The notes under the pieces: model-generated
Databases searched by the model: none
The model's input: the letters and a program-made list of their open reading frames with translations, nothing else
What the model was told of the DNA's origin: nothing
Translations under genes and position numbers: made by a program
Part shown: in pieces, positions 1-40,000 of the stretch
Layout: the number at the start of each line of letters is the position of its first letter
How positions within the stretch are numbered: the first letter of the stretch is position 1
Origin: Coriobacteriia bacterium
Lineage (GTDB): Bacteria > Actinomycetota > Coriobacteriia > WRKU01 > JAENWW01
Assembly (NCBI GenBank): GCA_016649875.1
Contig: JAENWW010000006.1
Location: forward strand, 1 to 40,000
Direction of reading: 5' to 3'
Length of the DNA: 40,000 bases

Positions 1-51
1 AAAGTAGCAGCAGCTCAATCGGCAATGGTTTACGGTAGCCTCGTTAAGTAG
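1..51 (+). CDS. C-terminal end of an unidentified upstream protein (partial)
   Basis: From the first base one frame reads open and ends VAAAQSAMVYGSLVK followed by TAG at 49-51. The ahcY start follows 23 bases later with its own ribosome binding site, so the two may be co-transcribed. Sixteen residues are too few to name a family. The codon use fits the neighbouring genes, but a chance open frame at the window edge cannot be excluded. Confidence 0.5.
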   Translation, partial: KVAAAQSAMVYGSLVK

Positions 52-74
52 GCGAATAATTTTTAAGGAGCACC

Positions 75-1334
75 ATGGATTACGATGTAAAAGATCTCTC
101 GCTCGCAGATGCAGGCAAGGATAGAATCGAGTGGGCTGATAGGGATATGCCCGTCCTGGCCCAAATTCGTGAGCGTTTCGCGAAAGAACGCCCCTTCGAG
201 GGGAAGCGTGTGTCGGGGTGCATGCATGTCACCACCGAGACCGCAAACTTAATGCGCGCGTTCGCCGCAGGTGGAGCGGATATAAGTCTCTGTGCCTCGA
301 ATCCCCTTTCGACGCAAGACGATGTCGCCGCCGCACTCGTCAAGCACTACGGTGTGTCCGTTCACGCCATCAAGGGTGAGGATACCGAGACGTATTTCGG
401 TCACATCGATGCGGTTATCGCCACCCACCCTCAAATCACCATGGACGACGGGTGCGATGTCGTGAGCCGTATCCACGCGAAATTTCCCGAGGTGCTTCCC
501 GATATCATCGGTGGTACCGAGGAGACGACGACCGGTGTTATTCGCCTCAAAGCGATGATGAAGGACGGCGCACTCAAATATCCGATCGTCGCGGTCAACG
601 ACGCGGACACCAAGCACATGTTCGACAACCGTTACGGTACCGGACAATCAACTATCGATGGCATCATTCGCGCGACGAACCGCCTTCTGGCCGGTCGCAC
701 CATGGTCGTTTCCGGTTACGGATGGTGCGGCAAAGGCGCTTCGATGCGCGCTCGCGGTCTCGGCGCGAAGGTAACCATCTGCGAAGTCGATCCTTTGAAG
801 GCACTCGAAGCGGTTATGGACGGTTTTCGCGTGATGCCGGCAGCCCAGGCGGCGAAAGAAGCCGATATCTGGGTCACGGTGACCGGCGACTTGAACGTCA
901 TCGACGCCCCTGCATTCGAGAACATGAAGTCCGAAGCGATTATCTGCAACTCGGGTCATTTTAACGCTGAAATCAACATTCCGTGGATGCGCGAGCATGC
1001 GACATCCGTGCGCACCGTGAAGCCGATGGTCGAAGAATTCACGATGCCTGACGGTCGGATCATGTACCTTCTTGCCGAGGGGCGTTTGGTAAACCTCTCC
1101 TGCGCCGAGGGACACCCCGCCAGCGTCATGGACATGAGCTTTGCCAATCAGGCGCTTGCTGCGGAATGGATTATTAAGAACTCTTCATCGCTTTCCGCGG
1201 GGGTTTACGATATGCCTGCCGACATCGATGCGGAAATCGCTCGTCTCAAACTGGAGACCATGGGAGTTGAAATCGATACGCTCACTCCCGCACAGGAGAA
1301 GTATCTCAATAGCTGGACAGAGGGAACCGTTTAA
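75..1334 (+). CDS. ahcY: S-adenosylhomocysteine hydrolase, short archaeal/Thermotoga-type
   Basis: Cytoplasmic enzyme that reversibly splits S-adenosylhomocysteine into adenosine and homocysteine, relieving product inhibition of methyltransferases. The 419 residues contain the NAD-binding glycine motif GYGWCGKG at 214-221 followed by an acidic EVDP strand. The substrate-domain stretch [19 protein letters not shown] is present, and the C-terminus reads [12 protein letters not shown]. The GYGWCGKG form, the short length and this C-terminus resemble the archaeal/Thermotoga subfamily rather than the longer classical bacterial form, which usually has GYGDVGKG and an extra insert. ATG at 75 is chosen because AAGGAG lies at 65-70 and the protein starts like the family. 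Some archaeal homologues prefer S-inosylhomocysteine, so the exact substrate is less certain than the family. Confidence 0.95.
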
Positions 1335-1381
1335 TATACAATTCTTACTTGCGCAAAAATTATGAAATGATTTTTGTATAT

Positions 1382-1457
1382 GGACCGTTAGCTCAGCTGG
1401 TAGAGCAGGGGACTCTTAATCCCAAGGTCGTAGGTTCGACCCCTACACGGTCCACCA
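1382..1457 (+). tRNA. tRNA-Lys (anticodon CUU)
   Basis: A complete cloverleaf is visible. The acceptor strands GGACCGT and ACGGTCC pair, the D stem is GCTC/GAGC, the anticodon loop CTCTTAA carries CTT, and the T arm reads GTAGG-TTCGACC-CCTAC. The terminal CCA is encoded (1455-1457). The outermost anticodon-stem pair appears to be a G-A mismatch. A terminator follows directly, so the tRNA is probably a single transcription unit. Confidence 0.97.
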
Positions 1458-1467
1458 TAGTCGTTGC

Positions 1468-1503
1468 GAGAAGGCGCCCGAGAACAGGCGCTTTCTTTTT
1501 TTG
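1468..1503 (+). terminator. Rho-independent terminator after tRNA-Lys
   Basis: An 11-bp stem with G-U pairs (GAGAAGGCGCC against GGCGCTTTCTT, loop CGAGAACA) runs into a T-rich tail. It lies 10 bases after the tRNA CCA end. Confidence 0.85.
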
Positions 1504-1511
1504 TAATATCT

Positions 1512-1729
1512 TTGTGCGGAAATCGCAAAGTGAAAGCGAGGAAATATGCGGACTTGCTGGTGGCATTTGCAGTTTCGGGGTTATGGCATGGAGTCGGTCT
1601 GACATACCTCGCACGGGGTTTACTCAACGGATTTTATCAAATCGTGGGACAATTGCTCGCACCTTTCAATCGTAGGGTAGGGTGTTCTTTCGCGCGAAGA
1701 CAATCGGGGGGCACCTTCAATGCTTCAAA
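1512..1729 (+). pseudogene. Remnant of an MBOAT (DltB/AlgI-like) membrane O-acyltransferase gene
   Basis: The frame from 1512 translates to LCGNRKVKARKYADLL, then VSGLWHGVGLTYLARGLLNG, then FYQIVGQLLAPFNR. This matches the conserved core of MBOAT acyltransferases, in which an LGGNR-type motif precedes SGLWHG with its invariant histidine. The similarity then moves to the next frame, where 1682-1729 read VFFRAKTIGGHLQCFK. That resembles the FFRA segment expected downstream in the family, so a frameshift or small deletion lies near 1677-1682. About 70 of the usual 400-500 codons survive. There is no start region, because the tRNA-Lys terminator immediately precedes it. The family functions in transferring acyl groups to cell-surface polymers; this fragment cannot be functional. 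Confidence 0.75.
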
Positions 1730-1824
1730 TTTCGTATACAATCAATTCTAGAAATATTCAGTGAGGGAAAAGTTGTGGCTCGGCAGAGTGGCTTCCGTTC
1801 ACGCTATCGAGTTTTCGAAAAACC

Positions 1825-1833
1825 TGCTACTAT
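1825..1833 (+). promoter_or_regulatory. Possible extended -10 promoter for tRNA-Leu
   Basis: TGCTACTAT is an extended -10 element about 54 bases before the tRNA-Leu gene. No convincing -35 box is visible. The rest of 1730-1886 shows no gene. Confidence 0.35.
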
Positions 1834-1886
1834 TGCTAATGCTGACTGAGCGAATATCGCGAACCGATACGCTCTCGTCGAATAAC

Positions 1887-1972
1887 GCGGGCGTGGCGGA
1901 ATTGGCAGACGCGCTAGATTTAGGTTCTAGTGGGTAATACCCGTGAAGGTTCAAGTCCTTTCGCCCGCACCA
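1887..1972 (+). tRNA. tRNA-Leu (anticodon UAG)
   Basis: Acceptor strands GCGGGCG and CGCCCGC pair. The anticodon stem CTAGA/TCTAG encloses the loop TTTAGGT with anticodon TAG. A long variable arm (GGGTAATACCC) marks it as class II, and CCA is encoded at the end. The tig gene starts 63 bases downstream. Confidence 0.97.
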
Positions 1973-1988
1973 TTTCGTCATCTCGGCG

Positions 1989-2021
1989 GTCCGCAAAGTT
2001 TGCGGCCGTTCATTTATTTTT
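1989..2021 (+). terminator. Weak hairpin with T-rich tail between tRNA-Leu and tig
   Basis: CCGCA and TGCGG (1991-1995 and 2001-2005) form a short stem, followed by a T-rich stretch. It may end the tRNA transcript or only partly attenuate read-through into tig. The stem is short, so this is uncertain. Confidence 0.3.
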
Positions 2022-2034
2022 GAAAGGAACCAAC

Positions 2035-3342
2035 GTGCTTAAAACAAACGCTGAGACTCTCGAAGACAACAAAGTAAAGCTCACCGTCACCATCGACTCT
2101 GAAAAAGTCGATGAGGCGGTTAAAGCGGCTTTCAAGAAGCTTTCCAAGGAGGTCCATATTCCGGGATTCCGTCAGGGAAAGATTCCTCGTAAAATGCTCG
2201 AACAATCCGTGGGGACCGAATATGTGGTGGCACAGGCCGCCGAGGACCTCATCAACAGCACGTACGGCCTTGCTCTCGACGCTGAATCCCTTCGCGCTAT
2301 CGGCGACCCTGATTTCGGCGACCCCGAGGAGCTCAAAGAGGGCGCCGAGTTTACCTATGTCGTGACCGCCGAAACTCGTCCCGAGCTTAAGCTGAAGTCA
2401 TCTTCCGTCGAGATCGCGATGCCCCCGCGCGAAACGACCGAGGCTGAAATCGATGCTCAGATGGAAGACACGCGTGAGCGTCTCGCCGGACTCGAGCCCG
2501 TCGAGGACCGCGCGGTTGAAGCGGGCGATTTTGTGATGATATCCTTCAAGTCGACGCTTGACGGCGAGGCCTATGAGGGCTCGTCAATCGATAAATACAT
2601 GTACGAACTCGGCCAAGGATCCATGCCGCAAGATTTCGAGACACCGATTATCGGTGCGAAATCCGGCGATAAGGTCGTCGCCGAATTCGTCGTAGAGGAT
2701 TTGGGTGAAAACGTAGAGTATGCGGGAAAGGCACTGCATTTCGATATCGAGATTCACGAGATCAAGCAAAAGGTTCTTCCGGAGGCGAATGATGAGTTCG
2801 CCACTCAGGCGGGATTCGAGTCGATTGAAGACATGCGTAAGGAAATCAAGTCATACATCGATTCGCAGAAAGCGCAGTCATACGACCGTATTCTCGATGA
2901 GCGCCTCACCGGCGCTCTCGCAGACCGGCTCGACGGTGAAATTTCAGACGTGATTATCGAGTCACGCAAAGCTTCTTTGAAGCGCGAGTTCGAAAGTATG
3001 CTCAAAGAGCGCGATATCGAGTTCGATCAGTACCTGAAGATGTCGAATATCGACCCCGAGCAATACGATGAGGATCTTTCGGTTCAAGCGAGTATCGCTT
3101 CCGCCAACGATTTGGCACTGGAGGCTTTGGCGCGTGAGCAAAACCTCGAGGCAACGCAAGACGACGTCGCAAAAGAATTCGAAGAAATCGCCACTGCGCT
3201 CAACACGAGCGTCGAGGAGGCGCGTGCGAAGTGGACCGAATTCGGTCTCATCACTTCGCTTCACGATGAAATAGCACGCAAGAAAGCACTCGAGTGGTTA
3301 CGTAAAAATGCGACCGTCACTATTGACGAGAGCGCCAATTGA
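2035..3342 (+). CDS. tig: Trigger factor, ribosome-associated chaperone
   Basis: The 435-residue protein binds near the ribosomal exit tunnel and shelters nascent chains. The N-terminal ribosome-docking signature GFRQGKIP is at residues 44-51. The FKBP-type peptidyl-prolyl isomerase domain lies around residues 160-245, and a helical C-terminal substrate-cradle domain follows. The length is normal for the family. GTG at 2035 is chosen over the upstream open stretch because GAAAGGA precedes it at 2023-2029, and because the upstream extension would translate tRNA-Leu. clpP starts 17 bases after the stop, giving the common tig-clpP-clpX order that links folding to degradation of failed chains. 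Confidence 0.95.
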
Positions 3343-3359
3343 TCAGGAGGCCAGGTATC

Positions 3360-3995
3360 ATGACGGATTGTATTTCAAGGCAACATACCATCACCGATGA
3401 ACTCGTTCCGATGGTCGTCGAGCAAACCTCACGCGGTGAGCGCAGTTTCGATATCTACTCTCGTCTGCTCAACGATCGTATCGTATTCCTCGGATCTGAG
3501 GTCAATGAAGTAACCGCGAGCCTCGTAATCGCCCAGCTTTTGCATTTGGAGAGCGTCGATCCCGAAAAGGACATCAATTTTTATATCAACTCACCGGGCG
3601 GTTCGGTTACCGACGGCCTTGCGATTTATGACACGATGCAGTTTATAAAGCCCGATATTTCCACCATCTGCATGGGTCAGTGCGCAAGCATGGCCGCCGT
3701 CCTTTTCGCCGCGGGCACGAAGGGCAAGCGCTACGTGCTTCCTCATGCGCGAGTTTTGATCCACCAGCCTCTCGGTGGAGCGCAGGGACAGGCTTCCGAC
3801 ATCGCGATTCAGGCTGAGGAAATCCTCCGCATGCGCGATCAACTCAACATTATTTTGTCCGAGCACACCGGGCAGACGGTCGAAAAGATACACAAAGATA
3901 CCGATCGCGACAACATCATGATGGCGGCCGACGCCGTGGCGTACGGTCTGGCGGATGCCGTCTTGGACAGTAGAAAGAATATTGAGGAAAAATAG
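3360..3995 (+). CDS. clpP: ATP-dependent Clp protease proteolytic subunit
   Basis: Serine peptidase that forms the double-heptamer chamber fed by ClpX or other Clp ATPases. The 211 residues include the catalytic triad Ser110 (in GQCASMAA), His135 (in LIHQPLGG) and Asp184 (in DTDRDN), matching the spacing of the E. coli enzyme. The strand [17 protein letters not shown] is typical. ATG at 3360 is preferred over an upstream in-frame codon at 3339 because AGGAGG stands at 3345-3350. The stop TAG overlaps the GTG start of clpX by one base, so the two subunits are likely translationally coupled. Confidence 0.96.
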
Positions 3996-5284
3996 TGGCA
4001 CACGATGACACATTCGATCCGAACGGTTTTGCGACTCCGGTAGACGACTCGGATGTTCGCTGTTCATTTTGCGGGCGCGATCGCACGCAAGTTCTCAAGC
4101 TCGTCGCAGGACCCGGCGGTGCCTACATCTGTGATGAGTGCATCGAACTGTGCAATGACATCGTGGCTGACGAAATGGCCTCCCTCGAGCATCCCGAGAA
4201 AGAGTTCGTTCTCGAAAACCTGCCGACTCCTCGGGAGATTCACGATGAACTCGATGAGTATGTCATCGGGCAAGATCGTGCGAAGAAGGTTCTTTCCGTG
4301 GCTGTCCACAATCATTACAAGCGTGTGATGCTCGGCGAGTCCGACGGAGAAGATGAAACGGAGCTCTCCAAGTCGAACATCTTGTTGCTCGGCCCCACGG
4401 GTACGGGAAAGACGCTCCTCGCCCAAACACTCGCGCGCGTGCTCGACGTTCCTTTCGCCATTGCCGATGCGACGGCGCTGACTGAAGCCGGCTACGTCGG
4501 TGAAGATGTAGAGAATATTTTATTGAAAATCATAACGGCGGCCGATTACGATGTGGCTCGTGCCGAGATCGGCATCATTTATGTCGATGAAATCGATAAG
4601 ATTGCGCGAAAGGCCGAAAATCTTTCGATAACGCGCGATGTTTCCGGTGAAGGAGTCCAACAGGCGCTCCTCAAGATTCTGGAGGGCACCGAGGCCTCCG
4701 TTCCTCCGCAAGGCGGACGTAAACATCCTCAGCAAGAACTCATAAAAATCGATACCACCAACATCCTCTTCATTTTGGGCGGTGCGTTCGTCGGTCTCGA
4801 TAAAATCGTCGCCGAGCGTGAAGGCAAGGGCGGCGTGGGTTTTGCTTCGAAGCTTTCGAATGCGCAAAAGCATTCGTCGAATGAGCTGTATGCCCAGGCG
4901 CGGGCCGAAGACTTGCATACGTTCGGCCTCATCCCCGAATTCGTCGGTCGCATCCCGGTGGTCACCACTCTCAACGAGCTGACGATCAAGGATTTGGTAC
5001 ATATTCTCACGGAGCCGAAAAATGCGCTCGTCAAGCAGTATAAACGGCTCTTCGCGCTTGAAGATGTCGACCTCGAGTTCGGGAAAGACGCTTTGCAAGA
5101 GATCGCGGAGCAGGCGATTAAGCGAGGAATCGGCGCTCGTGGGCTTCGTTCGATTTGCGAGGAGATCCTCCTCGACATAATGTATGAGATTCCCAGCGAC
5201 AAAAGAATTGCCAAAGTCACCATCACCGCCGAGACGGTTTTGGGTGAGGAAACTCCCATTATCAAGCGTAAGAAACTTTCTTAG
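3995..5284 (+). CDS. clpX: ATP-dependent Clp protease ATP-binding subunit ClpX
   Basis: AAA+ unfoldase that recognises substrates and threads them into ClpP. The 429 residues begin with a C4 zinc-binding domain (Cys23, Cys26, Cys46, Cys49). Walker A GPTGTGKT is at 133-140, the substrate-gripping pore loop GYVG at 166-169, and Walker B with Asp198-Glu199 in YVDEIDK. Further on are the IGF-type ClpP-docking region and the C-terminal AAA+ lid. The start is GTG, overlapping the clpP stop, with GAGGA about 6 bases upstream. No terminator is visible in the 46 bases before the next gene. Confidence 0.96.
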
Positions 5285-5330
5285 TTTGCATCCGGACAAC
5301 ATTTGCACGTGACGGTGGGAGAATAACACG

Positions 5331-7265
5331 ATGGAGCGTATACTCCTCGATATGGAAAGAATCAACTCATATCGAGTGCAGGGCGCTCCATTTTTGCGTC
5401 TCCTCAGGCGTACGGCGCTCTGCGTCTGTGCTTTCGTGCTCATCGGCCCGGCTACTGCCGTGGCCGTTCCGCGTGTTTCGCTCAAATCATATTCCCGCAC
5501 GCTCAAAAAGAGCATCTCCCCTGCGACGTATTCCTTCGTTTCGAACGAGACGGGTACTGCCGTTCTTTCAATCACCGATTCGAAAGGGCGATATATCAAC
5601 CGGTCTTCAAAAAATATCGCTAAAGGAAAGACGTATTCTTTGAGTTGGAACGGTCGGGTGGCACGTAGCAATGCAATCGGGAAAGAATCTAATGATTACG
5701 TTTCATCGGGAACCTATCGTGCAACGATAAAAGTGACCGGTAAGAGCGGCGTGAAAGTGACGGCGAAATCGGTTCGAGTCACCTCGAACGCAAAGCCGAC
5801 CATCACCGCCGTGAACATCCCCTCATCAGTCACGCCTTCTGCTTTTTCGGGAGCGAAAACGGTGAGATACATCGCGCGGATATCGCGCACGAACGATATC
5901 TTCATGCAGGTAATCGATCAAAGAACAAAGAAGATAATCACACAAAAAAAATATAGGGACAAAACCGCCGGCGTCGCATTTTCGATGTATTGGGACGGAC
6001 AAATCAACAAGGCCGGCTCCGTTAAAATAACGACCGGTGCCTCCGCGGTAAAAGGAGATGTGGCTCCTCCCGGGAAATATACGTTACGCCTCGTTTCAAA
6101 CGGGGCCTCATATTCCAAAACAATATCCGTCAAGCCGGCTAAGGTGGCAAGTGCAGTCATCGGCGTTTCACAGACCACGTTGGTTTACGGCTCGCATGAA
6201 GCGCTCACGTCCCGTGTCATTCCTCGGGGAGTGACTGACTCGAACGTCACGTGGAAGAGCTCGAATACCTCTCTGGCGACAGTTGGCGCCAATGGTGTCG
6301 TCACGGCGAAATCAGGCAGAGAGGGTTCTGTGGCAATAACAGCGACATCGATTCTCACGCCGACCGTCTCAAAGACAACTAAAATTTCCATATCCTCCGG
6401 ATCGAAACTGAAGGTCGCCGATTGTGCCGTTGCGAAATGGTGTCTCTACGGCTATGCGAAAACCCTCCCCGGAACCGTGTCGTCGAATTCGTCGATCAAA
6501 TGGGTTTCGGTCAGCATCCTCAATGAAAAGGGCGAAGCCGAGATTTCCAAAACGGTCAAAGCGGGGGATCCGTCCTTTTCCGGCGGAACCGCCTTCTCGA
6601 TTAAAAATGGTATAGACAAATATATTTCTTTTGCAAAATTATCCGCAGGTAAGAAAACGCTTGTGGTGACAGCCACTGACGAGGTAGTTTCCCGCACATT
6701 GTACTCGCAGACGTTTTGGATTGTCGGGCCTACGCGATATAAGACGTTTTGGACCGATCGGGTAAGTACGTGGGCATATCCGCTCGATGGGAAGAACACG
6801 GGTAATACGAGCGCTTTTGGCAGTTACCGAGACGGCGGTGCCAGGGCACATGCCGCAATCGATCTCATCGAGCCTGTCGGAACAAAAGTATATGCTATGA
6901 CCGACGGTGTCGTCGAAAGGATCAGTGTGGGCACCTATTATGCCGGTACCGGTGCCGTGCAAGTCAAGAATACCGATGGTTCCGTCATATGGTATTGCGA
7001 AGTCAAGGCCGCCACAGGTTTGAAAGTCGGTAGCAAGGTCAAAAAGAATCAATTGATCGCCGCCATGCAACTTAACCATTACGGTACGTCCATGCTTCAT
7101 CTTGAGGCGTATTCCGGCAAATCGAGTGGGAATCTGTCCCAAACCAACAGCAACGACACCTATGACAACGTCACGGCTGTGCATTTCAACCGCCGCCGCG
7201 ACTTGATCAGCCCGATGGGAGTGCTCGGACTCAACATGCCCTCTTCGCGTACCGTGGCCAAGTAG
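5331..7265 (+). CDS. Secreted multi-domain protein with Ig-like domains and a variant M23 peptidase domain
   Basis: A basic N-terminus (LRLLRRTAL) and a hydrophobic stretch to about residue 45 form a signal peptide or anchor with a plausible cut after ATAVA. Two FlgD-like Ig modules follow (about 50-150 and 165-270), recognised by SLSWNGR and SMYWDGQ with SGTYRATI and PGKYTLRL. A BIG2-type domain spans about 274-355. The C-terminal M23 domain starts near Trp481. Its zinc ligands His507 and Asp511 (HAAID) and His590 (LHLE) are present. The two other histidines usually used in catalysis appear replaced, by Glu557 (YCE) and Met588 (MLHLE). It may be a divergent cell-wall endopeptidase or a non-catalytic wall-binding protein. 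The start at 5331 has GGTGGGAGA upstream; Met8 is an alternative. Confidence 0.8.
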   Translation: MERILLDMERINSYRVQGAPFLRLLRRTALCVCAFVLIGPATAVAVPRVSLKSYSRTLKKSISPATYSFVSNETGTAVLSITDSKGRYINRSSKNIAKGKTYSLSWNGRVARSNAIGKESNDYVSSGTYRATIKVTGKSGVKVTAKSVRVTSNAKPTITAVNIPSSVTPSAFSGAKTVRYIARISRTNDIFMQVIDQRTKKIITQKKYRDKTAGVAFSMYWDGQINKAGSVKITTGASAVKGDVAPPGKYTLRLVSNGASYSKTISVKPAKVASAVIGVSQTTLVYGSHEALTSRVIPRGVTDSNVTWKSSNTSLATVGANGVVTAKSGREGSVAITATSILTPTVSKTTKISISSGSKLKVADCAVAKWCLYGYAKTLPGTVSSNSSIKWVSVSILNEKGEAEISKTVKAGDPSFSGGTAFSIKNGIDKYISFAKLSAGKKTLVVTATDEVVSRTLYSQTFWIVGPTRYKTFWTDRVSTWAYPLDGKNTGNTSAFGSYRDGGARAHAAIDLIEPVGTKVYAMTDGVVERISVGTYYAGTGAVQVKNTDGSVIWYCEVKAATGLKVGSKVKKNQLIAAMQLNHYGTSMLHLEAYSGKSSGNLSQTNSNDTYDNVTAVHFNRRRDLISPMGVLGLNMPSSRTVAK

Positions 7266-7322
7266 GATCGGTCGGGGTGACGTGTACTGGGGGAATCGTT
7301 CGGTGTTAAAAGCCGCCGGGCA

Positions 7323-7331
7323 TGCTAAAAT
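7323..7331 (+). promoter_or_regulatory. Possible extended -10 promoter upstream of valS
   Basis: TGCTAAAAT is an extended -10 motif, with a start expected near 7338. No good -35 box is seen. Transcription from here would run straight into the hairpin at 7351-7378. Confidence 0.4.
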
Positions 7332-7350
7332 CAAATATCTGTCTCTAAGA

Positions 7351-7378
7351 AAAAAGCCTTGTAACGCATGGGCTTTTT
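7351..7378 (+). terminator. Terminator or attenuator hairpin between the M23 gene and valS
   Basis: AAAAAGCC pairs perfectly with GGCTTTTT across a 12-base loop, and the T-run of the 3' arm serves as the tail. It can terminate transcription from the M23 gene. If the promoter at 7323 is real, it would also attenuate valS. No T-box motif precedes it. Confidence 0.65.
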
Positions 7379-7403
7379 ATCATTTTACAAGAAAGCGATA
7401 CGT

Positions 7404-10055
7404 ATGACCGAGATGAACACGCAGTACAATCCCAAGGATATCGAAGGCCCGATTTTCGACTCATGGATGAAGGGTGGGTACTTCAAACAAGATATCGTCG
7501 GAGGAAAAGACCCTTTCGTCGTGGTGATTCCTCCTCCGAATGTCACGGGCGTTTTGCATATGGGTCACGCCCTCAATGATACGATTCAAGATACGATTGT
7601 GCGTCGTCAGCGGATGACGGGACGCCCGACTCTGTGGGTGCTCGGTACCGACCATGCCGGAATCGCCACGCAAAATAAAGTGGAACAGCGCTTGGCGAAG
7701 CAAGGAAAAACCCGATTCGATGTGGGCCGCGAGGCGTTTATCGAGGAGTGCTGGAAGTGGCGCGAGGAGCACGGTTCGACCATCGTCGAGCAGATCAAGC
7801 GCATGGGATGTTCGTGCGATTATTCCGATGAGTGGTTTACGATGAACGAGTCGTATCAAAAGGCGGTTCGCGAGACGTTCGTGAAGTGGTGGAACGACGG
7901 TTATGTGTATCGGGGAAATCGCATCATAAACTGGTGCCCCCGTTGCGGGACGGCACTGGCAGATGATGAAGTCGAGCATGAGGATACCGCCGGGCATCTG
8001 TGGCATATTCGCTATCCTCTCGATAAGCCCATCGGTGACATCACCCATGCGGTCATCGCCACGACGCGACCCGAGACCATGCTGGGCGATGTCGCGATTG
8101 CCGTGCACCCGCAAGACGAGCGGTATGCCGCTCTTGTGGGGACGACGGCGTCCTTGCCGTTGGTCGGACGGAAAATCTCTATCATCGCCGACGAATACGT
8201 CGACCGAGATTTCGGCACTGGTATGGTGAAAATCACTCCTGCGCACGACCCCAACGACTTCGAAGTGGGGGAGCGTCATAATCTCGAGAAAATCAACGTG
8301 ATGACCGCGGATGCCCACATCAACGAGCTCGGTGGCAAGTACGCGGGCATGGAACGCTACGAAGCGCGCGAGGCCATTTTGTCCGACCTTGAGGCCGGTG
8401 GCTATCTTGTGAAGACCGAGGAGCACCAGCATGCGGTGGGACAATGCTATCGCTGCCATACGGTCGTCGAGCCGTGGCTTTCGAACCAGTGGTTCGTCGA
8501 TATCCAAAGGCTCGTGGGACCCGCAATCGATGCGGTCAAAAACGGAGAGGTATCGTTTCATCCGGCCCGTTTTGCCAATACCTATCTCAGCTGGATGGAA
8601 AATATTCGAAACTGGTGTGTTTCACGGCAGCTTTGGTGGGGGCATCGCATACCGGTGTTTTATTGTGATGCATGCGGTGAAACGGTTGCGAGCATTGAAG
8701 ATGTCACCGTTTGCCCGAAGTGTGGAGGAGCAGTCCGCCAAGACGAAGACGTGCTCGATACCTGGTTTTCAAGTCAACTTTGGCCGTTTGCCGTGTTCGG
8801 CTGGCCTGAAAAGTCTGAAAAACTCGACTATTTTTATCCGACGAGTGTTCTCTCGACCGCACGCGACATCATCAATCTATGGGTTTCTCGCATGATCGTC
8901 GCCGGAACCTATTTCATGGACGGGCAAGTTCCCTTCAGCGACGTTATCATCCACCCGACCGTGCTCGACAAGCAGGGACGCCGTATGAGCAAGTCGCTCG
9001 GAAACGGAATAGATCCCATCGAGCTGATAGACTCATACGGCGCCGATGCGATGCGTTTCGGTTTGCTCGTGCAAGTGACCGGTTCGCAGGATATGAAGTT
9101 CGATGCGGAAAAACTCGCCGCGTATCGCAATTTTGCCAATAAAATCTGGAATGCCAGCCGATTCGTACTGATGAATTGCGAAGACTACGTGCCTCAGGCG
9201 CCCGACCCCCAAACCGTCGCAGATCGTTGGATTCTCTCGCGTCTTGCCGAGCTTACGCGCGCGGTGAGCGACGGTATCGACGCGTTCGAATTCGGTGAAG
9301 TCACCCGTTTGCTTTACAATTTCTTTTGGAACGAATTTTGCAACTGGTATATCGAATTCGCAAAAGCGCAGCTTTCCGAGACGGCGGATCGTCGCCGAAG
9401 CACACTGAGTGTGTTGGTGTTCGTGCTCGATAAGGCCCTGCGTTTGCTCCACCCGGAGATGCCGTTCATAACCGAAGAAATTTGGCGCAATCTGCCACTG
9501 CGCGAAGAGGATAAGGCCGAATCGTTGATGATTGCCGCATGGCCGACCGCAAACGAAATGGATGCCTATCGTGAAATGCGTGCTGAAACAGCAATCGAAC
9601 TCGTCAAAGCGGTCGTTTCCAGTGTCCGCTCGGTGCGTGCGCGCTATGGAATCAGCCCACGCGAGTCTTTGGACTGTGTGGTGAATGCGAATGACGAGAA
9701 GGCGGTATCCCTCCTTCTCGACGAGGCGAACCTCATCGAGAAATTGGGCAATATCGCCGACTTGAGTGTCAGTTCGAAGCATCAAAAGCCTGAGCAGGCG
9801 GTAGTCTATGTCGAGCAGGGTCTCGATATCTATATTCCGCTCAAAGGGCTCGTCGATTTGGATGCCGAGTTGAGAAAACTCATCGGTCAGCGAGAGAAGC
9901 TCGTTGTCGATTTGGCTAAATTCGACAAGAAGCTTTCCAACCCCGGTTTCCTCGCAAAAGCCGCACCCGAAATCGTTGCGAAAGACACCGCGAAAGCCGC
10001 CGAGATACGCGAGCAGGTCGCATCGGTGGATGCACAGATTAAAGAGCTCGATTGA
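7404..10055 (+). CDS. valS: Valyl-tRNA synthetase
   Basis: Class I synthetase that charges tRNA-Val and edits misactivated threonine. The 883 residues carry the HIGH-type signature HMGH at 52-55 and RMSKS at 527-531. The large CP1 editing domain is inserted between them. Paired cysteine motifs CPRCG and CDAC/CPKCG suggest zinc-binding knuckles. The C-terminus (about 815-883) is the coiled-coil arm typical of ValRS. ATG 7404 is chosen because an upstream ATG at 7368 lies in the loop of the terminator hairpin; the codon at 7413 is a further option. Only a weak AAGAAAG precedes 7404. The stop overlaps the start of folC. Confidence 0.94.
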   Translation: MTEMNTQYNPKDIEGPIFDSWMKGGYFKQDIVGGKDPFVVVIPPPNVTGVLHMGHALNDTIQDTIVRRQRMTGRPTLWVLGTDHAGIATQNKVEQRLAKQGKTRFDVGREAFIEECWKWREEHGSTIVEQIKRMGCSCDYSDEWFTMNESYQKAVRETFVKWWNDGYVYRGNRIINWCPRCGTALADDEVEHEDTAGHLWHIRYPLDKPIGDITHAVIATTRPETMLGDVAIAVHPQDERYAALVGTTASLPLVGRKISIIADEYVDRDFGTGMVKITPAHDPNDFEVGERHNLEKINVMTADAHINELGGKYAGMERYEAREAILSDLEAGGYLVKTEEHQHAVGQCYRCHTVVEPWLSNQWFVDIQRLVGPAIDAVKNGEVSFHPARFANTYLSWMENIRNWCVSRQLWWGHRIPVFYCDACGETVASIEDVTVCPKCGGAVRQDEDVLDTWFSSQLWPFAVFGWPEKSEKLDYFYPTSVLSTARDIINLWVSRMIVAGTYFMDGQVPFSDVIIHPTVLDKQGRRMSKSLGNGIDPIELIDSYGADAMRFGLLVQVTGSQDMKFDAEKLAAYRNFANKIWNASRFVLMNCEDYVPQAPDPQTVADRWILSRLAELTRAVSDGIDAFEFGEVTRLLYNFFWNEFCNWYIEFAKAQLSETADRRRSTLSVLVFVLDKALRLLHPEMPFITEEIWRNLPLREEDKAESLMIAAWPTANEMDAYREMRAETAIELVKAVVSSVRSVRARYGISPRESLDCVVNANDEKAVSLLLDEANLIEKLGNIADLSVSSKHQKPEQAVVYVEQGLDIYIPLKGLVDLDAELRKLIGQREKLVVDLAKFDKKLSNPGFLAKAAPEIVAKDTAKAAEIREQVASVDAQIKELD

Positions 10056-11398
10056 GAGCAGTGGAATACGGTAACGACATATATACGTATGAAGAAGCGC
10101 TCGCCGAGTTGAGGCGGGCGCTTACCTTCGGAATCAATCCCTCGCTTGAGCGCTTGCAACTCCTTGCACAAGAGCTCGGATCCCCTCAGGCGGCATTTGT
10201 GCCTTTGCAAATCACTGGAACCAATGGGAAAACCTCGACGGTTCGGCTCATCGATGCTTTTTTGCGCGCGTCGGGTGTGCGAAGCGCATTTTATACCAGC
10301 CCCGAACTCATCGATGACACCGAGCGCATCGTCATCGGTGGAAAACCGATCTCTGAAAAAGACTTCGCCGCCGGCCTCAATGAGGTGCTTGCGGCTCGCG
10401 CTCGCCTTGAAGAAAAGGGAAAGGACGATATCGCCCAAATAACGCAGTTCGAGCTCTTGACCGCTCTGGCATTCGTGGCTTTTCGCAACGCCCGAGTGGA
10501 TTTCGGCGTTCTCGAAGTCGGTCTCGGCGGGCGATGGGACGCGACGAGCGTCGTCGATCCGTCCGTGGCGGTGATTACCGGCATAGGGCTCGATCATATG
10601 AAGATACTCGGGGACACGCGAGAAGAGATTGCCGCAGATAAGGCGATGATCATCAAACCCGGCTGTACGCCGGTGCTCGGCGCCGGCTTCGATGACGTTC
10701 TTCCGATATTTTTGGATAGGTGTGTAGATCTCGGCCTTCATCCGCGCTTGGTTCGCAGAGGCGATGAGTCCACAGATGTTGCCGAAGAACTGACTACGCG
10801 TATGTATACCGAATCGGTTGAGAGGAATGTGGAATCGCTTCTCAAGACGACTTTTTCGGTCAAGACCCCGCATTCGTTTTATGGGAGGCTAACCATAAAC
10901 GCTCCCGAATATCAGGCCCGAAATGCCGCGGTCGCCCTCACCGCCGCTGAAGCCGCGCTCGGCCGGGCGCTCGACGAGAGCGATGTACGGCGTGCGCTTG
11001 ACGACGTGACGTTTCCTGCACGTTTCGAAGTGCTGCGCACAAGCCCCTACTTGATTTTCGATGGTGGTCATAATCCGCAGGCCGCGACGTATTTGGCGCA
11101 AAGTCTCGCGCTTGCCGGCGTGAGGCCGATAGTTGCGTTCGGTGCTTTCGCCGACAAGGACGTCGAAGGAATCGTGAAGGCGCTCCTCCCGTCGGTCGCA
11201 GGTTTTATCGCGCTGGATACGAACAATCCGCGCGCAATGGGAGCAGTCGAGTTGGCCGGGCGCATCGAGTCGATTACGGATTCTTCGGTGCTCGGTGTTT
11301 TGAAGAACCCCACTCTTGAAGACATACTGCAGATTTCAAGAGACGCACCCCTTGTCATTACAGGGAGCCTCAGCCTCTATATTCTGCTAAAATCATAG
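10052..11398 (+). CDS. folC: Folylpolyglutamate synthase / dihydrofolate synthase
   Basis: Mur-ligase-family enzyme that adds glutamate to dihydropteroate or folates using ATP. The P-loop GTNGKTST begins at residue 56. GLGGRWDATSVVDP and GLDHMKILGDT are the usual central motifs, and FDGGHNPQA starts the C-terminal domain. The length of about 448 residues is normal. The start is uncertain: TTG at 10052 overlaps the valS stop, while GTG at 10061 would shorten the protein by three residues. Either way it is coupled to valS, an arrangement common in Gram-positive genomes. Confidence 0.92.
   Translation: MRAVEYGNDIYTYEEALAELRRALTFGINPSLERLQLLAQELGSPQAAFVPLQITGTNGKTSTVRLIDAFLRASGVRSAFYTSPELIDDTERIVIGGKPISEKDFAAGLNEVLAARARLEEKGKDDIAQITQFELLTALAFVAFRNARVDFGVLEVGLGGRWDATSVVDPSVAVITGIGLDHMKILGDTREEIAADKAMIIKPGCTPVLGAGFDDVLPIFLDRCVDLGLHPRLVRRGDESTDVAEELTTRMYTESVERNVESLLKTTFSVKTPHSFYGRLTINAPEYQARNAAVALTAAEAALGRALDESDVRRALDDVTFPARFEVLRTSPYLIFDGGHNPQAATYLAQSLALAGVRPIVAFGAFADKDVEGIVKALLPSVAGFIALDTNNPRAMGAVELAGRIESITDSSVLGVLKNPTLEDILQISRDAPLVITGSLSLYILLKS
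11385..11393 (+). promoter_or_regulatory. Possible extended -10 promoter for the zinc-ribbon gene
   Basis: TGCTAAAAT, the same nine bases as upstream of valS, ends five bases before the folC stop. A transcript would start near 11400 and serve the gene at 11433. No clear -35 is seen. Confidence 0.4.
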
Positions 11399-11432
11399 AG
11401 TATCAACGACATCTGACGAATACGAGGAAGCT

Positions 11433-11936
11433 ATGTCTGAATTGCTTTCACCCATATTGAATAGTTCATCTTTTCAGGTCGTGTCAATGATTACGGGCGT
11501 TCTCAGTCTCTTTTTTACGTGTATATTTCTCTTTTGGGTGTTTCGTGACGCGCAAAAGAGAGGATGGCATCCGGCGCTTGTCACCGGCTTTTCTGCAACC
11601 GCCGCAATCGTTGCGGCGGTGTCGGGCAGCACACTTCCGACATACGGATTTGCACCGACCGGGCTGTTTACTCTCGTGGCCGTGCTTGTGTGCTACATAT
11701 TTTATCTCGCCGTTCGTCCTCCTGAATTTCTTCAAGATGCGCGAGAGCGCAAACTCAGCATTTTACTTTTGGATGTGGAACTTGAAAACGATGCGTGCCC
11801 GCATTGCCACGCAGGAATCGAACCGGATTTTTTGGTATGCCCGGCTTGCGGAAAGACTTTGCGAACACCGTGCGAGCATTGCGGTCGGCCGGTGAAGATG
11901 AAGTGGAAGATTTGTCCCTACTGCAAAGCGCATTAA
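11433..11936 (+). CDS. Membrane protein with C-terminal double zinc ribbon, function unknown
   Basis: The 167-residue protein has hydrophobic segments at about 15-37, 45-65 and 72-93, so probably three membrane helices. A hydrophilic C-terminal domain follows with four Cys-x-x-Cys knuckles (CPHC, CPAC, CEHC, CPYC), arranged as two zinc ribbons. The DAQKRG loop after the first helix is basic. The start ATG 11433 has GAGGAAG nearby. It sits alone between folC and thrS and has its own possible promoter. Proteins of this build are widespread and mostly uncharacterised; regulation or assembly at the membrane is possible, but nothing here proves a role. Confidence 0.85.
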   Translation: MSELLSPILNSSSFQVVSMITGVLSLFFTCIFLFWVFRDAQKRGWHPALVTGFSATAAIVAAVSGSTLPTYGFAPTGLFTLVAVLVCYIFYLAVRPPEFLQDARERKLSILLLDVELENDACPHCHAGIEPDFLVCPACGKTLRTPCEHCGRPVKMKWKICPYCKAH

Positions 11937-11970
11937 AATATAGTTCATCTAAGGAGAATGGTCTGCCGTT

Positions 11971-13884
11971 ATGATTAAAATTTCACTTCCGGATAACTCG
12001 GTAAAAGAGCTCGAAACAGGTGCTTCGGTGCACGATGTCGCCGCGGCGATAGGTGCTCGTTTGGCCGCCGCCGCACTTGCGGGTAAAGTCAACGGGGCAC
12101 TCGTCGACACGTCCACGGTGGTGAACGACGGTGATGCGGTGGAGATAATCACCGAAAAAAGCCCTGAGGCACTCGATCTTTTGCGCCACTCGACGACACA
12201 CCTCATGGCCGAGGCAGTGGCCGATCTCTATCCGGGGACTAAATTCGGTATAGGTCCGTCAATCGAAGACGGTTTTTACTATGACTTTGAGACGGACCAT
12301 GCGTTTTCTCCGCAAGACCTCGAGGTAATCGAGAAACGTATGCATGAGCTTGCAAAGGATGCCAAACATTTCGAACGCAGTGTGGTTTCGCGTAACGAAG
12401 CTCTCAAAGATTTCGCCGGGCAAGAATATAAACAAGAGTTGATATCCGAACTTTCGGAAGGCGAGCCCATCTCGGTGTACTCCAACGGAGTGTTTGCCGA
12501 TCTCTGCCGTGGTCCCCATGTGCCGAATGCATCTTTCATCAAGGCATTCAAACTCATGAAAGTCGCCGGCGCTTATTGGCGGGGCAGCTCGGATCGCCCC
12601 ATGTTGCAACGTATTTACGGTACCGCATGGTTCAATCAAAAAGATCTCGAAGCCTATACCACGCGTCTGGAGGAAGCCGAGCGTCGTGACCATCGCAAGC
12701 TCGGTAAGCAACTCGACCTCTTCAGTTTTCCCGAGATTGCAGGTCCCGGATTGCCGGTCTACCATCCCAAAGGGGCACGTACGCTGCGTCTTTTGCAGGA
12801 CTGGCTCCGCGCGACGCTTTACAAACGTGGATACGAAGAGGTGATCACGCCGCACATCTACAAATCCGAAGTCTGGAAGATCTCGGGGCACTATGATAAC
12901 TACAAGGATGACATGTACTTCTTCAATGTGAACGAGGGCGAAGGGCGTGTCAGCGAATACGGCGTGAAGCCGATGAACTGTCCCGGTCACATGATGATTT
13001 ACGGCGCGAACATCCATAGCTATCGCGAACTGCCCATGCGGCTCTTCGAATTCGGCACGGTGTATCGCCACGAGCTTTCCGGCGTCGTGCACGGTCTTAT
13101 GCGTGCTCGCGGTTTCACTCAAGACGATGCTCACATATTCTGCCGTCCTGATCAGGTGCCTGAAGAGGTGAACCGGATTCTCGACCTCGTCGACTACGTC
13201 ATGGGAGTCTTCGGGTTCGAGTACAGCGCGGAAGTCTCGACTCGTCCGGAGAAGTCGATCGGCGACGACGCGATGTGGGAAGTGACGACGAATGTGCTCA
13301 AAGACACGCTCGATAAGCGCGGCGTCGAGTACGAGGTCAACGAAGGCGACGGAGCATTCTACGGTCCGAAGATCGACATCAAGCTTCGCGACGCAATCGG
13401 ACGTACGTGGCAGTGCTCGACAATCCAGTTCGATGCATTCCTTCCCGAGCGTTTCGAGCTCGAGTACCGGACGGCCGAAAACACCACTGCGCGCCCCGTC
13501 ATGCTTCACCGCACCATCCTCGGCTCGATGGAGCGTTTCTTCGGCATCTTGATCGAGCACTATGCGGGAGCATTCCCCACATGGTTGGCGCCTGTGCAGG
13601 CAGAAATAATCCCCATCAGCGACGACCAGATTCCTTATGCTCGTGAAGTTGCAGATAAGCTCGCCGATGCAGGTGTCCGTGTCGAAATCGACGACTCCAA
13701 TGAGCGGATGAATGCGAAAATCGCACGAGCCCAGGTACAAAAAGTTCCCTACATGGTGGTTCTCGGCAAGAAAGAAGCGGAGAGCGGAGATATTTCGGTG
13801 CGACATCGTAGCGAAGGTGATCTCGGAGCATGTAAAATCTCTGTGCTTGCCGATAGGATAAAAAAGGAAATTCCTCTAGTGTAA
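11971..13884 (+). CDS. thrS: Threonyl-tRNA synthetase
   Basis: Class II synthetase charging tRNA-Thr. The 637 residues start with a TGS domain (MIKISLPDNSVKELETG) and continue with the SAD editing domain around 65-225. The catalytic core has zinc ligands Cys337 (MNCPGH), His388 (DDAHIF) and His513 (MLHRT), and the anticodon-binding domain starts near 540. The only fitting start is ATG 11971, yet the nearest strong Shine-Dalgarno, AAGGAG at 11951-11956, is 14 bases away, unusually far. An out-of-frame ATG at 11958 sits one base after it. No T-box precedes the gene, although thrS is often T-box controlled in related phyla. Confidence 0.95.
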   Translation: MIKISLPDNSVKELETGASVHDVAAAIGARLAAAALAGKVNGALVDTSTVVNDGDAVEIITEKSPEALDLLRHSTTHLMAEAVADLYPGTKFGIGPSIEDGFYYDFETDHAFSPQDLEVIEKRMHELAKDAKHFERSVVSRNEALKDFAGQEYKQELISELSEGEPISVYSNGVFADLCRGPHVPNASFIKAFKLMKVAGAYWRGSSDRPMLQRIYGTAWFNQKDLEAYTTRLEEAERRDHRKLGKQLDLFSFPEIAGPGLPVYHPKGARTLRLLQDWLRATLYKRGYEEVITPHIYKSEVWKISGHYDNYKDDMYFFNVNEGEGRVSEYGVKPMNCPGHMMIYGANIHSYRELPMRLFEFGTVYRHELSGVVHGLMRARGFTQDDAHIFCRPDQVPEEVNRILDLVDYVMGVFGFEYSAEVSTRPEKSIGDDAMWEVTTNVLKDTLDKRGVEYEVNEGDGAFYGPKIDIKLRDAIGRTWQCSTIQFDAFLPERFELEYRTAENTTARPVMLHRTILGSMERFFGILIEHYAGAFPTWLAPVQAEIIPISDDQIPYAREVADKLADAGVRVEIDDSNERMNAKIARAQVQKVPYMVVLGKKEAESGDISVRHRSEGDLGACKISVLADRIKKEIPLV

Positions 13885-13902
13885 TTAATCGGTAGAAAGT
13901 GA

Positions 13903-13930
13903 TTTACATATCCTGTTTTTTTGGTAGAAT
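13903..13930 (+). promoter_or_regulatory. Promoter P1 downstream of thrS
   Basis: TTTACA (13903-13908), a 16-base spacer and TAGAAT (13925-13930) form a good sigma-A type promoter. A start is expected near 13937, only about 36 bases before the strong terminator at 13973. Confidence 0.6.
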
Positions 13931-13972
13931 GAATGTAAGATTTTTCGGGGGATCGGTATCAACAGACGGTGA

Positions 13973-14002
13973 GGGGCTCCGGAATCGGAGCTCCTTCCAT
14001 TT
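13973..14002 (+). terminator. Strong terminator after thrS, or attenuator of P1 transcripts
   Basis: GGGGCTCCG (13973-13981) pairs with CGGAGCTCC (13986-13994) around a GAAT tetraloop, with one G-U pair, and is followed by TTCC and eight T residues. It ends thrS transcription. It also terminates RNA from P1, leaving a short RNA of roughly 65 nt. Confidence 0.88.
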
Positions 14003-14031
14003 TTTTTGGAAGACTTTACGTTTCGGCTTCC

Positions 14032-14060
14032 TTGCAAAGCAAAACGGAGCCTGCTATACT
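14032..14060 (+). promoter_or_regulatory. Promoter P2 of the infC-rpmI-rplT operon
   Basis: TTGCAA (14032-14037), 17 bases, then TATACT (14055-14060) with an extended TGC before it: a near-consensus promoter. The start is expected near 14067, giving a leader of about 240 nt before infC. Confidence 0.75.
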
Positions 14061-14066
14061 TTCTAT

Positions 14067-14308
14067 TCGCGTGTTTACACGTAAAGCGAACAACCGCACT
14101 ATCGCTGGTGCTGTTGTTCCGCCCTCCGGCTTTAAAATTATTAAATGCTTGCGGGTCGACACATAGTCACAATACGTTACGATTGTTTTGTATTGTGCTC
14201 GGATGACTTTTTGTTTCCCGTCGGCCTCACACATTTCGGGCTGATGGGATTGTTAATTTTTCAGGGTCGATATGTAAGTGCGACCCGCAAAGCACCATGG
14301 AGGTGACA
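14067..14308 (+). promoter_or_regulatory. Structured infC leader with competing helices, candidate autoregulatory element
   Basis: Several pairings are perfect or nearly so. GAACAAC/GTTGTTC (14088-14094, 14113-14119) has an inner GCAC/GTGC. A 10-bp long-range helix joins TTGCGGGTCG (14149-14158) to CGACCCGCAA (14281-14290). Inside it lie CACAATAC/GTATTGTG (14168-14175, 14190-14197) and a 10-bp stem CCCGTCGGCC/GGCTGATGGG (14217-14226, 14239-14248). A second GGGTCG at 14264-14269 can pair locally with CGACCC at 14281-14286, which excludes the long-range helix. CCTCC at 14123-14127 could mask the Shine-Dalgarno GGAGG at 14299-14303. Known infC operons are controlled by IF3 or L20 acting on the leader. 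I infer a similar switch here but do not recognise a named RNA family. Confidence 0.55.
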
Positions 14309-14851
14309 ATTATAAGCAGCGAACATCGTGTCAACGAGGAGATCCGCTCGAGTAGATGCAGACTCATCAGCAATGAGGGCGACCAGATGGGTATTTTTGC
14401 CGTAGTCGACGCTCAACGTATTGTCGATGAACAAGGGTATGATCTTGTCGAGATCGCCTCGAATGCCGACCCGATAGTATGCAAAATCATGGATTACGGC
14501 AAATTCAAGTATGAATTGGAAATAAAAGAGAAGCAGGCTCGTAAGAATCAAATCAGGGTCGACATCAAAGAAATGAAGTTTCGGCCCAAAGTCGATAGGC
14601 ATGATTACGAGACGAAGAAAAATCATATTCTGAGATTTCTGGAAAGCGGCTCGAAAGTCAAAGTGACCATCATGTTTCGCGGCCGAGAAATGTCACGACC
14701 GGAGATGGGACTCAACATCCTCGAGCAGTTGGCCAATGAGCTCGAAGGATTGGCAATTATCGAGAACCAACCGAAGCTCGAAGGTCGAAACATGCACATG
14801 TTGATTTCGCCTCTTAAGAAAAAAGAGGTTAAAGATAGTAAGGACGAATAA
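14309..14851 (+). CDS. infC: Translation initiation factor IF-3 (probable AUU start)
   Basis: IF-3 binds the 30S subunit, checks initiator tRNA and start codon, and prevents premature subunit joining. The protein begins [14 protein letters not shown], the usual IF-3 N-terminus. It then has the N-domain, a lysine-rich linker (KEKQARKNQ) and the C-domain [20 protein letters not shown]. The Shine-Dalgarno GGAGGTGA (14299-14306) is ideally spaced for ATT at 14309, and overlaps the only upstream in-frame ATG (14297), which itself lacks a binding site. AUU starts are well known in infC, where IF-3 discriminates against them and so represses its own synthesis. With this start the protein has 180 residues; from 14297 it would have 184. 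Confidence 0.93.
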
Positions 14852-14862
14852 GGAGATTACGT

Positions 14863-15060
14863 ATGCCAAAGATGAAAACTCATAAGGGTGCAGCTAAGCG
14901 CTTTCGTGTGACGGGCACAGGCAAGGTTATGCGGGGCAAGGCGTATAGCAGTCACATTCTCACCAAGAAGTCGCCGAAGCGTAAGCGCAACTTCCGTCAG
15001 GATGGTCTCGTGTCCGCTGCCGACACCAGTATGGTACTCAAGAAGCTGGGGCGCGGTTAA
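14863..15060 (+). CDS. rpmI: 50S ribosomal protein L35
   Basis: A 65-residue, very basic protein beginning [13 protein letters not shown], the L35 signature, with [12 protein letters not shown] in the middle. The start ATG 14863 has AAGGAGA just upstream, overlapping the infC stop region. The infC-rpmI-rplT order is conserved across bacteria. Confidence 0.97.
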
Positions 15061-15096
15061 CCGCACCGCTTTACTTAAGAAGGAGTGAATGATTAA

Positions 15097-15453
15097 ATGC
15101 CACGTGTAAAACGAGCGGTTAACGCACATAAGAAGCGCCGCACAATGTTGACTCGCGCGAAGGGATATTACGGCGCGAAGAGCCGTACCTATCGTGCAGC
15201 GAAAGAGCAAGTACAGCATTCGATGCAGTATACCTACCGAGATCGCCGTAATAAGAAGCGCGAGATTCGTCGCCTTTGGATTACACGTATCAATGCAGGT
15301 GCACGCTTGAACGATATGTCGTATTCTCAGTTCATAAACGGGCTCAAGAAAGCCGATATCACGCTCGATCGTAAGATCCTTTCCGATATGGCTATCAACG
15401 ATTCCGCATCATTTACCAAGCTCATCGAGGCCGCGAAGGCAGCGCTTGCGTAG
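15097..15453 (+). CDS. rplT: 50S ribosomal protein L20
   Basis: The 118-residue protein begins [17 protein letters not shown] and includes [17 protein letters not shown] and [12 protein letters not shown], all diagnostic of L20. It nucleates early 50S assembly on 23S rRNA. In several bacteria L20 also binds the leader of its own operon to repress it, which makes it a candidate ligand for the leader at 14067-14308. AAGGAG at 15080-15085 supports the ATG at 15097. A terminator follows 30 bases after the stop. Confidence 0.97.
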
Positions 15454-15483
15454 AGTTCGACGGTAAGAGAACTATTGAAATCC

Positions 15484-15509
15484 ACCTCCCTTTATCAGGG
15501 AGGTTTTTT
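15484..15509 (+). terminator. Terminator of the infC operon
   Basis: ACCTCCC and GGGAGGT pair around a short loop, and a run of T residues follows. Placement 30 bases after rplT is typical. Confidence 0.9.
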
Positions 15510-15535
15510 CATATCTCATCGCACTGACCTATAAT
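15507..15535 (+). promoter_or_regulatory. Possible promoter of the hydrolase-glpK operon
   Basis: A perfect TATAAT stands at 15530-15535. The -35 position at 17 bases (TTTCAT) is weak and lies at the end of the preceding terminator. It is about 87 bases upstream of the hydrolase start. Confidence 0.4.
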
Positions 15536-15621
15536 GTGTGGGTGCGCAGGTGACACGATTCTTTCGTTTCCGCTGCGTGAGGATAAAATTTTTCGGTACG
15601 CGGATTCTTTGAGGTGAAACG

Positions 15622-16563
15622 ATGAGTGGATATGAGAACTACTACTACCCTTCGGTCGTAAGGAACGTATCGGTCGCAGGCTATGTGTGGGGTCTTGATG
15701 AGGAGCGCAAACCTGCGGCCATTGTGCAAATTTCTCACGGGATGGCCGAGCACATGGCACGCTACGACGGGTTCGCCCGTTTTCTCAATCGTCATGGAAT
15801 TCTCGTCGTCGGCAAAGATCACGTGGGGCACGGTTTGACCGCACCTGAACTCGCAGATTGCGGATATTTCGGGCCGATAAACTATCAAAATATTTTGATA
15901 GCCGACATGCATACTCAACAAAAAGAAATGCAGGCGCGTTACCCCGGCGTCCCCTATTTTTTGTTCGGACACTCGATGGGATCGTTTTTGGTGCGTGAAT
16001 ATATTACGATTTACGGAAAAGAGCTTTCGGGAGCTGTCATCTGCGGATCGGGAGATACGAGCAAAGTGGCGATCAGCGGTGCGCGCGCTCTCGTTGACAT
16101 TCTCGCGCTCGTTCGTGGGCAACGATACCGTTCGTCGTTCATAAACAATCTCATGTTCGGCTCTTTCAACAAACGCATAGAAAATCCGCGCACGAAATTC
16201 GACTGGCTTTCTCGCGACGAGAAGATAGTCGATGCGTATATAGCAGATGAAAAATGCGGTTTCCTCTTTACGCTCAACGGCTTTGCGCACATGTTGCTCA
16301 ATATAGCGCGGGTCTCGTTACCGCAGGCGTTTGACGAGACCCCGAAGAGTCTGCCCCTCCTCCTCATCTCCGGTGGACAGGACCCGACCGGTGATTACGG
16401 CCGGGCACTCGATTCTTTGATGAAGAAGTACAAACGAGCCGGCCTCGCCGATGTCGAGGGCAAGCTTTATCCCGAGGACCGACATGAGCTGCTCAACGAA
16501 CTTAATGCCGAGGTCGTTATGTCAGACATCGTATCTTGGATTGAAAGGCATTGCGATGAGTAA
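15622..16563 (+). CDS. Alpha/beta hydrolase, monoacylglycerol lipase / lysophospholipase-like
   Basis: The 313-residue protein has the serine aminopeptidase S33 / monoacylglycerol lipase build: QISHGMAEHMARYDGFARFL near the N-terminus, then the nucleophile elbow GHSMGS with Ser118. The acid Asp254 lies in ISGGQDP and the base His288 in EDRHELLNE, completing the triad. There is no signal peptide, so it should be cytoplasmic. GAGGTGA precedes ATG 15622. Its last eight bases overlap the start of glpK, so the two are translated together. The pairing suggests release of glycerol from monoacylglycerols or lysolipids, which is inference from context; other esters are possible substrates. Confidence 0.85.
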   Translation: MSGYENYYYPSVVRNVSVAGYVWGLDEERKPAAIVQISHGMAEHMARYDGFARFLNRHGILVVGKDHVGHGLTAPELADCGYFGPINYQNILIADMHTQQKEMQARYPGVPYFLFGHSMGSFLVREYITIYGKELSGAVICGSGDTSKVAISGARALVDILALVRGQRYRSSFINNLMFGSFNKRIENPRTKFDWLSRDEKIVDAYIADEKCGFLFTLNGFAHMLLNIARVSLPQAFDETPKSLPLLLISGGQDPTGDYGRALDSLMKKYKRAGLADVEGKLYPEDRHELLNELNAEVVMSDIVSWIERHCDE

Positions 16564-18037
16564 GCGCTACGTCGCGGCGCTCGATCAGGGAACGGCTTCG
16601 TCTCGGTGCATCATTTTCAATGAGCTCGGGCACATTGTGAGCAGTGCTCAACAAGACATAGAATGCACATATCAAAAGCCGGGGTGGGTACAGCAGGATG
16701 CGACCGATATTTGGGCGAGTCAAGTGGGCGTCATGGCTCGTGCGCTCACGCAGGCAAAGCTCGATGTGGCAGATATTGCAGCGGTGGGTATCGCAAATCA
16801 GCGCGAGACGACGATTGTGTGGGACAAGAGCACCGGTATTCCCGTCTATGATGCGATTGTGTGGCAGTGCCGTAGGAGCGCGGACTTCATCGATTCGCTT
16901 AAGCGGGCCGGTCTGGAAGAAACCATTCGTGATAAGACAGGTCTTGTGCTCGATCCATACTTCAGCGCAAGCAAAATCGATTGGATTCTTTCCAATGTCG
17001 ACGGCGCGCGCGAAAGAGCTGTGGCCGGCGAATTACTGTTCGGGACGGTGGACACGTGGCTGATTTGGAATCTCACCAACGGTAAGGTGCACGCCACCGA
17101 TTATACGAATGCCTCTCGCACGATGCTGTTCAACATCCACTCCCTCCGGTGGGACGAAGAACTCCTCGCCATTTTCGATATTCCGCGCTCGATGCTGCCG
17201 GAGGTGCGCGTTTCAAGTGGCGATTTCGGGGTAATCGACAATCCGCATATCGGCCGGGGCATCCCCATCGCCGGTGTTGCGGGAGACCAGCAGGCGGCGC
17301 TTTTCGGTCAGTGCTGTTTCAATCCCGGAGAGGCGAAAAGCACCTACGGAACCGGGTGTTTCATGCTCATGAATACCGGTCGCGAGCCGGTTGCTTCAAA
17401 GCACGGTCTACTGACCACCATCGCATATTCGGATGAAACGGGTGTGACCTACGCGCTGGAAGGGTCGATATTCAACGCGGGGTCTGCCATCAATTGGCTG
17501 CGCGACGGTTTACGCCTCGTCCGCAGCGCCGAAGAGACTTCGGCAATCGCGAGTAGCGTGCCCGATACGCGCGGATGTTACGTCGTGACGGCGTTTAACG
17601 GGCTGGGCGCCCCCTACTGGAATAAGAATGCACGCGGTGCAATCGTGGGCCTTACGCAAAGCGTGACGAACAAACACGTGGTGCGCGCGACGCTGGAGTC
17701 GCTGTGCTATCAAGTCAACGATGTTCTTCGCGCCATGGAACAGGACTCCCGAGTGAGTTTGAAACTTCTCCGTGTCGACGGCGGGGTGAGCAGAAACGAT
17801 TTCTGTATGCAGTTTCAGGCCGACATCCTCGGTCGTGAGGTCCACAGACCGGCAATAAGCGAGCTCACTGCGCTCGGGGCCGCTTTCATGGCGGGCCTGA
17901 AGGTGGGGATCTGGAACGATGTCACCGATCTTCCCGAATGTAGAGGGGACATCACGACGTATTCTTCGCATATGGCGGAGGAAACGCGCGCCGCGCTTGT
18001 TGCCGGTTGGGAAGATGCACTCGCGCGCGTACAGTAG
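16556..18037 (+). CDS. glpK: Glycerol kinase
   Basis: FGGY-family kinase making glycerol-3-phosphate from glycerol and ATP. The 493 residues begin KRYVAALDQGTASSRCIIF, the phosphate-binding loop of the family. ETTIVWDKSTG follows, with GVAGDQQAALFGQ in the middle and LLRVDGGVSRNDFCMQFQAD near the C-terminus. ATG 16556 overlaps the hydrolase gene by 8 bases and has GAAAGG upstream. The earlier in-frame codons would extend the protein beyond the family start. No glpF, glpD or glpO gene is adjacent, so uptake and oxidation must be encoded elsewhere. Confidence 0.95.
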   Translation: MSKRYVAALDQGTASSRCIIFNELGHIVSSAQQDIECTYQKPGWVQQDATDIWASQVGVMARALTQAKLDVADIAAVGIANQRETTIVWDKSTGIPVYDAIVWQCRRSADFIDSLKRAGLEETIRDKTGLVLDPYFSASKIDWILSNVDGARERAVAGELLFGTVDTWLIWNLTNGKVHATDYTNASRTMLFNIHSLRWDEELLAIFDIPRSMLPEVRVSSGDFGVIDNPHIGRGIPIAGVAGDQQAALFGQCCFNPGEAKSTYGTGCFMLMNTGREPVASKHGLLTTIAYSDETGVTYALEGSIFNAGSAINWLRDGLRLVRSAEETSAIASSVPDTRGCYVVTAFNGLGAPYWNKNARGAIVGLTQSVTNKHVVRATLESLCYQVNDVLRAMEQDSRVSLKLLRVDGGVSRNDFCMQFQADILGREVHRPAISELTALGAAFMAGLKVGIWNDVTDLPECRGDITTYSSHMAEETRAALVAGWEDALARVQ

Positions 18038-18078
18038 CTTCCTTTGCGCACCGCACTCTGTTCGTGCGACGCAGTATC

Positions 18079-18107
18079 TTGCGTGTCAAATGATAAACGA
18101 GTAAACT
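18079..18107 (+). promoter_or_regulatory. Promoter of the pheST T-box leader
   Basis: TTGCGT (18079-18084), a 17-base spacer and TAAACT (18102-18107) place a start near 18114, just before the T-box stem I. Confidence 0.6.
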
Positions 18108-18113
18108 GATTCT

Positions 18114-18366
18114 TCAATGCGATGACAGAGAAGATGCCGCGTTGCATACTTTCGTCTTCAGAGAAGAATCCACTTTACGGCTGCGATGGGTTCGGCGAAA
18201 AAAGACACGGCTGTTCACCTTTCGAGCGTTTAATCACATGCTTTAAGTGAGTCGGTGTGCACGATATCGGCTAACTGAGGTGGTACCGCGGGAATCTAAG
18301 ATTTCTCGTCCTCAGATTTTTACGAACAGTAAATCTAAGGAACGATGGACTTGGGTTCCTTTTTTT
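18114..18366 (+). promoter_or_regulatory. T-box riboswitch upstream of pheS (specifier UUC, Phe)
   Basis: The conserved T-box sequence AACTGAGGTGGTACCGCGG occupies 18273-18291. Its TGGT can pair with the ACCA end of uncharged tRNA-Phe. A stem I region with AGAGAAG begins near 18124. The likely specifier is TTC at 18214-18216, followed by ACC as is common, matching phenylalanine. A terminator hairpin stands at 18337-18366. In the known mechanism, uncharged tRNA stabilises an antiterminator and lets transcription proceed into pheST. Confidence 0.9.
18337..18366 (+). terminator. T-box-controlled terminator
   Basis: AAGGAAC pairs with GTTCCTT across an 11-base loop, followed by a T-run, 19 bases before pheS. 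Confidence 0.85.
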
Positions 18367-18384
18367 GATGAAAGGGCTGACGGA

Positions 18385-19446
18385 ATGAGTATTTTGGCAC
18401 AGTTGGAAGAACTGCGGACAGAGGGCCTGGGCGCCATCGCCGGTGCGGCCGATACCTCAGAGCTCGACGGCGTTCGAGTCGCCTATCTCGGAAAAAAGGG
18501 TTCGTTGACTTCGATTTTGCGCGGACTCGGTGGGCTTTCGCCGCAAGATCGTCCTGCAGTCGGAAAAGTGTCCAATGAGGTGTGTACACAACTCGAAGAT
18601 GCGCTCGATGCGCGTAAAGGGCAACTGAAAGCCGATGAGCTCGGAACGAAAATCTCTGCCGAGCGCCTCGACATCACCCTTCCGGGGCGGAATCATCCCA
18701 TCGGAAGCCAACATTTGATCAATGCAATCGCCGGCGAAATCGTCGAGATTTTCACTGGCATCGGCTATCGCGTGGTCGAGGGGCCCGAAGTCGAGCTCGA
18801 ATATTACAACTTCACCGCACTCAATCACGAGCCGCAACATCCGGCCCGTAGCGCCAGCGATACATTCTATGTTCGCGATCTCTCCGGAGACGAGTGCACG
18901 AGCCCCGAGCCGAGCGACGTGCTCATGCGTACGCAGACAAGCCCCGTTCAGGTGCGCTCGATGGAAAAGCAGGACCCTCCTCTGTATATATTGTCACCGG
19001 GGAAGGTATACCGCCGCGATGTCGCAGATCCCAGCCATTTGCCGCAGTTCACGCAAGTCGAGGGGTTGGTCGTCGATGAGGGGATCACCTTCGCCGACCT
19101 AAAAGGGACACTCGATCACTTCGTCCGTGAGATGTTCGGTCCCGACCGAAAGACTCGTTTTCGTCCGCACTTTTTCCCGTTCACCGAGCCGAGCGCCGAG
19201 GTGGATGTGTCGTGTGGAATCTGCGGTGGGAAAGGCTGCAGGTTTTGCAAAAACACCGGATGGCTCGAAATTCTGGGGTGCGGTATGGTCGATCCGAACG
19301 TCTACGGCTTCGTCGGAATCGATGTGGAGAAATATTCCGGCTTCGCATTCGGCATGGGCGTGGAGCGCATCGCGGCGCTCAAATACAACATCCCCGATTT
19401 GCGAATGCTGATCGAAGGGGATATGCGGTTCCTGCGTCAATTCTAG
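18385..19446 (+). CDS. pheS: Phenylalanyl-tRNA synthetase alpha subunit
   Basis: Catalytic class II subunit of the alpha2-beta2 enzyme. The 353 residues start with an N-terminal coiled-coil segment, then RVAYLGKKGSLTSIL. The core has NFTALNHEPQHPAR, the motif-2 region KVYRRDVADPSHLPQFTQVEG and motif 3 GFAFGMGVERIAAL. The zinc-ribbon-like CGICGGKGCRFCKNTGW insertion occurs in many bacterial PheS proteins. ATG 18385 has AAAGGG eight bases upstream; longer in-frame readings would run through the T-box. Phenylalanine supply controls it through the leader. Confidence 0.96.
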   Translation: MSILAQLEELRTEGLGAIAGAADTSELDGVRVAYLGKKGSLTSILRGLGGLSPQDRPAVGKVSNEVCTQLEDALDARKGQLKADELGTKISAERLDITLPGRNHPIGSQHLINAIAGEIVEIFTGIGYRVVEGPEVELEYYNFTALNHEPQHPARSASDTFYVRDLSGDECTSPEPSDVLMRTQTSPVQVRSMEKQDPPLYILSPGKVYRRDVADPSHLPQFTQVEGLVVDEGITFADLKGTLDHFVREMFGPDRKTRFRPHFFPFTEPSAEVDVSCGICGGKGCRFCKNTGWLEILGCGMVDPNVYGFVGIDVEKYSGFAFGMGVERIAALKYNIPDLRMLIEGDMRFLRQF

Positions 19447-19499
19447 TGTGATCGATGGTGCCGTCGAATGTGTGCGACGGCTTTGAAAGGACAAGATTC

Positions 19500-21935
19500 A
19501 TGCGCGTATCAATGAAATGGCTTAAAGAACTGTTGCCGACTCCTCTTCTCGATGAGATCCCGCTCGTCGACCTTTTGTCGCGTCTCGATATGAGTGGAAC
19601 CGCCGTCGAAGGCTACGAGATCACTGGCACCGAGCTACCGGGCGTTGTCATCGGTTCGATTTTGACGAAGGTCGCGCACCCCGAGGCCGACAAGCTCTGG
19701 GTGTGCCAAGTCGATGTCGGCGATGCCGAGCCGGTGCAAATCGTGTGCGGCGCGCAGAATTTCGAGGCGGGCGACAAAGTTCCCGTGGCCACCGTCGGTG
19801 CGGTGCTTCCCGGTGATTTCATTATCAAGAAGGCGAAACTGCGCGGGGAAGTTTCGATGGGCATGAACTGTTCGGCCAAAGAGTTGGGCGTCGGTTCGGG
19901 GGCAGACGGCCTTATGATTTTGCCGGCGGATGCGCCGGTCGGTGTGTCGTTTGCTTCTTGGTACGGACAAAGCGATACCATCCTCGATCTCGAAATCACG
20001 CCGAACCGCCCCGACTGTCTTTCCATGGTCGGTGTGGCGCGCGAAATAGGCGCGGTACTCGATGTGGAGCCGGCACCTGTCCCACAAAGCCGTCCGAAAG
20101 AGGAAGAGTGCTCGATTCATGACCTCGTCTCGGTTCATGTCGAGGATGCGGATCTGTGTCCTCGCTATGCCGCACGTGTAATCCGCGGAGTGAAAATAGG
20201 CCCTTCTCCGGAGTGGTTGAGCGCTCGTGTCGAGGCGGCCGGGGCACGCTCTTTGAATAATGTCGTCGATGTGACGAACTATATTTTGTTCGAGCTCGGG
20301 CAGCCTTTGCATGCGTTCGATAGGGGGAAACTCGCCAAAGACGCCGAGGGCAATGTGCATGTTACGGTGCGTCGCGCAACCGAGGGCGAAAAGCTCACGA
20401 CGCTTGATGGCATCGAACGTACGCTCACGATAGAAAACCTCGTTATCGCCGACACTGCAGGTGCTTCGTGCCTCGCCGGCGTCATGGGCGGAGAGCACAG
20501 CGAGGTCGAGGAGGATACGGTTGATATTTTCCTCGAATCCGCCGTATTCGATTCCGCGAATATCTCGCGTACGTCTCGCAAGCTCGCATTGATTTCGGAA
20601 TCATCGCTGCGCTTCGAGCGCGGTGTGGACAAGACGAACTCGATTGCAGCGCTCGATCGCGCCGCAGCGCTTATCGTGCAAGTAGCCGGCGGCACGGTGG
20701 CGGCCGGCTACATCGATGAATACGGACGCGTTCACGAAGAAGTCGTTCTCACCCTTCACGCCGAGAAACTCGACGGACTGCTCGGCATCCATATCGAACT
20801 GAGCGAAGCGGCAGCCATTCTGTCGCGCCTCGGATTTGCGACCGAAAATCTCGGTTCAAAGTTGCGTGTCGTCGTGCCGCCCTATCGTCTCGACGTCACC
20901 CGCGAGGTCGATCTCGTCGAAGAAGTTTTACGCATGTGGGGCATGGAGCGCGTCGAAGCGACGCTTCCTGCGGGACGCGGCCGTATCGGCGGACTCACGC
21001 GAGAGCAGAAGTTGCACAATCGAATAGGACAGACACTTCGCGCGTGCGGTCTCAATGAGACGATGACGTATCCGTTCAGTGACCCGCTCGATCTTGAGAA
21101 AATCGAATACTCGTTCGAGGATGATGAACAGGTCGTCGAATTGCACAATCCGATGTCGAGTGAACAAGCCGTTTTGCGCCCGACGCTTATCGCCGGCCTT
21201 CTCGATGTCGTGTCCTCAAATCAACATCACGGCGTGAAAAATATCGCCCTTTATGAAATGGGGAAGCAGTTCAAAACAGCTTCCGGTCGTAAAACTCCCA
21301 AAGAGCGCGAAGTCGCTTTGGGGATATTATCGGGTTCTTGGAATGAGATCGAGTGGAATCAGCCGCAAAGTGCGCTTGATTTTTTCGATGCGAAGGGAAT
21401 TCTTGAAAACGTCGCTCGCGAACTCTGCGTCGATCGCATGAGATTCTCGCAAGGGGCTCGGCCGTGGCTTCAGCCGGGAAGAAGCGCCGAGATTCTTCTC
21501 GGAAAAGACTCCATCGGTTGGATCGGAGAAATTCATCCGCTCGTCGCAGAAAAGTTCGAGATTGAAAATACCGTCATCGCTTTCGAGTTCGACGTGGCCA
21601 AGTTCATCAAAGCGTCGAAGTCTTCTCGTGATTTTGTGACGCCTCCGCGTTTTCCCGCTCTCGAACTCGACATCGCGCTCATCGTCGATGATGAAGTGAG
21701 CGCGCAATCCATCGAACACCGTATCGCCTCTTTGGGAAAGAAATCTTCTCTCGAGTTGGTGCGTCTGTTCGACGTATATCGCGGTAAAGGGATAGAGACC
21801 GGCAAGAAGTCTCTCGCTTACAAGTTGGCATATCGCGCCGATGACAGGACTCTGACTGCGGAAGAGGTCGAAAAAGTGCACGGGAAAATACTGGAACGCC
21901 TTGAGAAGGAAACCGGTGCGACGCTTCGCGCTTAA
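19500..21935 (+). CDS. pheT: Phenylalanyl-tRNA synthetase beta subunit
   Basis: Structural and editing subunit of PheRS. The 811 residues show the N-terminal start MRVSMKWLKELLP and an EMAP-type tRNA-binding domain (about 40-155, with HPEADKLWVCQVDVG). The B3/4 editing domain begins after EITPNRPDCLSMVGVARE. The B5 domain and catalytic-like core include DLVEEVLRMWG, and the C-terminal FDX-ACB anticodon-binding domain is in about the last 95 residues. ATG 19500 is supported by GAAAGGA about ten bases upstream. It lies 53 bases after pheS in the same T-box operon. No clear terminator follows before the arginine promoter. Confidence 0.95.
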   Translation: MRVSMKWLKELLPTPLLDEIPLVDLLSRLDMSGTAVEGYEITGTELPGVVIGSILTKVAHPEADKLWVCQVDVGDAEPVQIVCGAQNFEAGDKVPVATVGAVLPGDFIIKKAKLRGEVSMGMNCSAKELGVGSGADGLMILPADAPVGVSFASWYGQSDTILDLEITPNRPDCLSMVGVAREIGAVLDVEPAPVPQSRPKEEECSIHDLVSVHVEDADLCPRYAARVIRGVKIGPSPEWLSARVEAAGARSLNNVVDVTNYILFELGQPLHAFDRGKLAKDAEGNVHVTVRRATEGEKLTTLDGIERTLTIENLVIADTAGASCLAGVMGGEHSEVEEDTVDIFLESAVFDSANISRTSRKLALISESSLRFERGVDKTNSIAALDRAAALIVQVAGGTVAAGYIDEYGRVHEEVVLTLHAEKLDGLLGIHIELSEAAAILSRLGFATENLGSKLRVVVPPYRLDVTREVDLVEEVLRMWGMERVEATLPAGRGRIGGLTREQKLHNRIGQTLRACGLNETMTYPFSDPLDLEKIEYSFEDDEQVVELHNPMSSEQAVLRPTLIAGLLDVVSSNQHHGVKNIALYEMGKQFKTASGRKTPKEREVALGILSGSWNEIEWNQPQSALDFFDAKGILENVARELCVDRMRFSQGARPWLQPGRSAEILLGKDSIGWIGEIHPLVAEKFEIENTVIAFEFDVAKFIKASKSSRDFVTPPRFPALELDIALIVDDEVSAQSIEHRIASLGKKSSLELVRLFDVYRGKGIETGKKSLAYKLAYRADDRTLTAEEVEKVHGKILERLEKETGATLRA

Positions 21936-21945
21936 TAGCGATATA

Positions 21946-21991
21946 TGAATATCTAGATAAAAATTACTAGTTCTAGTGAATATATATTGTA
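21946..21991 (+). promoter_or_regulatory. Tandem ARG boxes (ArgR operators) upstream of argC
   Basis: TGAATATCTAGATAA at 21946-21960 and TGAATATATATTGTA at 21977-21991 both resemble ARG boxes, whose consensus has TGAAT and ATTCA half-sites around A/T bases. Their starts are 31 bp apart, three helical turns, fitting one ArgR hexamer over two boxes. The second overlaps the -35 of the argC promoter, so arginine-bound ArgR should repress the operon. Confidence 0.6.
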
Positions 21992-22014
21992 TTTTATGCT
22001 AAACAGTGTATATT
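21987..22014 (+). promoter_or_regulatory. Promoter of the arginine operon
   Basis: TTGTAT (21987-21992), 16 bases, and TATATT (22009-22014). A start near 22021 leaves a short leader ahead of the argC ribosome binding site. Confidence 0.6.
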
Positions 22015-22038
22015 ATGGATGATATCACTGGAGGCGTA

Positions 22039-23109
22039 ATGAAAAACATGACGAGCAGTACATCAAGCATTCGAGTCGGTGTGGTGGGCGCGACAGGGTA
22101 TGCGGGTGTCGAACTCGTGTCTCTCGTGTGCTCCCATCCCGATATGGAACTCGTGTGCGCCGCATCATCTTCGCAGGCGGGCAGCCTGCTGTCCTCGATA
22201 TATCCGCGCCTCACCGCGCTCGGTCGCGATATCACCCTCTGCGGTGTCGAGGAACTTCTTTCCTTCGATCTCGACCTTGTATTCCTTGCAGTTCCCCATA
22301 CGACTTCGATGGAACTCGTGCCGCAGGTGCTCGCGCGGGGTGCGCGCGTCGTCGATCTTTCTGCCGATTACCGCATAAAAGATGCCGCTCTCTATGAGGC
22401 ATATTATCACGTACCCCACACACATAAGGCGCTTCTCGCCTCGGCGGTTTACGGTCTGCCGGAACTGAATAAGGAAAAGATAGTCACAGCGAAACTCGTC
22501 GCCAACCCGGGATGCTATCCCACTGCGACGGCGCTCGGCGCCATTCCGCTTCTCGAAAAAGGAATCGGGAGTAAGACTCCGCTCATCGTAGATGCGAAGT
22601 CGGGGGTGACAGGAGCCGGGAGAACGCCCAACGAAACCACGCATTTTTGTAATGCGGATGAGTCGCTCAAGGCGTATAAGCCCTGCGTACACCCGCATAT
22701 TCCGGAGATCGAGCAAACGCTTTCTCTGGTTGCCGGCTCACCGGTACAGGTTACGTTCGTTCCGCATCTCGCGCCGTATAAACGTGGTCTTCTCTCGAGC
22801 ATATATCTCTTTTCCGATGTAGACAGCCCGTCGATCGAAGAACTTTTCGACCTGTTTGTCCGACGATATGAAGATGAGCCCTTCGTCTACGTGTGCCCGC
22901 CGCCGTCGATGCCCGATGTTGCCACGGTCGCTTGTACCAATCAAGCGCATATCGGCATAGCAAAAGACGAGCGTACCGGTGTCATCACCGTTTCGACGGC
23001 AATCGACAATCTCGGTAAAGGCGCGGCATCGCAAGCCGTCCAATGTGCAAACCTCATGTTCGGATTCGACGAGACCGCAGGTTTGGTCTCGATTCAAGGA
23101 GTGGTTTAG
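22039..23109 (+). CDS. argC: N-acetyl-gamma-glutamyl-phosphate reductase
   Basis: Third step of arginine synthesis, an NADPH-dependent reduction of N-acetylglutamyl phosphate to the semialdehyde. The 356 residues have the Rossmann start VGVVGATGYAGVELV and catalytic Cys159 in NPGCYPTAT. HPHIPEIEQ and FVPHLAPYKRGL support the substrate domain. ATG 22039 has GGAGG four to nine bases upstream; an earlier start would overlap the promoter. It is the first gene of the operon, and argJ begins directly after its stop. Confidence 0.96.
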   Translation: MKNMTSSTSSIRVGVVGATGYAGVELVSLVCSHPDMELVCAASSSQAGSLLSSIYPRLTALGRDITLCGVEELLSFDLDLVFLAVPHTTSMELVPQVLARGARVVDLSADYRIKDAALYEAYYHVPHTHKALLASAVYGLPELNKEKIVTAKLVANPGCYPTATALGAIPLLEKGIGSKTPLIVDAKSGVTGAGRTPNETTHFCNADESLKAYKPCVHPHIPEIEQTLSLVAGSPVQVTFVPHLAPYKRGLLSSIYLFSDVDSPSIEELFDLFVRRYEDEPFVYVCPPPSMPDVATVACTNQAHIGIAKDERTGVITVSTAIDNLGKGAASQAVQCANLMFGFDETAGLVSIQGVV

Positions 23110-24354
23110 GTGGATGTTCTGCCTGTAAAAGGATTTAAGGCGGGGGCTCTGGCTTCCGGACTCAGGAAGCACGGGAGACTCGACCTCGCATTGATATATG
23201 CGGATGAACCCGTCGCGTGCGCAGGTATTTTTACGCAGAGCCGTGTCGTGGCTGCGCCGGTCACCCTTTCGCGCGAGCATGTCTCCCATCACAAAACACG
23301 CGGTTTCATCGTCAACTCCGGTAACGCAAATGCATGCACGGGCGCAGTCGGTATGAAAACGGCGCACGAGATTTGCCGTGCGTATGCCCGGGTGCTTTCC
23401 GCCGATGAATCCGATATCTTATGTGCATCGACCGGCGTCATAGGCGTCGCCCTCGATGGTGACAAGGTTACTTCTCGAGCCGTTGAGCTCGTGGAAATCG
23501 GGACCGCCGACTCCTGCGGACTCGAGAATTTCGCGCAGGCGATCATGACCACCGATACTTCATCGAAGATATGTTCGAAAACGTTTTCTTATGCGGGGCA
23601 TACGTGTACCGTCACAGGAATCGCCAAGGGAAGCGGTATGATCAAGCCGAATATGGCCACGATGATCGGCGTTTTGCTGACCGATGCGCCGCTTTCCGGA
23701 GCGATGTGCGAAAAGATACTGTACACGGTATCGCAGCCGACGTTTAATTCGGTGACAGTCGACGGTGACACGTCCACCAATGACACACTTATTTGCATGG
23801 CGAGCGCCGCTGTGGCCGCGCCTTGCATCGGCGCTGAAGACGATGACGGGTACGAACAAGCGGTGCAGGCTTTTTTCGAAGTGTCCGATAAACTCGCGAA
23901 GAAGATCGCGTCCGATGGCGAGGGCGCGACGAAAGAAATCGAAATCATCGTGACGGGTGCTCGTACGAGTGAGGATGCGCGTCAAGTCGCTTTCACCATC
24001 GCGGAGTCTCCTCTCGTTAAAACCGCCGTGTTTGGCAGCGACGCGAACTGGGGCCGTGTCGCGATGGCCGCAGGCAGAGCCGGCGTCGTCTTCGATCAAA
24101 ACGACATGCGTATCGAATTCGCCGGAATTCCCGTATGTGAGAGAGGAACGGCGCTTCCCTTCGACGAAGAAGCGGCACTTGCGGCACTTAACAAGAGTGA
24201 AGTACAGATTCATATCGATCTCGGGGAGCGCGCCACGAGCGCATCCGACATCGAAAGTGCTCAGACTTGTTTCCCTCACCCGGGTGTCGCGCGCGTTTTG
24301 ACGTGCGACTTAACGTATGACTATGTTCGCATCAACGGCGAGTACAGGAGCTGA
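23110..24354 (+). CDS. argJ: Glutamate N-acetyltransferase (ornithine acetyltransferase), probably bifunctional
   Basis: Transfers the acetyl group from N-acetylornithine to glutamate, recycling it. Some members also use acetyl-CoA to make N-acetylglutamate. The 414-residue precursor has the self-cleavage site MATM, where Thr184 becomes the N-terminal nucleophile of the beta chain. VDGDTSTNDT and FGSDANWGR are also typical. GTG 23110 follows the argC stop without a gap, with AAGGAG in the end of argC. With no argA or argE in the cluster, a bifunctional enzyme is plausible, but activity on acetyl-CoA cannot be read from the sequence. Confidence 0.95.
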   Translation: MDVLPVKGFKAGALASGLRKHGRLDLALIYADEPVACAGIFTQSRVVAAPVTLSREHVSHHKTRGFIVNSGNANACTGAVGMKTAHEICRAYARVLSADESDILCASTGVIGVALDGDKVTSRAVELVEIGTADSCGLENFAQAIMTTDTSSKICSKTFSYAGHTCTVTGIAKGSGMIKPNMATMIGVLLTDAPLSGAMCEKILYTVSQPTFNSVTVDGDTSTNDTLICMASAAVAAPCIGAEDDDGYEQAVQAFFEVSDKLAKKIASDGEGATKEIEIIVTGARTSEDARQVAFTIAESPLVKTAVFGSDANWGRVAMAAGRAGVVFDQNDMRIEFAGIPVCERGTALPFDEEAALAALNKSEVQIHIDLGERATSASDIESAQTCFPHPGVARVLTCDLTYDYVRINGEYRS

Positions 24355-24357
24355 GTC

Positions 24358-25245
24358 ATGATTTCGAAACAACGCATCCAAGACTTCCATGAAAAGGCGG
24401 CTACGCTCACCGAGGCGCTTCCTTGGATCAAGTCCGCTTGGGGAAAAGTGATAGTCATCAAATACGGTGGCGCGGCGATGTCTGATCCCGTTTTGCGTCA
24501 ACAGGTCGCCGATGACATCGTTCTCATGAAATTCGTCGGCGTCCACCCGGTCGTCGTCCATGGGGGCGGTTCGGAGGTGACCCGGTACCAAGAGGCACTC
24601 GGACACGAGGTCGTTTTCAAAGACGGTATGCGCGTGACTCCTCCCGAGGTGCTCGACATCGTGAAGATGGTGTTGGTGGGCAAGGTGAATAAGGAAATCG
24701 TCAATTCGATAAACGTCCACGGCGCCTATGCCGTCGGTATTTCGGGCGAAGACGGCGGCTTGGTTACCGGTATACCCATTTCCGCAGAATTCGGACGCAC
24801 CGGTATCGTCACGAAAATCAACACATCGGTCGTCGAGCATATGATTGCCGACGATTTCATCCCCGTCATAGCCACCATCGGAATCGGCGAGGACGGTGAA
24901 TCCATCAACGTCAACGCCGATCTCGTTGCGGGAAAACTCGCCGAGGCGCTCGGTGCCGACAAATGTATCTATCTCACGGATGTCAACGGTATCTATCGAG
25001 ACTTCGACGACAAAGAATCGCTTATAAGCGTTTTGACCCCCGATGAGGCGAAAGCGTTTATGGACAGTGACGACGCTGCCGACGGGGGAATGATTCCCAA
25101 AATCAAAGCGTGTGCCGATGCGGTTCGCGGTGGGGTGCGTCGTGCCCACATTCTCAACGGAACGGTCGCCCACTCGGTGATCCTCGAGGTATATACCGAT
25201 GTCGGCGTCGGCACCATGATAACGGAAGAAGTGAATCCTTTATGA
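24358..25245 (+). CDS. argB: Acetylglutamate kinase
   Basis: Phosphorylates N-acetylglutamate with ATP. The 295-residue amino-acid-kinase-fold protein has VIKYGGAAM, VHGGGSEVT and GISGEDGGLVTG in order, and VNADLVAGKLAEALGADKCIYLTDVNG near the C-terminal half. The roughly 30-residue N-terminal extension, including LTEALPWIKSAWG, resembles the helix that lets arginine-inhibited NAGK form hexamers, so feedback inhibition by arginine is likely. ATG 24358 lies 3 bases after the argJ stop. Its stop overlaps the argD start as ATGA. Confidence 0.96.
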   Translation: MISKQRIQDFHEKAATLTEALPWIKSAWGKVIVIKYGGAAMSDPVLRQQVADDIVLMKFVGVHPVVVHGGGSEVTRYQEALGHEVVFKDGMRVTPPEVLDIVKMVLVGKVNKEIVNSINVHGAYAVGISGEDGGLVTGIPISAEFGRTGIVTKINTSVVEHMIADDFIPVIATIGIGEDGESINVNADLVAGKLAEALGADKCIYLTDVNGIYRDFDDKESLISVLTPDEAKAFMDSDDAADGGMIPKIKACADAVRGGVRRAHILNGTVAHSVILEVYTDVGVGTMITEEVNPL

Positions 25246-26492
25246 TCGATGAAAAACGCCCTGTCGATTCGTTCGCACAGTCCGCTCCGATTCATACGGC
25301 CGCGGCAACGGATTTCCCCACTATAGAAAAGCTCGACTCGGAAAAGCTCATGCCTACCTATAAGCGTAAACCCGTCGCCTTCGAGCGCGGAGAGGGAATG
25401 TATCTTTACGACACCGACGGGAAAAAGTATCTCGATCTTTTGTCGGGTCTCGGCACGATGGGACTGGGACACAGCAACGCGGCGGTTTCAGAGACGCTGT
25501 GCACTCAATCCAAAAAACTCATGCATGTTTCGAATCTTTATCACGTCGAAGGAAGAGGTGAACTCGCCGCGGCACTGATCGCCCTTTACGGACAACCCGG
25601 GAAGGTATTCTTCAGCAACTCGGGCGCCGAGGCCAACGAGTGCGCAATCAAACTGGCGAGAAAGTGGGGGCATGCCCGCAAGCCGGCAGCTGATACGATT
25701 GTCACTGCAACGGGATCGTTTCACGGTCGTACGCTCGCCACAATAGCCGCTACGGGACAACCGGGATTTGCGCGTCCGTTCGCACCCATCACGCCCGGAT
25801 TTGCCTATACGCCGTTTAATGACGTCGAGGCGCTCGATGAGATGCTGGGCGAGGGCACAATCGCTTTCATGATCGAAGTCGTGCAAGGAGAAAGCGGTGT
25901 GTGGCCCGCGACGAAGGAGTACGTGCAAACTGCCGTCCGACTTTGTGGGGAGCGCGATATTTTATTCATCGTCGATGAAGTTCAAAGCGGAATATATCGC
26001 AGCGGTAAGCCGTTTGCGTTCCAGCACTTCGGCATTATTCCCGATATCATCACCAGCGCAAAGGCCCTGGGCAACGGCTTTCCCGTGGGCGCGACGATCG
26101 CCCGCACTTCGGTGTCCGATATTTTTTCTCCCGGAGACCATGGAACGACGTTCGGAGGTAACGTGTTGGCCTGCTCCGTTTGTCTCACCGTCCTCGACTG
26201 TTACAAGTCGATGGATATCGAGGAGCACGTGACAAAAGTCGGAGAATACGCTCGGATAAAACTCGCCGGGATTCCCGGGGTGAGTGATGTTCGCGGAATC
26301 GGGCTCATGATAGGATGTACTCTTTCGGGCTTTTCGGCGCAAGAGTGTGCGACGAAACTTTTGGAAAACGGTATTGTCGTAAATGCAATCGGCGAGAGCT
26401 ACATTCGTATATTGCCACCGCTTATATGCGAATATGCGCATATCGACACCCTTGTAGCGGCAATCAATGCCATAATTGAAGAAAAAAAGTGA
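25242..26492 (+). CDS. argD: Acetylornithine aminotransferase
   Basis: PLP enzyme of the class III aminotransferase fold, converting N-acetylglutamate semialdehyde to N-acetylornithine with glutamate. The 416 residues contain YLDLLSGLGTMGLGHSN, FFSNSGAEANECAIKLAR and the cofactor-binding IVDEVQSGIYRSG. Lys274 in SAKALGNGFPVGA forms the Schiff base with PLP. ATG 25242 overlaps the argB stop. The protein carries about 30 extra residues before the usual start of the family, so an internal start is possible, although the coupling favours this one. Confidence 0.94.
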   Translation: MIDEKRPVDSFAQSAPIHTAAATDFPTIEKLDSEKLMPTYKRKPVAFERGEGMYLYDTDGKKYLDLLSGLGTMGLGHSNAAVSETLCTQSKKLMHVSNLYHVEGRGELAAALIALYGQPGKVFFSNSGAEANECAIKLARKWGHARKPAADTIVTATGSFHGRTLATIAATGQPGFARPFAPITPGFAYTPFNDVEALDEMLGEGTIAFMIEVVQGESGVWPATKEYVQTAVRLCGERDILFIVDEVQSGIYRSGKPFAFQHFGIIPDIITSAKALGNGFPVGATIARTSVSDIFSPGDHGTTFGGNVLACSVCLTVLDCYKSMDIEEHVTKVGEYARIKLAGIPGVSDVRGIGLMIGCTLSGFSAQECATKLLENGIVVNAIGESYIRILPPLICEYAHIDTLVAAINAIIEEKK

Positions 26493-26503
26493 GGAGTCGA
26501 GGC

Positions 26504-27454
26504 ATGCGTTCATCATTGTACGGTAAGGATCTTTTATCACTCGCCGATCTTTCTTCGGAGCAGTTGACGGAGCTGCTGGACACCGCCTTACGGATCAAAC
26601 GTGATACGAAGGCCGGTCGCGTAAGCGCTCCTTTATCGGGGAAGTCCGTCGCAATCATCATGCAAAAGGCCTCCATTCGTACGCGAGTCAGTTTTGAAGT
26701 CGCCACGGCCCGTTTGGGCGCCCATCCGGTGGTCATGACGGGGCAAAACGGTGCGTTTTCTCGCGGAGAGCCGGTCAACGACACCGCGCGAGTGCTCGAT
26801 GGATATGTCGACTGCATCGTGCTTCGCACGTATGCGGATTCTCTCATCGAAGAATTGGCGCACCATGCGCGCGTACCTGTCGTAAATGCACTGACGGATA
26901 AGTTCCATCCCTGTCAGGGGTTGGCCGACCTGTTGACCGTACGGGAACGTTTCGGCTCGTTTGCCGGATTGAAACTCGTCTATATCGGCGACGGTTCCAA
27001 TAACATGGCACACACCTACTTACAGGCGGGCGCGCTCGTCGGCATGGATGTCGCAATCGCCACGCCGGATGATTATCGCCCCGATGCCGACATTTTGGCT
27101 GCCGCGCACGTGATTGCGAGCGGTACCGGTGCGCATCTCACCGTCACCTCCGATGTTTACGAGGCGGCCGAGGCGGCCGACGTCATTGTGACCGATACGT
27201 TCACCTCCATGGGACAAGAGGATGAACACGACCTGCGTCTCAACATATTCAAGGCCTACAGAGTCGACGATTCGCTGATGGAAAGAGCATCCGCGCGCGC
27301 GATTTTCATGCATTGCTTGCCCGCCCATCGCGGCGAAGAAGTGACATCGGAAGTAATCGACGGGCCGCAATCGGTTATTTACGCTCAGGCCGAAAATCGA
27401 GTGCATGCCCAGCAAGCCCTGTTGTCTCTGTTGCTGAATGAGAGGAATGAATGA
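26504..27454 (+). CDS. argF: Ornithine carbamoyltransferase
   Basis: Joins carbamoyl phosphate and ornithine to give citrulline. The 316 residues have a carbamoyl-phosphate site SIRTR at 57-61 (usually STRTR), and the ornithine-side motif HCLPAHRGEE with His270-Cys271-Leu272-Pro273. NALTDKFHPCQGLADLLT is the usual central block. AGGAG seven bases before ATG 26504 fixes the start, 11 bases after the argD stop. The Ile in SIRTR is a departure from the consensus, but the arginines that bind phosphate are intact. Its stop overlaps argR as ATGA. Confidence 0.93.
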   Translation: MRSSLYGKDLLSLADLSSEQLTELLDTALRIKRDTKAGRVSAPLSGKSVAIIMQKASIRTRVSFEVATARLGAHPVVMTGQNGAFSRGEPVNDTARVLDGYVDCIVLRTYADSLIEELAHHARVPVVNALTDKFHPCQGLADLLTVRERFGSFAGLKLVYIGDGSNNMAHTYLQAGALVGMDVAIATPDDYRPDADILAAAHVIASGTGAHLTVTSDVYEAAEAADVIVTDTFTSMGQEDEHDLRLNIFKAYRVDDSLMERASARAIFMHCLPAHRGEEVTSEVIDGPQSVIYAQAENRVHAQQALLSLLLNERNE

Positions 27455-27885
27455 AACAACGTAATGTGCGCCAAGAATTGATTCGCGCAATTATTCGAAG
27501 CCAGCGTATCAAAACGCAAAAAGAACTGGTCGATGCGCTCAACGCCAAGGATCACCGATGCACGCAGGCCACCGTGTCTCGTGAAATTTCAGAGCTTGGC
27601 TTACGCAAGCTTCCGGAGGGGGTGTATGTTCTTTCCGAGGACTTGCATTTGCAACGCATGGTTCACGACCTGGTAATCGAGCTCAATTTCGTGAATAACA
27701 TGGTGATTATCAAAGCACAGACCGGAACGGCTCCCGGAGTCGCAGCGGCACTCGACGGTGCCGGTCTGACAGGTATTTTGGGAAGCGTGTCGGGAGACGA
27801 TACCATTCTCGTAATCACACAAAGCGATTCGGTCGCAAGCGCGCTTCATTATAAGCTTGAAACATTTCGTGGTAATTTCGATTAA
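27451..27885 (+). CDS. argR: Arginine repressor ArgR
   Basis: Arginine-responsive regulator of 144 residues. The N-terminal winged helix contains RRSQ-like recognition features, with TQKELVDAL and the helix CTQATVSREISELGLRKLP. The C-terminal hexamerisation and arginine-binding domain holds GTAPGVAAALD and GDDTILVI, where the acidic pair would contact arginine. It sits inside the operon it probably controls, overlapping argF by four bases, so repression would be autogenous. The ARG boxes upstream of argC are its likely targets. Confidence 0.95.
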   Translation: MKQRNVRQELIRAIIRSQRIKTQKELVDALNAKDHRCTQATVSREISELGLRKLPEGVYVLSEDLHLQRMVHDLVIELNFVNNMVIIKAQTGTAPGVAAALDGAGLTGILGSVSGDDTILVITQSDSVASALHYKLETFRGNFD

Positions 27886-27914
27886 AAATATTTGAAGAGA
27901 GAGAAGGAAACGAC

Positions 27915-29141
27915 ATGGCCCGGGAAAAGTGTATTCTTGCGTACTCAGGGGGGCTCGACACCTCCGTTGCAATTCGATGGATTCAGGAGAACCACAACCT
28001 CGATGTGATTGCGGTTGTGGCAGATGTCGGACAAGAGCGCCAAGATCTCGAGTTCGTTCGCGATAAGGCTTTGACCATCGGAGCGCTGGACTCGATTGTC
28101 CTCGACGTCGTCGATGAGTACGTTCGAGACTATATTTCAAAAGCTTTGAAAGCGAACTCGATGTATGAAAACAAATATCCGCTTCTCTCCGCTCTTTCGC
28201 GTCCGCTTATCGTAAAGCATCTCGTCGAAATCGCTCATAAATTCGATGCGAAGTACATCGCGCACGGTTGCACGGGGAAGGGAAACGATCAGGTTCGTTT
28301 CGAGATCGGTATCACCTCTTTGGATCCCGATATCAAAATCGTCGCTCCCGTTCGTGAGTGGGATTTGCACACGCGTGACCAGGAAATGGAATGGGCGATT
28401 GAGCGCGACATCCCTGTTCCCACCACGAAGGCCAGCCCTTATTCCATCGACGACAACATTTGGGGTCGAGCCATCGAGTGCGGAGTTTTGGAGGACCCGT
28501 GGGAGGAGCCTCCCGCGGACATCTACACGCTGACCAACGATGCGCGCACCGATGCGGCGACCGAGGCCGAATACATCATCCTGTCCTTTGAAGAGGGACT
28601 GCCGACCGCGCTGGACGGCAAGACCATGAACTTCACCGACATTATCAAAACAATGAACACCATCGCCGGTCGTCACGGGTACGGACGAATCGATATGATA
28701 GAGAATCGCCTCATCGGTGTGAAATCCCGTGAGATTTATGAGGTGCCGGGAGCGCTTGCCCTCATCACGGCGCACAAAGCTCTCGAAGATTTATGCCTCG
28801 AGAGGGAAGTGCTCCACTATAAACTCGGTGTCGAGCAAAAATGGGCCGAGCTCGTGTATAACGGCATGTGGTTCAGTCCGCTGAAGGAAGCACTCGACGG
28901 CTTTATCGATACCACGCAAAAACTCGTGACCGGAGATGTGCGCCTTCGTTTCTTCAAGGGTTCTTGCGTTCCCGTCGGACGCAGGAGCGAGTATTCGCTT
29001 TACGATTACGGCTTGGCCACCTATGACGAGGACGACTCGTTTGACAGGGATGCGGCCAAAGGCTTTATCGACCTGCATGGTCTGCCGATCAAAGTTTGGG
29101 CTGGTCAGCGTCGTAAGGTCGGCAAAGAGGGCGAGGTTTAG
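27915..29141 (+). CDS. argG: Argininosuccinate synthase
   Basis: Condenses citrulline and aspartate with ATP. The 408 residues start with the PP-loop motif AYSGGLDTSVAI, then YIAHGCTGKGNDQVRFE, SPYSIDDNIWGR and the C-terminal RRSEYSLYDYGLATYDEDD. The length is normal. GAGAGAAGGAAA precedes ATG 27915. The 29-base gap to argR holds no visible promoter or operator, so it is likely part of the argC operon. Confidence 0.97.
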   Translation: MAREKCILAYSGGLDTSVAIRWIQENHNLDVIAVVADVGQERQDLEFVRDKALTIGALDSIVLDVVDEYVRDYISKALKANSMYENKYPLLSALSRPLIVKHLVEIAHKFDAKYIAHGCTGKGNDQVRFEIGITSLDPDIKIVAPVREWDLHTRDQEMEWAIERDIPVPTTKASPYSIDDNIWGRAIECGVLEDPWEEPPADIYTLTNDARTDAATEAEYIILSFEEGLPTALDGKTMNFTDIIKTMNTIAGRHGYGRIDMIENRLIGVKSREIYEVPGALALITAHKALEDLCLEREVLHYKLGVEQKWAELVYNGMWFSPLKEALDGFIDTTQKLVTGDVRLRFFKGSCVPVGRRSEYSLYDYGLATYDEDDSFDRDAAKGFIDLHGLPIKVWAGQRRKVGKEGEV

Positions 29142-29144
29142 CAT

Positions 29145-30563
29145 ATGGCGGACGGTCGCAAAACGCCTTGGGGCGGAAGATTTGAAAAGGCTCCATCTGC
29201 GCTCATCCAAGAATTCGGCGCATCATTGCCGGTCGATAGGCGTATGTGGCGCGAGGACATCGATGGATCACGTGCGCACGCGAAAATGCTGGGGAAAATC
29301 GGCGTTTTGAGCTCCGCGGACGTCGAGGCGATTGAAAAGGGGCTCGGAGAGATTGTATCTCTCATCGAATCCGGAGAGTTCGTATGGGACATCGAAGACG
29401 AAGATGTCCATATGGCTATCGAAAAGAAGTTGACAGAACTCATCGGCACCGCCGGGGCGCGCCTGCATACGGGGCGGTCGCGAAACGATCAAGTTGCGAC
29501 GGATACGCGTCTCTATTGTAAAAAACGTGAAATCGGTCTCATGCACGAGATGAATGCCGCCCGCTCGACTCTCATCGATCTTGCGAAGAAGAACATGTCG
29601 GTTTATATGCCCGGCTATACCCATTTGCAGAAGGCCCAACCGATTCTTTTTTCGCACCATATGCTTGCCTACGCGCACATGTTTTCACGTGACTTCAAGC
29701 GTGTCATGTATGCCTATGAAGCAAGTGACGTGTCTCCGTTGGGCAGCGCGGCATTGGCCGGAACGACTTTCCCGCTCGATAGACGGTACAGTGCCGATCT
29801 GCTCGGCTTCGACGCGATTTCGCAAAACTCGCTCGACGCCGTTTCCGACCGAGACTTTTTACTCGATTTGGCGTATGCCTGCTCAACTGCGCAAATGCAC
29901 CTGTCTCGGCTGAGCGAGGAGATCGTTTTATGGTCCTCGGACGAGTTCGGGTTCATCACTCTCGACGACGGCTATTCGACGGGTTCCTCGATCATGCCGC
30001 AAAAGAAAAACCCGGATTTCGCAGAACTCGTGCGAGGTAAAACGGGTCGTGTGTATGGAGACTTGCTGCAACTGCTCGTTATGTTGAAGGGACTTCCTCT
30101 CGCCTATAACAAGGACATGCAAGAGGACAAAGAGGGCGTGTTCGATGCTATCGATACGGTCGAAAATTGTCTGATAGCCATGCGAGGCATGTTGTCGACC
30201 TTAACGGTCAATGAGGATGTCATGAAAGTCGCCGCACACGGCGGATTCATGGCGGCCACCGATTTGGCCGACTATCTGGTGGGAACGGGAATGCCGTTTC
30301 GACAGGCGCACGAGGTCGTGGGAGAGATTGTGCTTCAATGCGAGAAAGAAGGTAAAAGCCTTCAAGAACTCACGGCAGAGGAATATTTCGCTTCGAACCA
30401 TGCTTTCAAAGAAGATGTACTCGAAGCGGTTTCCATTGAAAACGCGGTCGGGAGGCGTACCTCTTTCGGGGGCACCGCTCCCGATTCGGTGCGCACGCAG
30501 CTCGAAACGGCTGAGAGAATGCTTGATTCCGATATGTCGCTCGTGGATGCTTTTTCGCACTGA
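29145..30563 (+). CDS. argH: Argininosuccinate lyase
   Basis: Splits argininosuccinate to arginine and fumarate. The 472-residue protein of the fumarase/aspartase superfamily starts WGGRFEKAPS. It has the HTGRSRNDQVATD motif, the TGYTHLQ-type PGYTHLQKAQP with its histidine, and the signature GSSIMPQKKNPD, whose serines (281-282) include the catalytic one. ATG 29145 lies 3 bases after argG. It closes the arginine cluster, and no strong terminator is visible after it. Confidence 0.97.
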   Translation: MADGRKTPWGGRFEKAPSALIQEFGASLPVDRRMWREDIDGSRAHAKMLGKIGVLSSADVEAIEKGLGEIVSLIESGEFVWDIEDEDVHMAIEKKLTELIGTAGARLHTGRSRNDQVATDTRLYCKKREIGLMHEMNAARSTLIDLAKKNMSVYMPGYTHLQKAQPILFSHHMLAYAHMFSRDFKRVMYAYEASDVSPLGSAALAGTTFPLDRRYSADLLGFDAISQNSLDAVSDRDFLLDLAYACSTAQMHLSRLSEEIVLWSSDEFGFITLDDGYSTGSSIMPQKKNPDFAELVRGKTGRVYGDLLQLLVMLKGLPLAYNKDMQEDKEGVFDAIDTVENCLIAMRGMLSTLTVNEDVMKVAAHGGFMAATDLADYLVGTGMPFRQAHEVVGEIVLQCEKEGKSLQELTAEEYFASNHAFKEDVLEAVSIENAVGRRTSFGGTAPDSVRTQLETAERMLDSDMSLVDAFSH

Positions 30564-30611
30564 GGAATATCTTCGGGAATGGGCTCCACGGTAATTGTAA
30601 TAAAGTTAGAA

Positions 30612-30644
30612 TAGTTGAACTAATTCGCAGTAATGATGTATATT
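30612..30644 (+). promoter_or_regulatory. Promoter of the MarR gene with possible operator
   Basis: TTGAAC (30615-30620), 18 bases, and TATATT (30639-30644). The -35 lies inside an 11-bp palindrome TAGTTGAACTA (30612-30622), which could be an autoregulatory MarR operator. The operator reading is speculative. Confidence 0.5.
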
Positions 30645-30696
30645 CGATGGCATGATAATTTTTTCTCGGAACAATAGATAAGAAAGAGTGCGGCAG

Positions 30697-31110
30697 ATGT
30701 CTGAAGCAAAACGTGATGCAGTGGATGCATTATTTGAAATCGCTCCGAGAGTTGTGCGGTGCGTGGGGTGCGGCGTGGCCAAAAAAGAGACCGGATTGAC
30801 CTTCAACCAGATTCGGTGCGTCAATTTTTTGGCGAATAAGAAACACTATCTCGGCGATATCGCACGTGACAGGTCTGTGAGTCCCGCTTCGGCGTCCTCA
30901 CTGATCGACGCGCTTGAAGGCGAGGGATATGTAAAGCGAGAAATCGATTCGTTCGATCATCGAAAGATTCTCGTCGGTTTGACGAAAAAAGGGCATGACT
31001 GCTATGAGCGCATGCGCTCCATGAGCAACGAAATTTTGGGTGAGATGGTTGAAAAACTCAGCGATGAAGAAGCTCTACAGCTCGCGAGTTTGCTGAATAA
31101 GATGCAATAA
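30697..31110 (+). CDS. MarR-family transcriptional regulator
   Basis: The 137-residue protein has the MarR winged helix. LTFNQIRCVNFLANKK is followed by the helix-turn-helix YLGDIARDRSVSPASASSLID and the wing REIDSFDHRKILVGLTKKG. Long N- and C-terminal helices would form the dimer. A CVGC motif near residue 25 is unusual and could bind a metal or sense oxidation. ATG 30697 is preferred to GTG 30688 because AAGAAAGAG lies 8 bases upstream. It is monocistronic, and no divergent partner hints at its target. Confidence 0.88.
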   Translation: MSEAKRDAVDALFEIAPRVVRCVGCGVAKKETGLTFNQIRCVNFLANKKHYLGDIARDRSVSPASASSLIDALEGEGYVKREIDSFDHRKILVGLTKKGHDCYERMRSMSNEILGEMVEKLSDEEALQLASLLNKMQ

Positions 31111-31141
31111 CAATTCCTTGCTTTCTTGTAAGTGACAGATG

Positions 31142-31182
31142 AAAAATCAGGTGCATTGATATCATCGGTGCACCTGATTTTT
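31142..31182. terminator. Bidirectional terminator between marR and the PBP gene
   Basis: A perfect 14-bp inverted repeat, AAAAATCAGGTGCA and TGCACCTGATTTTT, with a 13-base loop. A/T-runs on both sides allow termination in both directions between these convergent genes. Confidence 0.92.
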
Positions 31183-31200
31183 GCATAAAATCGTCGGAGG

Positions 31201-33372
31201 CTACGGTTGGTTTGCGGTGCTGGTGGTTTCATTACTGTTGCCGGGTGGCGGTTTTATGTCGGGTGACGGTTTTATGTCGGGTGGCGGTTTTATACCTTTC
31301 GATACGGTTAAGGTCACGGTGTTCCCACTTACTTTTTGGGAAAGAACGGTTCCTGCAGTCTTGTCGGACCACACTTTGACGATATCGATGGTGTAGCCTT
31401 TGAGTTTTTTGATTGCCACATCGAGTGTATTTCCGGACACGTTTTCTACTTTGGGCTTGGGGAGGTTATATTTGCTGTTGTCATAGCTGGGTTGGTCGGC
31501 TGTCTTGAACGCCACGGCAGGCATTCCTTCGAGGGCCACTGTCATGAAATCGTGAAAGATCGGGCCGCAAACAGATCCTCCGAATGCAAGAGAGCCGTTC
31601 ATGATGATTGTTTTTTCCTGTGGATACCCGACCCAAATTGCCGTTGCGAGTTGGGGTGTATATCCACAGAACCACACATCTCGGTTCTTTTGAGAAGTAC
31701 CGGTTTTACCGGCGACTTGACGTCCGCTGAGTCGTGCTTGTGTTCCCGTACCACCCGTCACCACGCCCCTAAGCACTTTTGTTGTGGTCGCTGCCACGGA
31801 AGCCGAGATGACGCGCTTATTTTCCGGCGTATATCGATAGATGTTCTTGCCCTCGCGGTCGGTAACCGTTTTTATGAAGGTCGGAGTATTGTAAACGCCG
31901 TTGTCAGCAAGTGTCGCGTAGCCGGATGCCATCTCGAGGGGCGTGACGTTTTGTGCGCCCAGTGTAATCGAAGGATATGCTTTCAGCTTCGTTGTGATGC
32001 CGAGCTTATGAGCCATTTTGACGACTTTTTCCGCGCCGAGTGCATAGCACACGCGTGCGTACACGGCGTTGACGGAGGAATAGGTTGCGCTTGCCAATGA
32101 AATCATACCGTGTCCTTGGCCTTCGCTGTTGTGGACAATCCAAGGAGGCGTTGTGGGAATCGTTGCCGGAGAACTCGAGTCGACCATAATCGACGGTGAC
32201 ATGCCGTCATCGATGGCGGCGGCCAAGGTGAATGTCTTAAATGAAGAGCCTGCTTGACGATGAGCTTGTGTCGCCATGTTGAATTGGTTCTTCGTGTAGC
32301 TTCGACCTCCGACGAGCGCTTTGACTTCGCCTGTCGAGGGCTCTATGGCGACAAGCGCTCCCTCGGGCCCCTTTTTGCCGATTTCTTTCTTTACGGCTTT
32401 TTCCGCGCTCTTTTGCATCTTCGTATCGAGCGTGGTGACAACCTTCAGACCACCTTCGAATACCGTCCCTTTGGAGAATTTCTTTTGGAGGTCCTTTTTT
32501 ACCTGTGCCACGAAATAGGGATAGGCGTAAATGCCGTTGGTCGGCTCTTTGCTGCGTTTCGGTGAGATTTTTTCAGCAAGCGCCTTATCATACTCGGCTT
32601 TGGTTAGGTAGTTATTCGAAAGCATACGTCGCAGTACTTGGTTTCGCCTGGAAAGAGCGCCGTCGGGATTGTCGAACGGGCTGGTTCCACTCGGTCTTTG
32701 TGGAAGACCGGCGAGCATCGCGGCTTGTGCGATGGTGAGCTTATTTGCGTTTTTTGAAAAATAAGTCTGTGCGGCTGCTTGTATGCCGTATGCGCCCTCG
32801 CCGAAGTAGACGGTATTGAGATACATGCTCAGTATTTCTTTTTTCGTATACACTTTCTCAATTTGCAGTGCGAGATAGGCTTCACGGACTTTCCTGCGAA
32901 GTGACATGTCCGTTGCTTCATCGCGTAGTATTGTGTTTCGGATATATTGCTGTGTAATGGTGGACCCTCCTTGGCGCGTTCCCCCCATTATCGAGAACAC
33001 CGAGCGCATGATGCCGACGAAGTCGACCCCGTGATGCTTGTAAAAGCGCTCATCTTCGACGGCGACGGTTGCGTTTAAAACATACGGTGACATCTTGTCG
33101 ATGGAGATGACCTCACGGTTTTCCAGGTAAAGTCTCGCAAGGAGTTTTCCGTCGGAAGAATAAATGGTCGTCGGTCGGGCGACTTGGAAGGCGTTTTTCG
33201 CTTTATAGTCGGGAAGATTTTCGAGCCATTTCGAAATGGCGACGGAGCCGATGACTCCGCCGGCAATGAGCAAAAGGAGAAAAATGCCGAGAATGGTAAG
33301 CGCTATGATTTTCCCGTTACCCTTGCTTTTCGCAGGAGTTGTAGGGCGTATCTTTCGATTATGAACAGACAT
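31201..33372 (-). CDS. Class A penicillin-binding protein with C-terminal PASTA domain
   Basis: Bifunctional peptidoglycan synthase, membrane anchored at residues 21-43. The GT51 glycosyltransferase domain has Glu106 in VEDERFY and GGSTITQQ at 135-142. The transpeptidase has nucleophile Ser376 in SSFK, SxN at 433-435 and KTG at 556-558. One PASTA domain spans about 637-693. The tail after it is Pro-rich and built from three 6-residue repeats, PPPDIK-like, then Ser/Thr. It has 723 residues. The start is supported by AGGAC just upstream on the minus strand. A close paralogue lies at 35942-38089. Confidence 0.94.
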   Translation of the reverse strand: MSVHNRKIRPTTPAKSKGNGKIIALTILGIFLLLLIAGGVIGSVAISKWLENLPDYKAKNAFQVARPTTIYSSDGKLLARLYLENREVISIDKMSPYVLNATVAVEDERFYKHHGVDFVGIMRSVFSIMGGTRQGGSTITQQYIRNTILRDEATDMSLRRKVREAYLALQIEKVYTKKEILSMYLNTVYFGEGAYGIQAAAQTYFSKNANKLTIAQAAMLAGLPQRPSGTSPFDNPDGALSRRNQVLRRMLSNNYLTKAEYDKALAEKISPKRSKEPTNGIYAYPYFVAQVKKDLQKKFSKGTVFEGGLKVVTTLDTKMQKSAEKAVKKEIGKKGPEGALVAIEPSTGEVKALVGGRSYTKNQFNMATQAHRQAGSSFKTFTLAAAIDDGMSPSIMVDSSSPATIPTTPPWIVHNSEGQGHGMISLASATYSSVNAVYARVCYALGAEKVVKMAHKLGITTKLKAYPSITLGAQNVTPLEMASGYATLADNGVYNTPTFIKTVTDREGKNIYRYTPENKRVISASVAATTTKVLRGVVTGGTGTQARLSGRQVAGKTGTSQKNRDVWFCGYTPQLATAIWVGYPQEKTIIMNGSLAFGGSVCGPIFHDFMTVALEGMPAVAFKTADQPSYDNSKYNLPKPKVENVSGNTLDVAIKKLKGYTIDIVKVWSDKTAGTVLSQKVSGNTVTLTVSKGIKPPPDIKPSPDIKPPPGNSNETTSTANQP
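31241..31294. repeat. Three tandem 18-bp repeats inside the PBP gene
   Basis: The unit (consensus TCGGGTGRCGGTTTTATG on the plus strand) occurs three times in a row, with only three differing positions among the copies. It encodes the proline-rich tail after the PASTA domain. Copy number can change in frame. Confidence 0.9.
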
Positions 33373-33430
33373 TCGGCGTCCTATCGTATGTTATTGCAAA
33401 GATATTACGAAGATAAAGTTCTATCACTAC

Positions 33431-33458
33431 TCTATAATAGGTATCTCCGTTGTACAAA
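33431..33458 (-). promoter_or_regulatory. Possible promoter of the PASTA-PBP gene
   Basis: Read on the minus strand: TTTGTA, 16 bases, TATAGA, about 60 bases before the start codon. Its -35 is only two bases from the -35 of the divergent U32 promoter. Confidence 0.4.
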
Positions 33459-33460
33459 CA

Positions 33461-33488
33461 TTGTCACCAGTTTGATATTGTTTACACT
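33461..33488 (+). promoter_or_regulatory. Promoter of the U32 peptidase-family gene
   Basis: TTGTCA (33461-33466), 16 bases, TACACT (33483-33488), with a start near 33495 and the ribosome binding site AAAGGAAG at 33501-33508. Confidence 0.55.
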
Positions 33489-33515
33489 CATATTCTCTAC
33501 AAAGGAAGTCAATTA

Positions 33516-35945
33516 ATGAATATAACCGCAGGTAATCCGCGAGAAAATGCTCGCCCTGAGCTCTTGGCGCCCGCCGGAAACATGGATTCGCTCTTGGCAG
33601 CGCTCGGTTCCGGCGCCGATGCCGTCTATTTGGGTCTCGATGCGTTCAACGCGCGTAGCAACGCCGACAACTTCACTCTTGAAACGCTTCCGGGTGCGTG
33701 CGCCCATGCTCATGCGTGCGGAGCGAAGATTTATCTCACTGTCAACGTCATCATCTTGCCTCACGAAATGCAAGACGTCGTCGAGATGGTCGAACAGGCC
33801 TGGGATTGCGGAGTCGATGCAATCATCGTGCAAGATCTCGGGTTGGTCAAGGTTCTTTCCGAAGTGCTACCGCATATACGCCTTCATATGTCGACACAGA
33901 TGAACATTCATTCTTCGGAGTCCGTTCGAGCGCTTGCGCGGTATGGAATCAAGAGGGTGACACTTGCGCGCGAGACAACGCTTGCAGAGATTGCAACTCT
34001 TGCCGCGGTTGCCGCCGAGCTCGGGATTGAAGTCGAATCGTTCGTGCATGGGGCCCTCTGCGTATGTTCTTCCGGACAGTGTCTGCTTTCTTCGCTCATC
34101 GGGCGCAGAAGTGCGAACAGAGGGCAATGTGCCCAGTCGTGCCGTCTGCCCTACGAGCTCGTCGATACGCAAGATGAGGAACTTCCTTCAGTCGGCCACC
34201 ACATCCTCTCCCCGAAAGATTTGGCTGGGCTCGAGGTGCTCGACGAACTTGTCGCAACCGGTGTGTCTTCGCTTAAAATCGAAGGTCGAATGAAATCTCC
34301 GAGTTATGTGGCCGCCGTCGTGTCGGTGTACCGAGACGCTTTAGATAACGGCGTGCTCGCGGATACCGAAAAAGCATACTCGAATCTCGCAGAGGCGTTT
34401 TCGCGTGGATTCACGACGGCCTACCTTTCGGGGACACGCGGCAATGAGATGATGAGCTATTCCCGTCCGAACAATCGCGGAACTGCGGTCGGAAGAATCA
34501 CCGAACTCGACGGCGCGAATACCGTGATTAATTTCGACACCGAAGTAAGCAGCGAAGACATCATCGAGATTTGGACGAATAAAGGGCGTTTCGCTCAGGC
34601 GGTAGGCCCCCTATACGTCGAGGGCCGGCCCCTCAAAGCCGTGGAGGCCAAGACACGCGCCACCGTTGCGCTTAAAGAATACGCGCAGGTCGGCGATCGT
34701 GTTTTCCGTGTTCGCTCGACTACGCTCAACACTTTTGCCCAATCCGCTCAAGAAAAGGCGCGTGCAGTCACCGTCCCTGTTGACTTCGCAGTTACGGTTA
34801 AGGTCGGAGTTCCTCTCACGATTACGGTGACCGATGAGGCGGGCGTGACCGGTATCGCGCAGGGGAGCGCGGTCGAAGCTGCTCGCACCAAGCCGATTTC
34901 CGTACAAGACATCGAGTCGCATGTGAATCGACTCGGGGGCACGCTCTACGAAAGCAAGGGGATGGATATCGAACTCGACGAATCCGCCGGACTCGGTTTC
35001 TCCGCATTGCACAATGTACGACGCGCCGCGTTGCAAGATTATGAAACTAAAAAATATTTCGGTGGAGTGTCGCGCGCCGTCGGTAATCCTTATCTGCCGC
35101 CGCTTCCTTCGAGAAAGAAAGGCAAGAAAGGGGAAGGCCTCGGTGGGAAGCATGTTGATATCATCGCCGTGACTCAATCGATCGGCGGGGCCAAAGCAGC
35201 GCTGAACGCAGGAGCTTCGCAGGCCCATGTCGCTGCCTACAATCTGCTCGATGTCGCCGCAATCAAGGGTGTCGTGCCCGTTTTGCCCCGTATTTCGCAT
35301 GACAACGAAGTCGATGAGTATTTGGGGGTTGCGGAACGTTTCGGGGAGGCGGTCTGCTCGACGCTCGGACAACTCAAGGCATGCGTGTATAGAGGTATTC
35401 CCGCGCAGGCCCACTGGTCGTTCAATGTTACCAACGCTTATGCGGCGAATGCGCTTGCGGAAATGGGTGCCACCCGTGTTTGGCTTTCGCCCGAACTCTC
35501 CGGGAATCAAATCGCCGGAATTTCACGTCAATCGATTGCCGGAACCGGAATCGCAGTTGCCGGTCTGAGCGAAGTCATGGTTACGGAGCATTGTATACTC
35601 ATGGCGCAAGGTCCCTGCAATCAAAAATGCGCAGAATGTAAGCGCCGAGAAGAGCCGACGGCGCTCAAGGATCGCAAGGGATACCATTTTCGCGTCATAA
35701 CCGACGTAACCGGACGTTCGCACATTTACAATTCGATTCCACTGGATTTGACGGATGCCTTCGTAGAAATCGTAGAAGGTGGTGTGTCCGCTGTTCGAAT
35801 CGATCTCGAGACCGCGCTGACCTCTTCGGTCTCCCATGAAGTGGCTCGCGTGCGTGCGGCTCTGATGGATACGTTTGCCGGGCGTGAAGCCCCTCAAGTC
35901 GATGAGGACTTGACGCGTGGGCACTTCTTCAGAGGAGTTCTCTAA
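33516..35945 (+). CDS. Peptidase U32 family protein with C-terminal DUF3656-like region
   Basis: The 809 residues begin ELLAPAGNMDSLLAALGSGADAVYLG, the U32 barrel start. The family signature ESFVHGALCVCSSGQCLLSS follows, with Cys182, Cys184 and Cys189, then GQCAQSC with Cys205 and Cys209. These cysteines suit an iron-sulphur cluster. SSLKIEGRMKSPSYVA completes the domain, and the long C-terminal half resembles the DUF3656 region with more cysteines (GPCNQKCAEC). Studied relatives act in prephenate-dependent hydroxylation of tRNA or of 23S rRNA (TrhP, RlhA) rather than proteolysis, so RNA hydroxylation is the likelier role. ATG 33516 has AAAGGAAG upstream. Its stop overlaps that of the convergent PBP gene. 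Confidence 0.9.
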   Translation: MNITAGNPRENARPELLAPAGNMDSLLAALGSGADAVYLGLDAFNARSNADNFTLETLPGACAHAHACGAKIYLTVNVIILPHEMQDVVEMVEQAWDCGVDAIIVQDLGLVKVLSEVLPHIRLHMSTQMNIHSSESVRALARYGIKRVTLARETTLAEIATLAAVAAELGIEVESFVHGALCVCSSGQCLLSSLIGRRSANRGQCAQSCRLPYELVDTQDEELPSVGHHILSPKDLAGLEVLDELVATGVSSLKIEGRMKSPSYVAAVVSVYRDALDNGVLADTEKAYSNLAEAFSRGFTTAYLSGTRGNEMMSYSRPNNRGTAVGRITELDGANTVINFDTEVSSEDIIEIWTNKGRFAQAVGPLYVEGRPLKAVEAKTRATVALKEYAQVGDRVFRVRSTTLNTFAQSAQEKARAVTVPVDFAVTVKVGVPLTITVTDEAGVTGIAQGSAVEAARTKPISVQDIESHVNRLGGTLYESKGMDIELDESAGLGFSALHNVRRAALQDYETKKYFGGVSRAVGNPYLPPLPSRKKGKKGEGLGGKHVDIIAVTQSIGGAKAALNAGASQAHVAAYNLLDVAAIKGVVPVLPRISHDNEVDEYLGVAERFGEAVCSTLGQLKACVYRGIPAQAHWSFNVTNAYAANALAEMGATRVWLSPELSGNQIAGISRQSIAGTGIAVAGLSEVMVTEHCILMAQGPCNQKCAECKRREEPTALKDRKGYHFRVITDVTGRSHIYNSIPLDLTDAFVEIVEGGVSAVRIDLETALTSSVSHEVARVRAALMDTFAGREAPQVDEDLTRGHFFRGVL

Positions 35946-38089
35946 GGAGTCGAGGTCGTCTCACTGCTCGTGGTGGCCGAGGCGGGCTTTTTGTGCTTCG
36001 TGCAGACATCGAGGTTTTCTTTGCTGACCGAGTAGGCGTACTTCGTCGAAGGACAGTAGGGGTTCGCACGCAATCCGGTTTCGGTGCATATTTTGATTTT
36101 CGTCAATCCGGCGGGTCGAGAGAACTTGCTCTTGGGCGTGCCTACAAGCGCCGCTTTCATATAAGAAGCCCAAATTTGCGCAGGAAACGAACCTCCCGTG
36201 ACAGCGATTCCGTGGACATCGAGCATCGCTTTTTGCGATGCCGGATCGCCAACCCAGACACTTGTGGAGACGTCGGGAGTGTAACCGACGAACCATGCAT
36301 CGCGATACTCTTGTGTGGTACCTGTTTTACCGGCGGCTTCGCGCCCGATGTTTGCGACGGTGCCCGTACCGGTTTTCAGCACTCCTTTGAGAATGTCCGT
36401 CGTCAAATAGGCGACTTCGGGAGAAACGACGTCTTTTTTCAGCAGCGGTTCATTGGAGTCGACGACTTTTCCGGTGCTGTCAGTCACCGATAGAATGCCG
36501 AACGGTGTCGCATACGTTCCACCGTTTGCCAAAGTGCCATAGGCCGATGCCATTTCAAGAGGAGAGACGCCGGTGGTGAGTCCGCCGAGGGCGATTGCCG
36601 GCACGGGGTTGATGTGCTCTTTTATTCCGAGACGGTTCGCCATGTTGACCACCTTATCGACCCCGATGTCGAGTATGACTTGCGCGAATACGGCGTTGAT
36701 GGACTCCACCGTCGATGTTCTCAATGTTTGGGGACCGGATGAAGAACCGGTCACTTTCCACACTCCGTTCCCGACTTTAAACGAACGTGCTTTGGTTTCA
36801 TACACGGCTTCGGGGGATATCCCCTGTTCGAGCGCTGCGGCGAGTACGAATGTTTTGAAAGCCGAGCCCGGCTGTCGCTTTCCTTGAGTTGCGACATCGA
36901 ATTGTTGCGTATTGAAATCCTTTCCACCGACGAGGGCGAGTATTTCGCCTGTTTTCGGGTCGATCGACACGAGGGATGCCGATGGATCGTTCTTTTTGTT
37001 CAGAGTGGTCTTTATGGTATCTTCCGCCTCTTTTTGCTTTGTACAATCGAGGGTCGTTTTTATCGTCAATCCTCCGCGATAGACGGCATTTTCTCCGTAT
37101 TGCTTAATCGCCTGCTTTTTAATCCATTCGACGAAATAGGGAGCTTTTGTTTGAGCCGTCTTGAGACCGACGGTTTTTAGCGGCGAGGTACTTGCCGTCG
37201 CGTATTCCGGTTGAGTGATGAGATTTTGGTCCAGCATGAGCTTGAGCACGGTATTTCTGCGTTGTAGCGCCGCTTTGGGTTCGAGGTAGGGCGAATACAG
37301 ACCCGGTGATTTTATCACCGCGGCTATGGTGGCGCATTCTTGCAAATCGAGGTCTGTTGCATTTTTGCCGAAATATACTTCGGCAGCCGACTGGACCCCG
37401 TAGGCACCGTGTCCGAAATAAATGGTATTGAGATAGAGCGCGAGTATTTTATCCTTGCTGTGTTTTTTGTCTAACTCGATTGCCATCATGGCTTCTTGCA
37501 GTTTTCTCTTCGCCGTTTTTTGTGAGCCGACGAAAGCCTGTTTTATATATTGCTGAGTGATGGTGGACCCACCTTGGACATTCGCACCTTTGGCGATGTC
37601 GATGATAAGCGCTCGCATAATACCCACGGGGTCGACGCCGGCGTGTTCGTAAAAGCGTTTGTCCTCGGTTGCGACCACGGCCTGACGCAATTGTTGCGGC
37701 ATGGCATTAAACGATATGTCCTTACGGTTCTGATCGGCGTACAAGGTTGTCAATATTTTACCGTTTCGATCGGTGATGGTACTTGACTGATCGCGTCCGA
37801 GAGCATTGCTTATGCTCGGGTCGGGGAGTGTTTTTTTCAGGTTGTTGTATACAAGAGCACCCACCACGCCGACGGCTAAGATGTCGATGAGAAATACAAT
37901 CCCGACGATTTTCATGAACCGCCCGAATCGACCGGGTCGAGTTTGTTGTGATGTTCTCCGTACCGGCGTCGATCCCGAACTGCGCATGGCGACGCGCGTC
38001 GTGCTTCGTGTACGTGTCGAGGAATGCGAGGTTGAACCGGACGCAGATCTTCTGCGTGGTTGTGGACTGCGGGAATCGGTGGAAGACAT
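35942..38089 (-). CDS. Class A penicillin-binding protein with basic N-terminal tail
   Basis: Second bifunctional peptidoglycan synthase, 715 residues. Residues 1-57 form a cytoplasmic tail rich in Ser, Thr and Arg, a possible target of Ser/Thr kinases. The membrane helix is at about 59-81. The glycosyltransferase has Glu142 in TEDKRFYEH and GGSTITQQ at 173-180. The transpeptidase has Ser409 in SAFK, SIN at 463-465 and KTG at 588-590. The C-terminal segment lacks PASTA but has CTETGLRANPYCP plus Cys696, a cysteine pattern seen in other Gram-positive PBPs. AGGAGAACA precedes the ATG. The stop codon overlaps the convergent U32 gene, leaving no room for a terminator. Confidence 0.94.
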   Translation of the reverse strand: MSSTDSRSPQPRRRSASGSTSHSSTRTRSTTRVAMRSSGSTPVRRTSQQTRPGRFGRFMKIVGIVFLIDILAVGVVGALVYNNLKKTLPDPSISNALGRDQSSTITDRNGKILTTLYADQNRKDISFNAMPQQLRQAVVATEDKRFYEHAGVDPVGIMRALIIDIAKGANVQGGSTITQQYIKQAFVGSQKTAKRKLQEAMMAIELDKKHSKDKILALYLNTIYFGHGAYGVQSAAEVYFGKNATDLDLQECATIAAVIKSPGLYSPYLEPKAALQRRNTVLKLMLDQNLITQPEYATASTSPLKTVGLKTAQTKAPYFVEWIKKQAIKQYGENAVYRGGLTIKTTLDCTKQKEAEDTIKTTLNKKNDPSASLVSIDPKTGEILALVGGKDFNTQQFDVATQGKRQPGSAFKTFVLAAALEQGISPEAVYETKARSFKVGNGVWKVTGSSSGPQTLRTSTVESINAVFAQVILDIGVDKVVNMANRLGIKEHINPVPAIALGGLTTGVSPLEMASAYGTLANGGTYATPFGILSVTDSTGKVVDSNEPLLKKDVVSPEVAYLTTDILKGVLKTGTGTVANIGREAAGKTGTTQEYRDAWFVGYTPDVSTSVWVGDPASQKAMLDVHGIAVTGGSFPAQIWASYMKAALVGTPKSKFSRPAGLTKIKICTETGLRANPYCPSTKYAYSVSKENLDVCTKHKKPASATTSSETTSTP

Positions 38090-38124
38090 TGTTCTCCTGT
38101 AAGCCTGTTTTGTTTTTGTTACTA

Positions 38125-38152
38125 TTGCATATTAGTATTGCTATTGTAATAT
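38125..38152 (+). promoter_or_regulatory. Promoter of tyrS
   Basis: TTGCAT (38125-38130), 16 bases, TAATAT (38147-38152), giving a leader of about 45 nt. No T-box is present. I found no convincing promoter for the divergent PBP gene in the same gap. Confidence 0.55.
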
Positions 38153-38205
38153 ACAGTGAAAATAAAACAGTTCGTTACTCATAAAACACAAAAAGGAGCA
38201 TACCA

Positions 38206-39411
38206 GTGCTGTCATCGCAAGAGCAATTCAAAATAATCAAAAGTGGCACTTCGGCCATCGTCCCAGAGGCGGAGCTGATGAAAAAGCTGCAGGAGAACCG
38301 CCCTTTGCGGATAAAGCTCGGTGTCGACCCCACCGCTCCCGACCTCCATCTCGGACACGCGGTGCCGTTGCGCAAATTGCGCCAGTTCCAAGACTTGGGA
38401 CATACGGTCGTCTTAATCATCGGTGACTTCACCGCTCAAATCGGCGACCCTTCCGGGCGCAATACCACCCGTCCCGCTTTGACGTGCGAACAAGTCGAGG
38501 AACACGCACAGACCTATATCGACCAGGCATATCGGATTCTCGACCCCGCAAAAACCGAGCTTCGCCATAACTCCGAGTGGCTCGCTCCCGTCGGGTTTGC
38601 CGATCTCCTCAAGCTGGCAAGCCAATTCACGGTCGCCCGCATTCTCGAGCGCGATGACTTCTCGCAGCGTTACAGCGACCAGAAACCGATTTCTTTGCAC
38701 GAATTTCTTTATCCCGTTGCGCAAGCCTATGACTCGGTGGTCATCGAGTCCGACGTCGAACTCGGCGGCACCGACCAGCTCTTCAATTTGCTTGCAGGGC
38801 GCGAACTGATGGAAAAATCCGGGATGAAACCTCAGGTGTGCCTGACGATGCCTCTTCTCGAAGGTACCGACGGCGTCCAAAAGATGAGCAAAAGCTATGG
38901 CAACTATATCGGTTTGACCGATGAACCTTCCGAGATGTTCGGGAAAGTCATGTCGATTCCCGATGCGCTTATGCTGAAATATTATCGCTTGGCGACCGCG
39001 CTCAGCGTCGAGCAGGTCGATGCGGTGGAAGCCGATATTGCCGCTGGGATCACACATCCCAACCAACTCAAGCGTCGTCTCGGACGAGAGATTGTCAAGT
39101 TATACTACGACGAGGAACAATCCCTTGCGGCCGAGCGTGCGTTCGATCAGGTCTTCAAAGAGCACAAGGTTCCCGATGATATCGCGGAGTTCATCGTCGT
39201 CTTGGAAGGGGATGTGTATCTTCCCAAGGTGATGGTCGATGCCGGGTTGGCTTCGTCTGCGGGAGAAGGCAGGCGCCTTATAGACGGCGGGGGCGTGAAA
39301 GTCGACGGCGAGACGCTTGTGCCGAGGTCGTATAACGTCGATGCCTCCGTTCTTGAAGGAGCCGTCGTTCAAGTCGGTAAGCGAAAGTTTGCAAAGCTTC
39401 TCAAGAAATAG
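38206..39411 (+). CDS. tyrS: Tyrosyl-tRNA synthetase
   Basis: Class I synthetase of 401 residues. The HIGH-type motif HLGH is at 48-51 after LGVDPTAPD, and KMSKS at 226-230 in [12 protein letters not shown]. This form and length belong to the TyrZ-like group of bacterial TyrRS rather than the KFGKS group. An S4 RNA-binding domain covers about 335-395 ([22 protein letters not shown]). GTG 38206 is chosen because AAGGAG lies 7 bases upstream at 38193-38198. No T-box is seen. Confidence 0.95.
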
Positions 39412-39665
39412 TCGATTTTTTCAGCGCATTCGTCCCTCTTTATGGAGTGGATGTGCTTATCGAACAGAGGTGTCTCGATAGGCGTCGTATTTTTTCGAAA
39501 AACTTCGCAAAAAGTATTGCAATACCGAGGGTAGATGCGTATAGTACTGTACCCGCTCCTGAATTTGCGAAAGCAGTCAGGCGCGACCTTGAAAGCCTGA
39601 TTTTCAGGCGTGAACTGTTCGAAGAACTCGACTTTTTCAAGATCGTCGCTTTCGGGGGTTAACCT
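39412..39665 (+). other. Intergenic stretch between tyrS and the rRNA promoter, no supported gene
   Basis: A 71-codon open frame (39447-39662) starts with GTG without a ribosome binding site and resembles nothing I know. Short hairpins such as GCCTG/CAGGC (39595-39609) occur without T-runs. No clear tyrS terminator is visible. Confidence 0.4.
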
Positions 39666-39667
39666 CG

Positions 39668-39728
39668 AAAAAGAATTTGAAAAAAGTTTGAAAAAGTTCT
39701 TGACTCGATATTGAGAATCACGTAATAT
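39668..39728 (+). promoter_or_regulatory. Strong rRNA operon promoter with A-tract UP element
   Basis: TTGACT (39700-39705), 17 bases and TAATAT (39723-39728) are near consensus. Three A-tracts centred near 39670, 39682 and 39693, spaced by about one helical turn, adjoin the -35, like an UP element contacted by the RNA polymerase alpha subunits. Confidence 0.8.
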
Positions 39729-39734
39729 ATTCTC

Positions 39735-40000
39735 TTGTCGCCGAAACGAGCAACGCGCTTGAAAAACGGTGGTCAGAAGCGAGGATCTACTCCTTCTTTG
39801 AACCTTGAAAACTGGATACTGTGATAGAAATTAAGCCAGAAATGAAACCCGTCAATCGAGAGGGACAGTCAAAAGTCCAAACCGATGACGAAACAAAACA
39901 CGTTATTCGCCACCAATTACGGTGGAGGGAATAACAACCGGATATATTAAAGTTCGGATCATACTTCGTAAACCACTAGCTTTCAGCTAGTGAAATTTTA
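39735..40000 (+). promoter_or_regulatory. Pre-rRNA leader of an rRNA operon (gene begins beyond the window)
   Basis: Downstream of the promoter, TCTTTGAACCTTGAAAACT (39795-39813) resembles the boxA/antitermination leader of Gram-positive rrn operons. A hairpin pairs GTTATTC with GAATAAC and CCACC with GGTGG (39902-39935). A second, CACTAGCT-TTC-AGCTAGTG, is at 39974-39992. No open frame is present. A 16S gene should follow shortly after position 40000; this is inferred, as no mature rRNA sequence is in view. Confidence 0.65.

Follow-up and report, generated by a model that had tools for sequence, protein, structure and literature searches.

Results

Genes and signals around the infC leader

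The window analysed here, 40,000 nt of DNA, comes from a member of Coriobacteriia with a genome of 1.4 Mb; its family is represented by two genomes only, the window genome and G001 (locus L082). The gene order is thrS (11971-13884), leader, infC, rpmI, rplT. Pfam matches to IF3, L35 and L20 confirmed the operon order infC-rpmI-rplT, with the leader directly upstream: infC (14312-14851) encodes IF3 (IF3_N and IF3_C), rpmI (14863-15060) encodes L35 (PF01632) and the last gene, rplT (15097-15453), encodes the presumed ligand, L20 (PF00453, 151.7 bits). These three genes, the leader elements described below and an operon-end terminator recognised in the sequence (ACCTCCC..GGGAGGTTTTTT, 15484-15509) are all on the forward strand. 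A consensus scan placed a candidate sigma-70-type promoter at 14032-14060 (TTGCAA, 17 nt, TATACT, with TG before the second hexamer; 9/12 consensus matches). A TATACT-like box was present in relatives at about the same distance from the core, and transcription of the leader would start near 14067.

The gap between thrS and infC also holds, at 13903-14003, a promoter-like site (TTTACA-16-TAGAAT) followed by GGTATCAACAGACG and an intrinsic terminator. G001 has a promoter-like site, GGTATCAACTGACG and a terminator in the same order, and a second, one-mismatch copy elsewhere. The unit is possibly a small RNA or a thrS terminator unit.

The Shine-Dalgarno sequence of infC, GGAGG, is at 14299-14303, and GGAGGUG/GGAAGGUG is kept in relatives. 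It is followed in the window by AUU (14309) and AUA (14312-14314), of which the alignment favours AUA, and an in-frame AUA, AUC or AUU follows the Shine-Dalgarno sequence in 91/92 leaders. The gene is likely annotated from the ATG at 14297, which overlaps its own Shine-Dalgarno sequence; as read from the alignment, translation probably starts at AUA 14312 or AUU 14309 instead. The window infC thus probably has the start, other than AUG, GUG or UUG, that autocontrol by IF3 through the start codon requires.

The leader contains an L20-type core

The infC leaders of Coriobacteriia share a common layout, AAGY, P1, C-RCC-U-n-CGGC, loop and GCUG-nnn-GGUY, and this architecture was present in nearly all of those examined. 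The window leader reads AAGC, P1, C-GCC-CUC-CGGC, loop and GCUUGCGGGUC, deviating from the class consensus in that GCC-CUC replaces RCC-UU. The AAG element (14084-14086), with its AA dimer (14084-14085) before P1, was invariant in 28/28 aligned relatives and stands in the same register as the AAG of the Rfam L20 leader, RF00558. The P1 hairpin (14088-14119) has seven outer pairs and an inner 6-bp stem, and in relatives two-sided changes were found at 6/6 modelled pairs. P1 of the window (14092-14119) has 13 pairs, much longer than usual. The 5' strand of the core (14120-14130; consensus CACCUnnCGGC) pairs with the 3' strand, GCUUGCGGGUC (14147-14157; consensus GCUGnnnGGUC), which is the putative switching strand. 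The two consecutive C-G pairs of the core, C14122-G14155 and C14123-G14154, were invariant in 58/58 relatives, and the window core has both the AA dimer and the two consecutive C-G pairs of an L20 site. The core loop (14130-14147) forms an AU-rich stem, UUUAA..UUAAA, in the window and is GC-rich in relatives. Downstream of the core, the minimum free energy fold contains a P3 spacer hairpin, CACAAUAC...GUAUUGUG (14165-14199, P about 0.85), that is variable in relatives. At letter level, the core resembles the organism's own 23S rRNA (CUAAGUGG ... CUCACUGGUC in L123), a likeness given no weight in the reading below.

The core is conserved across the class

Two covariance models were built. R1 was made from 28 leaders, all outside the order to which the window belongs; its helices were 98% paired, and at the infC leader it matched G001 (26 bits, E 5e-5) as well as G003 and G004. 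On the window, R1 with default filters missed the leader; with filters off it aligned at the right place with 6.8 bits, which was not the best match in 2.5 kb. Since this score was too low, the training set had to be widened to the remaining members of the order. R2, made from 58 leaders that include the rest of the order and leave the window out, matched the window at 14082-14161 with 20.5 bits (E 4.6e-4 in 5 kb, filters off), the next-best match scoring 6.7 bits. R2 found exactly one site per genome in 132/150 Coriobacteriia genomes.

Co-variation was counted in two alignments. In A2, 96% of cells in the core helices were paired, and there were 99 two-sided changes compared to 34 on average in shuffles and 21 at most in slid controls; A2 was fitted to the model, and its two-sided count therefore leans towards it. 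The unfitted alignment, A1, gave 39 two-sided changes compared to 14.5 in shuffles.

In a phylum-wide genome search, R2 matched only three genomes outside Coriobacteriia. In most of the 54 Actinomycetes loci, R1, although trained on Coriobacteriia only, placed a core between 80 and 320 nt upstream of infC, a signal visible only when the search was limited to infC neighbourhoods. R1-like cores before infC (L027-L080) were found in Streptomyces, Nonomuraea, Demequina and other Actinomycetes, and 16 of the 20 such leaders that were checked had a terminator-like hairpin.

Relation to the Rfam L20 leader

The initial annotation did not recognise this architecture and proposed a search against Rfam. 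The Rfam scan of the window returned tRNAs only, and RF00558 found nothing there even at E values of up to 5. Once relatives were aligned, the leader became recognisable as a divergent L20-leader core with an antiterminator and a terminator. At its gathering cutoff of 58.7 bits, RF00558 matched 0/150 Coriobacteriia genomes and 1/150 Actinomycetota genomes. That single match, L175 (65.6 bits), was also found by R2 (E 9e-7) at the same place and in the same register, with infC directly downstream. L016 and L015 aligned to RF00558 below the cutoff (E 0.005 and 0.021), with the AAG, the hairpin and CCU/GGU in register. Because L175 is matched by both RF00558 and R2, and R2 matches the window, the sequence comparisons argue that the window leader is homologous to L20 leaders through intermediates, though it formally fails the Rfam cutoff. 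The window is a weak member of the L20-leader type; by alignment, it appears to be a divergent, unannotated variant of the L20-leader-type attenuator, in a version that is common to the class and missed by Rfam. Two Actinomycetota genomes have T-box leaders downstream of infC on the same strand (L175, 82-315; L176, 53-277).

The 3' strand of the core can pair with the terminator

An intrinsic terminator hairpin, UCCCGUCGGC...GCUGAUGGGA, was predicted at 14216-14249 (P 0.98-0.99), followed by a degraded U-tract, UUGUUAAUUUUUC (14250-14262). A terminator is located 3' of the core in 78/80 leaders. The U-tract of the window is joint weakest among 78 leaders: its best 7-nt stretch has four T, compared to five to seven in 76 others. 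When folding of the growing transcript was modelled, the window leader formed the core, then an antiterminator, then the terminator together with the core. The antiterminator pairs GGGUCGAC (14153-14160), which overlaps the 3' strand of the core, with GUCGGCCU (14220-14227), within the 5' arm of the terminator. Its probability was 0.92-0.96 with the transcript end at 14228-14240 and 0 by 14248, where the predicted fold had replaced it with the terminator and the core. G001 has an identical 8-bp antiterminator. In 72 leaders, pairing between the 3' strand of the core and the 5' arm of the terminator was stronger for native than for swapped combinations (-16.8 compared to -13.2 kcal/mol, p <= 5e-5), and native pairs beat GC-matched swaps in 55/66, in tests from which shared ancestry was not fully removed. 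On the predicted folds and the co-variation, the conserved switch is the choice of the core 3' strand between the L20 core and the 5' arm of the terminator. Equilibrium folding without ligand favoured the terminator over the antiterminator, so read-through must be kinetic.

A long helix reaching the Shine-Dalgarno sequence is specific to the window genome

The initial annotation had described a bistable switch of translation in this leader. Its elements were located correctly: a 10-bp helix between UUGCGGGUCG (14149-14158) and CGACCCGCAA (14281-14290), a second GGGUCG at 14264-14269, CCUCC at 14123-14127, which lies inside the 5' strand of the core, and the GGAGG at 14299-14303. The view that the infC leader is structured and of the switch type was also borne out, both by the conserved core, antiterminator and terminator and by the fold energy of the leader (-91.6 kcal/mol compared to -71.0 in shuffles, sd 4.7, z -4.4). 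The helix extends to 14146-14162/14278-14294 with 16 pairs and two one-base bulges. Its duplex energy was -27.6 kcal/mol compared to a shuffled mean of -13.8, a strength reached in 0/5000 shuffles. In the full-leader ensemble the long helix had a probability of 0.90 and the CCUCC-GGAGG mask of about 0.9. With the growing transcript at 14290, P2 of the core fell to 0 and the long helix rose to 0.86-0.90 while the Shine-Dalgarno sequence was still unmade.

Both proposed states were reproduced in silico, but the free RNA was not bistable: the competing local GGGUCG/CGACCC hairpin (14264-14286) had a probability of about 0 in free RNA and of 1.0 only when the L20 core was enforced, a state about 4.7 kcal/mol above the free ensemble. 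The Shine-Dalgarno sequence was open at 0.06 in free RNA compared to 0.59 with the core enforced. The local-hairpin state would thus free the Shine-Dalgarno sequence as claimed, but in a direction opposite to autorepression by L20. Masking by CCUCC is predicted in the window but showed no co-evolution across genomes. Complementarity between the core and the Shine-Dalgarno sequence was weaker in native than in swapped combinations (-8.9 compared to -9.4 kcal/mol; p 0.9997 in the test for stronger native pairing), and such masking was rejected as a class-wide mechanism.

Covariation, proposed as a check of the long helix, did not uphold it. The equivalent pairing in G001 had -11.4 kcal/mol and a probability of about 0.01, with 3284/5000 shuffles at least as strong, and G001 has no second GGGTCG copy after the terminator. 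Because of these two results, the helix does not stand as a conserved switch. An apparent conservation in G001 (CUUGUGGGU/GUUCACAAG, with one pair changed on both sides from C-G to U-A) was ruled out by the shuffles. Other leaders within the order showed no such helix either, and on these comparisons the long helix appears specific to the window genome. Between 60 nt before and 30 nt after its terminator, G001 has a potential helix of its own, GCGCUC..UUUUUCAG with CUGAAAUGAGCGC; the GCGCUC/GAGCGC part has a probability of about 0.36, and the helix differs from that of the window.

Discussion

An L20-type attenuator before infC, with separate control by IF3 through the start codon, is in our view the best explanation of this leader, with a probability of roughly 0.8. 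Its anatomy, homology, conservation and co-variation are observed. In the mechanism that we propose, the core of the nascent leader (AAG, P1 and the CC/GG junction) would fold into a shape that binds L20, and its 3' strand could alternatively pair with the 5' arm of the terminator to form the antiterminator 14153-14160/14220-14227. When little L20 is free, the antiterminator would form and RNA polymerase would read through. Excess L20 would bind the core and keep its 3' strand, so that the terminator at 14216-14249 forms and transcription stops. IF3 would separately control the translation of infC via the non-AUG start (AUA, or AUU). In B. subtilis, binding of bL20 promotes the terminator in the infC leader (PMC6097659, PMC10931766); the window leader has the layout expected of this mechanism, and by analogy L20 may act here. 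L20, named with IF3 in the initial annotation, is the best-supported controller, in addition to IF3 via the start codon, and is the probable ligand.

The same leader could instead switch translation, the long helix masking the Shine-Dalgarno sequence with CCUCC and L20 flipping it to the local hairpin 14264-14269/14281-14286. This is decidedly unlikely. The helix is far above chance, the two states are 4.7 kcal/mol apart with clearly different Shine-Dalgarno openness, and the weak U-tract could signal that control has moved to translation in this lineage; yet the helix is not conserved in G001 and was unseen in other leaders of the order, complementarity between core and Shine-Dalgarno sequence shows no selection, the free RNA is not bistable in the predicted ensemble and L20 would be an activator, contrary to autorepression. 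A translational switch is at most lineage-specific. Since the 3' strand of the long helix lies 3' of the terminator, the helix has no part in the attenuation choice. It can form only once the polymerase is beyond the terminator, and in the modelled transcript it displaces P2 before the Shine-Dalgarno sequence emerges. Both are consistent with a one-way lock, in which the helix would form only in read-through transcripts and take the 3' strand of the core once 14277-14294 is made, so that L20 no longer binds the finished mRNA (or an RNase III site arises), with no regulatory choice of its own. Such a lock would be confined to one genome, and we consider it unlikely. The helix may lock read-through mRNAs in this lineage only, it may add a new layer of translational control, or it may have arisen by a recent accident; the weak U-tract keeps the translational layer among the possible readings. 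In an extended form, which is quite unlikely, the 3' strand of the core would be captured beside the Shine-Dalgarno sequence after read-through as by a third partner, one strand setting both transcription and translation while control moves from a weakening terminator to translation.

Control by IF3 through the non-AUG start, with the RNA structure incidental, would fit the AUA, AUC or AUU starts found in nearly all leaders, and in E. coli IF3 is known to control its own gene through the non-AUG start ATT, the infC start of Streptomyces being ATC (PMC5472188). Start-codon control, however, can do without a leader, and still the class has conserved a co-varying core, an antiterminator and a terminator. 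Moreover, the L20 and IF3 controls are compatible, and we regard IF3 as the sole controller as highly improbable.

The L20 leader has been described as confined to Firmicutes (PMC6097659). The core is conserved through Coriobacteriia and also precedes infC in Streptomyces and other Actinomycetes, almost always below the Rfam cutoff. The distribution of this type of leader is class-wide and probably phylum-wide, and Rfam does not capture it. If this is true, control of infC-rpmI-rplT by L20 attenuation goes further back, or is shared by more lineages, than has been assumed. It is also a candidate explanation for long actinobacterial infC leaders, among them the 326-nt 5' UTR of infC in M. tuberculosis (PMC3207917), and R1 and R2 make the idea directly testable. 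The infC starts across Coriobacteriia are likely misannotated.

The closest known system is RF00558, the leader of B. subtilis infC-rpmI-rplT. Both precede infC-rpmI-rplT, both have an AAG, hairpin and CCU..AGG/GGU core in one register, and the optional hairpin H3, downstream rho-independent terminator and alternative structures of B. subtilis (PMC6097659, PMC10931766) have predicted counterparts in the window, the terminator there being a candidate one. Unlike RF00558, the window has a longer P1, a CGGC/GCUG inner stem, GCC-CUC for CACCU, a weak U-tract and a long helix, specific to this genome, that extends to the Shine-Dalgarno sequence. The L20 translational operator of E. coli, a pseudoknot and hairpin before rpmI, shares the ligand family and a long-range pairing near a translation start. 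Control in E. coli acts on the translation of rpmI-rplT with infC exempt (PMC10931766), whereas the window leader lies before infC and contains a predicted terminator; as far as seen, the two are not homologous. The deltaproteobacterial L20 leader candidate (Eckert and Weinberg 2020, PMC7247131) also mimics the 23S site with an AA dimer and two adjacent G-C pairs, and is set apart, by its description, as another scaffold in another lineage. Finally, IF3 autocontrol in E. coli (AUU) and Streptomyces (AUC) resembles the window in the AUA or AUU after a strong Shine-Dalgarno sequence; in contrast to both, the start in Coriobacteriia is mostly AUA and would act beside a leader switch.
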